NCBI RefSeq assembly: GCF_003014535.1
Contig: NZ_PYGD01000004.1
Span: 1-64,000, forward strand
Reading direction: 5' to 3'
Source of the DNA: Taibaiella chishuiensis
GTDB lineage: Bacteria; Bacteroidota; Bacteroidia; Chitinophagales; Chitinophagaceae
Length of the DNA: 64,000 bases
The notes beneath the pieces were generated by a model. It worked only from the letters and a program-made list of their open reading frames with translations, made no database searches and had not been told where the DNA came from. This document shows positions 1-64,000 of the stretch, one piece after another. Position 1 is the first letter of the stretch, and every line of letters starts with the position of its first letter. Both the position numbers and the translations under genes were made by a program.

Positions 1-584
1 CCGCGTAGACCTTGATATCTGTGCCGCAGCCAAGTTCACCCCGTTTCCTTTTCAAAGTTCCTACTTCTTTTATTTATCTCTTTTTTATCTAAAGGGCCGC
101 GGCGCTGCGAAAAAATAAATAGGAACAGGTTAACCGGATCGCTTTGTCTGGCCCAATATGCTTCCTTACCTTTTTTTAGATGTCGCCGCAGGGTCTCCTG
201 CAAAGGGACCCTGCGGCAGGCTGGCAAAAACAGCGATGTCCCTTACAGTAACTATCGCGACGAAAGTCGGCCGACCTGTTTGAGGGCTCGCGGTAGTGCC
301 CCGTTTTATTCGTAGCGAGACGCTACGAATAGGGGAGGAATAAGGCAGGGTAATTGGCAGGAGCTTGCGTCTACGGATACTACCAATTGTGATTATATGT
401 TGTCTTTAGGGTTGTATGGGAGGGGCTGTAGGTGTCTGCAGGTGTGCAGCGTATTTCAGCTGCAGTAAGGCCTGTAAATAGCACCACTATGCTGGTCGAT
501 CTGAGACAGGCGTTGGCGGTGCACGATGCCTGGTGCTTGCGGGGCCGGGTGGTGATCAGCGGGATCAGGGTAGGGCAGGTAACG
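1..584. other. Intergenic region with hairpins, no recognised gene
   Basis: No convincing coding sequence. Two strong inverted repeats are visible: an 11-bp stem (185-195 with 207-217, arms GCCGCAGGGTC/GACCCTGCGGC) and a 10-bp stem with a 3-nt loop (308-317 with 321-330). Neither is followed by a T-run on either strand, so they are not ordinary terminators. I tried to match the stretch to tmRNA, RNase P RNA, SRP RNA and tRNA and saw none of their conserved motifs. It could hold an unrecognised small RNA or a decayed gene. The first 40 bases could be part of a gene cut by the window edge, but nothing supports this. Confidence 0.4.
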
Positions 585-586
585 AG

Positions 587-614
587 AAAACCCTGCAGTA
601 CAGGTACTGCAGGG
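587..614 (-). terminator. Terminator after rplS
   Basis: A 10-bp perfect stem (591-600 with 605-614, loop CAGG) is followed on the minus strand by TTTTC. It lies 30 bases beyond the rplS stop and would end the rpmI-rplT-rplS transcript. Confidence 0.8.
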
Positions 615-644
615 TCAATCAAATTTATTTCGAAATAACGAAGC

Positions 645-1001
645 TTATTTAGTAGCTTGTTTTTTCTCTTTAATACGGGCAGATTTACCGAAGCGTTCGC
701 GCTGGTAGTAAAGTTTAGCACGACGAACGCGGCCTTTTTTATTCACCACGATGGAATCGATGTTCGGGGAGAATAAAGGGAACAGACGCTCAACGCCAAC
801 ACCGTCAGAGATCTTGCGCACTGTGAACGTTTGTGTAGCACCCTGGCCCTGACGTTTGATCACGTCGCCTTTGAACGACTGGATACGCTCTTTGGCACCT
901 TCGATGATCTTGTAGTTAACAGTAATATTATCACCGGCTTTGAAGGCAGGAATTTCTTTTTTGGTATTCAATTGCTCGTGTACAAAGGCAATAGCTTCCA
1001 T
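645..1001 (-). CDS. rplS: 50S ribosomal protein L19
   Basis: Ribosomal protein L19 of the large subunit, located at the interface with the 30S subunit. The 118-residue product has the family length and its typical features: the FKAGDNI segment near residue 20, an [11 protein letters not shown] segment around residue 43, and the [18 protein letters not shown] region in the middle, followed by a basic tail. The ATG is the only reasonable start. It is the last gene of a minus-strand cluster with rpmI and rplT (45-bp gap from rplT). In many bacteria rplS instead lies with rpsP-rimM-trmD, so this linkage is uncommon. Confidence 0.97.
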
Positions 1002-1046
1002 TTTTTTATAATTTTAATATGTGGGTAAAGGCTTTACGTAAAAAAA

Positions 1047-1391
1047 TTATTTTACCTCAGCTACTAATTTTTTGAAACTTTCCGGCTCATTCAGCGCCAG
1101 GTCAGCCAATACTTTACGGTTCAGGTCGATACCTTTTACCGACAGTTTATTCATGAACACGGAATAGCTCAGGCCTTCCTCACGAACTGCTGCGTTAATA
1201 CGGGCGATCCACAGGGTGCGGTATTCGCGTTTCTTTAATTTACGACCTACATATTTGTAACCAAGGCCTTTTTCTAATACGTTTTTGGCTACCGTATAGA
1301 CGTTTTTGCGTTTGCCATAAAAGCCTTTCGCTTGCTTAAGTATTCTTTTCCTCCTTGCACGCGATGCTACAGCGTTTACTGAACGTGGCAT
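1047..1391 (-). CDS. rplT: 50S ribosomal protein L20
   Basis: Ribosomal protein L20, an early assembly protein that binds 23S rRNA. The 114-residue product starts [19 protein letters not shown], the hallmark basic N-terminus, followed by [12 protein letters not shown] and the conserved [18 protein letters not shown] stretch near residues 60-78. It sits 51 bp downstream of rpmI in the same operon. The gene infC, which usually precedes rpmI-rplT, is not present here. Confidence 0.97.
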
Positions 1392-1442
1392 AATTTATTT
1401 GTTTTTAAAATTTACTGATTCTTAAATAGAGTAAGCAGCGGC

Positions 1443-1640
1443 TTATCTCATGTTCAACATTCTCTTAACCAAAGGCAGGTTGGCACTATGTACAAATACA
1501 GAACCATCCAGACTACGCCTGCGGCTTGCAGACTTTTTAGTCAGAAGGTGTTTCCTGAACGCCTTACGACGGGAAATCTTACCTGTACCGGTAACTTTAA
1601 ATGTTTTTTTAGCCCTTGAGTGTGTTTTTACTTTTGGCAT
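1443..1640 (-). CDS. rpmI: 50S ribosomal protein L35
   Basis: Ribosomal protein L35, 65 residues, highly basic. It begins MPKVKTHSRAKKTFKVTGTG, the family signature, and has the RRKAFRKHLLTKKS segment around residues 24-37. First gene of the rpmI-rplT-rplS unit. A Bacteroidota -7 box (TACCTTTG read on the minus strand) lies 20 bp upstream, so the unit has its own promoter and does not depend on glmS upstream. Confidence 0.97.
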   Translation of the reverse strand: MPKVKTHSRAKKTFKVTGTGKISRRKAFRKHLLTKKSASRRRSLDGSVFVHSANLPLVKRMLNMR

Positions 1641-1659
1641 GTTATTTAATTTGGGAGTG

Positions 1660-1667
1660 CAAAGGTA
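1660..1667 (-). promoter_or_regulatory. Promoter -7 box of rpmI operon
   Basis: TACCTTTG on the minus strand, an exact match to the Bacteroidota -7 consensus TAnnTTTG, 20 bp before the rpmI ATG. The predicted 5' leader is only about a dozen bases, so there is little room for an L20-type autoregulatory leader. Confidence 0.7.
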
Positions 1668-1775
1668 ATCAAAATTTCATCCAATTACCGGAAATTGATA
1701 AAAATATTTTTAAATTTAAGATTGGAAGTCGTATGACCTCCAATCTTAAATTTTAATTATACGTATAAAGTATTG

Positions 1776-3617
1776 TTATTCTACTGTTACTGATTTAGCC
1801 AGGTTACGCGGCTGGTCTACATTGGTACCACGCATCAGGGCGATATGGTAAGACAGCAACTGCAGCGGCACTACCGTCAGCAGCGGGCTCAGGATCTCTT
1901 CCGTAGCCGGGATCTCGATGGTATAATCGGCCAGGGCTTTGATCTCTACATCGCCTTCGTTCACCACGGCGATCACCTTGCCTTTACGGGCTTTTACTTC
2001 CTGTATATTGGATACGATCTTATCGTGAGCGCTTTCGTTGGTCGCCAGCACCACTACCGGCATCTGCTCGTCGATCAGGGCGATAGGGCCGTGTTTCATT
2101 TCGGCAGCAGGATAACCTTCGGCATGGATATAAGAGATCTCCTTCAGTTTCAGGGCGCCTTCCATAGCTACAGGGAAGTTGACACCGCGACCCAGGTAAA
2201 GGAAGTTGGTGGCATCCTTAAAGCGTGAAGCGATTTCCTGGATCTGGGCATCCAGCTTCAGGGTCAGCTTGATCTTTTCCGGGATGTTCTGCAGTTCGTA
2301 CAGTACCTGGCGCAGGTAAGATGTGGATATGGAGCCTTTATGCTGGGCAATTTGCAGCGCCATCAGCGTCAGGATCACGACCTGGGTAGAAAAAGCTTTG
2401 GTGGAGGCTACACCGATCTCCGGACCCGCGTGGGTGTAGGAGCCTGCGTGTGTTGCCCTCGGGATCGAAGAGCCGATTACGTTACAGATACCATAGATCA
2501 GGGCCTGGCGTTCTTTGGCAATTTCGATGGCTGCGAGGGTATCGGCAGTTTCGCCGGATTGGGAAATGGCCAGTACCACATCATTTTCGGTAATGATGGG
2601 GTTACGGTAACGGAATTCGGAAGCATACTCTACTTCTACCGGTACACGGGCCAGTTCTTCGATCAGGTATTCGCCCAGCAAACCGGCATGGTACGAGGTA
2701 CCGCAGGCCGTAATGATAAAACGTTTGGCCTGGTTAATACGGTTGATGTATTCGCTTACTCCGCCCAGCTTGATCCAGCCTTCGGAGGCGCTCATCCTGC
2801 CCCGTACCGCATCAGCGATTACTTTGGGCTGTTCGTAAATTTCTTTCAGCATGAAATGTTCGAACCCGCCTTTTTCGATGGCTTCGAGGTCCATTTCCAG
2901 TTCTTCTATAAACGGTGTTTTCTCTACATTACCCAGGGTCTTTACCTGCATTCTCCCGTTGCGGGGAATTACAGCATACTCCTGGTCGTCGAGGTAAACT
3001 ACATTTTTGGTGTATTCGATAATCGGCGATGCATCGGAGGCTACGAAGTATTCGTCTTTGCCTACGCCTACTACCAGCGGGCTGCCTTTACGGGCGGCAA
3101 CGAGTACGTTCTCATCTGTACGGTCGATCACAACGATGGCATAAGCGCCTACAACTTCGTTGAGGGCGATACGTACGGCATCTTCAAGCGAAAGGTTTTC
3201 CTTCTGTTGTACCTCTTCGATCAGGTTGACCAATACTTCGGTATCGGTATCGGACTTGAACTCGAACCCGCGTTTTTTCAGCTGTTCTTTGATCGTAGCA
3301 TAGTTTTCGATAATGCCGTTGTGGATTAACGCGAGCCGGCCGGAGTGCGAAAGGTGGGGGTGCGCGTTAACATCGTTGGGCACACCATGGGTAGCCCAGC
3401 GGGTATGCCCGATACCGATGGTACCGGCAATATCCTGGTCGCCTGCAAAGTGTTTCAGGTCGGCTACTTTACCCGCTTTCTTGTACAGGTTCAGGTCGCC
3501 CTGGTTCAACATAACAACGCCTGCGCTGTCGTAACCCCTGTATTCCAGTCTTTGGAGTCCTTTAACGAGGATAGGGTAGGCTTCTTTTTTACCTATGTAA
3601 GCAACTATGCCACACAT
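1776..3617 (-). CDS. glmS: Glutamine-fructose-6-phosphate aminotransferase (isomerizing)
   Basis: Converts fructose-6-phosphate and glutamine to glucosamine-6-phosphate, the first step of UDP-GlcNAc synthesis for peptidoglycan and LPS. The 613-residue length is standard. It begins MCGIVAYIG with the N-terminal nucleophile cysteine, has a class-II glutaminase domain (GHTRWATHG, HNGIIENY) over roughly residues 2-220, two SIS domains (CGTSYHAG; ISQSGETADTL) and ends with the DQPRNLAKSVTVE signature. It is the last gene of an operon with a DUF4270 lipoprotein (12-bp gap) and a glgA-like gene. No glmS ribozyme was noticed in the short gap. Confidence 0.97.
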   Translation of the reverse strand: MCGIVAYIGKKEAYPILVKGLQRLEYRGYDSAGVVMLNQGDLNLYKKAGKVADLKHFAGDQDIAGTIGIGHTRWATHGVPNDVNAHPHLSHSGRLALIHNGIIENYATIKEQLKKRGFEFKSDTDTEVLVNLIEEVQQKENLSLEDAVRIALNEVVGAYAIVVIDRTDENVLVAARKGSPLVVGVGKDEYFVASDASPIIEYTKNVVYLDDQEYAVIPRNGRMQVKTLGNVEKTPFIEELEMDLEAIEKGGFEHFMLKEIYEQPKVIADAVRGRMSASEGWIKLGGVSEYINRINQAKRFIITACGTSYHAGLLGEYLIEELARVPVEVEYASEFRYRNPIITENDVVLAISQSGETADTLAAIEIAKERQALIYGICNVIGSSIPRATHAGSYTHAGPEIGVASTKAFSTQVVILTLMALQIAQHKGSISTSYLRQVLYELQNIPEKIKLTLKLDAQIQEIASRFKDATNFLYLGRGVNFPVAMEGALKLKEISYIHAEGYPAAEMKHGPIALIDEQMPVVVLATNESAHDKIVSNIQEVKARKGKVIAVVNEGDVEIKALADYTIEIPATEEILSPLLTVVPLQLLSYHIALMRGTNVDQPRNLAKSVTVE

Positions 3618-3629
3618 ATTGTTCGAGGT

Positions 3630-5036
3630 TTAATTTGTTTTGGTGTAAATGACGTCCAGACGGAGTTTTGTATCAGCAGCGCCGTTAAGCCCGCCGGCAA
3701 CCATCCTGTAGGCTCCGATCGTGGCGGTAGACGAACTGATACGCAATTTTAATTCTTTTTTTCCAGCATTGAGCGCCAGTTGCAGTTCCCTTGGGAAATT
3801 AATGGAGTACTGGGTATATTTTGTACCGTTAATAGTTACATCGCGCGGCTTACCGTCTACAAAGGTATAACCGTTGGCCGAAGGACTGCCGGCATTGGTC
3901 AGCAGGTCGGCCAGGGTATAGCGGGTACCATCGGGGTTAACGCCCATGGGCACAAGCTGTGTAGGACCGGTGTAATAGTTGTCCAGTCCGAGTGGCATAC
4001 AGGTAAGTATTAACTCGGCCTTGTTGATAACCGATGGTGGTATCTGGTCGATATTCTTGATCGTGATCTCGGAATAGAAGCCGGGGTAGCCCTGGATGAT
4101 TATAGAATCCCTGGTCGTAGCATTGGTACTGCCTACATATTTGTCCGAAGTCGTACTGAGGCGGTTCCGTACGATGCGGTTGGAAAAGGCGCAATTGGTG
4201 TAATTGAACGGGAAGGTGATTTTCCGGGGACTGCCTGTTGTCGTGTTATGGACATAGAAATCGATCCTTGCCGTAGTATTCGTCGTATTGCCGTTCAGCG
4301 AAACGTAGGAAACCCTGCGTTGCAGCGGGGAGGAGCCCGGAGTAGGCGCGATATAAAAACCTTTTACAAACGAAAGGAAGGCCGCGGTACTGGAATACTT
4401 GCTGGTATCGGCCGTTACCAGCTCATTGATGAACGATTGGTTTAACGGGATCCGCATTTGCCCGGCAATGGTATCGATAGGCGTGCGGATGGTATCGAAC
4501 GTGCTTTTGTAGTCGAAAGACCCGCCGCCGATCGGTGTCGTATTATGGGTAAAATCGGTAAAGGCATAATAAGGCAGACCGGTTCCTCTTTTAAAATTGT
4601 CGTCGGTAACACGGTATACACTCAGGTTGATGACATTGGACGCTGTACGGCTGGTATCGCCATACACATTCGATACGTAAGGCAGGCAAATGCTTGCCGA
4701 GTCAACCACGACATCGGTAGGGAACTGGGTAAAAGAAATGGAAGGTATGAACTGTACAAACAGGCCCGACTCCGAACTGCCGAAAAACGGGTCGTCCGAA
4801 ATTTTGCCGATGCCGGCATAGAAGTAGGTAGAGTCGTTCGTGATCAGGGAATCGTATTGCGTTACGGCCAGGTTCGGCGTGAAGAAAGACTCGTTCAGGC
4901 CAAAGGTGTGTATATTATCGATATCAGGAATAAGACGGCCGGGCTTGGTCACGCTTTTTTCCCTACAGGCAACCAACGAAAAAAAGCCTGCGCATAGCGT
5001 AAAGGCTTTTAAACTACTATTAAATGTGGTTTTCAA
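3630..5036 (-). CDS. DUF4270 family lipoprotein
   Basis: A 468-residue exported protein of the Bacteroidota DUF4270 family, whose function is not established. The N-terminus has a positively charged start, a hydrophobic stretch and a lipobox ending SLVAC at residue 24, so it is probably a lipoprotein. The remainder is Thr/Ser/Asn-rich and looks like beta-sheet. No ATG is available before the signal peptide: an in-frame TAA lies upstream and the only candidates are TTG codons, so translation probably starts at a TTG. It lies between the glgA-like gene (35-bp gap) and glmS (12-bp gap). I recall the same order in other Bacteroidota, which suggests a cell-envelope role, but that is inference. Confidence 0.85.
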   Translation of the reverse strand: MKTTFNSSLKAFTLCAGFFSLVACREKSVTKPGRLIPDIDNIHTFGLNESFFTPNLAVTQYDSLITNDSTYFYAGIGKISDDPFFGSSESGLFVQFIPSISFTQFPTDVVVDSASICLPYVSNVYGDTSRTASNVINLSVYRVTDDNFKRGTGLPYYAFTDFTHNTTPIGGGSFDYKSTFDTIRTPIDTIAGQMRIPLNQSFINELVTADTSKYSSTAAFLSFVKGFYIAPTPGSSPLQRRVSYVSLNGNTTNTTARIDFYVHNTTTGSPRKITFPFNYTNCAFSNRIVRNRLSTTSDKYVGSTNATTRDSIIIQGYPGFYSEITIKNIDQIPPSVINKAELILTCMPLGLDNYYTGPTQLVPMGVNPDGTRYTLADLLTNAGSPSANGYTFVDGKPRDVTINGTKYTQYSINFPRELQLALNAGKKELKLRISSSTATIGAYRMVAGGLNGAADTKLRLDVIYTKTN

Positions 5037-5070
5037 TCTTCTATTTTTTGCAAATGTGATTAATCTGGTG

Positions 5071-5898
5071 CTATTCCTGTGTTAGGCTTTGGTAAAGTTC
5101 AAAAAGCGGATCGATATTTTCCATCCATTCGTCGCTGTAGGATACCACTTTTTTATGCCGGCCCGATTTAAATTCGGACAGGGAGGTATCTTCCAGGCCG
5201 GGCTCTCCGTGCACGATAACATCGGCATATTTACAGGCTCCGTAAATTAACGCCTCGTTATCGCTTTTATTGTAGGGCTCCAGTTCTTTGTCCTTGATGG
5301 CGGCACTGTTCATTACCATTTTAACAAAGCCTTCTCCCAGCGATTCTTCAAACTGGGGGCGCTGTGCCGTGAAAATGGTTTTTGAATGTACAAAAACGGG
5401 TTCTTTTTTATACGCTGTCTTGAGGAATAACGGTACCAGCGAGGTCATCCAGCCATGGCAATGGATAACATCGGGCGGCCAGCCGAATTTTTTAACGATC
5501 TCCAGGGCGCTCTTACAGAAAAAGATAAGACGCTCGGGATTGTCGTCGAAGAAGTGCTGGTGTTCGTCGCGGAATACGGCTTTACGTTTAAAGAAATCTT
5601 CATTATCCATAAAGTAAACCTGCAGACGGGCGTTGGGCAAAGAAGCGACCTTGATCAGCAATGGATGGTCCTCCTTATCTACTACCACGTTAATCCCTGA
5701 AAGACGAACTACCTCGTGCAAACGGTGCCGGCGCTCGTTGATGATGCCGAAACGCGGCATAATAACCCTGATCTCCATACCGGAGTCAAATGTTTTAACC
5801 GAAAGCTTATTTAAAATAGTTGCAAAATCCGTAAGTTCTAAATAGGGTGATAACTCGTTGGTAACGATGAGTATGCGCTTCTTGCTTTGTATTGACAT
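5071..5898 (-). CDS. Glycogen/starch synthase-like protein, N-terminal half only
   Basis: A 275-residue protein similar to the N-terminal (GT5) lobe of glycogen synthase: RILIVTNELSPY at the start and DVIHCHGWMTSLVP near residue 145. Full GlgA proteins are about 480 residues or more and carry a second Rossmann lobe that binds ADP-glucose; that lobe is absent. Such short versions occur in Bacteroidota next to DUF4270-glmS and panC, so this is probably a family trait, not a truncation. Glycosyltransferase activity is doubtful without the second lobe. The ATG at 5898 is preferred over a TTG two codons upstream. First gene of the operon with DUF4270 and glmS; divergent from panC. Confidence 0.8.
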   Translation of the reverse strand: MSIQSKKRILIVTNELSPYLELTDFATILNKLSVKTFDSGMEIRVIMPRFGIINERRHRLHEVVRLSGINVVVDKEDHPLLIKVASLPNARLQVYFMDNEDFFKRKAVFRDEHQHFFDDNPERLIFFCKSALEIVKKFGWPPDVIHCHGWMTSLVPLFLKTAYKKEPVFVHSKTIFTAQRPQFEESLGEGFVKMVMNSAAIKDKELEPYNKSDNEALIYGACKYADVIVHGEPGLEDTSLSEFKSGRHKKVVSYSDEWMENIDPLFELYQSLTQE

Positions 5899-6075
5899 GA
5901 ACAAATGTGATTGTTTCCAAAAGAATTTTGAATATTACTAAATGCGTACTCCCTTACCGGGAAGACCTATCCTTCATAGCGATTTAGGTAATATTTCCGT
6001 GTTCCGGTGACTATTTTATCTGCATTTCGTCAAAAAAACTTTACCGAAAATGTAAATAATATAATCAATTTCACG

Positions 6076-6083
6076 TAGGTTTG
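6076..6083 (+). promoter_or_regulatory. Promoter -7 box for panC
   Basis: TAGGTTTG on the plus strand, matching TAnnTTTG, about 95 bp before the panC ATG. No clear -33 TTTG element was seen at the usual spacing, so this is tentative. Confidence 0.4.
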
Positions 6084-6087
6084 GCGG

Positions 6088-6095
6088 CAAAGGTA
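6088..6095 (-). promoter_or_regulatory. Promoter -7 box for glgA-like/DUF4270/glmS operon
   Basis: TACCTTTG on the minus strand, exact match to TAnnTTTG. It predicts a leader of roughly 180 nt before the glgA-like gene. It almost touches a plus-strand box facing panC at 6076-6083, so the two transcripts may compete for polymerase. Confidence 0.5.
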
Positions 6096-6177
6096 CGAAA
6101 ATATTATAAATTATGAGGCCTCTTCCTTTATCTATGGGAGGAAAAGCAGGCTGTACCTGGTTATTAAATAATCCTGC

Positions 6178-7020
6178 ATGTATATTTTTCACAAAAGCGA
6201 AGCGCTGAAAGCCTACCTGGACGAGCAAAAGGCCGCCGGTAACAGCAGCGGATTCGTACCTACTATGGGCGCCCTGCACCAGGGTCATCTTTCGCTGATC
6301 CGCCAGGCCCGTACAGAAAACGGGATAGCCGTCTGTAGCATCTTTGTTAATCCCACCCAGTTCAACGATCCCCAGGACCTGGCCAAGTACCCGCGTACGA
6401 TCGAAGCCGATATTGCTTTGCTGATCGAAGCCGGCTGCGATGCCTTATTCCTGCCCGAAGTAGATGAAGTATATCCCGACGGACAGCAACTGAAGGAGCC
6501 CTATGACCTGGGGTACGTGGAAACTGTGCTGGAAGGGGCATTCCGCCCGGGGCATTTCCAGGGCGTAGCGCAGGTCGTAGAACGCCTGTTGCTGCTTACC
6601 GCGCCGGACCGCCTTTACCTCGGGCAAAAAGATTACCAGCAATGCATGGTGCTCAAACGCCTTATCGAACTGAAGCAACTGCCCGTAACGCTCCATATTG
6701 TACCTACCTCGCGCGAGGCCGACGGCCTGGCCATGAGCTCGCGCAACCGCAGGCTTACCGAGCCGCAACGCGCCCTGGCCGGCCTGCTGTACCAATGCCT
6801 GGTATCGATACAGGTAAAGAAAAACCTGCAGCCTTTTGCCATTGTACAGAAAGAATGCCGGGAAATATTAGAGAAAAAAGGCTTTCGCCCCGATTATATC
6901 CAGCTGGCCGATGCAGATACGCTCGAACTGCTGGAGGAGTATGACGCGAACAGGCCGGTAGTAGCGCTGATTGCCGCTTTTATAGGCGATATACGGCTGA
7001 TCGATAACCTTATTTTATAA
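6178..7020 (+). CDS. panC: Pantoate--beta-alanine ligase
   Basis: Joins pantoate and beta-alanine with ATP to make pantothenate, the last step before coenzyme A synthesis. The 280-residue length fits the family. The nucleotide-binding HxGH signature is seen in PTMGALHQGHLSLI near residue 29, FVNPTQFNDPQDLAKYPR around residue 59, GQKDYQQ around 150 and the KMSKS-like LAMSSRNRRL near 182. It is transcribed divergently from the glgA-like operon and stands alone. Two later CoA-pathway genes, coaD and coaE, also lie in this window but are not linked to it. Confidence 0.97.
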   Translation: MYIFHKSEALKAYLDEQKAAGNSSGFVPTMGALHQGHLSLIRQARTENGIAVCSIFVNPTQFNDPQDLAKYPRTIEADIALLIEAGCDALFLPEVDEVYPDGQQLKEPYDLGYVETVLEGAFRPGHFQGVAQVVERLLLLTAPDRLYLGQKDYQQCMVLKRLIELKQLPVTLHIVPTSREADGLAMSSRNRRLTEPQRALAGLLYQCLVSIQVKKNLQPFAIVQKECREILEKKGFRPDYIQLADADTLELLEEYDANRPVVALIAAFIGDIRLIDNLIL

Positions 7021-7107
7021 AAAGCAGGCGAATCGGAGCCTGGGAAATATCATCCGGATTTATAAATTATTTTAAAATCAACCGGGTTTAGTTTCGAAAA
7101 AAAGTGC

Positions 7108-7115
7108 TACCTTCG
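7108..7115 (+). promoter_or_regulatory. Promoter -7 box of rpsP
   Basis: TACCTTCG, one mismatch from TAnnTTTG, 43 bp before the rpsP ATG. The same TACCTTCG variant precedes the Nudix gene at 8575-8582. Confidence 0.45.
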
Positions 7116-7158
7116 CCGTCCGAATTTTATTTATTTACCCTAAACAATTTCCATTTCT

Positions 7159-7689
7159 ATGGCGGTTAAAATCAGAATGCAACGCCACGGGTCTAAGAAG
7201 CGCCCGTTCTATTTCATCGTAGCTGCAAACAGCACATCACCCCGTGATGGTAAATTTATCGAGAAGCTGGGTACTTACAACCCACTGACCGTTCCTGCAA
7301 CAATCCGTATTAACAACGAGCGTGCGCTTGACTGGTTACAGAAAGGCGCTCAGCCTACCAATACGGTGCGTCGTATCCTTTCTTTCAAAGGCGTACTGTA
7401 CATGAAGCACCTGATGCGTGGTGTATCTTTAGGCCTGTTTGACGAGGCTGCAGCCAACGAGAAATTCGAAAAATGGAATGCTGAGCACGAGCAACTGGTT
7501 GCTAAACGTGAAGAAACTCACCGCAAGCACAAACAGGACAAACGTCACAGTGTTTCCCAGGAATCTGTACGTCGCGTTGAAGAAAAACAAGCTGTTAAAG
7601 CTGCAGAAGCTGCTGCTGCTGCTGCCGAAGCAACTCCTGAAAACAACGAAGAAACTCCTGCTGAACAAGCTCCTGAAACTGAAGCATAA
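7159..7689 (+). CDS. rpsP: 30S ribosomal protein S16 with long C-terminal tail
   Basis: Ribosomal protein S16, a small-subunit assembly protein. The first 80 residues are the conserved domain ([45 protein letters not shown]). S16 is usually 80-90 residues, while this one is 176. The extra part is a lysine/arginine-rich helix followed by a low-complexity Ala/Glu tail from about residue 140, which is common in Bacteroidota S16. The usual partners rimM, trmD and rplS are not adjacent. A strong terminator follows directly. Confidence 0.96.
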
Positions 7690-7716
7690 TTTCAGGGTTC
7701 ACAACGAAGCTAAAAG

Positions 7717-7755
7717 AAGAGGATACAGTGCTGACACTGTATCCTCTTTGTTTTT
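7717..7755 (+). terminator. Terminator after rpsP
   Basis: Perfect 14-bp stem (7717-7730 with 7735-7748), 4-nt loop, then TGTTTTT. Located 28 bp after the rpsP stop. Confidence 0.9.
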
Positions 7756-7818
7756 ATGGGCGGTAGCAGGAGGCTGCGCGCCCTGCGGATGGGAGTGGAT
7801 CGGTGAACTAATAATAAC

Positions 7819-7850
7819 AAGCCCCGGCTGCGGTATGCGGCCGGGGCTTT
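7819..7850 (-). terminator. Terminator after pyrE
   Basis: GC-rich stem (7821-7828 with 7840-7847) flanked by AA and TTT. It lies 26 bp beyond the pyrE stop on the minus strand and may work in both directions between convergent rpsP and pyrE. Confidence 0.7.
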
Positions 7851-7875
7851 ATTGATATTACGTACAAGTCGGTAT

Positions 7876-8505
7876 TTATTTTCCCCAGGTAGCGGGCGAG
7901 AGGCGCCATTCCTGCAGCTTTTCGCTGTCTTCGGCTTTTACCAGGCTGAGGCTGGTCGCCACTTCCATAAGGGCGGTATAATTACTTAAGGTGATCAGTT
8001 TTACATTGGCTTTTTCAAAGGCTTCTTCGGCCTGCGGGAATCCATAGGTAAAGAGCGCGCACATACCGATCACATCGGCGCCGGCATCGCGTAAGGCCTG
8101 TACCGCTTCGAGACTGCTCATTCCGGTAGACACGAGATCTTCGATCACGACTACCTTCTGCCCGGGTGTCAGCACGCCTTCGATCTGGTTGGTGAGGCCA
8201 TGTCCTTTGGGTTTGCTTCTTACATAAATAAATGGAAGACGCAGCAGGTCGGCAGCCAGTGCACCATGCGGGATACCGGCAGTAGCTACGCCAGCCAGCG
8301 ATTCGGCATCGGGAAAGGCTTCCAGGATGGTGTTGGCCAGTTCACTTTTTACATAGTCCCTGACATGCGGGAAGGAAAGGATTTTACGGTTATCGCAATA
8401 CACGGGCGATTTCCAGCCGGAAGCCCAGGTATAGGGTTCCTCAATATTTACCTTTAGTGCTTTGATCTGAAGCAGTTTTTCTGCGAAAATGGATGCTGTA
8501 CTCAT
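7876..8505 (-). CDS. pyrE: Orotate phosphoribosyltransferase
   Basis: Transfers the phosphoribosyl group from PRPP to orotate, giving orotidine monophosphate in de novo UMP synthesis. The 209 residues include YCDNRKILSFP near residue 35, a GVATAGIPHGALAA loop around 72 and the PRPP-binding motif VVIEDLVSTGMSSLEAV near residue 118. Length and motifs are those of a complete enzyme. Monocistronic; its start region overlaps the upstream non-coding part of the divergent Nudix gene. Confidence 0.95.
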   Translation of the reverse strand: MSTASIFAEKLLQIKALKVNIEEPYTWASGWKSPVYCDNRKILSFPHVRDYVKSELANTILEAFPDAESLAGVATAGIPHGALAADLLRLPFIYVRSKPKGHGLTNQIEGVLTPGQKVVVIEDLVSTGMSSLEAVQALRDAGADVIGMCALFTYGFPQAEEAFEKANVKLITLSNYTALMEVATSLSLVKAEDSEKLQEWRLSPATWGK

Positions 8506-8574
8506 TAAGGGGCAAACTTACAGCTTTATCGGCAATAGGGGAATTATTATTATTTTTTTTCGTGCTTCATTGCC

Positions 8575-8582
8575 TACCTTCG
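8575..8582 (+). promoter_or_regulatory. Promoter -7 box of Nudix gene
   Basis: TACCTTCG, one mismatch from TAnnTTTG, 49 bp before the chosen ATG at 8631. It supports that start over an upstream in-frame start at 8493, which would lie before the promoter. Confidence 0.45.
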
Positions 8583-8630
8583 CAAGAAGGGTATACGAAC
8601 AGACAGTATACCCGTAAATACATCTGCTAC

Positions 8631-9266
8631 ATGATCTTCGTCCGTAAAATTTATATCAACAACAAGCTTTTAATCCTCACCAATGCAGCCGACAAATATA
8701 TAACCGAACACCCGATTGCTTCCGGTTACCTGTTGCTTACCGGCGCTTTCAGCCGGCATTTCCGCCAGGCGCAGCAGCACCTGGGACAGATGCGGAGCCT
8801 GGGCGCCATTATCGAAGATATATCGGTAGAGGCCCTGCTGGAAGAGTTGCATAAAGCGTACGAGCCTATCGAAGCGGCGGGCGGTGTAGTGGTTAACCCC
8901 GATGGCGGCGTACTGATGATCTACCGGCGGGGTAAATGGGACCTGCCCAAGGGCAAACGGGATGAGGGCGAAAGTATCGAGGACTGCGCCGTACGTGAAA
9001 TTATTGAAGAAACCGGTTTGCCGGAACTGAAGATCGTAGACAAGATCTGCGAGACCTTCCACGTATATGCCCAGGGTGGTGTGGAGCTGCTCAAGACCAC
9101 CCACTGGTACAATATGAAATCAAAAAAGAACTTCGAGCTGCATCCGCAAAAAGAGGAGAACATACTCGAAGCCCGCTGGGTAGCCGAGAAAAAAATCGGC
9201 TTATACATGCACCAGTCCTACGAAGCGATCAAAGAGGTGCTGCGCGCCTCGGGCAAACGCTGGTAA
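8631..9266 (+). CDS. Nudix hydrolase
   Basis: A 211-residue Nudix hydrolase, expected to cleave a nucleoside diphosphate linked to another group; the substrate is unknown. A perfect Nudix box (G-x5-E-x7-RE-U-x-EE-x-G-U) spans about residues 108-130, with KGKRDEGE and REIIEETGL visible. The first 75 residues form a separate N-terminal region seen in Bacteroidota members. The reading frame is open upstream, but the ATG at 8631 gives the natural N-terminus MIFVRKIYIN and follows a promoter box. It ends 18 bp from the convergent coaD stop. Confidence 0.88.
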   Translation: MIFVRKIYINNKLLILTNAADKYITEHPIASGYLLLTGAFSRHFRQAQQHLGQMRSLGAIIEDISVEALLEELHKAYEPIEAAGGVVVNPDGGVLMIYRRGKWDLPKGKRDEGESIEDCAVREIIEETGLPELKIVDKICETFHVYAQGGVELLKTTHWYNMKSKKNFELHPQKEENILEARWVAEKKIGLYMHQSYEAIKEVLRASGKRW

Positions 9267-9284
9267 GGGGCCGGTATTACTGAT

Positions 9285-9743
9285 TTACCATTTTACCTCT
9301 TTAGGGATAAACAGGTCTACATTGCCGCCATTGCGGATCACATCACGCACCAGGGTAGAAGATATCGTCGAATACTCGGGGGTGCAGGGCAGGAAAATGG
9401 TTTCTACACTGCTTTCCAGCATGCGGTTCATATCTGCGATCGCTTTTTCATACTCAAAATCGCTCACGTATCTTACGCCCCGTAAAATGAACTGGGCGCC
9501 GATCTTCCTGCAAAAGTCGACGGTAAGCCCCTCGTAGGATACCACCTCGATGCGGGAGTCGCCGGCAAATACCTCGCGGATCCAGCCTACTCTCTGTTCG
9601 GCCGAGAACATGGGTTGCTTGTTGGAATTGATGCCCACGCCGATCACCAGTTTGTCGAAAAGGGCCACGGAGCGTTGTATGATATCGATATGACCTTTGG
9701 TAACAGGGTCGAAAGAGCCGGGAAATAAACAGGTGCGCTGCAT
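9285..9743 (-). CDS. coaD: Phosphopantetheine adenylyltransferase
   Basis: Adenylates 4'-phosphopantetheine to dephospho-CoA, the penultimate step of coenzyme A synthesis. The 152 residues carry the T/HxGH motif in GSFDPVTKGHIDII near residue 8, the RGVRYVSDFEYE segment near 89, and the C-terminal ISSTLVRD motif near 127. Complete and of standard length. Stands alone on the minus strand. Confidence 0.96.
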   Translation of the reverse strand: MQRTCLFPGSFDPVTKGHIDIIQRSVALFDKLVIGVGINSNKQPMFSAEQRVGWIREVFAGDSRIEVVSYEGLTVDFCRKIGAQFILRGVRYVSDFEYEKAIADMNRMLESSVETIFLPCTPEYSTISSTLVRDVIRNGGNVDLFIPKEVKW

Positions 9744-9957
9744 GATTTTCAGGTTGCTGATTTTTAAATGTTTGCAAGGTAAGCATTCCCCTTTTAATTT
9801 AGTGCGGCTTACGGTGGTGGTTTTGCGGCAAGGCCGATACCCATTTTATACACCCGGCCGATCCCGACTGGTTTCCCGTAAATTTGTGCCGGCAATGTGG
9901 TGTGCGGCCTGGTAAACGGGGTGTGGTTGTAATTGAATTTCAAATCTTTTTAGCAAT

Positions 9958-11235
9958 ATGGCTACTATGATAAAATGCCCGAACTGTAGTTCGGATTTCC
10001 CCCTGGAAGATGCATTAAACGATGAGTTGAAGGAAAATATCGAACGGGAAAAGCAGGCGCTGCGTAAGCAAATGCTCGATTATAAAAAAGTGAAGGAAGA
10101 AGAGCTGTCGCAGAAAGACGAACAGTTCAGGCGGCAGATGCAGCAACAGGAAACCCAGTTGCGGGAGCAGATGGAAGCCGCCCTGCGCCAGCAGAACGAG
10201 CAGGTGGAAGCCGCTATGCGCAAAAAACTTACCGCCGACTTCGAGCACCAGATGCAGGTTTTGCATCAAAATGCCGCCGATAACGAAGAAAAACTGAAAG
10301 AGGCCCGCAAAAAGGAAATCGCCTTCCTGCAGATGGAAAAAGCGCTGAAGGAAAAAGAGGCCGAAATGGAACTGACCCTGCAACGCCAGCTGATGACGGA
10401 ACGGGAAAAGCTGAAGGAACAGGCAGCGCGCGAACAGGCCGACCGCATGCAGGTAAAGGAACAGGAGTTTCAGCTGCGTACCAAAGAGCTGGAAAAACAG
10501 ATCGAAGACCAGAAAAAGCTGGTGGACGAAATGAAACGCAAGGCAGAGCAGGGCAGTATGCAGATGCAGGGCGAGGTACAGGAGTTATTGCTGGAAGAGA
10601 TGTTGCAGGCTACTTTCCCTTTCGACCTGGTGAGCGAAGTGGGTAAGGGTGTAAGAGGCGCAGACTGTATCCAGACGGTACGTAACCGTTATGGGGCAGA
10701 AGCGGGTAAGATCATTTACGAAAGTAAAAGGACCAAGGATTTTGCCAATGACTGGATCGAAAAACTGAAAGCCGATATGCGCCAACTGGGCGCCGACATT
10801 GCCGTGATCGTAACCCAGGCTTTCCCGAAAGATATGGACCGCTTCGGGGAGAAAGACGGGGTATACATCTGTTCGTTTGCCGAAGTAAGAAGTGTGGCCT
10901 TGCTGCTGCGCAACGGGTTGCTTAAGGTGGCCGACGTACGGATAAGCGGGGAGAACAAAGGGGATAAGATGGTCATGTTGTACGATTACCTGACGGGACA
11001 TGAGTTTGGCGAGCAATGGAAAGCGATACGGGAAGGGTTTATGAGTATGAAGCTGAGTATCCAGAAGGAGCGCGACGCTATGGAGCGCTTGTGGAAAGCC
11101 CGCGAAAAACAACTGGAAAAAGTACTGCTTAATGCGGCCCATATCCGTGGTTCGGTAGAAGGCATTGCCGGCGCCGATTCCGTTAACCTGAACCTGCTCG
11201 ATGAAGGGGATGGCGGCGATTTACTTATGGAGTAG
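9958..11235 (+). CDS. DUF2130 coiled-coil protein
   Basis: A 425-residue cytoplasmic protein. It starts with one CPNC motif (residues 8-11), a possible half zinc ribbon. Residues about 20-215 are a long charged coiled coil rich in Glu, Gln and Lys. Residues about 215-390 form the DUF2130 domain, with IIYESKRTKDFANDW that resembles the E-x-K part of a PD-(D/E)XK nuclease core. The family function is not established; a nucleic-acid role is plausible by analogy with RmuC-like coiled-coil nuclease-fold proteins, which is inference. Monocistronic, followed directly by a repeat array. Confidence 0.85.
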   Translation: MATMIKCPNCSSDFPLEDALNDELKENIEREKQALRKQMLDYKKVKEEELSQKDEQFRRQMQQQETQLREQMEAALRQQNEQVEAAMRKKLTADFEHQMQVLHQNAADNEEKLKEARKKEIAFLQMEKALKEKEAEMELTLQRQLMTEREKLKEQAAREQADRMQVKEQEFQLRTKELEKQIEDQKKLVDEMKRKAEQGSMQMQGEVQELLLEEMLQATFPFDLVSEVGKGVRGADCIQTVRNRYGAEAGKIIYESKRTKDFANDWIEKLKADMRQLGADIAVIVTQAFPKDMDRFGEKDGVYICSFAEVRSVALLLRNGLLKVADVRISGENKGDKMVMLYDYLTGHEFGEQWKAIREGFMSMKLSIQKERDAMERLWKAREKQLEKVLLNAAHIRGSVEGIAGADSVNLNLLDEGDGGDLLME

Positions 11236-11260
11236 TTGCCCTTTAGTAAAGCCAGCTAAT

Positions 11261-11824
11261 CGATGAGATCCTTCGCTGCGCTCAGGATGACAACGGTCCT
11301 CCTGGTGCTTGATGCGTGACACGTTAATACGGCCAGCTAACTGCTGAGATCCTTCGCTGCGCTCAGGATGACAATCGTCCTCTTGATACTTGCTACTTGA
11401 TACCTGATACTAGAAAATGAGCTCCTTCGCTGCGCTCAGGATGACAATCGTCCTCTTGATACTTGCTACTTGATACCTGATACTAGAAAATGAGCTCCTT
11501 CGCTGCGCTCAGGATGACAATCGTCCTCTTGATACTTGCTACTTGATACCTGATACTAGAAAATGAGCTCCTTCGCTGCGCTCAGGATGACAATCGTCCT
11601 CTTGGTACTTGATCCTTTACACGCTGGTAAAGCCGGCTAACTGCTGAGATCCTTCGCTGCGCTCAGGATGACAGCGGTCCTCCTGGTGCTTGATGCTTTC
11701 ACGCTGGTAAAGCCGGCTAACCGGTGAGCTCCTTCGCTGCGCTCAGGATGACAATCGTCCTCTTGATACTTGCTACTTGATACCTGATACTAGAAAATGA
11801 GCTCCTTCGCTGTGCTCAGGATGA
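11261..11824. repeat. Tandem repeat array 1 (8 core copies)
   Basis: Eight copies of a core reading CCTTCGCTGCGCTCAGGATG (one with TGTGCTC), starting near 11267, 11348, 11421, 11494, 11567, 11648, 11728 and 11801. Copies 3-5 are exactly 73 bp apart. Spacers contain heptamer-like strings (TGATACT TGCTACT TGATACC TGATACT). Each core can fold, as ATCCT pairs with AGGAT around a TCGC/GCGC-type loop. The spacers are themselves repeated, so it is not CRISPR. No coding sequence is supported. Confidence 0.95.
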
Positions 11825-11859
11825 CATCTAACATCTAATATCTAAAACCTAACATCTAA
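11825..11859. repeat. Heptamer tract bordering array 1
   Basis: Five heptamers of the type CATCTAA, CATCTAA, TATCTAA, AACCTAA, CATCTAA. The last one contains the TAG stop codon of rsmD (minus strand), so the repeat abuts the gene end. Confidence 0.85.
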
Positions 11860-12413
11860 GCTCCCTCTTCCTCCTCCTCGTAACCAAAGAAAGAAAACAG
11901 CGTCGTGCCATAATTTTTTACACGGAGGAAGCGGGCATGGTCTTCATAATTGTTACGGGGCGTATGTTCCAGGATAAACAGGCCGTCCTGTTCCAGCAGG
12001 TCGCGTTCGAAAATGATGTCCGGTATCATATCGATCTCAACCAGGGCATAAGGCGGGCCGGCGAATATAAAATCGTAGCGGTCGCTACATTGTTTCAGGA
12101 ATTTGAATACCTCGACCTGCAATAATTTGATCTGGCTGAAACCGAATTCTGCTGCCGTTTTACGGATAAACGCAGCCATATTTTTATCCCTTTCAATAAT
12201 GGTAAGATCGGTAGCGCCCCGCGAGGCCAGCTCGTAGCTGATGCTGCCGGTACCGCCGAAAATATCCAGCGATTTAATGCCTTCGAAATCGATCGAGTTT
12301 TGCAGTATATTGAACAAACCTTCCTTGGCAATGTCTGTAGTGGGCCGGGTATGCGGCATCTGACCCGGCGGATTGATTCTCCTGCCGCCATGGGTTCCGC
12401 CTATGATACGCAT
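11856..12413 (-). CDS. rsmD: 16S rRNA (guanine966-N2)-methyltransferase RsmD family
   Basis: Predicted SAM-dependent methyltransferase that modifies a guanine in 16S rRNA (G966 in E. coli numbering). The 185 residues show GGTHGGRRINPP at the N-terminus, the SAM-binding DIFGGTGSISYELASRGA near residue 50 and the catalytic-loop region around 117. There the usual (N/D)PPY reads AGPPY: a glycine replaces the acidic or amide residue. This may be a lineage trait or may lower activity. Overlaps the end of the DUF3822 gene by 13 bp, so the two are translationally coupled. Confidence 0.88.
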   Translation of the reverse strand: MRIIGGTHGGRRINPPGQMPHTRPTTDIAKEGLFNILQNSIDFEGIKSLDIFGGTGSISYELASRGATDLTIIERDKNMAAFIRKTAAEFGFSQIKLLQVEVFKFLKQCSDRYDFIFAGPPYALVEIDMIPDIIFERDLLEQDGLFILEHTPRNNYEDHARFLRVKNYGTTLFSFFGYEEEEEGA

Positions 12414-13210
12414 GATAATAACCTGTTTAAAAAGAGAAAAGAAGCATCGGCATCAGCGCCGGGAATATGGGCATGGGGAAAATAAGCCTGCAGCTCGCTG
12501 CCTATTGCGCTGATCGCGGGTGCATAACCCGACAGGTGCACGGCAACATCTTCGGCCTTGGGAACCGCGCCAGCCGTGGCCCCGCCTATTTTACACACGA
12601 TATCTTCTACCGAATCGAAGGTGCAAACCTGGTGATTGATCAGTGTACCCTTATGGTACATGCTCAGGATCATGGTACCCGCCAGGCAAATGATGTCGGC
12701 GTGGTAGGACTGCCCGTTGGGGGCAGGAGCCTGCAGGGCAGGACCTGTAACCGCATTCAGGGCTGCTTCCTGGAAATATTTATTGAACATGGCCCCGAGT
12801 TTATTGCTGACCGGGAAGGCCACGCGGGCCGGCAATGGCGCAGCCACGGTGCTGTACAAAACCGACTCCGAACTCTCTACAAAATGAAATTGCTGCATCC
12901 ACAGGGCTGCGGTTTCGGTGCTGAACAGGGCCTCCGGTACGAGGAAGTTTCGTTCGTCGGCGATCCAGATATGGGTTACCGGCTGCGGACCGGCCACCAG
13001 CGGCTCATTAACAAAGATCGCTTCGACCTGGTCGGTATCCCAGGCTTTGGCAAACGAAAATACTTTGACCGAAAGCGGCGTGCAAGCTATATCGTAACCG
13101 GCAATACATAATCCCTTATCCCAGAGTACGAGGTGTAAAGTGTGGATATTGGTAAGCGGATCCGTATGTGTGTTGTAATTCCAGACCGGTTGCAGAAATT
13201 CCTGTTTCAT
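12401..13210 (-). CDS. DUF3822 family protein
   Basis: A 269-residue cytoplasmic protein of the Bacteroidota DUF3822 family, which commonly accompanies rsmD. There is no signal peptide or membrane segment. The function is unknown; I see no catalytic motif that I can name. Its last 13 bases overlap rsmD, so the pair is one operon. An imperfect -7 box (TCACTTTG, minus strand, 13258-13265) lies about 50 bp upstream. Confidence 0.82.
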   Translation of the reverse strand: MKQEFLQPVWNYNTHTDPLTNIHTLHLVLWDKGLCIAGYDIACTPLSVKVFSFAKAWDTDQVEAIFVNEPLVAGPQPVTHIWIADERNFLVPEALFSTETAALWMQQFHFVESSESVLYSTVAAPLPARVAFPVSNKLGAMFNKYFQEAALNAVTGPALQAPAPNGQSYHADIICLAGTMILSMYHKGTLINHQVCTFDSVEDIVCKIGGATAGAVPKAEDVAVHLSGYAPAISAIGSELQAYFPHAHIPGADADASFLFLNRLLSCVS

Positions 13211-13324
13211 GTTATCGTTTTCGGTTAGTGCCTCTCTTGTATAAAATATTTATGCCCCAAAGTGATACAGCGCAAAATTAATAGAATATTTTTGTCGGCG
13301 CTAATAAATACCATTAACCGTCCA

Positions 13325-14656
13325 ATGCAATTTTCTGTCTCCAACCGCCAGATCCTGAAGCTTGCCTTGCCCATATCGATGTCGCTGCTTATCCCGCAGG
13401 TCAGCTTTATGGCCAATGCCGTATTCCTGGGCCGGCTCGGGCAGATGCCTTTGGTGATTAACGGGTTGTGTAGTATTTTTTACCTGTTGCTCACTTTTAT
13501 CGGTTTCGGCCTCAGCAACGGGATCATGGTACAGCTTTCGCGGCGTGCCGGCGAGGGCGACAACGAGGGGCTTGCCCGCACATTGACCAATGGCGCATTC
13601 CTGGCGGCTTTTTGCTCGCTTGGTCTCATGATGTTTTCTTTCTGGATGGTGCCTTACCTGTTCGGGTACAGCCTACGCGACGATGCCGTGTTTTACGGCA
13701 CTATCGATTTCCTGTATTTGCGTATCTGGGGCCTGCCATTCCTGATGCTGACCCAATTGGTCAACGCCTTTTACATTGCTACCAATCGCTCGCGCCTGCT
13801 GATCTATGGCGCATTAATGGCCAACCTGGTCAATATCGGGCTGGACTACTGTCTTATTTTTGGTAAATGGGGCTTTCCCAATATGGGTCTTAAAGGTGCT
13901 GCCATAGCGTCGATCGTGGCCGAGATCATGTATTTTCTTGTGATGTACGGCCTGTTTTTCGCCAAGCGGCTGTATGAGCAATATCCTGTATTCCGTTACC
14001 TGCATTTCGATATCAACATTTCCAAACAGACGCTGAAGGTGGCCGCACCGCTTATTGTGCAGTATATTTTCAGCATCGGCGGCTGGCAGATTTTTTACTT
14101 TTATGTAGAGCATCTCGGGGTTACCGAACTGGCAGTATCGCATATCCTGCGTAGCGTACTGGGTATCGTCAGCATCGGCACCTGGGCGCTCGCTTCTACC
14201 TGTAACACGATGGTCAGCAATGTGATCGGGCAGGGTAAGGCCGGGCATGTAAAACTGCTGGTACGCAAAATACTGGTGCTGAGCTTTGGTTATGCCTTCC
14301 TGATCTCCATCTTCCTGATGATCTTCCCTCATGCCTTCCTGAGCACTTATAGCAATGACGCTTCGGTGATCGATATGGGGATGTCCAGCCTTCGGGTACT
14401 GGCGCTTTCTTCCCTGGTTATGTCGCTGGCCACGATCTGTTTTAACGCTGTGGTCGGTACGGGCAATACGCTGATCAACCTCTCTATCGAAGTGTTCTGC
14501 GTTTGTATGTACGTGGTATATATTACCATCGTGGTAGAACGTATGCGGGCGCCGTTGTATATGGCCTGGGCCTCCGAATTTGTCTACTGGACCTGCCTGC
14601 TGCTGACTTCCGGCACTTACCTCCTGTCCGGCAAGTGGAAGGGGAAGCAAATTTAG
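13325..14656 (+). CDS. MATE family efflux transporter
   Basis: An inner-membrane MATE-family cation/drug antiporter of about 443 residues with roughly 12 hydrophobic segments. It begins MQFSVSNRQILKLALPIS and has the typical N-lobe entry SMSLLIPQVSFMANAVFLG and the pseudo-symmetric second half beginning near KQTLKVAAPLIVQYIF. The frame is open to 13262, but the ATG at 13325 gives the family's N-terminus. Substrate unknown. Stands alone and runs into repeat array 2. Confidence 0.9.
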   Translation: MQFSVSNRQILKLALPISMSLLIPQVSFMANAVFLGRLGQMPLVINGLCSIFYLLLTFIGFGLSNGIMVQLSRRAGEGDNEGLARTLTNGAFLAAFCSLGLMMFSFWMVPYLFGYSLRDDAVFYGTIDFLYLRIWGLPFLMLTQLVNAFYIATNRSRLLIYGALMANLVNIGLDYCLIFGKWGFPNMGLKGAAIASIVAEIMYFLVMYGLFFAKRLYEQYPVFRYLHFDINISKQTLKVAAPLIVQYIFSIGGWQIFYFYVEHLGVTELAVSHILRSVLGIVSIGTWALASTCNTMVSNVIGQGKAGHVKLLVRKILVLSFGYAFLISIFLMIFPHAFLSTYSNDASVIDMGMSSLRVLALSSLVMSLATICFNAVVGTGNTLINLSIEVFCVCMYVVYITIVVERMRAPLYMAWASEFVYWTCLLLTSGTYLLSGKWKGKQI

Positions 14657-14667
14657 TATCAGGATGT

Positions 14668-14697
14668 TAGATAGGAGATGTTAGATATGAGATGTTA
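14668..14697. repeat. Heptamer tract left of array 2
   Basis: Heptamers of the type TTAGATA, GGAGATG, TTAGATA, TGAGATG directly after the MATE stop. These are the reverse-complement relatives of the CATCTAA/CATCTCA heptamers found beside arrays 1 and 3. Confidence 0.75.
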
Positions 14698-14699
14698 TG

Positions 14700-15165
14700 C
14701 CGAGTCTTTTGCACTTATACGCCCTCTATTAAGATCCTTCGCTGCGCTCAGGATGACAATGACTCCCTCCGTAAGGTAAGGGCTTTTTGCCGCTTATACG
14801 CCCTCCATTAAGATCCTTCGCTGCGCTCAGGATGACAATGGACTCCTTCCGTAAGGCAAGGGCTTATGCTGCTCATTCGCCCTCTGGTAAGATCCTTCGC
14901 TGCGCTCAGGATGACAATAACTCCCTCGGTAAGGTAAGGGCTTATTGCTACTCATTCGCCCTCTATTAAGATTCTTCGCTGCGCTCAGGATGACAATAAC
15001 TCCCTCGGTAAGGTAAGGGCTTATTGCTACTCATTCGCCCTCTATTAAGATTCTTCGCTGCGCTCAGGATGACAATAACTCCCTCGGTAAGGTAAGGGCT
15101 TATTGCTACTCATTCGCCCTCTATTAAGATTCTTCGCTGCGCTCAGGATGACAATAGTCTCCCTC
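14700..15165. repeat. Tandem repeat array 2 (6 units of 79 bp)
   Basis: Six copies of the CTTCGCTGCGCTCAGGATGA core at 14733, 14812, 14891, 14970, 15049 and 15128, an exact 79-bp period. Spacers share CTCCCTCGGTAAGGTAAGGG and TCATTCGCCCTCTATTAAGA-like strings and are nearly identical in units 4-6, so this is a satellite and not CRISPR. The same 79-bp unit forms array 3 about 47 kb away. A short open frame through it is spurious. Confidence 0.95.
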
Positions 15166-15213
15166 TAATATCTAATATCTCACATCTAACATCTCAAAAT
15201 TCAAAACTCAAAA
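15166..15213. repeat. Heptamer tract right of array 2
   Basis: Seven consecutive degenerate heptamers (TAATATC, TAATATC, TCACATC, TAACATC, TCAAAAT, TCAAAAC, TCAAAAT) running up to the PPK2 stop codon. Confidence 0.75.
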
Positions 15214-16002
15214 TTACTTCTTCAACCCCGGGTAGTTCATTTTCAACCCTTTTAAGGTGTCGCGCAGCAGGGTGGCCACCTGGTAGGATTTGTACCAGTT
15301 CTGATCGGAAGGGATGATGTGCCAGGGTATACTGCTACAGCCTTCAAAGGCTTCTTCATAATATTTACGGTAATCATCCCAGCGCTCCGACTCCTTGAAG
15401 TCGCTTTCGTTATACTTCCACATTTTACGGGGAATATGAATACGCTCCTGCAGGCGCTGTTGTTGCTCCTTGTGCGAGATGTGCAGGTACAGCTTCAGGA
15501 TCTGCGTATGGTTGTGACGGCTCAGCAACTGTTCGAAGTCTTCTATCGCTTTCATTCGTTCCAGAGCCGTATGGTCGTCGCAGGTGCCGTGTACACGGGT
15601 TACCAGTATGTCTTCGTAATGCGAGCGGTTAAACACCTGGATGATGCCTTTTTCCGGGGCCTGTTTGTGTATACGCCAGAGGAAATCGTGTGCCGTTTCT
15701 TCGGCAGTAGGCACTTTAAACGAACTCACCTTAACGCCCTGCGGGTTCATCTGTCCGAATACATCGCGGATCAGGCCGTCCTTGCCGGCAGCATCCATGC
15801 CTTGTATCACCACCAGGATCGAATGTTTGCTTTCTGCATACAACAGGTTCTGCAGTTCATCCAATTCCTGTACGATAGCCAGGGTTTTCTTTTTAATCTC
15901 GTCTTTGTCGAGTTCTTTAGGCGCCCGGGTATCGATCTTTGACAGGTCGTAACCTGCAGGGACGCGGGATTTTACTTTTGTTTTCGTTTTTGCTTTGGCC
16001 AT
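15214..16002 (-). CDS. Polyphosphate kinase 2 family protein
   Basis: A PPK2-family enzyme, which transfers phosphate between polyphosphate and nucleotides. The 262 residues contain a Walker A region (VVIQGMDAAGKDGLIRDVF) near residue 64, a lid segment and the Walker B-like FNRSHYEDIL near 123, and the family end region WHIIPSDQNWYKSYQVA. The N-terminus is a lysine-rich extension. Whether it makes GTP, ATP or ADP cannot be told from these motifs. It is the last minus-strand gene after the caspase-like pair, but a terminator separates them. Confidence 0.9.
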   Translation of the reverse strand: MAKAKTKTKVKSRVPAGYDLSKIDTRAPKELDKDEIKKKTLAIVQELDELQNLLYAESKHSILVVIQGMDAAGKDGLIRDVFGQMNPQGVKVSSFKVPTAEETAHDFLWRIHKQAPEKGIIQVFNRSHYEDILVTRVHGTCDDHTALERMKAIEDFEQLLSRHNHTQILKLYLHISHKEQQQRLQERIHIPRKMWKYNESDFKESERWDDYRKYYEEAFEGCSSIPWHIIPSDQNWYKSYQVATLLRDTLKGLKMNYPGLKK

Positions 16003-16053
16003 AATAAAAAGATTGTTGGTATAAAAATACGCAAAAACCGTACCGGTCTGTTT

Positions 16054-16097
16054 AAAAAGAACAAGACCTGTCAGCAGTAGATACTAACAGGTCTTGT
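16054..16097 (-). terminator. Terminator after the caspase-like pair
   Basis: An 11-bp perfect stem (16061-16071 with 16087-16097), followed on the minus strand by TCTTTTT. It lies 31 bp beyond the stop of the 742-residue gene. Confidence 0.85.
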
Positions 16098-16127
16098 CCT
16101 TTTATGTTGTCCGCAGGGCGAAAAAGC

Positions 16128-18356
16128 TTAGTCGTTTTCGTCGAGTTTCTGCAGTTGTTTGCGGTAGGCTTTGATAAAGATGGCGCCCAGGTTGCGGTTG
16201 GGCGGTATATAATCGCTGAACAGGTCTCTTTCATGACTGCCCTTCGAAGCGAAGTAGCGGCCCAGCGTAGTCCAGGAACTGATCCAGTCGATATTACGGC
16301 CCTCGAGCAATTGGTCGAACATATTACGGATGATCGGTTCGTTTACGGTATACGATCCTACCTGTTTGGTCGAAATGATATTGGCATCGGGGGCTTTATC
16401 GAGTACGGTAGCCAGGTTATGGTAACCGCCGCAGGAGCCCAGCATCACCACTTTTACGTCGGGGGTAAGTCTTTCCAGCGAACCGCCCAGGTGGTAGCTG
16501 TGACCGCGGTGGATCACCATGGTGGGCACGATATCGTGTTCGTCCATGTAAGTAGCCAGCGCGCGTTGTGCTTCTTCATCCTTAGGTTCGCTCAGCGGCA
16601 GGTTGGCATAAACAATAATCGGGTGGGCACCGGTAGACGTATAGGTAATCCATTGTTTATTGGTTACGCTTTTCCATTTAGCCGCCGGGAAGTTGGATTT
16701 GAAGCTGGCGAACGAGGTTTTGCCATCTTCGTCCCCGTAGAAGAACGTTTGCACCACCACCTGGCCTTTGGCATTGCGCAGGGCATCGTAAGGTACATAG
16801 GTAATCGGTGGTATCAGGTCGTCGAGGTCGCCGCTCAGGGCCTCCGAGTTTTCTGCACCTTTAAAAATAGTACTGAGCAGGCCATATACGACAATGCCTT
16901 TTTTGGTCTGGTTCTTACGTTCGTAATTGCTGATCACCTCGTCCTTAAGAAAAGCCGCCAGCTTGGGATCGGTAATACTGCCGAAGGCATCGGCCACATC
17001 CACGGCATCTTCCAGCTCATCTTCCGTGCCCTTGTCCAGGTCGGAAACAAACTCTTTCATCAGGGCCATCTTTTTACTTTCTTCCATAGTGGCCAGAAAC
17101 GAGGAAAGCGTATTGTACCCTGCAGCCATACGGATAAAGGTGCGGAAGTGCGATTTTTTAACCTGCTCCAGCAACTGGTCGCCGCTTTTGGGTTTCATAC
17201 GTTCCAGCATACGGTCAAACATCCAGGTAAAGCTACTGGTATAGATCTCGTCCTGGCTGGCGATCATCATAAAGTACAGGTCTTCGGCGCCAAAAGGCAG
17301 CAGGGACTTAAAGCGCGTGGCATTGGGGGCATCGTGCAGGCGGTTTACTTCCCGCACAAACTGGAGCCCGCGGTAATTGATCTCTGCATCGATGGTTTTA
17401 TCGGCTATAGTTTCGCCCTGGGTTTTAAGACGTACCAGGTTCTGATAATACGCTACCGGGTTGTTGGTAATCGCGTCGATCTGTGCAACCGTCTTCCGTT
17501 TGTTGTAGATGTCGCCCAGGAAGGGCAATACTTTCAGCGGGGTGCGCGATTCGGAGGCGATGCGTACAATGGTCTGCACCAGCGGATCTTTATTGCGCCG
17601 TACCACATTACTGAGCATACTGGTGGAGGTGGCGTAGGTAAGAATAGTGCCGGGCACCACTTTCGCGGCAGCGGCTACCACCGGGTCGGCATAAGGTTCT
17701 TTGGCAAACTCTTTCAGCCGTTTGATCATCATCTCGGGGTTCTGTTTGCCGATAGCTTCAAATACATAACCCTTGGCATCCGGGTGGTTATCGAGGAGGT
17801 CGCTGTTGTCGAGCGTATAGATATTGGCATTCTCCTTTACATAGTCCATGATCCGGTTCTCTTCGATCGCTATAATAATCTCTTCGAAGTTGCGTACCGA
17901 TCTTTTGATATAGGTAGCATTGGCTACGGTAAAGGTTTTGGCATTAAGCCGCTTCATCATATTTTCCAGGGCACGGTGGTAGCGTACCTTGGTCTGGTCG
18001 GCAGCACCGGTACCGGCAAGGTTCTCAATGTGTATCTCGATCAGCGGTACATCGCGTAGCAGGGCCTGGGTAAGCACGGCCGAGGTGGCCTTGTCGTCGA
18101 GCTCTATCTTGCCGTCTACGCTGCCATCACGCAGGTCGGCTGTGCGTACCTGTTTGGCCACGTTGTCGGTAAAGCGCTGGCGGTTAATGGGGATCGGCTT
18201 TATGAGCGTATCCACCTCCCAGGGCTGTAGCTGTTCGGTTTTTTCTTTTTTCTTTTTCTTCTTCTTTTTCTGGGCAAAGGTATCGGTATAGCTCAGCATC
18301 GATATGCCTGTAACTGCTACCAGCAACCATGCCGTTCTTTTCGGTAAGTTCATCAT
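16128..18356 (-). CDS. Exported protein with C-terminal clan CD peptidase-like motifs (paralogue A)
   Basis: Not a family I can name. The 742-residue product begins with a hydrophobic signal sequence ending near SYTDTFAQ, then a run of lysines and a long, mostly helical region. Near the C-terminus, a hydrophobic strand leads to HRGHSY (His616, His619), and a second hydrophobic strand leads to MLGSCGGY (Cys642). This strand-His...strand-Cys order is the hallmark of clan CD cysteine peptidases (caspase, gingipain, CHAT). The His-Cys spacing of 23-26 residues is shorter than usual, so the call is tentative. Tandem paralogue of the next gene (6-bp gap), probably cotranscribed; both end in IFIKAYRKQLQK. 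Confidence 0.7.
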   Translation of the reverse strand: MMNLPKRTAWLLVAVTGISMLSYTDTFAQKKKKKKKKEKTEQLQPWEVDTLIKPIPINRQRFTDNVAKQVRTADLRDGSVDGKIELDDKATSAVLTQALLRDVPLIEIHIENLAGTGAADQTKVRYHRALENMMKRLNAKTFTVANATYIKRSVRNFEEIIIAIEENRIMDYVKENANIYTLDNSDLLDNHPDAKGYVFEAIGKQNPEMMIKRLKEFAKEPYADPVVAAAAKVVPGTILTYATSTSMLSNVVRRNKDPLVQTIVRIASESRTPLKVLPFLGDIYNKRKTVAQIDAITNNPVAYYQNLVRLKTQGETIADKTIDAEINYRGLQFVREVNRLHDAPNATRFKSLLPFGAEDLYFMMIASQDEIYTSSFTWMFDRMLERMKPKSGDQLLEQVKKSHFRTFIRMAAGYNTLSSFLATMEESKKMALMKEFVSDLDKGTEDELEDAVDVADAFGSITDPKLAAFLKDEVISNYERKNQTKKGIVVYGLLSTIFKGAENSEALSGDLDDLIPPITYVPYDALRNAKGQVVVQTFFYGDEDGKTSFASFKSNFPAAKWKSVTNKQWITYTSTGAHPIIVYANLPLSEPKDEEAQRALATYMDEHDIVPTMVIHRGHSYHLGGSLERLTPDVKVVMLGSCGGYHNLATVLDKAPDANIISTKQVGSYTVNEPIIRNMFDQLLEGRNIDWISSWTTLGRYFASKGSHERDLFSDYIPPNRNLGAIFIKAYRKQLQKLDEND

Positions 18357-18362
18357 CGGTTG

Positions 18363-20573
18363 TTATCCTTCCATTTTTTGCAATTGCTTGCGGTAAGCTT
18401 TAATAAAGATGGCGCCAAGGTTTTTATTCGGTGGCACGTAGTCGCTGAAGAGGTCTTTTTCCTGGGCCCCGCGGCTGGAGAAATATTTGGATAAGCCTTC
18501 CCACATCTGGATCCAGTCTACATCTTTACCCGACAGCAGCTGGTCGTCAATCGCCTTAATGATCGGCATATTGACATTAAGCGCACCTACCTGTTTGGAG
18601 GAAATGATATGCGCGTCCTGGGCCGTATTGAGTACATTGGCCAGGTTGTGGTAGCCGCCGCAGGAACCCAGCATAACGATCTTGATTGCCGGGCTGAGGT
18701 ATTCGAGGGTAGTGGGCAGGAAGTAGCTGTGCCCGCGGTGAATGATCACGGTAGGCACGATGTTGTTCTCTGCGAGATAGGCGGCCAGTTTTTTCTGTGC
18801 GATCTCATCTTCGCCTTTCTCTTCCGGCAACGGCCGGTTGGCGTAAATGATCACCGGGTTGGGACCAACGGAGGTAATGGTGCTCCAATATTCGTTGGTG
18901 GCTATTTTCCACTTATTGTTCTTATAAGTGTTCAGGTAGTTGTTATAAGCGCCCATACCGTCTTTATCGCCGTAGAAGAAGATCTGTTCGATCACTTCTC
19001 CCTTGTCGTTCTGCAGGCTGCTGCGCGGCACATACGTAATCGGCGGGATCAGGTCGCGGAGGTCGCCACTGAGTGCGGCCGAGTTATCGGCGCCTTTGAA
19101 GATGGTGGTGAGCAGGCCATAAACGATAATGCCTTTCTCGCTGTTGGAAGCCCGTTCGTAATTGTTTCTTACCTCCTGTTGCAGGAAGCTGATCAGGTTG
19201 GGATCGGTAATGCTGCCGAAGGCGTCGGCCACGTCCACAGCGTCTTCCAGGTCATCAGGACCACCCTTTTCGAGGTTGGCCACAAACTCTTTCATCAGGT
19301 CGGTCTTGCGGCTATCGTTCATGGTGGCCAGGAACGACGACAGGGTATTGTAACCGGCACACATACGCAGGAAGGTACGGAAGTGGCTTTTATTTACCTT
19401 GGTCAGCAACTCATCGCCGGTCTGCGGTTTCATCTGCTCGATCATACGGTTGCACATCCAGGTAAAGCTGGAGGTATAGATCTCGTCCTGGCTGCCGATC
19501 ATCATAAAGTAAAGCTCCTCGGCGTTAAAGTTCAAAAGGGATTTGAAACGCACCGGGGCCGGGGAGTCGTGCAGTTCGTTGACCACACGTACAAACTGCA
19601 GGCCGCGGTAGTTCAGCTCCTGCTCGATGGCACGGTCCGACACGCCTTCGTTGTTTTCGATCTTAAGGCGTACCAGGTTCTTATAATAAGCTACCGGGTC
19701 GTTGGTAATGGCATCGACCTCGGCTATGGTTTTTTTCTTGTTGTAGATATCCTTCAGGAAGGGCAGGGCACGCAATGGGGTACGCGACTCGGTGGCAATC
19801 TGCACAATGGTTTGCACCAGCGGATCTTTATTGCGTTTTACTACGGCGCTCAGGCTGCTGGTAGAGGTGGCATAGGTGAGTATGGTGCCGGGTACCACGC
19901 GTGCGGCGGCCGCTACGATCGGGTCGGCATACGACTCTTTGGCAAAGTCCTTCAGCCTTTTGATCATCATTTCGGGGTTGGCCTTGCCCACCTCTTCAAA
20001 TACATACGCTTTTACTTCGGGGTAAGCATCGAGCAGTTCGCTGTTGTCCAGGCTGTAGATATTGGCGTTTTCTTTGGCAAATTCCATCGGCCTTTTCTGT
20101 TCCAGGGCAATAACCATGTCTTCGAAATTGCGTACCATTTTTTTGATATAGATCGCGTTATCGGCCGTATAACTTTTACCGTTCAGCCTGCGGGCCAGGT
20201 TTTCCAGCGCGCGGTGGTATTTGATCTTGGTCTGGTGCTCGGCATCCAGGTTCTCGATATGGATATCGATAAGGGGGATGTCCACCAGCAGGGCTTTGGT
20301 CAGCGTCGCCGATGTGGCCGCATCTTCCAGTTCTATTTTGCCATCCACTTCGCCATCGCGGGCGTCTGCCGCTTTTACCTGTTTGGCTACATTGTCGGTA
20401 AACAGCTGGCGGTTAAAGGGAATAGGATGCATAAGCGTGTCCACTTGCCAGGGTTGCAGCGCCGGGTGGGTTTCTTTCTGATCTTTTTTATGTTTTTGTG
20501 CGAAAACAGGAGCAGTTTCCACACCCGAAAGCAGGGTAGCGGCAACCAGGGTAGCGGCAAATTTTTTATTCAT
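18363..20573 (-). CDS. Exported protein with C-terminal clan CD peptidase-like motifs (paralogue B)
   Basis: Paralogue of the following gene, colinear over almost its whole length. From the ATG at 20573 it has 736 residues and starts MNKKFAATLVAATLLSG, a clear signal peptide. The frame is open for 17 more codons upstream, but those would spoil the signal peptide. The body repeats the helical region (IHIENL; NPEMMIKRLK; DVADAFGSITDP) and the C-terminal pair HRGHSY (His612) and MLGSCGGY (Cys638). Conservation of His and Cys in both copies supports a functional site. First gene of the two-gene unit. Function, substrate and any activation by cleavage are unknown. Confidence 0.7.
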   Translation of the reverse strand: MNKKFAATLVAATLLSGVETAPVFAQKHKKDQKETHPALQPWQVDTLMHPIPFNRQLFTDNVAKQVKAADARDGEVDGKIELEDAATSATLTKALLVDIPLIDIHIENLDAEHQTKIKYHRALENLARRLNGKSYTADNAIYIKKMVRNFEDMVIALEQKRPMEFAKENANIYSLDNSELLDAYPEVKAYVFEEVGKANPEMMIKRLKDFAKESYADPIVAAAARVVPGTILTYATSTSSLSAVVKRNKDPLVQTIVQIATESRTPLRALPFLKDIYNKKKTIAEVDAITNDPVAYYKNLVRLKIENNEGVSDRAIEQELNYRGLQFVRVVNELHDSPAPVRFKSLLNFNAEELYFMMIGSQDEIYTSSFTWMCNRMIEQMKPQTGDELLTKVNKSHFRTFLRMCAGYNTLSSFLATMNDSRKTDLMKEFVANLEKGGPDDLEDAVDVADAFGSITDPNLISFLQQEVRNNYERASNSEKGIIVYGLLTTIFKGADNSAALSGDLRDLIPPITYVPRSSLQNDKGEVIEQIFFYGDKDGMGAYNNYLNTYKNNKWKIATNEYWSTITSVGPNPVIIYANRPLPEEKGEDEIAQKKLAAYLAENNIVPTVIIHRGHSYFLPTTLEYLSPAIKIVMLGSCGGYHNLANVLNTAQDAHIISSKQVGALNVNMPIIKAIDDQLLSGKDVDWIQMWEGLSKYFSSRGAQEKDLFSDYVPPNKNLGAIFIKAYRKQLQKMEG

Positions 20574-20864
20574 ATATGACTTTTGGTACGATAATAACCT
20601 GTTGCTGTTCCGGGTACGCGGCACAACAGCAGGTATATGGGTAAAATTAAGTGAAAGATAACTGGCTTTTAGGCTTTTAGGAATAATTTAAGCATGATGT
20701 GTGAACAACCGGCCTGCACCGGTCCGCTCCTGTTGCCGGGCCCTGATTTTTTGTTTTGCAGCTTGCCCGGCGAAAGCGTATTTTTGCAGCCTTTATCAGT
20801 AAAAATAACGGAATCAAAGATAAAGATAACGTTATTTCTTTTGTCCTGAATTATAGTCACCTCC

Positions 20865-21815
20865 ATGTTCAAAAAATATCTAAGGGTACAGCCGTCGGCC
20901 ATCCAGCTATTGATATTCCTGTCATTCTGGTCGGTATTACAGCTTTTGTTTACGGCGGCACTTCCCTTGATTGCGCAGCGCAGCACAGGTCTTACTATCC
21001 CCGATTTCAGCAAGTTTTACAATACACAAATCCAGAATTACCCGCAACTAATGATCTGGATGCAAGCGCTTGGCGCCCTGGTCGGTTTTCTCCTGCCCGC
21101 AGTCGTCTTTGCCTACCTTGCAGCTCCGGAGCCATTCCGTTATCTCGGTTTTGTAAAGCCGAAACGGAAGGGGCAGCTCCTTTGGGTGGTACTGCTGGCC
21201 CTGGCCATGTTACCTGTGGTATCGGTGCTGGGGAGCTGGATCAAAGAGCTGGACCTGGGTGAAGTGGCCGACGAAATGGAAAAGCGGCGGGAGCAAATGA
21301 TCCAGCTTTACCTGCAATCAGGCACCGTGCTCGATTTACTGGGCAATGTTGTATTCATTGCGCTTATACCGGCGATCTGTGAAGAAGTGTTTTTCCGCGG
21401 TGTAGTACAGCGCTTTGCCCATACCTGGCTCAGGAAAACCGGGTTGACCATTGCCGTATCGGCGATAATTTTTGCCCTATTCCATGCTTCCCTGTACCAG
21501 CTGTTGCCTATTATGCTGGCCGGCGCAGTATTGGCCTGGGTCTATCATATTACCTCCAGCCTGTGGTTGAATATATTGCTGCACCTGATTTTTAACGCGC
21601 TGCAGGTGGTGCTGGCCACTTATGAAAACACATCGCCGCAGCTCCAGGCCCTGGATAAAAATACCGGCGCCACCATCGGGTTCTTTGCCGGCGGACTGGT
21701 AGTGGCTCTTTTGGCGATCTGGCAGCTTAACCGGGCGCGTACCCCTTTACCGGCCGATTGGAGCGTGGTGTATCCCGATACCGAGCTGCAGTCCAACGAC
21801 CAATCGCCTGCTTAA
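20865..21815 (+). CDS. CPBP family intramembrane metalloprotease
   Basis: A 316-residue polytopic membrane protein of the CPBP (CaaX protease / bacteriocin-processing) family. The catalytic EExxxR motif is seen in CEEVFFRGVVQRF near residue 173, followed by the conserved histidine segments FALFHASLYQ and HLIFNALQ. About eight hydrophobic segments are present. Bacterial members cleave membrane-embedded peptides or act in protection from them; the substrate here is unknown. 19 bp upstream of cdsA and likely cotranscribed with it. Confidence 0.9.
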   Translation: MFKKYLRVQPSAIQLLIFLSFWSVLQLLFTAALPLIAQRSTGLTIPDFSKFYNTQIQNYPQLMIWMQALGALVGFLLPAVVFAYLAAPEPFRYLGFVKPKRKGQLLWVVLLALAMLPVVSVLGSWIKELDLGEVADEMEKRREQMIQLYLQSGTVLDLLGNVVFIALIPAICEEVFFRGVVQRFAHTWLRKTGLTIAVSAIIFALFHASLYQLLPIMLAGAVLAWVYHITSSLWLNILLHLIFNALQVVLATYENTSPQLQALDKNTGATIGFFAGGLVVALLAIWQLNRARTPLPADWSVVYPDTELQSNDQSPA

Positions 21816-21834
21816 CTTATTTTAAATCGACAAC

Positions 21835-22668
21835 ATGAACTGGCCCGTATTTTTCACCCGTTTAGGTTCTGCAATCGTATTTGCAATTATTATGATGTTC
21901 GGGCTGCTGTACAGCCATCCCATGGCCATTATCGGCCTGGCCCTGCTCATCCAGTTCCTGTGCATCCGCGAGTTTATGGCCCTGGTGGCCAAAATCTTTC
22001 CGGAAGCCTATTTCCCATCCTGGTTAACCATGCTTACCCAGGTGGCCGGTGTGGTGGTATTGCTCTCCGTGCCTTTACTGGCCATCATTCCGGGCTTTTT
22101 CGTCGTATCCTTTATCCTGCCGGTGCTTATCCTGCTGGTTACCATCCTGCAAAAGAAAACGGCGCTCACAGCGGGTTTCACCGCACTGGCCGCCCTGCTT
22201 TATATTTCCATACCCATGGCCTGCCTGATTACCCTGCGGGGCGGAGCGGGCAGTTTTCATTTCGCTATCCCGCTGGCGCTCATCCTGATGATCTGGATGA
22301 ACGATACCATGGCTTATATCGTAGGCTCGTTTATCGGGCGTACTCCTTTTTCGCCGATATCGCCGAAGAAGACCTGGGAGGGAACAGCCGGGGGCGCCCT
22401 GTTGACGATTGCTGGCGCTGCGGTATGGGGCTATTTTTCGCCTTTACAACAATACCATATGTCCGACTGGATGGTGCTTGCCTTTTGCGCAGCCGTAGCC
22501 GGTACTGCCGGCGACCTGCTCGAATCCAAACTGAAGCGTATGGCGGGTATTAAGGACTCCGGCAATATCATGCCCGGCCATGGCGGCGCGCTCGACCGCT
22601 TCGATTCGTTACTGGTTACCCTGCCTTTTGCATTTTGTTACGCGGCATTTTTTATGGTACACACTTAG
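21835..22668 (+). CDS. cdsA: Phosphatidate cytidylyltransferase
   Basis: Makes CDP-diacylglycerol from CTP and phosphatidic acid, the branch point of phospholipid synthesis, in the inner membrane. The 277 residues contain multiple membrane segments and the C-terminal family signature: SPKKTWEGTAGG near residue 178 and DLLESKLKRMAGIKDSGN, PGHGGALDRFDSL near 220-260. It precedes psd, the gene for a later step in phosphatidylethanolamine synthesis. Confidence 0.96.
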   Translation: MNWPVFFTRLGSAIVFAIIMMFGLLYSHPMAIIGLALLIQFLCIREFMALVAKIFPEAYFPSWLTMLTQVAGVVVLLSVPLLAIIPGFFVVSFILPVLILLVTILQKKTALTAGFTALAALLYISIPMACLITLRGGAGSFHFAIPLALILMIWMNDTMAYIVGSFIGRTPFSPISPKKTWEGTAGGALLTIAGAAVWGYFSPLQQYHMSDWMVLAFCAAVAGTAGDLLESKLKRMAGIKDSGNIMPGHGGALDRFDSLLVTLPFAFCYAAFFMVHT

Positions 22669-22672
22669 CCCG

Positions 22673-22680
22673 TATCTTTG
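22673..22680 (+). promoter_or_regulatory. Promoter -7 box of psd
   Basis: TATCTTTG, exact match to TAnnTTTG, five bases after the cdsA stop and 70 bp before psd. It suggests that psd can be transcribed apart from cdsA. Confidence 0.5.
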
Positions 22681-22750
22681 CCCGCGCAGACACACCTGAT
22701 CTTTATTCAAAATTTTTTAAACCTCACATTCTAAAACCCAAAACGGTACT

Positions 22751-23404
22751 ATGTACATCCATCGCGAAGGTTATATACACATCCTTATTGCAACCATACT
22801 CTGGGCAGGCATCAGCTGGCTCAATTTTCATTTTCTTTATTCTATACCGGTATTGTATTGGTTGATACAGATCGTGTTTTTCGCGTTGTGGTTTTGGGTG
22901 CTTTGGTTCTTCCGCATCCCGGTACGCAAGTTCTCCGAAGGTGAAAACCTGATCGTGGCGCCGGCCGACGGAAAAGTGGTCGTGATCGAAGAAACCACGG
23001 AAACAGAGTATTTCAAGGACAAAAGGCTGCAGGTTTCTATTTTCATGTCGCCCCTGAACGTGCACGTAAACCGTAGCCCGATTGCCGGTAAAATAGATTA
23101 TGTAAAATACCACCCGGGCAAATACCTGGTAGCCTGGCATCCCAAATCTTCTACTGAAAATGAAAGGACTACTGTGGTGGTAAGCAATAATAACATAACT
23201 TTACTGATGCGCCAGATAGCCGGAGCCATGGCCCGCCGTATCAAGTACTATGTAAAGGATGGTGATGCGATCGGGCAGAATGCCGAATTCGGTTTTATCC
23301 GTTTCGGTTCCAGGGTTGACGTCTATTTCCCGGTAGGGACCAAGATCGATGTAAAGATCGGGGAGGCGGTAAAGGGCGGTCAGACGATCCTGGCAAGGAT
23401 ATGA
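22751..23404 (+). CDS. psd: Phosphatidylserine decarboxylase proenzyme (short form)
   Basis: Decarboxylates phosphatidylserine to phosphatidylethanolamine. The 217-residue length is that of the short PSD class. Two hydrophobic segments lie at the N-terminus, then APADGKVV near residue 73, SPLNVHVNRSP near 98 and the self-cleavage region RFGSRVDVYFP near 188, where the GS pair gives the pyruvoyl group on the small subunit. The link to cdsA fits a phospholipid gene group. Confidence 0.94.
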   Translation: MYIHREGYIHILIATILWAGISWLNFHFLYSIPVLYWLIQIVFFALWFWVLWFFRIPVRKFSEGENLIVAPADGKVVVIEETTETEYFKDKRLQVSIFMSPLNVHVNRSPIAGKIDYVKYHPGKYLVAWHPKSSTENERTTVVVSNNNITLLMRQIAGAMARRIKYYVKDGDAIGQNAEFGFIRFGSRVDVYFPVGTKIDVKIGEAVKGGQTILARI

Positions 23405-23520
23405 TCCGCTGATTGATAACCTTCGTTTTAAGTTATACTATGGCAATTAAAAATCTTTCGAGTCACAATAAAAAAGGACAAATTGTAAAACGGTTCCGTA
23501 ACCGTTGCCAGCAAACCGTT

Positions 23521-23931
23521 ATGGCAGATAAGAAACAACAGGACATACACATGATCGATGTCGCATTGAATGCGCTCTATAATAATGGCGATAAGACCAC
23601 ACGTGCTTTAAACGATGAGATCCTGATCCCCAACAGCATTAGCCTTCCCGAAAACGAGGTAGAACGCCTCTGGGATATCTTGCTCAGCACCAACCTGGTA
23701 AACCCCGTGATCGGCTTCGGCAATGCGGGCAAGCTCACCCTCACCAACTCGGGTTACCAGTTGATGAACCAGTATGGCAGCTATAGCGCTTTCCTCGACG
23801 AAAAGCTGCGCCAGGCACAGGGTCAGAACATGATTTTCCCGCAGTTTATTATCGAACCGGATAACGGGGAAAAAGGCGGCGAACCCAAAGAAGATGATGG
23901 TGATCAGCAGGCCGTGGGACAGAAACAATAA
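23521..23931 (+). CDS. Hypothetical protein, possibly winged helix
   Basis: Not a family I recognise. From the ATG at 23521 it gives 136 residues; another ATG at 23440 is in frame and would add 27 mostly basic residues, while the frame's first start is a TTG at 23413. The region around residues 5-95 has a helix-helix-strand pattern (IDVALNALYNNGDKTT; ENEVERLWDILLSTNLV; GKLTLTNSGYQLMNQYG) that resembles a winged-helix domain; the tail is acidic and low in complexity. It lies between psd and the IscA-like gene on the same strand. Confidence 0.6.
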   Translation: MADKKQQDIHMIDVALNALYNNGDKTTRALNDEILIPNSISLPENEVERLWDILLSTNLVNPVIGFGNAGKLTLTNSGYQLMNQYGSYSAFLDEKLRQAQGQNMIFPQFIIEPDNGEKGGEPKEDDGDQQAVGQKQ

Positions 23932-23958
23932 CCAGAACATTTTTTAATTCCAGAAGAT

Positions 23959-24306
23959 ATGAGTACAACAGAAATGGTAGCTCCGGTAAGTTTTACCGAG
24001 CGTGCAGCGGCAGAGCTGAACAGGCTGCGGGAACAGCCCGATTTCGACCCGGAAATGTTTTTACGTGTAGGCGTTAAAGGCGGCGGATGTTCGGGCCTGA
24101 GTTATGTACTGGGTTTCGATAAAAAAGAAGCCGACGATGTAGAAAGCGAAGTACAGGGACTTAAAGTGATTATGAAAAAGGCCCATGGCCTGTACCTGAT
24201 GGGTATGGAAATAGACTACGGAACCGGCCTGGACGCCCGTGGCTTCATTTTTAACAACCCCAACGCCAGCAGTTCCTGCGGTTGCGGCGAATCCTTTTCG
24301 GTATAA
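23959..24306 (+). CDS. HesB/IscA family iron-sulfur carrier
   Basis: An A-type Fe-S carrier of 115 residues that delivers clusters to target proteins. The three conserved cysteines are visible in KGGGCSGLSYVL (near residue 48) and SSCGCGESFSV at the C-terminus (CxC pair). IscA, ErpA and SufA cannot be told apart from this sequence. 27 bp after the preceding small gene; a lipoprotein gene follows. Confidence 0.93.
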   Translation: MSTTEMVAPVSFTERAAAELNRLREQPDFDPEMFLRVGVKGGGCSGLSYVLGFDKKEADDVESEVQGLKVIMKKAHGLYLMGMEIDYGTGLDARGFIFNNPNASSSCGCGESFSV

Positions 24307-24356
24307 CCTTTTTTACGCCGTTTTTCGTATATTCGGTGTTTAAAATTTCCCTCCGG

Positions 24357-25019
24357 ATGGGCTGGAACAGCATTAAATATTTATTACTCTTGGCAACTCT
24401 TTCGGGTTGCCTTGTTGCTTTGGGGCAAACGAAAAAGACGAAGCCGGTTAAAAAAGAACCGGAAGACAGTTTGAACAGGACCGACGAACGGAAACAGAAA
24501 CAGGGCACCTGGTTTTACCGGCACGAAGCGCTCCGCGGCGAACCGGCATATTCGGAATTCGGCAATTATAAAGACGACCGTAAAACGGGTCGCTGGATCA
24601 AGCTGGACGGCGAAAACCGCCTGGTATCGATCGAGAATTTTTCGCGCGGGGTACTCAACGGCGAATCGCAGTATTACGAAGAGGGCAAGCTGACCTGTAT
24701 CGGCACCTACCGCGGTCTTAACCCCGACAATAAAGTAGACTCGATATGGGTAACCGACCCGCTGAGCGACCAGGAAGTAATGGTGGTGGTACCCAGCGAG
24801 CGCGGTACCATGAAGCATGGCCTATGGCGTTATTACGACGCCCGTACAGGCCAGCTTACCCGCGAAGAAGAATACCAGGTCGACGACCTGATCTTTAAAA
24901 AAGACTTCCAGTATGTAACCCATACCGATAGCCTGCGGCTCAAACAACGTATAGACAATATGCCGCATAACCGCAAGACCAAAAGCCCGGAGCGCAAGGT
25001 GAAAAGCAATATTTACTAA
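24357..25019 (+). CDS. Lipoprotein with MORN-like repeats
   Basis: From the ATG at 24357 the product is 220 residues with a signal peptide and a lipobox ending LSGC. The mature part has beta-hairpin repeats of the MORN/YwqK type: KQGTWFYR, KTGRWIKLDGE, LNGESQYYEEGK, KHGLWRYYDARTG. Such repeats often form elongated scaffolds; no enzyme motif is seen. The frame opens at 24282 inside the iscA-like gene, but the later ATG gives a proper signal peptide. Function unknown. Confidence 0.78.
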   Translation: MGWNSIKYLLLLATLSGCLVALGQTKKTKPVKKEPEDSLNRTDERKQKQGTWFYRHEALRGEPAYSEFGNYKDDRKTGRWIKLDGENRLVSIENFSRGVLNGESQYYEEGKLTCIGTYRGLNPDNKVDSIWVTDPLSDQEVMVVVPSERGTMKHGLWRYYDARTGQLTREEEYQVDDLIFKKDFQYVTHTDSLRLKQRIDNMPHNRKTKSPERKVKSNIY

Positions 25020-25071
25020 ACGCAGGCCGGAAAATAAACAGGACAGAAATGCCATATTTGAAATTTATGAT

Positions 25072-25079
25072 TACCTTTG
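25072..25079 (+). promoter_or_regulatory. Promoter -7 box of the lysA leader
   Basis: TACCTTTG, exact match to TAnnTTTG, 20 bp before the ATG of a 19-codon leader peptide and about 180 bp before lysA. It fits a transcript that starts ahead of the attenuator. Confidence 0.65.
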
Positions 25080-25098
25080 GCCCCGTTCGAATAGAAAT

Positions 25099-25158
25099 AT
25101 GATCAGCATTCCTACAGCAAAACAGATAAAAAAGATAAAGCTTTACCCCGAAAGGTGA
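25099..25158 (+). CDS. Putative lysine-rich leader peptide of lysA
   Basis: A 19-residue open frame, MISIPTAKQIKKIKLYPER, followed by TGA. Four of 19 residues are lysine (codons at 25120, 25129, 25132, 25138), three of them clustered. It lies between a promoter box and a terminator directly upstream of lysA, the gene of the last step in lysine synthesis. This is the layout of a ribosome-mediated attenuator. The last codons form arm 1 of the proposed RNA structure. No homologue comparison was possible. Confidence 0.65.
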   Translation: MISIPTAKQIKKIKLYPER

Positions 25159-25227
25159 GCCGCTGTTTTATTGTAGCCTGAATTCAATAAATACTTGAAG
25201 CTTACCTGGATAGGTAAGCTTTTTTTT
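25140..25227 (+). promoter_or_regulatory. Putative four-arm transcription attenuator of lysA
   Basis: Arm 1 (25140-25148) can pair with arm 2 (AGGTGAGC, 25153-25160) with one bulge. Arm 2 can instead pair with arm 3 (GCTTACCT, 25200-25207) over 8 bp with one G-U. Arm 3 belongs to a perfect 10-bp terminator stem (25198-25207 with 25212-25221) followed by seven Ts. A ribosome stalled on the lysine codons would cover arm 1, free arm 2 to hold arm 3, and allow read-through into lysA when lysine is scarce. Confidence 0.65.
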
Positions 25228-25258
25228 ATGTCCGTTAAAAAAATAAGCAACGCAAAAA

Positions 25259-26470
25259 ATGAGTACATCGATCACCCAACAGCAACTGATCGCCCTGGCC
25301 GATGAATACGGGGCCCCGCTTTATGTTTATGACGCAGAAGTGATGCGCAGGCAATACCGTAAGATGGAAGACGCTTTTAAGGAATGCAATGTAAAGATAC
25401 ACTATGCGGCCAAGGCGCTGACCAACCTGCAGGTACTCCGCCTGTTCCGTGAGCTGGGCGCCGGTCTCGACGCGGTATCCATCGAAGAGGTGAAGATTGG
25501 TCTGATGGCGGGTTTCAGCCCGGAAGAGATCCTGTATACGCCCAATTGTGTTTCGTTTGCAGAGATCGAAGCCTGTGTGGAGCTGGGTGTGAAAATCAAT
25601 ATCGACAACATCTCCATCCTCGAACAGTTTGGCAACAAATACGGCGCCACGGTGCCGGTATGTATCCGTGTAAACCCGCATATCATGGCCGGCGGGCATT
25701 ACAAAATATCGACCGGGCATATCGACAGTAAATTCGGTATATCGATCCACCAGATGCGCCATGTAGAGCGGCTGATCAAATCGTTGAACCTGAAGGTGGA
25801 AGGCATCCATATGCATACAGGCAGCGATATCCTCGATGTGGATGTATTCCTGAACGGCGCAGAGATCCTGTTCGACCTGGCGCTCGACTTCCCGGATATA
25901 CAGTACATCGACTTCGGCAGTGGTTTTAAAGTGGCTTATAAACCCGACGATGTTACCACCGATATTAAACTGCTGGGCAAAAAAATGACGGCGCGCTATA
26001 AGAAATTCTGTAAAGATTATGGCCGCGATATCCAGATCCATTTCGAACCCGGCAAATTCCTGGTGAGCGAATCGGGTTATTTCCTGGCAAAGGTCAATGT
26101 GATCAAACAGACCACGGCTACTGTATTTGCGGGGCTCGATACCGGTTTTAACCACCTGATGCGGCCTACTTTATACGATGCCTACCACCACATCACCAAC
26201 CTGTCCAACCCCCATGGTAAACAAAGGGTGTATACCGTAGTGGGTTATATCTGCGAGACGGATACCTTTGCCTGGGACCGGCCTCTGAAAGAAATAAACG
26301 AAGGCGATATTCTTTGTTTCCACAATGCAGGCGCTTATGGTTTTGCCATGGCCTCTAATTATAATTCGCGGCTGCGCCCTGCCGAGGTGCTGGTCGACGG
26401 CGATAAGGTAAAACTGATCCGCCGGCGCGAAACCCTGGAAGACGTGCTGGCCACACAGGCCGGCTTATAA
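25259..26470 (+). CDS. lysA: Diaminopimelate decarboxylase
   Basis: PLP enzyme that decarboxylates meso-diaminopimelate to L-lysine. The 403 residues have the PLP lysine in VKIHYAAKALTNLQVLR near residue 50, the HTGSD segment near 186, the phosphate-binding IDFGSGFKV near 219, and the C-terminal active-site region CETDTFAWDR and GAYGFAMASNYNSR. Slightly shorter than many LysA proteins but complete. It stands alone behind a leader-peptide attenuator and ends at a strong terminator. Confidence 0.95.
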   Translation: MSTSITQQQLIALADEYGAPLYVYDAEVMRRQYRKMEDAFKECNVKIHYAAKALTNLQVLRLFRELGAGLDAVSIEEVKIGLMAGFSPEEILYTPNCVSFAEIEACVELGVKINIDNISILEQFGNKYGATVPVCIRVNPHIMAGGHYKISTGHIDSKFGISIHQMRHVERLIKSLNLKVEGIHMHTGSDILDVDVFLNGAEILFDLALDFPDIQYIDFGSGFKVAYKPDDVTTDIKLLGKKMTARYKKFCKDYGRDIQIHFEPGKFLVSESGYFLAKVNVIKQTTATVFAGLDTGFNHLMRPTLYDAYHHITNLSNPHGKQRVYTVVGYICETDTFAWDRPLKEINEGDILCFHNAGAYGFAMASNYNSRLRPAEVLVDGDKVKLIRRRETLEDVLATQAGL

Positions 26471-26495
26471 TTGCCGGCCAGGAAGGCTTAAACAA

Positions 26496-26536
26496 GCGGA
26501 GCGGGCGTGATAATACGGCCCGCTCCGCCTTTTTTA
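26496..26536 (+). terminator. Terminator after lysA
   Basis: An 11-bp GC-rich stem (26496-26506 with 26518-26528) followed by CTTTTTT. Confidence 0.9.
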
Positions 26537-26588
26537 TCCCAATCAATTTTCACCCCAAAGGCGTTAGCCGCCCTCTGGACTTAAGTTT

Positions 26589-26596
26589 TACTTTTG
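26589..26596 (+). promoter_or_regulatory. Promoter -7 box of TonB-receptor gene
   Basis: TACTTTTG, exact match to TAnnTTTG, 21 bp before the ATG at 26618. Confidence 0.55.
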
Positions 26597-26617
26597 CATG
26601 ACAAATCCCCATTTAGC

Positions 26618-29140
26618 ATGAAACGCTTGTGTTTGATTATTCCATTGTACTTCGTTTTCCAGTCGAGAACGAGAGCCCAGGAATTTGATCTGAGTAAAAT
26701 AAACCAGAAGGTACAGCAGAATATCAGTTATGCCGTCAAAGTATCTGGTACGGTAAAAGATTCCGTAAGTAAAGAAGCCCTCGAGTTCTCCTCGGTAACC
26801 CTGGCCCGCAAAGGCACTAAAGCAGAAGATGGCATTAACTCCGATAGCGCCGGTTATTTCGAGTTCCCCAAAGTGGAACCGGGCGAGTATACCCTTTCTG
26901 TATTTTATGTTGGTTATAACCGTGCAGACCGCAGCATTACAGTCGACTCTTCGGGCCGGGCCATCGACCTGGGTATGATCGGTATGTACTCCGGTAGCCA
27001 AAAGCTGAAAGAAGTGCAGGTAACCGATTACCGCCGGCTGATCGAGCAAAGACCCGATGGTATTGTGTATAACGCCGACCAGGACGCAACCAACAAAGGC
27101 ACTACGGCCGACCAGTTGTTGCGCAAGGTACCGATGCTTACGGTAGACCTGGACGGTAATGTACAGATGCGTGGCAACGGCAATATCAAAGTACTGATCG
27201 ATGGTAAGCCCTCCACCATTATCGCGGCAACGGTAAAAGATGCCCTGCGGCAGATCCCCTCCGAAAACATTAAATCGGTAGAAGTGATTACCAGTCCCGG
27301 CGCCAAATACGATGCCGAAGGTACGGCCGGTGTAATCAATATCATTACCAAGAAAAACCTGATGAAAGGTTTGAGTGGCGCAATCTATTCCGGGTTGAAC
27401 TACCGCCTGGAGCAAAAGACGGTAAACGGTTATGGCGGCGTATACGCCAGCTACAGGAACAAGAAATTCGGCCTGACCGGTAACCTGGGCGGCGGTCGCT
27501 GGACCTCCAAATCGGAAGGCACCACCACGCGTACCGATTTCCCGGGCACACCGCAGGAAAGCGTATTGAAACAGACCAACAATAATACCGGCGGCGGACC
27601 CTTTATGTGGGGCAGCCTTACGGCCGACTACGATATCGATTCCCTGCAATCGGTACAGGCCGGCTTCAATGTAAACCCCGGCAATTGGAAGAACGATCTC
27701 GATCAGCATACTTCCTATCCTAAAATGGGCCTCGATTATTCCCGGGTGAATAATTCGGAAACGCCGCGTTCCAACTACGCCTTCAACGGATCTTATTCCA
27801 AGAAATTCAGGAGTAACCCGAAACGCGTACTGGACATCCTTTCCATGTACTCGATCGACAATAATACGAGTAAGTACGACCTCACCCAGTGGAACAATGT
27901 GAAACAGGTAAATGACTACCAGGAGCGCAACGAAAACAAATCGGTCAACAAAGAGTTTACCCTGCAGGCCGATTACACGCACCCTTTTGCCAAACATAAC
28001 CAGAAACTGGAAACCGGTCTCAAGTACATCAATCGTAATGTAAGCAGTGACTACGCGCTTTCCAATTGGACCATGGGTACCGGCAGCGATTTTATTCCTG
28101 ATCCGGCCCGTACCAACCGCCTGGGTTACACCCAACAGGTGGCGGCTGCCTATGCCCAGTTTACGACCAATATCAGCAAACAGCTGAGCGCTATCGTAGG
28201 CCTGCGTTACGAGCATACGGCCATCGACGGTTCCCTGCGCGACCGTGGTGGTAAGTTCAACAGCAGCTTTGATAATGTATTGCCCAATGCCATTCTCTCC
28301 TGGGATCTGAAAAACTTCAATAAACTGAAGCTGAGTTATAACCAGCGTATCGAAAGGCCTTCCATTACTTATATCAACCCTTATACCGACTTTAGCGATC
28401 CGCTGAACGTCAGTACCGGTAACCCTTCGCTGGCGCCGGAGCAAACGCATAACATCGAGCTGGGATACAGCACCATGCTGGGCAACAGCACCATTAACCT
28501 GTCCGGTTTCTACCGCAGAACAGGCAATGCGATCGAAGCCTATACCGAGGTGGGCAGCGATGGCGTAAGTCGCAGCACCTATGGCAACGTAGCGGTCAAC
28601 AATACGCTTGGTATGAACCTCTTCGGATCTACCCGCCTGTTTGAACGCTGGACCATCAACCTGAACGGTAACCTGTATTATAAAATGCTGAAGAGCGGTG
28701 GCCTCGGTATCGAAAACAAAGGCGTACAGTACGACTTCAACCTGTACAGCTCCGTTAAGATCACGGATAAATTATCGGCCGAAGGTTTCGGTATGTATGC
28801 TGGTCAGCAGGTAATGCTGCAGGGAACGCAAACGGGATGGTACTTCTACACCGTAGGGCTGAAGCGTACCGTGCTCAAAGGTAAGGGCGACCTGACCCTG
28901 GTAGCGGAGAACTTCTTTACCCCCAAAATCAAAATGGTAACCGACTATACTTATCTCAATGCCAACTTCCGCAGCGAGAACATGGTCTATGCCCGCGGCT
29001 TCCGGATCTCGTTCAACTACAGGTTTGGTAAAATGAGCTTTACCGGGCCTAAGAAAAGTATCGACAACGACGATCTTAAAGAGAACAAAGGCGGTGGCCA
29101 GCAAGGCGCAGGCGGCCAGATGGGCGGCGGCGGCAGGTAA
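26618..29140 (+). CDS. Outer membrane beta-barrel / TonB-dependent receptor-like protein
   Basis: An 840-residue outer-membrane protein. After a signal peptide (MKRLCLIIPLYFVF) comes a CarboxypepD_reg-like beta domain at about residues 45-125 (VSGTVKDSVSKEALEFSSV; YFEFPKVEPGEYTLSV), a plug domain at about 140-235 (ADQLLRKVPMLTVD; VEVITSPGAKYDAEGTAGV) and a long barrel of the OMP_b-brl_3 type. The C-terminus ends in a glycine-rich tail (GGGQQGAGGQMGGGG). No SusD partner is adjacent, so a polysaccharide-utilisation role is not supported. Ligand unknown. Confidence 0.9.
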   Translation: MKRLCLIIPLYFVFQSRTRAQEFDLSKINQKVQQNISYAVKVSGTVKDSVSKEALEFSSVTLARKGTKAEDGINSDSAGYFEFPKVEPGEYTLSVFYVGYNRADRSITVDSSGRAIDLGMIGMYSGSQKLKEVQVTDYRRLIEQRPDGIVYNADQDATNKGTTADQLLRKVPMLTVDLDGNVQMRGNGNIKVLIDGKPSTIIAATVKDALRQIPSENIKSVEVITSPGAKYDAEGTAGVINIITKKNLMKGLSGAIYSGLNYRLEQKTVNGYGGVYASYRNKKFGLTGNLGGGRWTSKSEGTTTRTDFPGTPQESVLKQTNNNTGGGPFMWGSLTADYDIDSLQSVQAGFNVNPGNWKNDLDQHTSYPKMGLDYSRVNNSETPRSNYAFNGSYSKKFRSNPKRVLDILSMYSIDNNTSKYDLTQWNNVKQVNDYQERNENKSVNKEFTLQADYTHPFAKHNQKLETGLKYINRNVSSDYALSNWTMGTGSDFIPDPARTNRLGYTQQVAAAYAQFTTNISKQLSAIVGLRYEHTAIDGSLRDRGGKFNSSFDNVLPNAILSWDLKNFNKLKLSYNQRIERPSITYINPYTDFSDPLNVSTGNPSLAPEQTHNIELGYSTMLGNSTINLSGFYRRTGNAIEAYTEVGSDGVSRSTYGNVAVNNTLGMNLFGSTRLFERWTINLNGNLYYKMLKSGGLGIENKGVQYDFNLYSSVKITDKLSAEGFGMYAGQQVMLQGTQTGWYFYTVGLKRTVLKGKGDLTLVAENFFTPKIKMVTDYTYLNANFRSENMVYARGFRISFNYRFGKMSFTGPKKSIDNDDLKENKGGGQQGAGGQMGGGGR

Positions 29141-29159
29141 GCTCCCGTCATAAATAATA

Positions 29160-29203
29160 ATAACCAAAGAGCAGGCGTCTATAGGCGCCTGCTCTTTGGT
29201 TAT
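29160..29203. terminator. Bidirectional terminator
   Basis: A perfect 18-bp stem (29160-29177 with 29186-29203) between the convergent TonB-receptor and DUF5362-like genes. Confidence 0.85.
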
Positions 29204-29229
29204 ATTCCCTGCTGAAGCCGATGACGACT

Positions 29230-29664
29230 TTAGAAGACAGAAGCGATAATAGTAAGTAAATAGAAAGCCAGGACAATGATCATCAGGATGCCCATAAAAC
29301 GGTACATATTCTTCTGGTAACGGAAGCCTTCTATGATCTGTTCCTGGTTGGCGGTATTGATACCGCTTTTCATATTGGTCGAAAACTTCCATAGGGCGTA
29401 GATCGGGTATACGTACAGCGCGATGATTACGAGCATGACAATGCTGCCGCCCGTAGCGCCCAATACAGCCAGGCCACTACCGGAATAAGCACTGAGCGCC
29501 GATCCTGCCACCAGTAGTACCAGGGCGATAATGATCATAAGCCCCACAAAGATAAAGCCCATAATGGCCAGGAATTTGGTCCAGCGGGTGGTTTCCAGTA
29601 AATAGGCTTTGGAGCGCTCGTCCAGGCCCCCGGTGTCAAATACGTCCAGTTTGTGTTGTTCCAT
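29230..29664 (-). CDS. Small membrane protein, DUF5362-like
   Basis: A 144-residue inner-membrane protein with about four hydrophobic segments (near residues 31-55, 62-80, 85-95 and 122-141) and a soluble loop containing KSGINTANQEQIIEGFRYQKN. It resembles the DUF5362 family of Bacteroidota. Function unknown. It follows the ketoacyl-synthase pair on the same strand with a 73-bp gap. Confidence 0.7.
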   Translation of the reverse strand: MEQHKLDVFDTGGLDERSKAYLLETTRWTKFLAIMGFIFVGLMIIIALVLLVAGSALSAYSGSGLAVLGATGGSIVMLVIIALYVYPIYALWKFSTNMKSGINTANQEQIIEGFRYQKNMYRFMGILMIIVLAFYLLTIIASVF

Positions 29665-29737
29665 TGTTGTTATGTTTATAGGGTAAATATAATATTAAAA
29701 TTCATTTGGTAAAAACTCATGCCGGTTGGTATGGGGC

Positions 29738-30961
29738 TCAGGCTTTCGATAAGACGAGCGCCGAGCAGTTGCCGCCAAAGCCGAAAGAGTTGGAGAGCAC
29801 GTGGTTTACGGCTTGTGTCGCCATCTTGACCACCGGTTGCCAGGGCAGGCTGCTCATGGGCGTTTGCAGGCGCAGGTGAGGCAATACAAACTGGCCTTCG
29901 ATGCACAGTTGCGCATATACGGCTTCCACGGCCCCCGCCGCACCCAGGGTATGTCCGGTAAAGGCTTTGGTGGAGCTGGCCGGCGGTGGGTTGTCGCCAA
30001 AAAGCGCGGTTATGGCGGCGCCTTCGGAGGCATCGTTGTTGTCGGTGCCGGTGCCATGCAGGTTGATATAGCTGATGTCGGCCGGCTGTAAACCCGCTAC
30101 CCGTATGGCTTCCGACATGGCCAGGCGGTTGCCTTTGCCTTCGGGTGAAGATGCGGTCTGGTGGTGTGCATCGTTGGCATTGGCATAACCCGATACCACT
30201 ACTCCCGGTTTCTGCTCCAGTTGTGCCATAGCCTTATCGCTGGCCAGTACCAGGTAGGCCGCGCCCTCGCCCAGGTTCAGGCCCCTGCGGTGTTCGTCAA
30301 AAGGACGGCAGGGCTCTTTATCCAGGATCATCAGCGAGTTAAAACCATTAAGGGTAAATTTGGAAAGGCTGTCGGCGCCACCGGCTATAACCAGGTCATA
30401 ACGGTCCTGGTCAATCAGTTTGGCGCCCATCATAATGCTGTTGGCCGAGGAAGAACATGCGGTACTGATGGTGGTGCTCCAGCAATGCAGGCCCAGCGCA
30501 TCGGCTACCAGTTCGGTAATAGCGCCGCATTCATGATGCCGCACGGCTTCCAGGTCGGCACTGTCGGCATCGGCTTTATAACCCGCATAAAAATGTTCGG
30601 TCAGGTCCATGCCGCCCACGGTATTGGCCGATATAAAGGCAATACGCAGGCCTGTAGTCTTTGCTGCAAGCGGTACCCAGGCTTCCTGTACGGCGATCAG
30701 GCTCAGCAGCGCGGTACGGGGCCAGGTGCTCAGCTGCTCCAGCAGGTGTGGGCTTGCGGCATGACTGAAATGCCCGACAGCGTACTGTGCCAGCATTTCG
30801 TTCGTCATCTTGATCTCGCCAACAGGCAGGTTATGGTTGGTTTGCAGGATCTCTGGCTGGCTGATACCATCCTTTCCGGCGGGGAAGGCGTCCAGGTTTT
30901 CCTGCAGGTTGTTGCCGGTTGCGGTAATGATCCCGCTGCCGGCGATATAAGCTTTCGACAT
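29738..30961 (-). CDS. Beta-ketoacyl-ACP synthase (FabF-like)
   Basis: A 407-residue condensing enzyme of the KAS I/II class. The Cys-His-His triad is intact: Cys169 in STACSSSANS, His302 in LHGTGTDNNDASE and His337 in FTGHTLGAAGA. It would extend an acyl-ACP with malonyl-ACP. The next gene upstream encodes a short catalytically incomplete synthase fold, a pairing seen in Bacteroidota aryl-polyene/flexirubin-type clusters. No acyl carrier protein, ketoreductase, dehydratase or malonyl transferase is nearby, so the product is uncertain. The gap to the upstream gene is 28 bp; they form an operon. Confidence 0.9.
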   Translation of the reverse strand: MSKAYIAGSGIITATGNNLQENLDAFPAGKDGISQPEILQTNHNLPVGEIKMTNEMLAQYAVGHFSHAASPHLLEQLSTWPRTALLSLIAVQEAWVPLAAKTTGLRIAFISANTVGGMDLTEHFYAGYKADADSADLEAVRHHECGAITELVADALGLHCWSTTISTACSSSANSIMMGAKLIDQDRYDLVIAGGADSLSKFTLNGFNSLMILDKEPCRPFDEHRRGLNLGEGAAYLVLASDKAMAQLEQKPGVVVSGYANANDAHHQTASSPEGKGNRLAMSEAIRVAGLQPADISYINLHGTGTDNNDASEGAAITALFGDNPPPASSTKAFTGHTLGAAGAVEAVYAQLCIEGQFVLPHLRLQTPMSSLPWQPVVKMATQAVNHVLSNSFGFGGNCSALVLSKA

Positions 30962-30989
30962 ATTCGGTTAGGTTAAAACCCGCGTGGGT

Positions 30990-31586
30990 TTATTGAAATA
31001 TACGTTCCAGTGCTGACCGCTCAAAACCGGTAGCGGCGCTGCTTTGCCGGCTGGGGCTTATCCAGAGCAGGGTAGCGCGTATAGCGGTTGCCGTGGCCTC
31101 TACATGACCGGCCAGGCAAGCGGATGCATGCCGGTAACGTAGCAGGTCCTCCACATAAAATTGCAGCCAGTCTATATCCGGCTGTTCGCTTATCGTCGTC
31201 ACCTGTTCGCCCTTAAAGCCTTGCCTGATGCAGATTTCACCCAGCATGATATTGGGCAGGGTGTATACAAACAAGGCGGGACTGGCCAGGGTCTTGCGGC
31301 TTTCATCATACTTTTTATCCACGTCGATACAGCCCGAAGCGCTGCCCAGGGCCACGGCCACCTTGCTTTTATCGGTAGCCCTTACATCGGGCGCCAGCAA
31401 TTCCGTAGCTAGAAAGGCCACCCGGCTGAGCAGGTCCATTTTGAAAAATTTCGGGTAACTGATACCGGCCTGTTCGTAAACACGGAGCGGGATATCGGGT
31501 ACCAGCGTATCGCTTAGCTGCAGCAACAGGTTGCCGTCGCGCGACAGGCTATTGTTTTGCCAGTTCAGGTAATGTTCTATATACAA
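30990..31586 (-). CDS. Short beta-ketoacyl synthase-like protein without catalytic cysteine
   Basis: A 198-residue protein related to the N-terminal half of ketoacyl synthases (Ketoacyl-synt_2 type), with VAVALGSASGCIDVDKKYDE and FVYTLPNIMLGEICIRQGFKG. The C-S-S-x nucleophile motif and the second half with the two histidines are absent, so it is not an active condensing enzyme on its own. It may act as a chain-length or partner subunit for the complete synthase downstream; this is inference. No ATG is available: an in-frame TAA lies seven codons upstream and translation probably starts at TTG (31586). Confidence 0.75.
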   Translation of the reverse strand: MYIEHYLNWQNNSLSRDGNLLLQLSDTLVPDIPLRVYEQAGISYPKFFKMDLLSRVAFLATELLAPDVRATDKSKVAVALGSASGCIDVDKKYDESRKTLASPALFVYTLPNIMLGEICIRQGFKGEQVTTISEQPDIDWLQFYVEDLLRYRHASACLAGHVEATATAIRATLLWISPSRQSSAATGFERSALERIFQ

Positions 31587-31673
31587 AGTATACTGCTTTT
31601 CTTGTTAGCGCTAATCAGGAAGCAAAGTACGGCAATCGCCGCAACATAACATAACAACCGGGCCTGTCTCATG

Positions 31674-31705
31674 AAAAAACGGAGACAAGAATCTTGTCTC
31701 CGTTT
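31674..31705 (-). terminator. Terminator after M48 protease gene
   Basis: A perfect 13-bp stem (31677-31689 with 31693-31705), 3-nt loop, then T-run on the minus strand, 21 bp beyond the protease stop. Confidence 0.9.
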
Positions 31706-31725
31706 ATATCCATTGAGGCCATAGC

Positions 31726-32511
31726 TTATTTATACAAGCCGTCTTTTTTTGCTTTCTCTTCTACTGCTTTTGCCCGGGCGCCGCTGTCGGGATGCGAGCT
31801 CAGCATTTTTTCCATATTGCTTTGCTTAGCGCCGGTGCTCAGCGATTCCAGTTTCTTAAAGGCACTGGACATAGCCATTACGTTATAGTTGTTACGCTTC
31901 AGGAAGTCGTAGCCATAATCGTCGGCCTGTGATTCCTGCTTGCGGCTGTACTTCGATTCCAGCATGGCATTCGCCAATGCACCCAATTGGCTGTCGGTAA
32001 GCTGTGCGGCAACACCCGATTGGGAAGAAGCGGCATCTGCAATGGCAGAGCGTTTCAGCGCATCACGCATCGCATCGCGGCTGTCGTGGTTTTTAACGTG
32101 GCCGATCTCATGGCCGATCACGGCAAGGATCTCTTCGTCGGTCATCATGTCCATCAGGGCAGAGAACACGCGGATACTGCCGTCGGCACAGGCAAAGGCA
32201 TTGATGTCTACAACCTTGTACACTTTGTAGTTCAGGGTAAGTCCGTCTTCGTTTTTGTGTTTGCCGAAGATCTTGTTCAGCCTGATGGCGTAAGGGTCTT
32301 TGGCATCGGCAACCGGGTTGTGCTGGTCCATCCAGTCTACGGCTTCTTTTGCCATTTTTGCAGCATCGGCATCGCTGAAGGTGGCCGCCTGTACGCCCTT
32401 CTCAGCTGCGCTGATGGTTTTGGAATTGAGCTTGCCTTTCAGGAGCTGGGCCGATGAGGTGCCCGCTGCTGCAGCAATAACGATACACGTGAAAATCGAT
32501 TTCCGGATCAT
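31726..32511 (-). CDS. M48 family metallopeptidase, exported
   Basis: A 261-residue zinc metallopeptidase with a signal peptide ending near GTSSAQ. The zinc motif HExxH is seen in AVIGHEIGHVKNHDS near residue 134, with a downstream glutamate in KQESQADDYGYDFL near 190. It resembles the single-domain periplasmic proteases of the BepA/LoiP type, which take part in outer-membrane quality control, but no TPR domain is present. Monocistronic, ending at a strong terminator. A -7-like box (CATATTTG) lies at 32554-32561. Confidence 0.9.
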   Translation of the reverse strand: MIRKSIFTCIVIAAAAGTSSAQLLKGKLNSKTISAAEKGVQAATFSDADAAKMAKEAVDWMDQHNPVADAKDPYAIRLNKIFGKHKNEDGLTLNYKVYKVVDINAFACADGSIRVFSALMDMMTDEEILAVIGHEIGHVKNHDSRDAMRDALKRSAIADAASSQSGVAAQLTDSQLGALANAMLESKYSRKQESQADDYGYDFLKRNNYNVMAMSSAFKKLESLSTGAKQSNMEKMLSSHPDSGARAKAVEEKAKKDGLYK

Positions 32512-32677
32512 AATTCAAGAGTTTTTTCGTTTAAATGATGATTGTTTTCAGACGCAAATATGAATGAAGGAAACATACCGGCAAAGCTTTTTAGATATCT
32601 TTTGCATTTCTTCCCCAATTCGCGGAGCTTTGGGCATAATCCGTTTTCTTTTCTTTAACTGTATAGCCTCCTTTGCC

Positions 32678-33307
32678 ATGAAAACCAGGTGTTTCCTGCT
32701 GTTCCTGCTTGTAACGTTTGCCGCCTGTAAAGGGCAGGCCCCCGGCAATCATGCCGTAGCAGAACAGGAGGCAGGCTCCCATCCTGCCCGGCTGCAGCAA
32801 CGGGTACGGGCGGCAAAAGCCTTTTGCGTCAAACGGCGCTTCGATACCACGCACTGTATCCTGGTGGATATGCGCGTGCATTCCGGTAACCGGCGATTGC
32901 TGCTCTGGAACTTTGCAAAAGATACCATACAGCTGGCCGCGCTGGTAAGCCATGGCTGTGGTCGCGGGCCCTGGGGCAAAGATCATTCGCGCGATCAGCC
33001 GGTATTCAGCAACGAAGACAACAGTCATTGCTCGGCGCTTGGCCGCTACAAGATCGGCAGCCGGGGCAACAGCCAGTGGGGCATAGGCGTCAATTACCTG
33101 CTGCTTGGCCTGGACAGCAGCAACAGCAATGCTTTAAAGCGTGAGATCGTATTGCATAGCTGGGAAGATGTGCCCGACGAAACCGTGTACCCGCGCGGCA
33201 CACCGGAAGGCTGGGGCTGCCCTGCAGTATCCAATACGGTTATGGAACAACTGGACGGCCTGCTACGTGCAAAACGCAGACCGGTGCTGCTTTGGATCTA
33301 TTACTGA
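32678..33307 (+). CDS. L,D-transpeptidase catalytic domain lipoprotein
   Basis: A 209-residue protein with a signal peptide and a lipobox ending TFAAC. The frame is open from 32564, but the ATG at 32678 gives the natural signal sequence. The body matches the murein L,D-transpeptidase catalytic domain-2 type: VSHGCGRGPWG, GRYKIGSRGN, IVLHSWE and the presumed catalytic GWGCPAVSN near the C-terminus. Members act on peptidoglycan cross-links; the exact reaction here is not known. Confidence 0.86.
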   Translation: MKTRCFLLFLLVTFAACKGQAPGNHAVAEQEAGSHPARLQQRVRAAKAFCVKRRFDTTHCILVDMRVHSGNRRLLLWNFAKDTIQLAALVSHGCGRGPWGKDHSRDQPVFSNEDNSHCSALGRYKIGSRGNSQWGIGVNYLLLGLDSSNSNALKREIVLHSWEDVPDETVYPRGTPEGWGCPAVSNTVMEQLDGLLRAKRRPVLLWIYY

Positions 33308-33319
33308 CCTGTAAAGAAC

Positions 33320-33349
33320 AATCCCGCATAGCTGTTGCTATACGGGATT
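33320..33349. terminator. Hairpin between convergent genes
   Basis: A 13-bp stem with one mismatch (33320-33332 with 33337-33349). There is no T-run, so termination is less sure. It lies between the L,D-transpeptidase gene and the copper operon end. Confidence 0.45.
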
Positions 33350-33393
33350 GCAGGCTGCCGTTGTGTTTCCGGCGGGGTATACAGCGTTAATGC

Positions 33394-34314
33394 TTAGAAC
33401 ATCAGGGCTACGTGTACCATCATTTTGTTGTGTGCCTTTACGGCGCCGTTGGCCAGGTTCTGGCTGAAGGGAGGCTGCCAGTTGCCGCCCAGCGCGATCT
33501 TCTTATAGACCAGTTCGCCGCCTAAGGTGCCGAACAGGATGGTGCCGCCCGAGGTGTATACCGAGTAGCCACCGTCCAGGTCATGCACGGAGTTTTCATA
33601 ACTGATACCGGCATTGGGCGCCAGCGTAGCCACATCCTTTATCCTGAATTTGTAATACAGCTGAGCGCTGCCGCTGAACTTATTGCCGTAATAATAGTCG
33701 TAACTATTGGTGGTATTGATCTTGTAACTGCCGGTCAGGTTCAGGCCTGCATCCTGCAGGCGTATATCGTACATGGCCGTAAGCATAAAGTCTACACTGC
33801 CTGTGCCCAGTTGGAAGAGGTTTGCGCTACGGCCAGTCTCGTCTTTATCTGCCGGTTCATACCTGCCGCTCGGCAATTTTACACCGCCACCGACCCACAG
33901 GTCATGGATCAGCAGCTTGCTTTTGCCTACGGTGCGGCGGGTATTCAGCAGGCGGTAAAAGCCTTGTATCGCGGCATCGCCGAGGCCGGTCTTGGAGTCG
34001 TTCTTTTCCTGGCTTTGTTTGGTGTTAAAAGCCAGCGGCACATAAGCCATCAGGCGTACGCGGTTGCCAAAGGTCCAGCCGCCCCACAGTTCAGCGGTAT
34101 GATACCCTTCGTCGGTTGTGAGGTAGGAGGGCGCACCGCCGGGTCCAAGGTGGGTCTGCACCTGGTTATACCGGTAACGCAATCCTATGATCTGGGTATT
34201 GAACTCGGGCAGTATGCCGATATACGAACTGCCTGCACCGCAGCCGCATATATCGCAGGCCCATGTGCTCATGCTGTATAGCAACAGGAACAGCAGTACT
34301 GTTATTTTCTTCAT
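33394..34314 (-). CDS. Outer-membrane beta-barrel protein of the copper module
   Basis: A 306-residue exported protein with a signal peptide followed at once by ACDICGCGAG, a Cys-rich start of the mature chain that could bind metal. The rest alternates in the pattern of a barrel (LRYRYNQVQTHLG; AELWGGWTFGNRVRLMAYVP; VKLPSGRYEPADKDE) and ends in an aromatic residue (HVALMF). It is the last gene of the MbnP/MbnH operon (12-bp gap), so transport or binding of copper is plausible but inferred. Confidence 0.78.
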   Translation of the reverse strand: MKKITVLLFLLLYSMSTWACDICGCGAGSSYIGILPEFNTQIIGLRYRYNQVQTHLGPGGAPSYLTTDEGYHTAELWGGWTFGNRVRLMAYVPLAFNTKQSQEKNDSKTGLGDAAIQGFYRLLNTRRTVGKSKLLIHDLWVGGGVKLPSGRYEPADKDETGRSANLFQLGTGSVDFMLTAMYDIRLQDAGLNLTGSYKINTTNSYDYYYGNKFSGSAQLYYKFRIKDVATLAPNAGISYENSVHDLDGGYSVYTSGGTILFGTLGGELVYKKIALGGNWQPPFSQNLANGAVKAHNKMMVHVALMF

Positions 34315-34326
34315 AGCTTATCTTTT

Positions 34327-35373
34327 TTATTGCTCTGCGAGCATCTTATTCGTAATAAAGGTCCGGTCGTTCAGGGTTTGCAGGAAGGCCAGCAACGCGT
34401 TCTTTTCATCGGCGTTCAGCGGTATGCCCAATACACCGTTCTGCTGCAGCAGCGGGTCCAGGGTAGGGCTGTGCTGCACATTGCCGGAATACTGGTCCAG
34501 CACGGCTTCCAGGGTATAAAACCTCCCGTCGTGCATATAAGGCGCCGTGTACTGCAGGTTGCGCAGGCTGGGTACTTTAAACTTGTACTTGTCGCCATCC
34601 TGCAGCGTAATGTCGTAGCGGCCCGGATCGCCATTGAAACCTATGCCGATACCATTGTTGCGAAAGCTGTGATCGGTAAACAAAGGTTCGGTATGACAAG
34701 CGGCGCATTTCTGCTGGAACAGCTGATAACCCTGTGCTTCGAGCGTGGTAAATACCGCGCCTTCATGCCGTTGCACGCTGTCGTATTTGGAGTTGCTGCT
34801 GATGCACATGACCATAAACTGCGACAAGGCTTGCAGGAAGCGGGCCGAGGTAATTTCCGTGCTGCCAAAGGCTTTCCGGAACAGCTCCGGGTAGGCCGGT
34901 TGCGCGCGTAATTTGCTGAGCACATTGTCTACCGATTCATCCATTTCTTCATGTGCCGTGATCGGTGCAATGGGTTGCAGGTCGAGGTCGAATATACCGC
35001 CGTCCCACATAAAGGTCGGGTTCCAGGCCAGGTTCATGATCGGCGGCGAATTGCGTTTGCCCAGCCGGTCGTCGATACCATGGCTCACATCGTGGCCGTG
35101 GTGTGTAAAGGCTGCCGACTGGATATGGCAACTACCGCAGCTGATGGTATTGTTGCGGCTCAGCCTGGGCTCGTAAAAGAGTTTGCGCCCCAGCTCGAAG
35201 CCCGCTTCGGTTACGGGATTGGTATCAAAATGATACGCAGGCTCCGGGAAGTTGGCCGGCCGCTGGAAACCCAGGAAAGGCGCCACCACCTGCTCGATGA
35301 TCTCCTTGCGGCATGCTGCAAGCGTAAGCACCATCAGGATGCCCAGGGTAACCTTGATGATATTGCGGTTCAT
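34327..35373 (-). CDS. MbnH-like di-haem cytochrome c peroxidase (MauG family)
   Basis: A 348-residue lipoprotein (lipobox TLAAC, Cys21) with two haem c sites: CGSCH (Cys79-His83) and CAACH (Cys223-His227). It has the MauG-family segments SRNNTISCGSCH, HGIDDRLGKRNSPP and NPTFMWDGGIFDL. MauG-family enzymes oxidise partner proteins; MbnH oxidises a tryptophan of MbnP to kynurenine to make a copper site. The mbnP-like gene lies 5 bp upstream, which supports an MbnH role over peroxide detoxification. Tight three-gene operon. Confidence 0.88.
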   Translation of the reverse strand: MNRNIIKVTLGILMVLTLAACRKEIIEQVVAPFLGFQRPANFPEPAYHFDTNPVTEAGFELGRKLFYEPRLSRNNTISCGSCHIQSAAFTHHGHDVSHGIDDRLGKRNSPPIMNLAWNPTFMWDGGIFDLDLQPIAPITAHEEMDESVDNVLSKLRAQPAYPELFRKAFGSTEITSARFLQALSQFMVMCISSNSKYDSVQRHEGAVFTTLEAQGYQLFQQKCAACHTEPLFTDHSFRNNGIGIGFNGDPGRYDITLQDGDKYKFKVPSLRNLQYTAPYMHDGRFYTLEAVLDQYSGNVQHSPTLDPLLQQNGVLGIPLNADEKNALLAFLQTLNDRTFITNKMLAEQ

Positions 35374-35378
35374 AAGGT

Positions 35379-36194
35379 TTAGTTTTCGGTATGGTCATGA
35401 CGGAACATCTGCATATAGTTGGCCGAGATCAGGAGGCTGAACTCGCTGAACATAACCGTAGGGTTTTCGGCGATACTGACCTGGGTAGGGCCGTTCATCA
35501 CTTTTGCGATATCGACCATCAGGTGGATATTGCTCTTGCGGCCTTTACGTACCTGGGCTACGCCGGCCTGGCTAAGGTCCATGGTTACGGTACGGATATT
35601 GTTGACCGTTGGTGCGGAGTAGCCGCCAAAGCCGCCGATGTGGAAGCGATATTTTTGCTGGCCGCTTGGATCTACAGGCGCCGCGCCGGATATGCCTTCC
35701 ATCTTAAAGAAGATATAACCGCTGTTCCAGCCCCAGTACATACCGTCTTCCATACCACCCGAAGGGTCAAGCACACCGGTACGGCGGCTTACATCCATCG
35801 TGCTGCGCAGGCTGTCCACACCAATGGTAAAGGTGAGCGAGGTATAGTCGCCTTCGGGTACATTTACCCTTGCTGAACCTTCTTCTTCCGACCCTTCGCG
35901 GATCAGGAAATAGCTGCTGTCCTGGGGCACTACATACTCTGTGCCGTCGGCTTTTTTTACTTTGATATTGCTGATGAAATACTGCAGCAGGGTTACATTA
36001 AAAGCCTCGCCTTTGGCATTGACATAGTTGCCGGTATTGAGATAGAGGTTTTGTCCGCCAACGATATTATCGAATTCGATAGAGAGCGGAGCTAAGTCCT
36101 GGTTGTTGAATACGGGTTCGTTTTTTTCTTTGCGGCAAGCCGATAAGGTAAGGGTAAGGCAAGCGATAAATAAGGCAAGTTTATGGAATTTCAT
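35379..36194 (-). CDS. MbnP-like copper-binding lipoprotein
   Basis: From the ATG at 36194 the product has 271 residues, a signal peptide and a lipobox ending TLSAC (Cys20). The frame is open further upstream but without a signal peptide. MbnP-type features are LSIEFDNIVGGQNLYLN, FNVTLLQYFISNIKV, the Trp-rich DGMYWGWNSGYIFFKMEG and FHIGGFGG. In characterised members a tryptophan is converted to kynurenine by MbnH and the protein binds copper. First gene of the operon with the MbnH-like and barrel genes. Confidence 0.86.
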   Translation of the reverse strand: MKFHKLALFIACLTLTLSACRKEKNEPVFNNQDLAPLSIEFDNIVGGQNLYLNTGNYVNAKGEAFNVTLLQYFISNIKVKKADGTEYVVPQDSSYFLIREGSEEEGSARVNVPEGDYTSLTFTIGVDSLRSTMDVSRRTGVLDPSGGMEDGMYWGWNSGYIFFKMEGISGAAPVDPSGQQKYRFHIGGFGGYSAPTVNNIRTVTMDLSQAGVAQVRKGRKSNIHLMVDIAKVMNGPTQVSIAENPTVMFSEFSLLISANYMQMFRHDHTEN

Positions 36195-36546
36195 TGTTGG
36201 TTTTTTAAAGTGTGAATATGGGAAGCCCTGTACCAGCAAGCATTTGATGGCAGGACAAACAGGACCGGTTATGCCGGTCGGCAACAGGTTAAAGGCAGTA
36301 CAGGTCTGCGGCAGGCCAGGTTATTGCTGCCGGCCGGTGTACTTGCGGCAGGGCAATAACAGACCTTGCTACAGCCGTATAACGTCTGCGGGATCGGTAA
36401 GGATTAACAAGAAAAAGGAAAAGGCTGCAGGGCCTGTAAGTCGCCTGTATAGCGCATTTCAGGCAACAAAGGTCCTGTTCGTACCCGGGTACGAAACAAT
36501 AGGGTAGTGGCATAAGCCAACCCACGGAAATACGGCGCACTGCAGA
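36195..36546 (-). promoter_or_regulatory. Leader/promoter region of the copper operon
   Basis: No gene fits here. It contains an 18-bp perfect palindrome (36478-36495) just upstream of a -7-like box (GACCTTTG, minus strand, 36467-36474), and a large imperfect hairpin (36302-36366: AGGTCT/AGACCT outside, GTTATTGC/GCAATAAC plus TGCCG/CGGCA inside), then a short hairpin near 36263-36279. On this reading the mbnP transcript has a structured leader of about 260 nt. Confidence 0.5.
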
Positions 36547-36924
36547 TCAGCAGGCGTCCGGCGGATGAAAGCAGCTACGGGAAAAGGCCGAGGTATGGCC
36601 GATGGATAAGGGATGATGATACTGGGATGCAGGCTGGCCGGTAAATACAGGCTCTATGCGTACAAAAGAATGCTGGTCGATAAATACCACTTCGGAGAAG
36701 CGGCTGCTCTTTAATGGATCTTTCTGGTCTCTTTCTTCTTCCTGCTTGATCTTTTGTGCTACCTGGCATTTACCATCGCAATGCAGCTGGGGTCTTGCCT
36801 TGTTTACGCAATAACGTTCGTAAGCTTCTTTGTTGGTAAAATAACTCAGCACAATAATGCCCCTGCTCAACGATTGCGTGAGTAGGGCCGTGATGAGTAA
36901 TATAACCAGGGAAAGCCGGAACAT
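36547..36924 (-). CDS. Small Cys-containing protein upstream of the copper operon
   Basis: A 125-residue protein with one N-terminal hydrophobic segment (residues 2-18, signal or anchor). It has the motif YCVNKARPQLHCDGKCQVAQ near residue 38, a three-Cys/His arrangement that could bind a metal, and a further Cys/His-rich C-terminus. I recall similar small proteins near metal genes in Bacteroidota, but no function is established. It has its own promoter box (TACCTTTG, minus strand, 36978-36985). Confidence 0.72.
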   Translation of the reverse strand: MFRLSLVILLITALLTQSLSRGIIVLSYFTNKEAYERYCVNKARPQLHCDGKCQVAQKIKQEEERDQKDPLKSSRFSEVVFIDQHSFVRIEPVFTGQPASQYHHPLSIGHTSAFSRSCFHPPDAC

Positions 36925-36977
36925 AAAGAAATGCAGGTCAGGGTATCATTAAAGAACGGATAACCGTAACGGTGCTG

Positions 36978-36985
36978 CAAAGGTA
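36978..36985 (-). promoter_or_regulatory. Promoter -7 box of small Cys protein gene
   Basis: TACCTTTG on the minus strand, exact consensus match, 53 bp before the ATG. Confidence 0.55.
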
Positions 36986-36996
36986 AGGGACAAAAG

Positions 36997-37458
36997 TTAT
37001 TTCTGCGCCAATATCTTTTTTACTGATGTGACAGAGGGCAGTTCCCCAAAGGTTTTGAGCTGTTTCCTGTTTTTATCGTAGAGCACGATAAATGGCAGTT
37101 GACTGAAGTCGAACCAGCGGTGCATGCTTTCGGTATAATCGCGGAGCACGCGCAGGTTGCTGATATCGTAGAGGTCCATCATTTCTTCGAACATACGGAT
37201 TGCCGGTTGTGTTTCGGCGCTTACCATCCATATTGTGGCCGGGTAAGCTTTAGCGGTAGTCTTTAACTGTTGTGCGGTATGTGTGCAATGATCGCAGTCG
37301 GAGCGGAAATAAACCAGCATCAGGGCCTTGCCTTTAGGTATATCCTGGGTGCTCAGGTTGTGGCCTTCCGTGTCCTGGAAACTGAGCCCGGGCATGTTTT
37401 GCGCCGGAGCGCCGGTAGCGATCAAAAGCGCTGCCAGCGCAGCAATCATGTATTTCAT
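36997..37458 (-). CDS. Exported thioredoxin-like protein
   Basis: A 153-residue periplasmic protein with a signal peptide ending near TGAPAQ and a thioredoxin fold: LMLVYFRSDCDHCTHTAQQL carries the redox CDHC motif near residue 55, and the conserved cis-Pro region is QLPFIVLYDKN near 119. Likely a thiol-disulfide protein; partner unknown. It follows the CNNM/CorC gene by 18 bp, so they are probably cotranscribed. It also adjoins the copper module, but on the far side of that module's promoter. Confidence 0.85.
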   Translation of the reverse strand: MKYMIAALAALLIATGAPAQNMPGLSFQDTEGHNLSTQDIPKGKALMLVYFRSDCDHCTHTAQQLKTTAKAYPATIWMVSAETQPAIRMFEEMMDLYDISNLRVLRDYTESMHRWFDFSQLPFIVLYDKNRKQLKTFGELPSVTSVKKILAQK

Positions 37459-37476
37459 AAGGGATACCTAAGAAAG

Positions 37477-38751
37477 TTATATATGCAGGATCTTCAGCTT
37501 CACGGTTTCGATACGGGTATCGGTTACCAGCAGGATCTCGAACTCGAAATTATCGATAATGATCCGGTCCTTTTGCTTGGGTATCATTTCGTGGTTGGCG
37601 ATGATAAAGCCGGATAAGGTATCGGCCTCGTCGGCAGGCAGTTCCAGGTCATACTTCTCATTCAGGTAATCGATCTCGAGCCTGCCGGAGAAGATGTATT
37701 CATTTTCGGAGATCTGCTTTTCGGTAAATTCTTCGGTATCGTATTCGTCTTTGATATCGCCGAAGATCTCTTCCAGCACGTCTTCCATGGTAACGAAGCC
37801 GGCGGTGCCGCCAAACTCGTCTACTACCCAGGCAATGCTTTTGCGCTCCTTGGTAAACTTATGCATCAGGTCGATAGCGCTCATGGTTTCGGGCACGGTC
37901 GGTATCGGGTGCAGGATGCTCTGTATCGTATCAGGACGGCGGTTCAGGTCGAGGTGGTGCGTATAACCGACTACATTATCCAGGTTGTCGTCATAGATCA
38001 CGATCTTGGATAATTTGGTCTCCACGAATTTATCGCGCAGGTCCTTTACGGAGATATTGATATCGATGGCCGTGGTTTCGTTACGCGGCGTCATGCATTT
38101 GCGTACCTTTACCTTGGTCAGTTGTATCGCTCTTTCAAACAGTTCCTTATTGGTCTCTTCGATATCGGCATGACCCTGCATCGACTGGCGGAAAAACTGG
38201 CTGGTATTGATGCGTTCGAAAATGCTTTCTTTTTTATTGATCCTTACATTGAACAGGTATTTCAGTATAAACTCCGAAACACCGGTAAAAAGACGGGCAA
38301 AGGGCGCGGTAATATCGCATACGAAATTGATAAACCGGCTCCAGGTATTGAGCTTGGCTTCGGGGTGCAGTTCGAAGCTGCGTTTGGCGATCACGCCGAT
38401 CGTACCCAGGATCACGAAAGTGGCGATCACGAAGTCGAGGATCATCTGCAGGTAATCGAATTCCTTAAGCGCGCCGCTAAAGGTGCTGGGAATATAATCG
38501 AGCAGGCGGGTGGTGAGCTTGGTCAGCAGGAAGCAAAAGCATACCAGTAACATATAAAAGCCGATCACCGTGGCGCTCCAGAAGCGTTCGGGATTGTCGA
38601 AAAAGGAGCCGAGTATCTTACCCGAAATACGACCCTGCTTCCGTTTGAGCTCGATCGTGAGCTTATTGGACGCAATGAACGCATATTCCACACCGGTAAG
38701 AATAACGATGAAAATCAGGCAGAGCAGGATCAATATGGCCGTAATACTCAT
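37477..38751 (-). CDS. CNNM/CorC family protein (hemolysin family)
   Basis: A 424-residue inner-membrane protein: an N-terminal CNNM transmembrane domain with about four hydrophobic segments (residues 1-165), a CBS-domain pair at about 215-340 (CMTPRNETTAIDIN; VVDEFGGTAGFVTMEDVLEEIFGDI) and a C-terminal CorC_HlyC domain at about 350-424. Related proteins export magnesium or cobalt; GldE of gliding bacteria has the same layout. The sequence does not decide between these. Cotranscribed with the redoxin gene. Confidence 0.88.
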   Translation of the reverse strand: MSITAILILLCLIFIVILTGVEYAFIASNKLTIELKRKQGRISGKILGSFFDNPERFWSATVIGFYMLLVCFCFLLTKLTTRLLDYIPSTFSGALKEFDYLQMILDFVIATFVILGTIGVIAKRSFELHPEAKLNTWSRFINFVCDITAPFARLFTGVSEFILKYLFNVRINKKESIFERINTSQFFRQSMQGHADIEETNKELFERAIQLTKVKVRKCMTPRNETTAIDINISVKDLRDKFVETKLSKIVIYDDNLDNVVGYTHHLDLNRRPDTIQSILHPIPTVPETMSAIDLMHKFTKERKSIAWVVDEFGGTAGFVTMEDVLEEIFGDIKDEYDTEEFTEKQISENEYIFSGRLEIDYLNEKYDLELPADEADTLSGFIIANHEMIPKQKDRIIIDNFEFEILLVTDTRIETVKLKILHI

Positions 38752-38847
38752 ATAGGGTTACAGGATAAGGGTACAGGACAAAAATAATAGTTTTTAGGTT
38801 ATATAGCCCATTCGCTTATTTTTCGATACTTAATTTTTAAATTAGCT

Positions 38848-38855
38848 TACCTTTG
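38848..38855 (+). promoter_or_regulatory. Promoter -7 box of nusB
   Basis: TACCTTTG, exact consensus match, 19 bp before the nusB ATG. Confidence 0.6.
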
Positions 38856-38874
38856 CGCCTCTTTTTTAGAAAAT

Positions 38875-39840
38875 ATGATCAGTCGTAGAAATATCAGAGT
38901 TAAAGTGATGCAGTCCATTTACGCCCTGGATGCATACTCCGTTGCCCCCGGTGAAAAAGAACCGGAGGGCGGTATTCCCTCTCTCGAAGAGCTGGAAAAA
39001 AACGGGATCAGGGTGCTGGTGGAAAAGATCCAGCGCTCCTCCGATCTGTTTGCCCTTATGCTGTTGTATATCAGTAAAGTGGCCCAGTTTGCCGAGACCA
39101 GCGCCCGCCAGCGTGCTTCGAAATACCTGCCTACGGAGGCCGATATGCAGGTAAGTACCAAAATAGCCGGTAATACTTTTCTCTGGGAACTGCTCGAAAA
39201 TGCCACCTTCCAGGAAAAAGTGAAGGAGGACAAACTGGAGCGCTTTATCGATGAAGAGCGGGTAAAGAAAATGTACCAGCAACTTACAGCATCGGAAGCC
39301 TACCAGGAGTATACCGCCGAGCAGAGCCGCAGCAATGCCGCCGAAAAGCAGATCATGTTGCAGATCTGGCGTAAGGAAATGATCGAAAACGAAGACTTCC
39401 TGGAGTATATCGGCGACGAATGGAGCGGTTGGGAAGATGACCAGGAAATGGTCGTGATGCTGATGGAAAACTATTTCCGCAACCACAAGAACGTCAACTT
39501 CCTCCAGTTTATCTCCGCCGAAAAACGCGAGTATGCCTATAGCCTGCTGAAAACCGTGCTGCAGAAGGACGACCACTGCATGGAGCTGATCAAACCCAAG
39601 TTGAAAAACTGGGATGCCGACCGTGTGGCGCTTATCGACCTGATCCTGCTTAAAATGGGTGTGGCCGAGCTGCTTTACTTCCCTACCATCCCGACCAAAG
39701 TAACCATCAACGAATACATCGAGATCGCCAAGAACTACAGCACCCCGCAAAGCGGCCAGTTTGTAAACGGCGTATTGGATAACCTGCTGAAGGAGTTGAC
39801 GGCCGAAAACAAGATCCGTAAAATAGAACGTACCAAATAA
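38875..39840 (+). CDS. nusB: Transcription antitermination factor NusB (long form)
   Basis: RNA-binding factor of the rRNA antitermination complex. The C-terminal 130 residues are the NusB domain (DRVALIDLILLKMGVAELLYF; KVTINEYIEIAKNYSTPQSG; FVNGVLDNLL). The N-terminus starts with the NusB-like MISRRNIRVKVMQSIYA, but about 180 extra residues lie between them. E. coli NusB is 139 residues; the 321-residue form is usual in Bacteroidota. Monocistronic with its own promoter and terminator. Confidence 0.92.
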   Translation: MISRRNIRVKVMQSIYALDAYSVAPGEKEPEGGIPSLEELEKNGIRVLVEKIQRSSDLFALMLLYISKVAQFAETSARQRASKYLPTEADMQVSTKIAGNTFLWELLENATFQEKVKEDKLERFIDEERVKKMYQQLTASEAYQEYTAEQSRSNAAEKQIMLQIWRKEMIENEDFLEYIGDEWSGWEDDQEMVVMLMENYFRNHKNVNFLQFISAEKREYAYSLLKTVLQKDDHCMELIKPKLKNWDADRVALIDLILLKMGVAELLYFPTIPTKVTINEYIEIAKNYSTPQSGQFVNGVLDNLLKELTAENKIRKIERTK

Positions 39841-39860
39841 GCCGGGCAAATACCCTGCGG

Positions 39861-39898
39861 AATAAGCGAAAACGATAACCCGTTTTCGCTTATTTTTT
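39861..39898 (+). terminator. Terminator after nusB
   Basis: A perfect 14-bp stem (39861-39874 with 39881-39894) followed by TTTTTT. Confidence 0.92.
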
Positions 39899-40010
39899 AT
39901 TTAAAATACTGTTTGTTAGCGGCTTGTATGGATATGGGACGTGCCGATAAATAACCTTTATCTTTAAGATTGGATAACAAAAACGATTTCGGCAGAAACC
40001 TTATATTACG

Positions 40011-40018
40011 TACCTTTG
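40011..40018 (+). promoter_or_regulatory. Promoter -7 box of yajC
   Basis: TACCTTTG, exact consensus match, 28 bp before the yajC ATG. It probably serves yajC-coaE and perhaps ribH. Confidence 0.6.
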
Positions 40019-40046
40019 CACCTCATTTTAAATTAAAGTTAATCAA

Positions 40047-40403
40047 ATGACAACAACCTTTGCAAGTATTGTGCTTCAGGCGCCACCGCCCGGTGGAGGT
40101 ATGATGATGCCTATCATGCTGGTAGGTATGATCGTGGTGATGTATTTCTTCATGATCCGCCCGCAACAGAAACGTGCTAAAGAGCAAAAGAAATTTGCCG
40201 AAAGTATGGGTACAGGCGACAAGATCGTGACCACTTCCGGTATGCACGGACGTATCGTTCGCTCTAATGACGATGGCACCCTCGTAATTGAAATTGACCG
40301 TAATACCAATATCACTATTGAACGCCAGGCGATCTCTATGGAGATGACTGCCGCTTTTAATAAGCGTACGGGTAATACATCGGCAGCAGCTGTTACCAAA
40401 TAA
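40047..40403 (+). CDS. yajC: Preprotein translocase subunit YajC
   Basis: Accessory subunit of the SecDF-YajC complex in the inner membrane. The 118 residues have one transmembrane helix (IMLVGMIVVMYFFMI) followed at once by the signature RPQQKRAKEQKKFAESM and the conserved GDKIVTTSGMHGRIV. Here it is followed by coaE (34-bp gap) and not by secD. Confidence 0.95.
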   Translation: MTTTFASIVLQAPPPGGGMMMPIMLVGMIVVMYFFMIRPQQKRAKEQKKFAESMGTGDKIVTTSGMHGRIVRSNDDGTLVIEIDRNTNITIERQAISMEMTAAFNKRTGNTSAAAVTK

Positions 40404-40437
40404 GAACGGGTTTGTCCCGGCTTTAAACACTTTATAC

Positions 40438-41034
40438 ATGCTTAAAGTAGGAATTACCGGCGGTATCGGGTCGGGCAAAAGCCTGGTAGCCCGTATGTTC
40501 GAGGTGCTGGGTATACCGGTATTACATGCAGATGATACTGCAAAATACCTGATGCAGCACGATACAGACCTTATGGCCTCCATAAGCCGCATGTTCGGAA
40601 ATGAAGTATATCAAAACGGTCGGCTTAACCGACCGTTTTTAGCATCCGTTGTTTTTTCCGACAAGGAGAAACTGGCCGGGCTCAACAGCCTGGTACACCC
40701 CGCAGTATTACGTTACGGGAAGGAATGGGCCGCAAGGCAGTCCTCGCCCTATACGCTTAAAGAAGCCGCAATCTTTTTCGAAAGCGGCAGCTATAAGGAA
40801 ATGGATAAAATGATCGGCGTATATGCCCCTTACGAACTGCGCCTGCAGCGGGCTATGCAGCGCGACCAGGCCAGCGGGGATACGATAAAGCAACGCATGG
40901 CCCAGCAGATGGACGAAGAAGAAAAGATGAAGCGTTGCGATTACATTATCCGGAACGACGGCAGTATGTCTGTCATCAACCAGGTGCTCGATCTGCACCG
41001 TCAGTTTTGTGCTATGGCGTCCGGCAGGTTATAG
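40438..41034 (+). CDS. coaE: Dephospho-CoA kinase
   Basis: Phosphorylates dephospho-CoA, the last step of coenzyme A synthesis. The 198 residues start with the P-loop KVGITGGIGSGKSLVARMF, then HADDTAKYLM near residue 33, LVHPAVLRY near 83 and the lid region RAMQRDQASGDTIKQRMAQQM near 138. Complete. Same strand as yajC and ribH. Confidence 0.96.
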   Translation: MLKVGITGGIGSGKSLVARMFEVLGIPVLHADDTAKYLMQHDTDLMASISRMFGNEVYQNGRLNRPFLASVVFSDKEKLAGLNSLVHPAVLRYGKEWAARQSSPYTLKEAAIFFESGSYKEMDKMIGVYAPYELRLQRAMQRDQASGDTIKQRMAQQMDEEEKMKRCDYIIRNDGSMSVINQVLDLHRQFCAMASGRL

Positions 41035-41117
41035 CTTTTTTTATTTTCAAAAAAACGCCGGTCTGTAAGCTTATGCCCGGCGATGACCGGATCCTTACTC
41101 ATTTAAACACCTGCCCA

Positions 41118-41615
41118 ATGGCTCAATCATCAGATAGTAATACCTTACTCGATATTTCTGCGCTCACCCAAATGAAAGATACCCGCGTAGCCATCGTAGC
41201 TACCGAGTGGAACGATAAGATCGTGGCCGAACAGATTGCCGGCGCCAAACGTATCGCCGCGCAAACCGGCGCTGTTATTGCCCACGAAGTACTGGTACCC
41301 GGAAGTTTTGAAATTCCCTTTGCCTGCAAGGCCATATGGGACAACAAAGAGAACCTCTCCGAAGCGCCCGAAGCCATTATCGCCTTCGGCGCCGTGATCC
41401 GCGGTGGTACGCCCCATTTCGAATATGTATGCAAGGCCGTAACCGAAGGCATCCTGCAGCTCAACCTGATGCTGCCTGTACCGGTTATATTCGGCGTGCT
41501 GACGCTCGATACCGAGGAGCAGGCCTGGGAACGCCTGGGTGGCGTACACGGGCATAAGGGCGAAGAGGCAATGATCGCCGCCCTGAAAATGATCCGGATG
41601 AAAAACGAATTGTAA
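41118..41615 (+). CDS. ribH: 6,7-dimethyl-8-ribityllumazine synthase
   Basis: Condenses the riboflavin precursors to lumazine, the penultimate riboflavin step; the enzyme forms hollow capsids in many bacteria. The 165 residues show VAIVATEWND near residue 21, VPGSFEIPFACKA near 61, the phosphate-binding FGAVIRGGTPHFEYV with the catalytic His near 97, and FGVLTLDTEEQAWER near 125. The frame opens earlier inside coaE, but the ATG at 41118 gives the family N-terminus. No other rib genes are adjacent and no FMN riboswitch was seen. Confidence 0.95.
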   Translation: MAQSSDSNTLLDISALTQMKDTRVAIVATEWNDKIVAEQIAGAKRIAAQTGAVIAHEVLVPGSFEIPFACKAIWDNKENLSEAPEAIIAFGAVIRGGTPHFEYVCKAVTEGILQLNLMLPVPVIFGVLTLDTEEQAWERLGGVHGHKGEEAMIAALKMIRMKNEL

Positions 41616-41655
41616 CAGTCCTTACATCGGCTGTTTCCTTAAAAAATACAACGCT

Positions 41656-42420
41656 ATGGCCTGGAATCCCGGAAAGTACAATGAATTTAAATCGGTACGG
41701 TTTAAACCCTTTTTCGACCTTGCCGCGCTGATCGAAGACCGCCCCGGTATGGAAGCGGTAGACCTGGGCTGCGGTACCGGCGAACAAACCGCTATGCTGG
41801 CCGGCCAGTTTGCCGATATGCATATACTCGGCATCGATAGTTCGGCCGAAATGCTTGCAGAAGCTGAGTCTTTCCGTAAAACCAATGTCTCTTTTGCCTT
41901 ACAGACCATCGAGCAGACGATAACCACGGGCAAGCAATGGGACCTGGTCTTCTCGAATGCCGCCCTGCAATGGGTCGATAACCACGAACAGTTGTTCCCG
42001 GCCTTATTGGCGCGGCTGAAGCCCGGTGGCCAGGTAGCGATACAGATGCCCTGCCAGGAAGATAACCTCCTGAACCGGCTCCTGTATGCATTGGCCGGCG
42101 AAGAGCCTTTCTGTACGGCATTGCAGGGCTGGAACCGCCGGTCGCCCGTGCTGAGCATGGACGACTACGCCCAGTTGTTGTTTGCACAGGGCGGCCAGGA
42201 GATCACCGTACTGCAAAAGGTATACCCCTTGATTGCTGCCAGCCACGACGACCTGTTCCAGTTTATTTCCGGTTCGGCATTGATCCCGTATCTCGACAGG
42301 CTGGAAGGCCCGGTCAGGGACCAGTTCGTGCATACGTTCAGGCAACGTATCGCGGCAACTTTTCCTGTAGTGCCGGCCCTGTATGCCTTTAAGCGTATCC
42401 TTTTGTACGCGCAGTATTGA
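41656..42420 (+). CDS. SAM-dependent methyltransferase (Tam-like)
   Basis: A 254-residue class I methyltransferase resembling trans-aconitate 2-methyltransferase: MAWNPGKYNEFKSVRFKPF at the N-terminus, the SAM-binding VDLGCGTGEQTAMLAGQF near residue 35, GIDSSAEMLAEAE near 59 and VFSNAALQWVDNH near 102. Trans-aconitate as substrate is only a guess from family resemblance. 40 bp after ribH. Confidence 0.85.
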   Translation: MAWNPGKYNEFKSVRFKPFFDLAALIEDRPGMEAVDLGCGTGEQTAMLAGQFADMHILGIDSSAEMLAEAESFRKTNVSFALQTIEQTITTGKQWDLVFSNAALQWVDNHEQLFPALLARLKPGGQVAIQMPCQEDNLLNRLLYALAGEEPFCTALQGWNRRSPVLSMDDYAQLLFAQGGQEITVLQKVYPLIAASHDDLFQFISGSALIPYLDRLEGPVRDQFVHTFRQRIAATFPVVPALYAFKRILLYAQY

Positions 42421-42551
42421 TATACCGTACCGCCGGTTACTGTTGACAGGTGCATACAGGCCTGTAAGGATTACCTGTAACCGATTGCAGGTGGCATAAT
42501 CCCTTGCGCCACAGTCCCTGCGGTATCCGCTTAATTTGTTTGTCCTCTTTT

Positions 42552-43385
42552 ATGAAAAAAATACTGCTACTTGCGGCATGTCTCCTGGTCTGTATACAGT
42601 TGCACGCCGGTGTGCGTATCGGTAGCTGGAACCTGCAAAACTTCGGCGATAAAAAGCCGGATTCCGTACTGGCCGTTATTGCCCATACCGTTCGCGATCT
42701 CGATGTGGTTGCGCTCCAGGAAATATTGACCAGCAAGGGCGGGGCCAGGGCTGTGGCCCGGCTTGTAGCCCGGCTCAATGAGGGCGCCGTACAATGGGAT
42801 TATGTGATCAGCGATCCTACGCGGTCTGAAAACCAGCAGGAGCAGGAACGTTATGCCTTTATCTGGAAGAAATCGCGGGTACAGCGCAAGGGCGCTTATA
42901 CTCTTGCTTTGCCCTACCAGGACTCGATAAGCCGCGAACCTTTTCTCTGTACCTTCAGGGCAGAGGGTATGGAGTTTACCCTGGTCAATTTTCATGCATT
43001 ACCCAAAAAGAAACAACCGGAAACGGAGATCCGCTACCTGCGTTATTTCCCGGGGTTATATGCCGGTAAACAGCTTATTTTCCTGGGCGATTTTAACTGC
43101 CCGCAAAGCCATACGGTATTCAACCCGCTTAAGGCCGGTGGTTACCGGCCTGCCCTCATGGGCGTACGGACCACGCTGCGGCAGGAATGCAAGGATGGGG
43201 AATGTATGGCTTCCGAGTACGATAATATCTTTTTCCCCGATGCCGGCTTCCGCCTGGAAGATAGCGGGGTATTGCCTTTCTACCGGCATTATAACGGAGA
43301 CATGAAGCTGGCCCGCCGGCTGTCCGATCATGCCCCGGTTTTCGTGGAGCTTACCGTTAAAGAAAAAACCGTTCCCCACCCATAA
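42552..43385 (+). CDS. Exported endonuclease/exonuclease/phosphatase family protein
   Basis: A 277-residue protein with a signal peptide (MKKILLLAACLLVCIQLHAG), so it acts outside the cytoplasm. The DNase I-like fold is seen in IGSWNLQNFGDKK, VVALQEIL (metal-binding Glu), LVNFHALPKKKQ, LIFLGDFNCPQS and the C-terminal LSDHAPVFVEL with the catalytic Asp-His. It could be a secreted DNase or a phosphodiesterase. The ATG at 42552 is chosen because it starts the signal peptide. Confidence 0.88.
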   Translation: MKKILLLAACLLVCIQLHAGVRIGSWNLQNFGDKKPDSVLAVIAHTVRDLDVVALQEILTSKGGARAVARLVARLNEGAVQWDYVISDPTRSENQQEQERYAFIWKKSRVQRKGAYTLALPYQDSISREPFLCTFRAEGMEFTLVNFHALPKKKQPETEIRYLRYFPGLYAGKQLIFLGDFNCPQSHTVFNPLKAGGYRPALMGVRTTLRQECKDGECMASEYDNIFFPDAGFRLEDSGVLPFYRHYNGDMKLARRLSDHAPVFVELTVKEKTVPHP

Positions 43386-43419
43386 GGGAGGAACGGCCTG
43401 TTCGTGTTTTTATGTTTGC

Positions 43420-44454
43420 TTATTGTTCGGTATTACCGGAATTGATCAGTGTTCTGCGCCTGCGTTCCAGGTTGTCGCTTTCCAGTTGTTCTTCACGCTC
43501 GGTTTCTTTTTCGTAGGCTTTGATCACCTGTTTTACCAGGCGGTGACGCACTACGTCATTTTCGCTGAGCTCGATATGGGCAATGCCGGGAATGTTCTTC
43601 AGGATGCGCACCGCTTTGCCCAGGCCCGATTTCTGGTTTTTAGGCAGATCGATCTGGGTAAGGTCGCCGGTAATGATGGCTTTGGCTGAGGGCCCGATAC
43701 GGGTCAGGAACATACGCAGCTGCAGGTCGGTCGAGTTCTGTGCCTCATCGAGTATGATATAGGCGTTATCCAGCGTACGGCCGCGCATATAGGCCAGGGG
43801 CGCGATTTCGATCACTCGGTTGGCCATATAATAACTCAGTTTATCACTGGGGATCATATCGTCGAGGGCATCGTAGAGCGGGCGCAGGTAGGGATCGATC
43901 TTTTCCTTCAGATCGCCGGGCAGGAAGCCGAGGCTTTCGCCTGCTTCTACCGCCGGACGGGTCAGGATGATCTTCTTAACGGCTTTGTTCTTTAAAGCCC
44001 TTACCGCCAGCGCTACGGCAGTATAGGTTTTACCGGTACCCGCAGGCCCGATGGCGAAGATAATGTCGTTCTTTTCGGCTACGGCAGCCATCTTCTTCTG
44101 GTTCTGCGTTTTGGCACGGATCACTTTACCGTTGGGGCCGAATACCAGCACGTCGTTGCCGTCTATTATGTTAGCGTTTTCGCCGCTACCGTCTTCGTCC
44201 TCCGCATCACCAAGTATCTGTGCAAAATAATTTTCTGAAAGATGTCCGTTACGTTCGAGATACTTTACAATAAGGTCGATCTTTTCACGTGCGCTTTCCA
44301 CTTCGTCAGGCTGTCCTGCGAGTTTTATCTGTTGCCCACGCGATAATATTTTTAACAACGGAAACTTTTTCTTGAGAATGTCGAACTTACTGTTGTTAAC
44401 GCCAAAGAATTCGATGGGATTAACGGTCTCCAGGTTAATGATTGCTTCTGTCAA
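43420..44454 (-). CDS. PhoH family ATPase
   Basis: A 344-residue PhoH-like protein. After an N-terminal KH-like region (residues 1-90) comes the ATPase: Walker A GPAGTGKTYTAVALAV near residue 135, DDMIPSDKLSYYM, and the Walker B-like AYIILDEAQNSTDLQ near 228, then FLTRIGPSAKAIITGDLTQ. PhoH proteins are thought to act in RNA metabolism. No ATG precedes the conserved N-terminus MTEAIINLETVNP; the start codon appears to be TTG. Convergent with the nuclease gene, 34 bp apart. Confidence 0.93.
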   Translation of the reverse strand: MTEAIINLETVNPIEFFGVNNSKFDILKKKFPLLKILSRGQQIKLAGQPDEVESAREKIDLIVKYLERNGHLSENYFAQILGDAEDEDGSGENANIIDGNDVLVFGPNGKVIRAKTQNQKKMAAVAEKNDIIFAIGPAGTGKTYTAVALAVRALKNKAVKKIILTRPAVEAGESLGFLPGDLKEKIDPYLRPLYDALDDMIPSDKLSYYMANRVIEIAPLAYMRGRTLDNAYIILDEAQNSTDLQLRMFLTRIGPSAKAIITGDLTQIDLPKNQKSGLGKAVRILKNIPGIAHIELSENDVVRHRLVKQVIKAYEKETEREEQLESDNLERRRRTLINSGNTEQ

Positions 44455-44641
44455 GGTAGGATCAGTTTTGATAATAGATAATAATAAAAGTAGGGATATT
44501 TTTTCTCTGAAAAATCATTATTTTAAGGTTAACAAATTTTATGCACCTTCTGTTCTTGCAATGTGGAAAAATAGTTTCATCTTCACCCGGTAAACCACCA
44601 ATAAACAATAATTTTATTTTGATTTTATTTTTACCTGTCAC

Positions 44642-46150
44642 ATGCGGCAATTTGATGTAGTCGTTATCGGTTCCGGTCTGGGCGGGCTTTTGAGCGCTGT
44701 GATGCTTGCCAAAGAAGGCATGAGCGTTGCCGTAATAGAACAGAACAAACAAGTGGGCGGATGCCTGCAGACCTTCTCTTTCGACAAGAAAATATTCGAC
44801 AGTTGCGTGCACTATATCGGCGCCGTAGACGAGGGGCAAACCCAGCACCGCATTTTCAGTTATGCGGGCATCATGGATGAGCTGAAGCTGAAGCGCATGG
44901 ATAACGATTGCTTCGACGAGATCATCTTTGGCGACGATCCGCAGGTGTATCCCCAGGCACAGGGCGCAAGCAATTTTATCGCACAATTGGCGCCCCTGTT
45001 TCCCGGGCAGCAACCAGTGCTCGAACACTATATGGAAAGCCTGAAACAGGTGGGCGGCAGTTTTCCTTTATACGAACTGCGTACCGGCAGCGAATCCGAA
45101 AAAGACCTCGTCAGCCACTGGGAGGTTTACGAGACCCTGCAGCGGCTTGTGCCGGACGCCCGGCTGCGGAATGTACTGGCAGGTAATAACCTGCTGTACG
45201 CCGGAACCCGCGACCATACGCCCTTTTACCTGCATGCCCTCGTTTGCAAAAGTTATATCGACAGTGCCTATAAATGTAGCGGTGGCAGTTCGCAGATCGC
45301 CAAATTGCTCTGGAAGCGTTTGCAGGCCTACGGCGGCGAGGTATTCCGCAACGAAAAGGTTACCGGCCTGGCAGAGGAACAGGGCCTGCTGAAGGCTGCA
45401 ACAACGGCATCGGGTGCTGTATACCATGGCCGCCAGTTTATCGCCAATGTACACCCGGCTACGGTAATGTCCTGGCTCGATAGTAACCAGATCAAACCCG
45501 GGTACCGTAAGCGGATCGCGGGTATCTCCACCTCCATATCGGCCTTTATGGTCAATATCGTGCTGGAGCCCGGCAGGATTCCTTATGCCAACCGCAACAC
45601 CTATTGGAACCGTAGCGGTCAGTCCTTCGATGCGGTGCATTACCGACCCGGGGAATGGCCGGCCAATTACGCCCTGTATTATGGCGAAGATGCCTTAAGA
45701 CCCGGCTTTGCCGATACGGTAGCCCTGCTCACCTATATGCACGACGAAGAGATGGCGCAATGGCAACATACCCATAACCGTACCGCGGAGACTTCGTCGC
45801 GCGAAGCGGCCTACCACGAATTCAAAGAACAGAAGGCGGCACAGCTGATCGATACGGTAGCACAACGGTACCCTGCAATAAAACAATACTTACTTTCTTT
45901 CAAAACAGCTACCCCGCTTACCTTCCGCGATTATATGGGTTCGCCGGACGGCGGCATATACGGCATGATGCCCGACGTACATCAGCCCATGCAGACCCGT
46001 GTGCCTATACGGACCAAAATACCGAACCTGTTGCTGGCCGGGCAGAATGTAGGCGTGCATGGTGTGCTGGGCGTAAGTATCAACGCGGTGGCCGCTACGG
46101 CCGAATTGCTGGGCATGGATTACCTGCTGCAAAAGATCAACCGGACATAA
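44642..46150 (+). CDS. FAD-dependent oxidoreductase of the CrtI/retinol-saturase type
   Basis: A 502-residue flavoprotein. It begins with the dinucleotide-binding VVIGSGLGGLLSAVMLAKEG, then VIEQNKQVGGCLQTFSFD near residue 33, and ends with the family's FAD-binding NLLLAGQNVGVHGVLGVS and SINAVAATAELLG. It resembles all-trans-retinol 13,14-reductase and phytoene-desaturase-like enzymes. No carotenoid genes are adjacent, so the substrate is open. Monocistronic. Confidence 0.86.
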   Translation: MRQFDVVVIGSGLGGLLSAVMLAKEGMSVAVIEQNKQVGGCLQTFSFDKKIFDSCVHYIGAVDEGQTQHRIFSYAGIMDELKLKRMDNDCFDEIIFGDDPQVYPQAQGASNFIAQLAPLFPGQQPVLEHYMESLKQVGGSFPLYELRTGSESEKDLVSHWEVYETLQRLVPDARLRNVLAGNNLLYAGTRDHTPFYLHALVCKSYIDSAYKCSGGSSQIAKLLWKRLQAYGGEVFRNEKVTGLAEEQGLLKAATTASGAVYHGRQFIANVHPATVMSWLDSNQIKPGYRKRIAGISTSISAFMVNIVLEPGRIPYANRNTYWNRSGQSFDAVHYRPGEWPANYALYYGEDALRPGFADTVALLTYMHDEEMAQWQHTHNRTAETSSREAAYHEFKEQKAAQLIDTVAQRYPAIKQYLLSFKTATPLTFRDYMGSPDGGIYGMMPDVHQPMQTRVPIRTKIPNLLLAGQNVGVHGVLGVSINAVAATAELLGMDYLLQKINRT

Positions 46151-46231
46151 ACTCCCTACCGGCTCAAAGTCCCTGGGAACAAGGATTATAGTAACAGGTT
46201 ATAAAACAGGTCATTAATAAAAAATAACGTT

Positions 46232-46570
46232 ATGGATATAGAAGCAATCAGGACTTATTGCCTGGGTAAAGAAGCGGTAGAGGAAGGTTTCCCTTTTGGC
46301 GAAACGACCCTGGTGTTCAAGACCGGCGGGAAGATCTTCCTGTTGCTGAGTCTTGATGCCGCGCCGCATACCTTTAATGTGAAATGCGATCCCGATCATG
46401 CCATTGAATTGCGGGAGCAATATCCCTGCATCCTGCCCGGTTATCATATGAATAAAAAACACTGGAACACGGTGGTGGTCGATGGCAGCCTGCCGGCCCG
46501 CGAACTCAAGGCGCTTATCGACGAGTCGTACGGGCTTGTGGCTAAGCCCGCTAAGAAAAAGAGCAAGTAA
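46232..46570 (+). CDS. MmcQ/YjbR family protein
   Basis: A 112-residue protein of the MmcQ/YjbR (CyaY-like fold) family: MDIEAIRTYCLGKEAVEEGFP, the VFKTGGKIF strand pair, KCDPDHAIELREQYPCILPG and HWNTVVVDG. Often annotated as DNA-binding, but its role is not established. A terminator follows, separating it from the VgrG island. Confidence 0.88.
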   Translation: MDIEAIRTYCLGKEAVEEGFPFGETTLVFKTGGKIFLLLSLDAAPHTFNVKCDPDHAIELREQYPCILPGYHMNKKHWNTVVVDGSLPARELKALIDESYGLVAKPAKKKSK

Positions 46571-46605
46571 TATACCTGTTTTCCGGTAGTTGTTGCCGGA
46601 GTAGC

Positions 46606-46650
46606 GCCTGGAAATCTTTATGGTATTGATTTCCAGGCTTGTTTGTTTTA
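46606..46650 (+). terminator. Terminator before the VgrG island
   Basis: A perfect 11-bp stem (46606-46616 with 46628-46638) followed by TTGTTTGTTTT, 36 bp after the YjbR stop. Confidence 0.85.
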
Positions 46651-46759
46651 TCGTGGGCGTTGCCGGGGCGGGAGGCCGTTTTTAATCTCTTAACGTGGGC
46701 TAAAACCATTGTTAATTTCTTTCTAATACCATTCTGGCATAACCTTTCGTCGTTTTAAA

Positions 46760-46781
46760 TTGTATTATTATTGCAATACAA
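46760..46781. promoter_or_regulatory. Inverted repeat upstream of vgrG
   Basis: TTGTATT and AATACAA form a 7-bp dyad with an 8-bp centre that holds a -7-like TATTATTG. It lies 79 bp before the VgrG ATG and could be an operator over the island promoter. Confidence 0.4.
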
Positions 46782-46859
46782 CGACTTTTAAGTTCTGATT
46801 TGGTATTACAACAGTGAGCGCGAAATCCTACTTAAGATGAACCATAAACTACTCCCATC

Positions 46860-48743
46860 ATGATAGCAACATCCGGTATATCCCGTACGTTGATCCCCGC
46901 TAATATCGGCGCCAATATCTGGATCGGCGATAAAAATATAAGAGACATACATTCCCTGAAGATCACACAGCGGCACGCCGGTCACGACGAGCTGGAACTG
47001 CGTTTTTACCAGGACCAGGTGCAGCAGGAAGGCGCGATGATCTTCGAAGGCGCGGAGAAACTACTGGGGCAGGTGGCCGAGATCGTTGTCCGCGACCATA
47101 ATGCAGCCGACGATAGCAAAAGGCTCGAACACCTGTTCGTAATCAGCCAGGTAAGCTTCGATCATAGTTCCCGTAATGAGGGTATCCTGGTACTGAAAGG
47201 CTTCGCACCTACCTATATCCTCGATGGGGCCCCCCATTATGAAAGCTTTTACCGGCAAAGTCTTTCTACGATCGCAAAAACGGTAAGCAAACCCCTCGAA
47301 CGGCTCAAAAGCAAAATCAAAGCAGATCCTACACTCGACGATACCATCAGTTATGTAAGCCGCTACAACGAAAGCAGCTGGAACTTCCTGAAACGCATCA
47401 GTGCGGTAACCGGGCAATGGCTCTACTTCAGCGGTCGCGAACTGGTGTTCGGCAAACCCGAAACCCAGCAGAGCCGCGATCTCGTGTATGGTAATAATTG
47501 TTTTAACCTGGTATTGGGTATGCTGGCCAAACCCGTACTGGGCGGCTATTTCGACTACGAAGCGCCCGGGCATAACCCGATCGCCGTTGCCGCCAGTAAT
47601 GATACCGACGTAGCGGATTCGGACCGGGGTTTTGCCTTTGGCAAAGCCAAGGGAATTTATGGGGAAGATAGCTTTACCCATCCCGTAGCTTTACCGGCCG
47701 ATGCTCGTTTGTTGTCTGTGGCCGGTAAAAGCAAAGCCAATACCACGGCGGCCGACATGTATCATATCAGCGGCGAAAGCAACCTGCATGAGCTGCGTGT
47801 GGGTATGATCGCCAACCTGAAAATGAGGCGGGCCGGCGTTTCTGTAGAACATACACCGATAAGGATTACGGCTATCGTGCATGAGCTCGATGCCACCGGG
47901 CACTATGTCAATAGCTTTGAAGCCATAAGCGCTGAAAGCAATATGCCGCCCGCCATCAGCTTCGAACAACCGCGTACCCATTCCATGCCTGCCGAGGTGA
48001 TCGACAATAAAGACCCGATGGGGCAGGGCAGGGTACAGGTGCGCTTCCTGGGCTGGCGGCAGGACCATAGCATGCAGCAAACCGACTGGATCAGGATACT
48101 GACGCCGGATGCAGGCAGCAGCGATGTGGTAGGTCAGAACCGCGGTTATGTATTTATACCCGAACCAGGCGACCAGGTGATGGTCGATTTTGAACAAAGT
48201 AATCCCGACCGGCCCTTTGTACAGGGCAGCATCTTCCACGGTAAGAATGGTAAAGGCGGCGGTACCGGTAACAATACCAAAAGCATCATGACCCGCAGCG
48301 GGCATACCTTCGAGATCAACGACGGCGACAACGGCACGCATATCATACTGCGCGATCCTTCCGGCAATGAGATCTACCTCGATACCCAGGGCCGCAACAT
48401 CACCATTACCACACCCGAAACCATGACCCTGATCTCGAAGAATATGAAGATACAGGTAGAAGAAAACATGGACATCCAGGTGGGCAAAAACATAACCGAA
48501 AGGGCGGGCGAAAACAAAGCGCAATCCATAGGCAAACATAAACGCGTGAGCGTGGGTAAGAACTATGATCTTACGGCGACAGATATACGCGAAGAAGCCC
48601 TGGAAAGCTTTACCTCCGAATCGGTAACCTCCGAACATACGGCCTCCCAGGAGCTGAACATCAACAGCGTGGAAGGCTCTATCAAAAAGCATGCAGAACA
48701 GGAGATCCGGAACAACAGCGGCTCTAAAGGCCTGCTGTTCTAG
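46860..48743 (+). CDS. VgrG-like spike protein (type VI secretion, Bacteroidota type)
   Basis: A 627-residue spike protein. Residues about 1-370 match the gp27/GPD-like base; residues about 375-460 form the gp5 OB domain (VIDNKDPMGQGRVQVRFLGW; GYVFIPEPGDQVMVDFEQ; RPFVQGSIFHG); the rest is a beta-helix needle (GHTFEINDGDNGTHI; NEIYLDTQGRNITI; repeated short strands MKIQVEENMDIQVGKNITE). The spike pierces target cells and carries effectors. First gene of a seven-gene plus-strand run. No sheath, baseplate or membrane-complex genes are present, so it is an orphan spike gene using a secretion machine encoded elsewhere. Confidence 0.92.
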   Translation: MIATSGISRTLIPANIGANIWIGDKNIRDIHSLKITQRHAGHDELELRFYQDQVQQEGAMIFEGAEKLLGQVAEIVVRDHNAADDSKRLEHLFVISQVSFDHSSRNEGILVLKGFAPTYILDGAPHYESFYRQSLSTIAKTVSKPLERLKSKIKADPTLDDTISYVSRYNESSWNFLKRISAVTGQWLYFSGRELVFGKPETQQSRDLVYGNNCFNLVLGMLAKPVLGGYFDYEAPGHNPIAVAASNDTDVADSDRGFAFGKAKGIYGEDSFTHPVALPADARLLSVAGKSKANTTAADMYHISGESNLHELRVGMIANLKMRRAGVSVEHTPIRITAIVHELDATGHYVNSFEAISAESNMPPAISFEQPRTHSMPAEVIDNKDPMGQGRVQVRFLGWRQDHSMQQTDWIRILTPDAGSSDVVGQNRGYVFIPEPGDQVMVDFEQSNPDRPFVQGSIFHGKNGKGGGTGNNTKSIMTRSGHTFEINDGDNGTHIILRDPSGNEIYLDTQGRNITITTPETMTLISKNMKIQVEENMDIQVGKNITERAGENKAQSIGKHKRVSVGKNYDLTATDIREEALESFTSESVTSEHTASQELNINSVEGSIKKHAEQEIRNNSGSKGLLF

Positions 48744-48801
48744 CGTATAGCGTGGAAGCCGGCTGAGCGCCGGCTATTGTAAACCCTAATCCCTATTGTA
48801 T

Positions 48802-50175
48802 ATGCCCGGAGGAAGCATCAGGAAGATCGCCAGGACTGTCGTAATGAACACAAAAGCAGACGCGGAGTTACGCGCCCCGCAGATCGTAAGTACAGCAGCC
48901 AATAACGTGCTGGAAACCGGTAAGGCCAATGGCGTGTTCTTCGCCGACTACGAACCTAAAGAAGTTACCAAAAATAAAAAACCACTCACCTTTACTGTCT
49001 CTCTTTTCTTTGACGGTACCCGCAATAACCGCAACAATACCGATGCCCGTAAAGCCGATAACGAGGTGTATAAAAAGCACAAAAACGAAGTCAGCTTTAA
49101 CAACGGGTATAGTAATGTAGGTATCCTGGAACGGTATAATTTCCGCGATCCTGAAGAACGTAAACTATCCATTTACATCGAAGGTATCGGTACGGAAGAT
49201 AATAAAGGCGATTCGCTGATCGGCTCTGCCATAGGCACCGGCAGCACCGGTATCCCCGCGAAAGTGAAAAAAGGGATTAACGCCATGTGTACGGAGATCT
49301 ACCGTATGGTAGACCCAAAGATCGAATATATCGAAAAGATAGAAGTAGACGCATTCGGCTTCAGCCGGGGCGCTGCGGCTGCCCGCAACTTCGTGCACCT
49401 GGCTCAGGATGCGGCTGCCAAACAGTTGCAGATCGCGAAGACTAAGGTGATCTACCGGTTTGTAGGCTTGTTCGATACCGTATCCTCTTATGGCCTTTCG
49501 TTCAGCAACGATACCGAAGATCTGGGCATGGACATCGGTGGCAATGCCAAAAAAGTAGTACAGCTTACAGCCGCAGATGAACACCGCAAAGTGTTTTCGC
49601 TGACGGATATCCGCAGTTCCATCGGCGCAGGTGTTGGATATGAATTGGAATTGCCCGGTGCGCATTCGGATATCGGTGGCGGTTACGAAGCGGAGGAGGA
49701 AGAAGAACGCCTGATCGAAACGGCGCTGGAAGGGCAGGGGGTGATTGCCGGTGCACGCGATGCGATCGTACGCGAAGGCTGGTATACCAAAGACCAGTTG
49801 TACGAACGCTTACAGCCTATGGGCGATAACTATTATACCATGGTCACACGGTTGTACGGCAAACGTACAGTAACCGGCGGCTACCAGTATATCCCGATGA
49901 ATATTATGAAACAACTGGCGGAGAAGAATGGCATGCAGTTCAACGATATGGGCAAACGGTTCGAAGTGCCGCCGGATATGGAACAGGTCAAAAGCACACT
50001 GGTACAGCAGGGGGTTGCCGGCGACGGCGCGCATAAGAAAGCGCTGAGCCTGCCACCGGAACAGCTGCGGCCCCTGCGGAATAAGTACCTGCACCGGTCG
50101 GCCAATCCTTCGAGCCTGGCGATGCTGGGCCGCTATAAGGATGGCAAGCCTTACCGGGTAATCCATGCCGGCTGA
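48802..50175 (+). CDS. DUF2235 alpha/beta-hydrolase, Tle1-like phospholipase effector
   Basis: A 457-residue protein of the DUF2235 family, which includes the Tle1 phospholipase effectors of type VI secretion. It shows VSLFFDGTRNNRNN near residue 67 (the family's opening motif), the nucleophile elbow GFSRG (Ser188), GLFDTVSSYG with the presumed acid Asp225, and PGAHSDIGGGY with His288. The triad is intact. The ATG at 48802 is preferred over a TTG two codons earlier. It lies 58 bp after vgrG and 48 bp before the DUF2931 lipoprotein gene, its likely immunity partner. Confidence 0.88.
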   Translation: MPGGSIRKIARTVVMNTKADAELRAPQIVSTAANNVLETGKANGVFFADYEPKEVTKNKKPLTFTVSLFFDGTRNNRNNTDARKADNEVYKKHKNEVSFNNGYSNVGILERYNFRDPEERKLSIYIEGIGTEDNKGDSLIGSAIGTGSTGIPAKVKKGINAMCTEIYRMVDPKIEYIEKIEVDAFGFSRGAAAARNFVHLAQDAAAKQLQIAKTKVIYRFVGLFDTVSSYGLSFSNDTEDLGMDIGGNAKKVVQLTAADEHRKVFSLTDIRSSIGAGVGYELELPGAHSDIGGGYEAEEEEERLIETALEGQGVIAGARDAIVREGWYTKDQLYERLQPMGDNYYTMVTRLYGKRTVTGGYQYIPMNIMKQLAEKNGMQFNDMGKRFEVPPDMEQVKSTLVQQGVAGDGAHKKALSLPPEQLRPLRNKYLHRSANPSSLAMLGRYKDGKPYRVIHAG

Positions 50176-50223
50176 TTTTATTCCAGAACGTAATGCCGGC
50201 CTGTAGTGCAGGTCTTGAACACG

Positions 50224-51243
50224 ATGAGGAAATACGCGCTGTTACTGTTTTTATCAATAAGCAATGGGTTGGCTTCCTGCCAGACTATGGAACAACATAC
50301 TTCAGAAAAATATGCCTGGGATGCATCGCCCACGGCGCCTAAAGGTTACCCGGTACAGGTGTACCAGGGGCGCTTTACCGATGCGGCAGGTAAGGCTACT
50401 ACTATACCCAACGGGCATTACCTGCAGGATGGATGGGGTACCTCCCTCATTACCTGGATTGCCGATGAGGATACGAAAGCGCTGCCTGCAAAGCTGCACC
50501 TGACCTGGTTTTCCTTTGCAGAAAATAAATTTTATACCGGCGACTTTCCCTTGCCCGTGCAACGGATTGCTGACCTGTTCCGCGAAGGATATTACAATAA
50601 AAGAAAGAAAGAAACCTATGACCGTTTTGTAGTGGGTATGGCGCCGGGCGGCATGCTGGTCGTGTGGCTCAGGGGGCAGAACCAGGTAGAGCTGGCCCGC
50701 TTCCAGGCAAAGGAAACAGAGGTGGATTGGGATGAATTTTATTACCGGTCGGTAGGTGGTAATAGTTATGGTAAGGCCGACCGGGCACGCGATGTAAAGG
50801 AAGAACAGCAAAAGCTGCCGGCAGCGGTGCAGCAACAGGTAAAACAACATACGCTCAATGCGGGTCAGTGGGAACAATACCGTAAAAAATATAAGTGGAT
50901 CCTGAAAACAACAGCCGGTGATAAATTCGAAGATTACTCGGTGCGTTATTGGAACGGCGAACAGGAACGGTTGCCAACCAATAAGCAACTGTTGCAGTTG
51001 GCTACAGCCAAACCCTTGCCCCGTGAGGCTTCCGTGTTTTTTGAGCGGGATAAGAAAGTGAGGATCGATATCGTATGGGACGAACAGGAAATGGTACAGC
51101 TGTTTAAAAATATAGCTACAGACGACGAAGCATCCATGATCATAAGTTATGACGAGCGGGAGCAGGAAGCCGCGCTGGTACTACGTTACCGGCAACAGGA
51201 CATACCCTTCCGGCATTGCAGTCTGCGGGTATATACAGAGTAG
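50224..51243 (+). CDS. DUF2931 lipoprotein, candidate immunity protein
   Basis: A 339-residue lipoprotein: signal peptide MRKYALLLFLSISNG, lipobox ending LASC. It has the DUF2931 features YAWDASPTAPKGYPV, a lysine/tyrosine-rich GYYNKRKKETYDRFVVG and MAPGGMLVVWLRG. DUF2931 lipoproteins commonly sit next to Tle1/DUF2235 effectors. Periplasmic display fits protection from a lipase that attacks membranes from the periplasm; this is inference from context. The C-terminal 150 residues are an extra region without a known domain. Confidence 0.8.
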   Translation: MRKYALLLFLSISNGLASCQTMEQHTSEKYAWDASPTAPKGYPVQVYQGRFTDAAGKATTIPNGHYLQDGWGTSLITWIADEDTKALPAKLHLTWFSFAENKFYTGDFPLPVQRIADLFREGYYNKRKKETYDRFVVGMAPGGMLVVWLRGQNQVELARFQAKETEVDWDEFYYRSVGGNSYGKADRARDVKEEQQKLPAAVQQQVKQHTLNAGQWEQYRKKYKWILKTTAGDKFEDYSVRYWNGEQERLPTNKQLLQLATAKPLPREASVFFERDKKVRIDIVWDEQEMVQLFKNIATDDEASMIISYDEREQEAALVLRYRQQDIPFRHCSLRVYTE

Positions 51244-51278
51244 GGGTTTTACAGACACAGTAACGAAAACGAGAGCTT

Positions 51279-52232
51279 ATGATAACAACCGCCCGGGAGA
51301 CGAAAGGACAACAGGACCAGAGGCTGCGGTACCGGCCATCGCTGCTGAAACACCGCTATGGTATGCTGATCCGCTATTTTGAAGGAGAAGCCGAAACCCT
51401 GAAACTGCACTACGGGATTAGCCTGAGCGGTGTGGGTGATGCAGCGGGCGGACTGGCGGCAGTAACGATAGACAGGGAGCAGATATACATCAATAACCAG
51501 GCGCCGCAACTGCTGGCCGAACAAATGGCCGATGCCATGGGCAAATGCCTCTTCCCCGTAAAGGTACAGGTACATGCCAATGGTTCGATGGGAGCGGTGT
51601 TGAACGATGCGGAGATACAGGCGCGGTGGCGCAAGGCGAAACCCGCTATGGAACAGTATTACAAAGGCGATGTCGCCGATTCTGTATTCAACCTGATGGA
51701 GGCGCAGCTGTCGTCGGAAAGGTATATAACCGGCAGTTTGAAAAAGGATCTTTTTTTTGCGCTTTATTTCCAGGGCATGTACGACCACCGCTTAACCGGC
51801 GCCGGCAGCCGCACCGAACTGCATTTCCCTTTTACCGCATTTGGTACACCCGTGGGCTTTGCGGTTACGGCCTCGCCCGAAGAGGCGGCAAATGGCAAGA
51901 TCGGCATACAGCTTAAAGGCGCCTGTAAGGATGACCGCAGCTTCCGGGATATCATCAATAAAAAAATCCTGGCTTCCGACCCCGGTGGGTCTAAAGTGCG
52001 GGGCAATATAGACCTGGTATATAAGTTCTATCCCGAAACGCATATCATCTATTCTATAGTCGGTTTCGTACAGTTGTCCGACGGGCAGCAGAGCAGGAGT
52101 ATCGCCATAGAATTGTTTCACCAGCCGGGCAATAATACAGAAGCCCGCGCACAGCGGAAACCGCAGCAGAATATTATAGAAGAAGAGCAAGTCGTAACCC
52201 GTAAGCCGTTCTGGGCTTTGTTTAAAAAGTAA
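51279..52232 (+). CDS. Unknown protein of the VgrG island
   Basis: Not recognised. The 317 residues have no signal peptide or membrane segment. A first half (residues 20-115) has a mixed alpha/beta pattern (YGMLIRYFEGEAETLKLHY; IYINNQAPQLLAEQM) and a second half is strand-rich (RTELHFPFTAFGTPVGFAV; GKIGIQLKGACKD; IIYSIVGFVQLSDGQQSRSI), ending in a polar tail. It lies between the DUF2931 gene (35-bp gap) and the DUF4280 gene (4-bp gap). Tight spacing to DUF4280 suggests that it works with the tip protein, for example as adaptor or chaperone. Confidence 0.7.
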   Translation: MITTARETKGQQDQRLRYRPSLLKHRYGMLIRYFEGEAETLKLHYGISLSGVGDAAGGLAAVTIDREQIYINNQAPQLLAEQMADAMGKCLFPVKVQVHANGSMGAVLNDAEIQARWRKAKPAMEQYYKGDVADSVFNLMEAQLSSERYITGSLKKDLFFALYFQGMYDHRLTGAGSRTELHFPFTAFGTPVGFAVTASPEEAANGKIGIQLKGACKDDRSFRDIINKKILASDPGGSKVRGNIDLVYKFYPETHIIYSIVGFVQLSDGQQSRSIAIELFHQPGNNTEARAQRKPQQNIIEEEQVVTRKPFWALFKK

Positions 52233-52236
52233 CGAT

Positions 52237-52707
52237 ATGAGCGAAAAACATTACGTTGTCGAAGGGGCTACATGCAAGTGCCAGTTTGGTACCGCGCCCG
52301 ATGTGCTGATGGTTAAAACCAATAAGAAAGAGTACGCCAACGATATCAACGGTGCGCGTAAGCTGATTGCCAGCACCAAGGATACCGGCGGCGCCACCCT
52401 GCAGAAAAATACCTTTGGCTCCTGCGCCAAAATGAACAACAGTCCCTGTAAGCCCGTGGTGTTGCAGTGGCAGGGCTTTTACGACAGGGTTACACTGACC
52501 AATGGTGGCAACCCGCTGCTGGAGGATAGTAAGGCGACCTGTCCCATAGGCGGCAGCGGCTGCATCCAGATTACCAATCACGGACAGGTGGCCGAAGTAA
52601 GCACTGCCAACGTAAAGAAAAGCAACGACGATGTAATGGCGCAGTTGCTGCCGGTAGTGGACATGAAAAGTGCATTGCGTGAAATACTCCGTACGGCCGG
52701 AGCCTGA
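52237..52707 (+). CDS. DUF4280 PAAR-like tip protein
   Basis: A 156-residue protein of the DUF4280 family, a PAAR-like fold that caps the VgrG needle. Features: VVEGATCKCQFGTAPDVLMV at the N-terminus, FGSCAKMNNSPCKPVV near residue 65 and the Cys-containing KATCPIGGSGCIQITNHGQV near residue 97; the cysteines are spaced as in PAAR-like tips. It starts 4 bp after the unknown 317-residue gene and ends 21 bp before the 1034-residue gene, so it probably loads that protein onto the spike. Confidence 0.88.
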   Translation: MSEKHYVVEGATCKCQFGTAPDVLMVKTNKKEYANDINGARKLIASTKDTGGATLQKNTFGSCAKMNNSPCKPVVLQWQGFYDRVTLTNGGNPLLEDSKATCPIGGSGCIQITNHGQVAEVSTANVKKSNDDVMAQLLPVVDMKSALREILRTAGA

Positions 52708-52728
52708 TCAACCTGAAATCTGTTACCC

Positions 52729-55700
52729 ATGTCAGACAAAACCATTCACATTGAAGTAAAACCCCGGAGCGGGCAGGTATATGCAGAGAACCACCTGCAG
52801 TTGACGAAGGCGGGCCCGGTGTTTGTAAGCATCAAAGAGTACCTCGAAGCCAAAGCGGTTATCGACGGCAAGATAAAGGCCAGGAACGATGAAAACCAGG
52901 CGGAGTACGAGAAGGCGGTGGCAATCTTCAATAAGAAGGCCGAGGGCGGCTGGACCGACCAGGAACGCGAATCGCATAAAGCCAATGTAGCCGCAAGAGA
53001 CCGTACCGATAAACGGATCAAAGGCGAGATCGCGGTGTTGAATAAAGAGCAGGAAACCCTGAACGGTACTTATAGCGATATCCGTTGGGTATGGCAGCTG
53101 GCGGGTACCGGGCTGGATAAAGCGACGCTGAGTTTTACGGAGGGATTGGGCAAAGGCATTGCCAACGATATTGCCCGTACCGGGGAACGCCAGCTGAGTT
53201 TCCCGTCATTGCTCGAAGGCGGCGGCCTGGTATGGCTCGAGCCTTACCACGAAGCTGAAAAACCGGTAGGCGAGGTACCGCATGGCTGCTTTATTTCGGC
53301 TATGGGTACGGCTAAGGTAATCGATACTATATGGACCGACGCCGACAATAACCCGATAACGGGTACCGTTGCCTTTGGCTCCGGCGTATTGCTGCATATC
53401 TACACTGCAGGCCTTTACGGCCAGGAAGTAGATGTGGAGCTGATCGATTACGATATCTTCTCGCCCGACGATAAACTGACCATTACCAACGATCCGAAGG
53501 TGAGTAATAAAGCCGCCTTTACGCGCGAGGTGGATGTGAGCCAGGCACTGTCTTTCGAAAAGAAGAAAACCTATACCCTGGGCGGCCTGGAAAAGCAGGA
53601 GCAGAATAAGGCGGATGGCAAGGCCGAGGACCTCGTATATGTACAGAAGACAGTGGTAGAAGTGTTTGTAAGCCCCGCCTGGATTGAAGAAGCGGGCAGC
53701 TCACTCAAAATTTATCCCACGGTGAAATCGCTGAAGACCAAGAAATACTTTGAAGGGTTTACCCGTAAATACCTGGAAGTAGCGGAAAACGGCACCAAGG
53801 TTACGCCCAACAAAATTACCTCCAATAACCCGCTGGTTACGGGTAAGGTAGAAGTAGACCCCGATGCTTTCCATCCCTGTAAATACACTGAAGTAAAAGG
53901 TGTGGTATACCGCGGTTCGGAAACGATACAGGACGTCACGATCTTCGATGAAAAAGACATCCATAGCAAGATGGCGGAGCTGCTCGAGTTCCCGATCGTA
54001 GCCGGGGTAAACAAAGCGATCGCCAGCCTGGTGGTACAGCTGGATCCTATTACCGACGAATGCCGGTATGTCAAGGAACCCAAGGTGTTTCATAAGGATC
54101 ATGTGATCAATCTTTCGGCAATCGCTTACCTGCTGCGCAACGGGCGGGGCAAGGCCTCGGGACAGTACCGTACCTACGATACGGAAGATGTGCTGAAAGA
54201 AATGGGCATACCGCTCAAGAAAGAAGAAAAGAAAGATGCCAAGCCCACCTATTCCAGCGATAAAAAAGATACCAGCCTGTCGGGTATCAATAAGATCAAG
54301 GAAACGCTGAGCATCAAATCGGAGGGCACGGATATCAAGATACAGTCGGCCTATAAAATACTGGAAAAGTATACGCCCTTTGTGTTCGAGTCGTCGGATC
54401 AGAAGTTTAATATGCAGGTGGCTTACGACTATTCGCATGGCAATAGCGTAGACCCGCTTGTAGGGCTGGCTGCGGCTTTATGGCCTACCAATAGCCGTAT
54501 CGTACAGCGCTATCCCGTAACGCTCGATACCTGCCGTTATTCCAAGCCCATGAACATCCTGGTATATCCCGATGTGAAGTGGGTATTCCAACTGGCGTTC
54601 AACTACGATGGCAAGCGCTTTAAAGAAGTAAAAGAAGCCTACCACGACGATTACAAGGTAAAGGAAATGATGGCGGAGCAGGAGAAGCGGCGTTTGCAAC
54701 GACAGAAACTGGGTACCGCAGAAGGTGTCAGAAAACGTGTGGCAGCACAGGATGCCATTATCCGCGATGCCCGCAATAAGACCGGCTGGAACGGTATGAC
54801 GCAGAAACACTACGAACTGCTGAACCCCCAGAATGCCCTGATAGAAGGCATTATAGAGTGTAAGGGCGCTTTGGTATGCGAGTTCGACCGGCCTTACGAA
54901 AGCATGGAAGTATCGTCGGCCTTTCCGAAAATCACGGCTTTCTTTAAAAAGCTGGCCGAGATCAAAGAGAAGATCGACAACATCATCAACGGGGTAGATG
55001 AGCAGGCCACCAAGAAAACGCCGAAGGAAGATGCAAAGCGCATGGCCAATATGCGCAAGAAGCTGGAGGAAATGAAAAAGGCGGGCAAGAAAGAATCGGC
55101 CTGGAGCTTCGAGTTCAAACCTCCGAGCGTGGCCTGGTCGATAGGCTGGTATGCCGAGCATCCGCCCGATGTCAGTACGCCTGCTATGGGTATGATGATC
55201 GAGGGTATCATAAAGGCAGAGCCGCTTATGGGCTTCGAAATCAAGTACGATATCTTCAACCTCCTGGGCAAAATCCCGCACCCTGTCGTTAAAGCGGTGG
55301 TGTTGTTTATACAGGCTGCAGATTATGTGCTGGGCGATAACTTCGACATCAGTATCGATATGACCGTGAGCGGCGAACTGAGTGCAGAAGGGCAGGGGCG
55401 TATGAGCACCGTGGCAGAAAGCTCTTACAGCAACCGCCTTAAAGCCGACAAGGAAAGTCCCTTTAAGATCGAAGGCAAAATAGAGATCGCCTTTAAGGCC
55501 GAAGTAAAAGGCTCTGCTGAGATCGGCAATTTCCTGTTTGGTAAATATGAAGCCTATGGCGCCGTATCCGGGGAAGTGAAAAGCGGGATCAGTTGCGAAG
55601 GCAATGCCAAAGCCTTTGACGATGGTCTTTATCTCGAACCCTCGATCAAATTCCTGGGGGTAACGATGAAGTTCGATGCGAAAGGCGGTGTGGGATTCAG

Positions 55701-55833
55701 TACCCCCGGTGCAGAGAAGAAAAGCGCCGAAAGCCGCGATGGCATTCATTATACGGCCAGCGGCGAAGTGATCGTAATGGATGCCTACGAATGGCCCCTT
55801 ACGGATTGGAAGATACCTTTATTCAAATCTTAA
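52729..55833 (+). CDS. Large unknown protein, candidate secreted effector
   Basis: A 1034-residue protein that I cannot assign. Residues about 35-110 are a charged coiled coil. Two strand-rich regions follow; one contains GSGVLLHIYTAGLYGQEVDVEL near residue 225, a module I recall from Bacteroidota secretion-linked proteins. Residues 735-790 form a second Lys/Glu-rich coiled coil. Near residue 850 is a hydrophobic helix (HPVVKAVVLFIQAADYVLG), then about 160 residues of alternating polar and hydrophobic strands rich in Gly, ending WPLTDWKIPLFKS. No catalytic motif is visible. The helix plus amphipathic strands would suit a membrane-inserting or structural protein. A lipoprotein gene follows 10 bp later. 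Confidence 0.65.
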   Translation: MSDKTIHIEVKPRSGQVYAENHLQLTKAGPVFVSIKEYLEAKAVIDGKIKARNDENQAEYEKAVAIFNKKAEGGWTDQERESHKANVAARDRTDKRIKGEIAVLNKEQETLNGTYSDIRWVWQLAGTGLDKATLSFTEGLGKGIANDIARTGERQLSFPSLLEGGGLVWLEPYHEAEKPVGEVPHGCFISAMGTAKVIDTIWTDADNNPITGTVAFGSGVLLHIYTAGLYGQEVDVELIDYDIFSPDDKLTITNDPKVSNKAAFTREVDVSQALSFEKKKTYTLGGLEKQEQNKADGKAEDLVYVQKTVVEVFVSPAWIEEAGSSLKIYPTVKSLKTKKYFEGFTRKYLEVAENGTKVTPNKITSNNPLVTGKVEVDPDAFHPCKYTEVKGVVYRGSETIQDVTIFDEKDIHSKMAELLEFPIVAGVNKAIASLVVQLDPITDECRYVKEPKVFHKDHVINLSAIAYLLRNGRGKASGQYRTYDTEDVLKEMGIPLKKEEKKDAKPTYSSDKKDTSLSGINKIKETLSIKSEGTDIKIQSAYKILEKYTPFVFESSDQKFNMQVAYDYSHGNSVDPLVGLAAALWPTNSRIVQRYPVTLDTCRYSKPMNILVYPDVKWVFQLAFNYDGKRFKEVKEAYHDDYKVKEMMAEQEKRRLQRQKLGTAEGVRKRVAAQDAIIRDARNKTGWNGMTQKHYELLNPQNALIEGIIECKGALVCEFDRPYESMEVSSAFPKITAFFKKLAEIKEKIDNIINGVDEQATKKTPKEDAKRMANMRKKLEEMKKAGKKESAWSFEFKPPSVAWSIGWYAEHPPDVSTPAMGMMIEGIIKAEPLMGFEIKYDIFNLLGKIPHPVVKAVVLFIQAADYVLGDNFDISIDMTVSGELSAEGQGRMSTVAESSYSNRLKADKESPFKIEGKIEIAFKAEVKGSAEIGNFLFGKYEAYGAVSGEVKSGISCEGNAKAFDDGLYLEPSIKFLGVTMKFDAKGGVGFSTPGAEKKSAESRDGIHYTASGEVIVMDAYEWPLTDWKIPLFKS

Positions 55834-55843
55834 GCATATATCA

Positions 55844-56830
55844 ATGAAGCGAACCCTCTTTATACTGCTGTCCCTGCATGCACTGGCGGGGTGCGCGCAA
55901 AATAAAGACCAGCAAGCGAAACACAATACCACTATGGCACAAACAGAAACGGCTAAACCCGTACTTGACTTTAACCGTTTAAAACAATACGACCAGGAAC
56001 CGATCTACCAGATGGAAGTGAACAGCGAAAGCTTCGGTTACCAGGTACTGGTGAACGATGTTACGATATATACCCATTCGGGGCGATATGGCGGTACCAT
56101 TACCCTTTTTATTACCGCAGCGATTATGCAAAGCGGCAGCCAGAGCCTGACGGTACGTTTAATGCCCCGCCCGGGCCAGGCCAGGCTTTCAGACAGTAAA
56201 GATTTTAAGATCGATATTACCCGTACCGCCTGGCAAAAGGGCGGCGGTATGACCACGCCGGTACCGGTGGCCGGTTATGCATTGCCGGAGCTCAGCGATG
56301 GTAAACAGGTGCAGTTTAAAGGCAACGACCAGGTGTTCAGTCATACCCTGAGCTTCGAGGCCACGGTGCCGTATAAACTGCCGGGCTGGGCCAACAGCCA
56401 GCCTTTACGCAACGATGTCCGGCTGAAAGAAGAAGTGGTGGCTGCGTATAACCGCATGATCGATGCTTACCGGAGAAAAGACGGCGCAGCCTTTATGGGC
56501 ACCTTTGATGTAGCGGATATGATGGTGTTCCAGGCCAGTTACCTGCGGCCCGAAGAGGCCAAACAAAAACGTGCCGAATGGATCGCCTTTGTAAACAGCG
56601 GCGACAAACCGATCGCCCCGCTGGAAAACTACGAACTGGAAATAGGCGGAAATGGCCGCCTGGTGCACCTCCGGCGTACAGATGGCGATAACCGGGGCGA
56701 AGGGGTGATACGCTTCCCCTACCGCCAGATGAACCGTGACCGGGTGATGATCTATGATGTCTATTTCCATAAGCCCGCAGGTTCCGATCGCCTGGAGGCC
56801 ATCTGGTATTACATGACTGATCATAGTTAA
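55844..56830 (+). CDS. Lipoprotein of the VgrG island, candidate immunity protein
   Basis: A 328-residue lipoprotein (signal peptide MKRTLFILLSLHAL, lipobox ending LAGC), not assigned to a named family. Residues about 45-110 look like a beta-sandwich (FGYQVLVNDVTIYTHSGRYGG; SGSQSLTVRLMPRPG) and the C-terminal half contains a helix with a NTF2-like feel (EEVVAAYNRMIDAYRRKDG). It starts 10 bp after the 1034-residue gene. A periplasmic lipoprotein directly behind a putative effector is the layout of an immunity gene, which is inference. Last gene of the island. Confidence 0.7.
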   Translation: MKRTLFILLSLHALAGCAQNKDQQAKHNTTMAQTETAKPVLDFNRLKQYDQEPIYQMEVNSESFGYQVLVNDVTIYTHSGRYGGTITLFITAAIMQSGSQSLTVRLMPRPGQARLSDSKDFKIDITRTAWQKGGGMTTPVPVAGYALPELSDGKQVQFKGNDQVFSHTLSFEATVPYKLPGWANSQPLRNDVRLKEEVVAAYNRMIDAYRRKDGAAFMGTFDVADMMVFQASYLRPEEAKQKRAEWIAFVNSGDKPIAPLENYELEIGGNGRLVHLRRTDGDNRGEGVIRFPYRQMNRDRVMIYDVYFHKPAGSDRLEAIWYYMTDHS

Positions 56831-56924
56831 AATACGGGCCAGGCGGGGCCGGGAGCCCCCTTAGCAGGCCAGTACAGGATAGTATATGACAGACCGGAAT
56901 AGGGGCCGGGTCTTTTTCATAGCG

Positions 56925-56962
56925 CAGCCGGAGTTTTTACTCCGGCTGTCGTTTTTTATTTT
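56925..56962 (+). terminator. Terminator closing the VgrG island
   Basis: A perfect 10-bp stem (56925-56934 with 56939-56948) followed by TCGTTTTTTATTTT; the T-run reaches the stop of the convergent HAD gene. Confidence 0.9.
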
Positions 56963-57615
56963 AGTTGTACTTCGCGCCATACCTGCGCTCCGAATGTTTC
57001 CAGCGAATGCAGTTTGGCATCGGCCAGGCCAAACCGCGGATCGTCGAACCGGGCCTCTTCAGGTACCACGATCACTTTCATCCTTGCGGCTTTGGCCGAT
57101 ATCATACCATTTACCGAATCTTCGAGCGCCACGCAATTCCAGGTGGCTTCGTTCAGGGCATGGGCGCATTGCATATACACTTCGGGATGTGGTTTGCCAA
57201 ACAGCGCGGTATCGGCCGAGGTCAGTACATCGAAATAACTGCGCAGGTCGAAATGGTCGATCAGCGCATCCAGCATACGGGTAGGCGAGGAGGTGGCCAG
57301 GCCGATCTTGATACCTGCGCTGCGCAACCATTGCAGGCTTTGCAGGGCGCCCGGCATTACGCCGCCTTCGGCCTTTGAGAGGGCTATGATATCGTCGAGT
57401 ATATCATCGGCCAGTTGCCGGGCGCTTGCCGCACCGGGCCAGGGAAAACGCTCTTTCCAGAATTCGGTTACCTCGTAGATCCGCAGACCCGTGGTATATT
57501 TAAAAAAGTCGGGACCTACCGGTACCTGGTATTGTTCTGCTATTTTAAGCATGCTGACGCCCCATAATGGTTCTGTGTCGAGCAACAGACCATCCATGTC
57601 GAATATCGCGGCCAT
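56956..57615 (-). CDS. HAD-family sugar-phosphatase (HxpB / beta-phosphoglucomutase type)
   Basis: A 219-residue haloacid-dehalogenase-superfamily enzyme with all four motifs: FDMDGLLLDTEP (nucleophile Asp and acid Asp) at the start, LATSSP near residue 112, the lysine in FGKPHPEVY near 144 and ALEDSVNGMISAKAAR near 168. It resembles hexitol-phosphatase and beta-phosphoglucomutase-like proteins. The ATG at 57615 is preferred over a TTG two codons upstream. Monocistronic. Confidence 0.9.
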   Translation of the reverse strand: MAAIFDMDGLLLDTEPLWGVSMLKIAEQYQVPVGPDFFKYTTGLRIYEVTEFWKERFPWPGAASARQLADDILDDIIALSKAEGGVMPGALQSLQWLRSAGIKIGLATSSPTRMLDALIDHFDLRSYFDVLTSADTALFGKPHPEVYMQCAHALNEATWNCVALEDSVNGMISAKAARMKVIVVPEEARFDDPRFGLADAKLHSLETFGAQVWREVQLK

Positions 57616-57673
57616 GATCAATGTTTACGGTAATTTTTTTAGATAAGATAAATGGGCGCTAAGCCGCGCCGGA

Positions 57674-58543
57674 TCAGGGTTCCCAGATCATGCCTTTCAG
57701 GTGCGAAGGGCATTTGTAGGTCTTGAATTGGAACGAAAGGGTAAACTGCGCCATCAGGTATTGATCCTTGGTGGCATTGTCGCCGCGTTGTTTGCCCGCG
57801 CGGCCCAGTTGCTGCCCGTCTACGGCTATGGAGCGGTCCTGCAGCTGTGAAGCTACATTGGGGCGCATCGGGTCGATTACGAAGCGTTCCTTACCCACAT
57901 AGGTATTACTTACATCGTCGATGTAATCGGTAAGGGTAAAGCGGTTTACGATCTCGAAACCAAAGTTCATGCCCGGCCTGAGCCAGTATTTGATACCTAC
58001 GCCAACCGGGAAGCAAATACTGACGTTGTTGTACTTGCGGTCGGCAAATTCAGCGGTATTCTGGCCTTCTGTACCCAGGGGTTTCAGGCTGTAGCGCCTG
58101 CCGTTATAGATCGTGTAAGGATCGTAGTAGAAAGCGCCGATACCACCGGTAAGATAAGGGGTAAAACGGTGTTGCGGGTTGCCGGTCTCGAACCAGAAAA
58201 AGTTGAATTCGGCCATGGCTACAGCTTCTACGATATCGGAACGGAAGTTGAGGTTACGCTGCTTCTGGAATTCGTTGGACGAATACTGGTCGTCGTAACC
58301 TACTTTGGTATAATTAATCGCCGCCCTGGCAGAGATATAAGGATTGAAATGGTAACGGAAAAATACGCCGCCCGCAGGACGGATGTATTTCATGCCGTAA
58401 TTGGGATTAAGATCGCCGAAGTAAGTTGACCCGCCAAGCTGTACACCATATTCTGTCGACTTGTAAAATTCCTGGGCCGAAGCCTGCAGGATGCCGGTAA
58501 TAGACAGGGAAAGTAAAAAAAGCTTTTTCAAACGTGGGAACAT
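57674..58543 (-). CDS. DUF6089 family outer-membrane beta-barrel protein
   Basis: A 289-residue exported barrel protein with a signal peptide ending near ILQASAQ. The mature part starts YGVQLGGSTYFGDLNPNYGM, the DUF6089 opening, and continues with barrel strands (GGVFFRYHFNPYISARAAINYTKVGY split over several strands; FPVGVGIKYWLRPGMNFGFEI). The role of this family is not established. Monocistronic. Confidence 0.85.
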   Translation of the reverse strand: MFPRLKKLFLLSLSITGILQASAQEFYKSTEYGVQLGGSTYFGDLNPNYGMKYIRPAGGVFFRYHFNPYISARAAINYTKVGYDDQYSSNEFQKQRNLNFRSDIVEAVAMAEFNFFWFETGNPQHRFTPYLTGGIGAFYYDPYTIYNGRRYSLKPLGTEGQNTAEFADRKYNNVSICFPVGVGIKYWLRPGMNFGFEIVNRFTLTDYIDDVSNTYVGKERFVIDPMRPNVASQLQDRSIAVDGQQLGRAGKQRGDNATKDQYLMAQFTLSFQFKTYKCPSHLKGMIWEP

Positions 58544-58618
58544 GATTTAAGCCGTAGGTCAATTTGTATAAACGCTAAATTAACCAATTTATTATGATTA
58601 CGGGCATCCTTAAAACAA

Positions 58619-58654
58619 AATTTGACAAACGCCCTTTACGGTGTTTGTCAAATT
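58619..58654 (-). terminator. Terminator after pdhB
   Basis: A 15-bp stem with one G-U pair (58619-58633 with 58640-58654) followed on the minus strand by TTGTTTT, 25 bp past the pdhB stop. Confidence 0.8.
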
Positions 58655-58678
58655 CTATATACATGCAGATGCAATATT

Positions 58679-59662
58679 TTATTTTTTGATGTACATCACC
58701 TCTTTCACCAGGTTTACGGTACGGGCTACATCCGGCAGGTATTTGGCTACCAGGTTAGGCGCGTAGTGCATATTGGTATCGGCAGAGGTAATGCGGTGGA
58801 TCGGTGCATCCAGGTAATCGAATGCATCTTTCTGTACCCGGTAAGAGATCTCCGAAGATACAGAAGCGAAAGGCCACTGTTCTTCCACGATCACCAGCCT
58901 GTTGGTTTTCTTCACCGAGTTGATGATGGTTTCATTGTCCAGCGGACGAATGGTACGCAGATCGATCACTTCGGCGCTGATACCCTCTTTGGCCAGCTCT
59001 TCAGCCGCACCCAGCGCTACTTTCATCATTTTGTTGAAAGATACGATGGTCACGTCCGTGCCTTCCCGTTTTACGGAAGCTTTACCAATCGGGATCAGGT
59101 ATTCTTCTTCCGGTACTTCAGCCAGGTCGCCGTACATCACTTCCGATTCCAGGAAAACAACCGGGTCATCGTCGCGGATAGCGGACTTCAGCAGGCCTTT
59201 GGCATCGTATGGATTGGATACGGATACTACTTTTAAACCGGGGATATTGGCGTACCAGCTTTCAAATGCAGAAGAGTGCTGCGCACCCAGCTGACCGGCA
59301 GAGCCGTTGGGTCCCCTGAATACGATCGGGCAGCCGAATTGACCACCACTCATGGATAACATTTTGGTAGCGTGGTTCAGGATCTGGTCCAGGGCCAGTA
59401 CGGCAAAGTTCCAGGTCATAAATTCCACAACAGGACGCAGGCCGTTGGAGGCGGCGCCTACAGCAATCGCTGCAAACCCCAGTTCTGCGATAGGAGTATC
59501 AATTACACGACGGGGTCCGAACTCGTCCAGCATGCCCTGGCTTACTTTATAAGCGCCATTGTACTGTGCTACTTCTTCACCCATTAAAAACACACGCTCG
59601 TCACGGCGCATCTCTTCACTTAGTGCTTCACGCAATGCCTGACGGAAAGCTATTTCTGCCAT
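58679..59662 (-). CDS. pdhB: Pyruvate dehydrogenase E1 component beta subunit
   Basis: Beta subunit of the thiamine-diphosphate-dependent E1 of the pyruvate dehydrogenase complex. The 327 residues show REALSEEMRRDERVFLMGEEV, GPRRVIDTPIAELGFAAIAV near residue 50, the FRGPNGSAGQLGAQHS loop near 114 and DLRTIRPLDNETI near 225. A 2-oxoisovalerate E1 beta is the alternative. The alpha subunit and E2 genes are not adjacent, as is usual in Bacteroidota. Confidence 0.92.
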   Translation of the reverse strand: MAEIAFRQALREALSEEMRRDERVFLMGEEVAQYNGAYKVSQGMLDEFGPRRVIDTPIAELGFAAIAVGAASNGLRPVVEFMTWNFAVLALDQILNHATKMLSMSGGQFGCPIVFRGPNGSAGQLGAQHSSAFESWYANIPGLKVVSVSNPYDAKGLLKSAIRDDDPVVFLESEVMYGDLAEVPEEEYLIPIGKASVKREGTDVTIVSFNKMMKVALGAAEELAKEGISAEVIDLRTIRPLDNETIINSVKKTNRLVIVEEQWPFASVSSEISYRVQKDAFDYLDAPIHRITSADTNMHYAPNLVAKYLPDVARTVNLVKEVMYIKK

Positions 59663-59729
59663 AAATTTTGTCCTTTAGTTTAAAAGGGAGTAAAAATAAG
59701 GGTATTCGCTTGAAATGCTTACAAAAACG

Positions 59730-59753
59730 GGCATCCGGATTTTTCCGGATGCC
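59730..59753 (-). terminator. Terminator after lipoprotein gene
   Basis: A perfect 10-bp stem (59730-59739 with 59744-59753) followed on the minus strand by CGTTTTTG; 20 bp past the stop of the lipoprotein gene. Confidence 0.8.
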
Positions 59754-59773
59754 AATTCTTGACTCATGTCAAT

Positions 59774-60319
59774 TTATTTTTTTTCTTCTGCTTTCTTCTC
59801 TCCGGCAGGTTTAAGATTAAAGAAAACTTTATTGGTGCCTTTTTCGAGTTTCAGACGCAGGTCGGAAGCTGTCAGTTTTTCAACCAGGAAAGTATCCATC
59901 TGGCCGGGGCCTTTAGCAGGGTCGATAGCAGTCAGTACGAGTTTTTTGTTGTCGATCAGCTGCCATTTCAGCGAATCGGTATTGCCACCGCCTTCGAACA
60001 CGATGATGCCGTCTTTGCGGAAGTTCATAGAACCTTGCTTAGCGCTGGCTTCCTGTTGTTCTTTGAACGTTTGCATTTCTTTTTTCATCAGCATTTTGAT
60101 GCTGTCGAGGTTGGTTGTACGGAAATACATCGCCATCGAGCTGTCTACGGTAGTCATAGTATCGATAGCTTTTTCACGCACCTTCATCATAGAGTCGGCA
60201 GTAGGACTTTCAATGGTGTCCATTTGCCATTTGCGTACGATCTGATCTTTTGAAGATTGGCATGCTGCCAAAAAAAGAAGGCTGCAGCCTGCAGCGAAAA
60301 GGATGTTTTTACGAGTCAT
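59774..60319 (-). CDS. Hypothetical lipoprotein
   Basis: A 181-residue lipoprotein with a signal peptide and lipobox ending LAAC (Cys20). The middle is a charged helix (MKVREKAIDTMTTVDSSMAM; KMLMKKEMQTFKEQQEA), followed by short strands (GIIVFEGGGNTDSLKWQLID; KLVLTAIDPAKG) and a Lys/Glu tail. It resembles small Bacteroidota lipocalin-like or DUF4923-type lipoproteins, but I cannot place it. The -7 box lies five bases before the ATG. Confidence 0.72.
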   Translation of the reverse strand: MTRKNILFAAGCSLLFLAACQSSKDQIVRKWQMDTIESPTADSMMKVREKAIDTMTTVDSSMAMYFRTTNLDSIKMLMKKEMQTFKEQQEASAKQGSMNFRKDGIIVFEGGGNTDSLKWQLIDNKKLVLTAIDPAKGPGQMDTFLVEKLTASDLRLKLEKGTNKVFFNLKPAGEKKAEEKK

Positions 60320-60324
60320 GGGCG

Positions 60325-60332
60325 CAAAGTTA
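60325..60332 (-). promoter_or_regulatory. Promoter -7 box very close to lipoprotein start
   Basis: TAACTTTG on the minus strand, exact match to TAnnTTTG, with only five bases before the ATG at 60319. Transcription would begin at or next to the start codon, giving a leaderless mRNA. Confidence 0.5.
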
Positions 60333-60872
60333 TCATTTTACTTAATTATTTGTATAGTTTGGATTTTTTTCTTTTAGCGGTTGTAACACCATAAACTTAG
60401 GTGCGATCGGCGTGCCCTGCTTAAGGCCTTCCGGAAGCGCCTGCAGCGCCCTGGCCGGGCCATCAAGGCGCTTTTTTCGCACGGGAAATTAATAATATTT
60501 TCACATGCTGCACCCCCTCTGAAGGGCGCGGATAACCCGCCTGCCGCTTATACGAATCGCAGAAATTTTTTTACCACGATGCATTTTTATTTTTAGATTC
60601 CCGTAAAAACCATATTCTTTCTAAATTGAATAATAAATACTAAATATTACAGGCGTGCCTGTTGCATAAATGTTTGCAATATTACCGGTTAAGATAAAGT
60701 CCTGGTATTTATATGGATATATGCAAATATGACTTGGCCGGTACCTTTTCCTGCGCCGTCATACGCTTTTTGCGGTCTGTGGATTTTTATCCACAACCGG
60801 GGATAAGGTTCGCGCGTAGTTATTAAAAAATCATTAACTTTAGCCGTTTTTTAAAAATTATTCAGCTAATTT
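60333..60872. other. Long intergenic region
   Basis: No protein gene fits. It contains an orphan plus-strand terminator-like hairpin (60435-60473), an AT-rich stretch (about 60585-60720), one exact DnaA-box sequence TTATCCACA (60787-60795) that also forms a TGTGGAT/ATCCACA dyad, and a TAACTTTA near-match to the -7 box before the 3-hydroxybutyryl-CoA dehydrogenase gene. Confidence 0.5.
60435..60477 (+). terminator. Orphan terminator-like hairpin
   Basis: An 8-bp stem (AAGCGCCT 60435-60442 with AGGCGCTT 60466-60473) with a GC-rich loop that can fold itself, followed by TTTT. No plus-strand gene ends near it, so it may end a small RNA. Confidence 0.5.
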
Positions 60873-61862
60873 ATGTCTCAAGTAACAGAAAAAAAAGAAA
60901 CAGTGAAAGTAGAAACTATAGGTTTGGACGAGGCTGCCAAGGAGCGTATATCCAAAATTAAAACGGTTACCGTAATCGGTGCCGGTACTATGGGTAATGG
61001 TATTACGCACGTTTTCGCACAATACGGTTGTAAAGTGCATATGGTGGATATCAGCCGCGAGGCGCTCGACAAGGCAATCGCCAAGATCGGTTCCAATATG
61101 GACCGCCAGATCGCCAAGAATGTGATCACTGAAGCCGATAAGGCAACCGCCATCGCCAACATCGTTCCCTACACCGACCTCGGTGAAGCCGTACAGGATG
61201 CTGACCTGGTTATAGAAGCCGCATCTGAAAACATCGACCTGAAAATCCGGATCTTCGAAGACCTGGATCGTCTTTGCCCTGAAAAAACCATCCTGGCTAC
61301 CAACACTTCTTCCATTTCTATTACCCGCATCGGTTCGCACACCAAACGCCCGGGTAAGGTGGTAGGTATGCACTTCATGAACCCTGTACCGGTTATGCGC
61401 CTGGTAGAGATCATCAATGGCTATGCTACCGATAAAGAAGTTACCCAAACGGTATACGATCTTTCCAAAATGCTGGGCAAAGTGCCTTGCGTGGTAAACG
61501 ACTATCCCGGCTTTATCTCTAACCGTATCCTGATGCCGCTGATCAACGAAGCGATCCTTTCCCTGCAGGAAGGTGTTGCCGGTGTTGAAGAGATCGATAC
61601 CATCATGAAGCTCGGTATGGCCCACCCGATGGGACCTTTACAACTGGCCGACTTTATCGGTCTGGATACCTGCTACTCTATTATGAACGTACTGCACATG
61701 GGCTTCGGCAACCAGAAGTATGCACCGGCTACGCTGCTGTGCAATATGGTTCAGGCCGGTTTCCTCGGTGCGAAGAGCGGCGAAGGTTTCTACAAGTATA
61801 CCCCGGGCAGCAAAGAGCTCGTAGTAAGCGAGCGTTTCCGCAGCAAACAATGGCAGATGTAA
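60873..61862 (+). CDS. 3-hydroxybutyryl-CoA dehydrogenase
   Basis: NAD(P)-dependent oxidation of 3-hydroxyacyl-CoA. The 329 residues have an N-terminal extension of about 30, then the Rossmann motif VIGAGTMGNGITHVFAQYG near residue 34, FEDLDRLCPEKTILATNTSS near 127, GMHFMNPVPVMRLVEI near 165 with the catalytic His, and the C-terminal domain with LGMAHPMGPLQLADFIGLD. It fits HBD/PaaH-type enzymes. Monocistronic with a strong terminator; no thiolase or crotonase gene is adjacent. Confidence 0.93.
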   Translation: MSQVTEKKETVKVETIGLDEAAKERISKIKTVTVIGAGTMGNGITHVFAQYGCKVHMVDISREALDKAIAKIGSNMDRQIAKNVITEADKATAIANIVPYTDLGEAVQDADLVIEAASENIDLKIRIFEDLDRLCPEKTILATNTSSISITRIGSHTKRPGKVVGMHFMNPVPVMRLVEIINGYATDKEVTQTVYDLSKMLGKVPCVVNDYPGFISNRILMPLINEAILSLQEGVAGVEEIDTIMKLGMAHPMGPLQLADFIGLDTCYSIMNVLHMGFGNQKYAPATLLCNMVQAGFLGAKSGEGFYKYTPGSKELVVSERFRSKQWQM

Positions 61863-61885
61863 TTTCCTGCTTTAATCTTATACCG

Positions 61886-61918
61886 GCGGGTTGTTCCTTG
61901 GAACAACCCGCTTTTTTT
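61886..61918 (+). terminator. Terminator after 3-hydroxybutyryl-CoA dehydrogenase gene
   Basis: A perfect 12-bp stem (61886-61897 with 61900-61911), 2-nt centre, followed by seven Ts. It also ends at the convergent WbqC gene. Confidence 0.92.
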
Positions 61919-62546
61919 ATGCCTTGTTTTCCAGGGGGAGTGCTTTCAGATAGGTACGCGCATGGGGGCCTTCGTTAAAGAGCAGGTCGAGTATCGAACA
62001 GTCGGGCTGGAAGCCGCAACGGTCGGCAAATACCTGGTAATAAGGCGGCATATCGCTAAGCAGTGCTTGTTGGGGGAGCAGGGCGGTACGCAGGTCGGTT
62101 TGGCCGGCATAAGTGTGCTGGTAAATAGTAGTTGTTGCCAGCTGTAAACCCAGGCCCAGCAATTGATCGACCAGGATGATGCTGTTCCTGTTCCAGTCGG
62201 CGAGCTGGCCGGCAGGAGCTTCAAATGCAGGCCTGATGCGGTATTCGAAGTGTTCGAAAAAAGGGGCATTGCCGTAAAGCGATACAATGGTCTTCCAGTG
62301 GTTATCCTGCCAGTTGGTACGGTCGGAGATCTGTACCTCCTGCACGGCTATGCGTTGGTTACGGCCGCGGTCGAGCGGCAGGCTCATCAGGAGTTTGCCT
62401 TCGGGAGCGGCCAGGTAATAACGGTTGCGGTAACTCATTTTCTGGTAGTGCTCGGCAGCGTCGAACGTTACGCTGCCCGCCTGCAGGGCGTAGGCCCACC
62501 AGCTTACCGGCGGGAACGGAATAAAGGAAGAGATCATTGGGGCCAT
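61917..62546 (-). CDS. WbqC family protein
   Basis: A 209-residue WbqC-like protein; the family is linked to polysaccharide and O-antigen loci but its activity is not firmly known. Features: ISSFIPFPPVSWWAYALQ at the N-terminus, YRNRYYLAAPEGKLLMSLPL near residue 40, RTNWQDNHWKTIVSLYGNAP near 80 and FFEHFEYRI. The frame is open to 62702, but that extension is a translation of a 7-bp repeat tract, so the ATG at 62546 (or 62537) is chosen. No glycan genes are adjacent. Confidence 0.82.
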   Translation of the reverse strand: MAPMISSFIPFPPVSWWAYALQAGSVTFDAAEHYQKMSYRNRYYLAAPEGKLLMSLPLDRGRNQRIAVQEVQISDRTNWQDNHWKTIVSLYGNAPFFEHFEYRIRPAFEAPAGQLADWNRNSIILVDQLLGLGLQLATTTIYQHTYAGQTDLRTALLPQQALLSDMPPYYQVFADRCGFQPDCSILDLLFNEGPHARTYLKALPLENKA

Positions 62547-62571
62547 GTGCGGATCAGGGGGCGGGGAAATT

Positions 62572-62674
62572 TTGAGTTTTGAGTTTTGAATTTTGAGTGT
62601 TGGGTATTGAGTATTGAGTATTGAGTATTGAGTATTGAGTATTGAGTATTGAGTATTGAGTATTGAGTGTTGAG
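62572..62674. repeat. TATTGAG heptamer tract
   Basis: Nine perfect tandem TATTGAG units from 62605 to 62667, then TGTTGAG, preceded by degenerate TTTTGAG-type heptamers. It lies just upstream of WbqC and on the left side of array 3. Confidence 0.92.
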
Positions 62675-62821
62675 TAATGTGTATTGAAGGGATGGATGTC
62701 ATGCGGAGTAAAACTAAGCATCTTATCGGTTAGCAGGCTTTGTCTACGGGCGAATGTTACGCGAGTTATGCTTATCGCTTACCTGCACTTACGCTACCTC
62801 CATTGTCATTCTTCGTAAGTA

Positions 62822-63521
62822 AGGGCTTATTATCGCTTACGCTCCCTCCATTAAGATCCTTCGCTGCGCTCAGGATGACAAAGGGCTCCCTCGGGAAGGT
62901 AAGGCTTATTACCGCTTATGCGCCCTCCATTAAGATCCTTCGCTGCGCTCAGGATGACAAGGGGCTCCCTCGGGAAGGTAAGGCTTATTACCGCTTGTGC
63001 GCTCTCTATTAAGATCCTTCGCTGCGCTCAGGATGACAAGGGCCTCCCTCGGGAAGGTAAGGCTTATTACCGCTTATGCGCCCTCTATTAAGATCCTTCG
63101 CTGCGCTCAGGATGACAATGGCTCCCTCTGTAAGGTAAGGGCTTATTACCGCTTATGAGCCCTCTATTAAGATCCTTCGCTGCGCTCAGGATGACAATGG
63201 CTCCCTCCGTAAGGTAAGGGCTTATTACCGCTTATGCTCCCTCCATTAAGATCCTTCGCTGCGCTCAGGATGACAATGGCTCCCTCGGGAAGGTAAGGCT
63301 TATTACCGCTTGTGCGCCCTCCATTAAGATCCTTCGCTGCGCTCAGGATGACAATGGCTCCCTCTGTAAGGTAAGGGCTTATTGCCGCTTGTGCGCCCTC
63401 TATTAAGATCCTTCGCTGCGCTCAGGATGACAGGGGCTCCCTCGGGAAGGTAAGGCTTATTACCGCTTTCGCTCCCTCCAGTAAGATCCTTCGCTGCGCT
63501 CAGGATGACAATGGCTCCCTC
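62822..63521. repeat. Tandem repeat array 3 (9 units of 78-79 bp)
   Basis: Nine cores (GATCCTTCGCTGCGCTCAGG) at 62855, 62934, 63013, 63092, 63171, 63250, 63328, 63407 and 63485, a 79-bp period with two 78-bp steps. Spacers share CTCCCTCGGGAAGGTAAGGC and TTATTACCGCTTATGCGCCC-like strings and match those of array 2. Short open frames through it (ILRCAQDD and HPERSEGS on opposite strands) are known spurious translations of this kind of repeat. Confidence 0.96.
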
Positions 63522-63630
63522 TAACATCTCACATCTAACATCTCACATCTAACATCTCATATCTAACATCTCATATCTAACATCTCACATCTCATATCTC
63601 ACATCTCATATCTCATATCTCACATCTCAA
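63522..63630. repeat. Heptamer tract right of array 3
   Basis: About 15 consecutive heptamers alternating among AACATCT, CACATCT and CATATCT, running almost to the stop codon of the RelA/SpoT gene. Confidence 0.92.
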
Positions 63631-63639
63631 CATTAAACA

Positions 63640-64000
63640 CTACTCATCCCCGGCTTCGATCCTTTCTACCTTGGTAATGCCCGGGATAGCGCCCAGCTTG
63701 ATACACAGCTCGTCGAGTTCTTCGCGGTCGTGTACAAACACCATGATCGTACCTTCGAATACACCGTCGGTAGAGTCGACGCTGATCGAACGCATGTTCA
63801 TGTTGAGCTCGTCGGTAATTACGTTGGTAATGTTGCGGATGATGCCCACGTCGTCAAGCCCGGTAAGCTTTACGCCCGTAAGGAACGATATCTCTTTGTT
63901 CTTGGCCCATTTGGTCTTCACGATACGGTGGGCATAGTTGGCCATCAATTGTGCCGCATTCGGACAGTCGTTACGGTGTATCTTCAGGCCTTCGCCCGAG
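63640..64000 (-). CDS. RelA/SpoT family (p)ppGpp synthetase/hydrolase, C-terminal part
   Basis: Partial gene; it continues past the right edge. The visible 120 residues are the C-terminal regulatory end of a long Rel protein: SGEGLKIHRNDCPNAAQLM (the zinc-finger/RIS-type region with the conserved Cys-Pro), then an ACT domain (FLTGVKLTGLDDVGIIRNIT; MNMRSISVDSTDGVFEGTI; VHDREELDELCIKLGAIPG). The catalytic synthetase and hydrolase domains lie outside the window, so their integrity is unknown. Confidence 0.9.
   Translation of the reverse strand, partial: SGEGLKIHRNDCPNAAQLMANYAHRIVKTKWAKNKEISFLTGVKLTGLDDVGIIRNITNVITDELNMNMRSISVDSTDGVFEGTIMVFVHDREELDELCIKLGAIPGITKVERIEAGDE

Follow-up and report, generated by a model that had tools for sequence, protein, structure and literature searches.

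The lysA gene of Taibaiella chishuiensis is preceded by a leader that we read, with a probability of about 0.83, as a ribosome-mediated (leader-peptide) transcription attenuator, which would sense charged tRNA-Lys and control lysA. The support for this reading is purely computational and comprises the parts of the element, their conservation, a set of competing hairpins and a predicted switch governed by the position of the ribosome, which make attenuation the most likely function. Our confidence is tempered by ribosome positions permissive for antitermination that extend past the Lys codons and by the selected nature of the Lys-column evidence from Weeksellaceae. The same reading had been proposed from the letters alone (hereafter, the sequence-only reading), and sequence comparison supports it. 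Coordinates refer to the window, i.e., the whole 64,000-nucleotide stretch of DNA that was analysed, and all features described in it lie on the forward strand.

The gene (25259–26470) encodes a 403-aa diaminopimelate decarboxylase, LysA (NCBIfam TIGR01048 equivalog, 405.4 bits against a cut-off of 297.9), which catalyzes the last step of the lysine pathway. The exact −7 box claimed by the sequence-only reading is present as TACCTTTG at 25072–25079, matching TAnnTTTG, which we take to be the Bacteroidota −7 consensus; no TTTG was seen by eye at the usual −33 spacing. The claimed 19-codon frame with four lysine codons was also found. It starts with ATG at 25099, encodes MISIPTAKQIKKIKLYPER and ends with TGA at 25156–25158 (25099–25158 as a whole), and its putative control Lys codons (25120–25140) are codons 8 (25120–25122), 11 (25129–25131), 12 (25132–25134) and 14 (25138–25140). 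Ile codons are equally frequent (4 of 19).

Folding of the window leader gave three mutually exclusive hairpins, 1:2, 2:3 and 3:4, in agreement with the pairings proposed earlier, and 3:4 is an intrinsic terminator. The inner arm of segment 1 (arm 1, GCTTTACC, 25140–25147) pairs with arm 2 (GGTGAGC, 25154–25160), which contains the leader stop codon and can instead pair with arm 3 (GAAGCTTACC, 25197–25206). Arm 3 serves both as the antiterminator partner of arm 2 and as the 5′ arm of the terminator, the 3′ arm of which is arm 4 (GGTAAGCTTT, 25213–25222). Segments 1, 2 and 3 exceed the arms described in the sequence-only reading: a second block of segment 2, TTATTG (25168–25173), pairs either with the Lys-codon region in hairpin 1:2 or with CAATAA, a second block of segment 3 (25185–25190), in hairpin 2:3. 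The outer part of segment 1 (25112–25125), assigned from the minimum free energy fold and z-score, overlaps leader codons 5–9 and has 25163–25176 as its partner. The 3:4 terminator itself stands as proposed, but its description as a perfect 10-bp stem with seven Ts does not, because the stem (25197–25222) has 11 pairs, one of them G-U, around a 4-nt loop, and the tail (25220–25227) has eight Ts, five of which lie past the stem. The terminator lies 31 nt before lysA.

In the mechanism that we propose, transcription would begin just past the −7 box, giving a leader RNA of about 140 nt, and a ribosome would follow the polymerase and translate the 19-codon leader. When Lys-tRNA is ample, the ribosome would get to the stop codon inside arm 2 and cover this arm, so that arms 3 and 4 would form the terminator and transcription would stop before lysA. 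When Lys-tRNA is scarce, the ribosome would stall on the Lys codons and disrupt hairpin 1:2; segment 2 would then pair with segment 3 ahead of the synthesis of segment 4, no terminator would form, and lysA would be transcribed.

Both states were predicted by folding: a ribosome stalled on the control codons is expected to free segment 2, and one that completes the ORF is expected to cover it. For this profile, a ribosome footprint of A-site +12 nt was assumed, the RNA was masked accordingly at each codon, and the pairing of arm 2 with arm 3 was scored before arm 4 was complete. In the four Taibaiella leaders, the in silico probability of 2:3 was 0.82–1.00 at every Lys codon and, past the last of these, dropped to 0.38–0.55 at a distance of two codons and to 0.00 at three, consistent with the earlier claim that stalling on the lysine codons would favour the antiterminator. 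With the ribosome on the stop codon, the window RNA formed 3:4 (0.98). Permissive positions extended beyond the Lys codons, to codons 2–15 in the window and codons 1–15 in T. koreensis and T. helva; since these spans include codons before the Lys region, the profile sets only the flip point in these species. At locus L083, the fourth Taibaiella leader, the permissive span was codons 6–12, which brackets Lys 6, 9 and 11. When the full-length window RNA was considered at equilibrium, 3:4 beat 2:3 when the ribosome was stalled at Lys 11, 12 or 14. Given that 3:4 is favoured once arm 4 is present, the switch would have to be kinetic and act during transcription, as in the trp attenuator. The untranslated leader was predicted to adopt 2:3 rather than 1:2 in T. 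koreensis and T. helva (0.98 and 1.00, respectively), and termination without translation may therefore be leaky in these species.

Some of the single features are at chance level, but the combined arrangement exceeds chance. Lys richness was dropped as stand-alone evidence, because the composition of the A-rich frame accounts for it: four Lys in 19 codons are expected in about half of the shuffles of the window frame (P = 0.49), and the corresponding P values in the three Taibaiella relatives were 0.13, 0.05 and 0.27. The −7 box was dropped likewise, since the window contains 42 copies of TAnnTTTG and chance predicts 41.5. The 190-nt region as a whole folded slightly better than its shuffles (z −1.3, with 23 of 200 as good), and the z-scores of the individual window hairpins were −3.8 (1:2), −2.4 (2:3) and −5.1 (3:4). 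The complementarity of arm 2 to arm 3 in the window had a z of −4.2 against shuffled spacers, and a rerun with a 10-nt arm gave −3.5, with 9 of 1000 shuffles as good. We also surveyed the 400-kb contig around the window, taking ORFs of 120 aa or more as crude gene calls and considering the 150 genes with an upstream gap of at least 120 nt. A terminator-like hairpin near the start was found for 19 of them, two of which also had an amino-acid-enriched leader, and lysA was the only one of the 150 with both a Lys-rich leader and a terminator.

The sequence-only reading had named conserved Lys codons and compensatory changes in the arms of lysA upstream regions of related Chitinophagaceae as support; a Lys leader and one compensatory pair were seen within Taibaiella, and the element is not general in Chitinophagaceae. 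The genus sample consisted of four Taibaiella genomes, including that of the window, and the LysA of the window is 86–87% identical to those of T. koreensis and T. helva. The Lys leader, the alternative arms and the terminator are kept in all four despite diverged leader peptides (MISIPTAKQIKKIKLYPER, MSLITSIKTIKTKKPYLYG, MTLIANIKTIKTKKPYLYG and, at L083, MFQALKQIKAKLTSPGEPYFIV), which have 3–4 Lys codons in frames of 19–22 codons before lysA. Our survey script flagged three of these leaders; that of L083, with three Lys codons, fell below the Lys threshold and was counted by eye, and its frame extends beyond arm 2 to a later TAA. The −7 box is exact in three of the four, with an unchanged position in T. 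koreensis and T. helva, and has one mismatch in L083. Arm 2, GGTGAGC, does not vary among the four genomes, each of which also has TTATTG and CAATAA. The three hairpins are of similar strength across the genus (−13.4 to −15.7 kcal/mol for 1:2, −12.6 to −15.7 for 2:3 and −13.7 to −15.3 for 3:4), and the z-scores of arm 2:arm 3 complementarity are −4.2, −4.8, −4.4 and −2.6. The consensus fold of the alignment is the antiterminator 2:3, containing the CAATAA block, plus a second inner helix. Covariation support is thin: both sides changed in 1 of 26 consensus-fold pairs (one joining segments 1 and 4), a few changes were one-sided, and the covariation term of the four-sequence alignment was slightly unfavourable (+0.56). 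In the terminator, one pair is fully compensatory, being A-U in the window (GCTTACC/GGTAAGC) and G-C in L083. No Lys leader was seen before lysA of G101, the nearest family member (LysA 71%).

A script was used to score 315 lysA upstream regions (307 distinct) from Bacteroidia, and among these a convincing Lys leader with a terminator was found outside Taibaiella in Weeksellaceae only. We rejected the possibility that the element is general in Chitinophagaceae or Bacteroidia, as the script flagged only 6 (L030, L035, L092, L119, L168 and L186) of the 208 regions left after subtraction of Taibaiella (4), the Weeksellaceae of the contig collection (32), L272–L340 (69), L048 and L200. In L030, L035 and L092, the frame picked up by the script lies partly within the end of the upstream gene, and we treat the flags of L119, L168 and L186 as chance.

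In Weeksellaceae, Lys-rich lysA leaders occur in many species (L052–L081 and L272–L340), and some related species are without them. A Lys leader was found in 31 of 70 regions sampled from 106 LysA-bearing genomes (30 best matches and 40 hand-picked, exact duplicates being counted with their twin). The contig collection, which overlaps this sample, had Lys leaders at 22 of 29 Chryseobacterium-labelled loci and at the one Halpernia locus (Halpernia humi), and at neither of its two Elizabethkingia loci. One region, L335, has a terminator-like hairpin upstream of lysA and no evident Lys leader.

The 38 distinct Weeksellaceae leaders fall into two peptide types, one resembling MQNFKQNKTGKKGAVKFSKVWNI (27 distinct) and the other containing a KGKKFFSK-like core (11 distinct). 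In the second type, 54 of the 55 cells in columns 8, 13, 15, 16 and 20 encode Lys, with Lys codons that toggle between AAA and AAG at the third base only, whereas most other columns vary at all positions; these five columns were selected post hoc out of nine in which Lys is the majority, and Gly 14 is equally constant (11 of 11). In the first type, third-base toggling of Lys codons was 0.019 against 0.161 elsewhere, one column has 14 Lys and 13 Arg among the 27, and another has 24 Lys and 3 Gln. The complementarity of arm 2 to arm 3 was stronger in 24 hand-picked representatives (mean z −1.73) than in 17 controls (−0.34; Mann-Whitney P 0.005). Individually, 8 of the 24 representatives, including the 4 from Taibaiella, and 4 of the 17 controls were below P = 0.05, and complementarity was weak in the 20 non-Taibaiella representatives (mean z about −1.3). 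At L325, arm 2 (GGTCTG) is unlike that of other Weeksellaceae, yet it matches its own arm 3 (CAGACT), and this antiterminator may possibly have been re-made.

A LysA tree of 67 hand-picked rows places Taibaiella and Weeksellaceae across a branch with 100/99 support. As the tree separates both groups, we prefer two origins of their leaders; the same branch disfavours common descent of both elements together with their gene, and transfer of the leader alone between the groups is conceivable. The tetrapeptide TSIK is found in the leaders of both L002 and L285. On balance we lean toward a scheme in which lysine-specific attenuation arose at least twice in Bacteroidota, before lysA genes of different descent, and in which the Lys-codon region of Taibaiella doubles as the outer strand of hairpin 1:2, so that slowing of the ribosome anywhere along this region would favour antitermination. 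A further placement in the tree concerns the family of the window: the LysA of L109 (genome G033) groups with the 16 Weeksellaceae LysA rows (100/99), branching outside them (97/62). This position hints that lysA was transferred between Chitinophagaceae and Weeksellaceae. The survey script flagged no leader upstream of this lysA.

The genome of the window also has a His-rich leader before hisG (MTQNLHLHWHHHTHPPGKQVLLCRF, 6 His in 25), with a strong terminator and a TACCTTTG box placed as at lysA (L341, 1340–1480; contig C1 of the same genome, about 969422–969562). It is probably a classical his attenuator. We rejected it as a quantitative control, because its 2:3 complementarity, tested as for lysA, did not exceed chance (z +1.3). 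No lysine leader was seen before dapA of this genome, as judged at the better of two dapA matches.

Other explanations of the lysA leader have to be weighed against attenuation. The hairpin could simply terminate transcription of the upstream gene or act as an insulator, with the Lys-rich frame being a by-product of A-rich DNA. Such an origin would agree with the co-directional upstream gene in the window (24282–25019) and its relative, likewise co-directional, in L002, with the non-significance of Lys richness alone and with the 19 of 150 contig genes that show terminator-like hairpins near their starts. In L083, however, the element is kept although the upstream gene is divergent, on the opposite strand, so the hairpin there ends no upstream gene's transcript. 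This explanation also does not account for the conserved arm 2 and TTATTG/CAATAA blocks or for the repeated occurrence of Lys leaders upstream of lysA in Weeksellaceae, and we consider it improbable.

Alternatively, the short frame might be untranslated and the RNA might bind a metabolite or a protein, either as a lysine riboswitch of an undescribed type or as a leader bound by a regulator. Three competing hairpins would suit a riboswitch too, and in two Taibaiella species the antiterminator is the predicted fold of the free RNA even with no ribosome present. This possibility nevertheless seems very improbable, given that the five Lys columns of Weeksellaceae vary at the third base only and that neither the window nor nine related loci gave any Rfam family at its gathering threshold. 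As the sequence-only reading had stated, a lysine riboswitch is not evident here: neither it nor a T-box was among the five Rfam matches at E ≤ 1 in 24950–25300, and the sub-threshold match with the most bits in this interval was Phe_leader, itself a leader-peptide attenuator (21.8 bits against 55). A translated leader could also act by nascent-chain stalling on free lysine or a related compound, in the manner of TnaC or SpeFL, instead of on empty Lys codons. The core KGKK..FSK shared by Weeksellaceae leaders, including the constant Gly 14, goes beyond single Lys codons and would fit such a mechanism, but abundant lysine would then turn on the biosynthetic gene when it is unneeded, and the core is missing from the Taibaiella leaders. 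By eye, part of the core also coincides with TTCTCT, a sequence similar to arm 3 (CTCTT), and this part may be kept as an RNA arm; we give nascent-chain stalling hardly any credence.

The attenuator that we propose resembles the classical leader-peptide attenuators, which are those of the proteobacterial his, trp, phe, thr, ilv and leu operons, in having a short ORF with codons for the end product, 1:2/2:3/3:4 segments, a stop codon inside segment 2 and a terminator just before the biosynthetic gene. It differs from them in its lysine specificity, its Bacteroidota-type −7 box, the lack of a Shine-Dalgarno sequence evident by eye, and a segment 1 that takes in the control codons through the outer helix. 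The lysine riboswitch (L-box), a large aptamer that binds lysine directly, likewise exerts RNA control over lysine genes, but its aptamer was undetected at the lysA leader. Bacteroid-trp RNA (RF01692), presumably a trp leader, with Trp instead of Lys, had no covariance model match at E ≤ 0.001 in the whole genome of the window. This Rfam family is, like the lysA leader, a Bacteroidetes cis-regulatory RNA (Weinberg et al. 2010, PMC2864571). A study of Flavobacterium psychrophilum inferred leader-peptide attenuation for amino-acid operons (PMC9723704); its main text contains neither lysine nor lysA. SEP5 of Sinorhizobium meliloti is a proposed leader peptide that precedes an aspartate dehydrogenase gene (PMC10117765); it shares Lys codons with the lysA leader, having three alongside six Thr codons, but, as described there, is neither lysine-specific nor located before lysA. 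The conclusion of an earlier study groups lysine with riboswitches and his, thr and phe with attenuators (PMC1262725). A search by exact phrase for a lysine leader peptide or attenuator matched no paper, and no such attenuator appeared among the matches listed, as judged by title and the start of the abstract; Lopatovskaya et al. (2010) could contain one. The mechanism is classical, and its lysine specificity is apparently undescribed.

If true, a lysine attenuator would fill a gap, as RNA control of lysine genes is known from the riboswitch, and some Bacteroidota would gain a lysine-responsive switch at a gene without a visible riboswitch. The element, represented by four Taibaiella and 38 distinct Weeksellaceae leaders, would be suited to the study of transcription-translation coupling in Bacteroidota.
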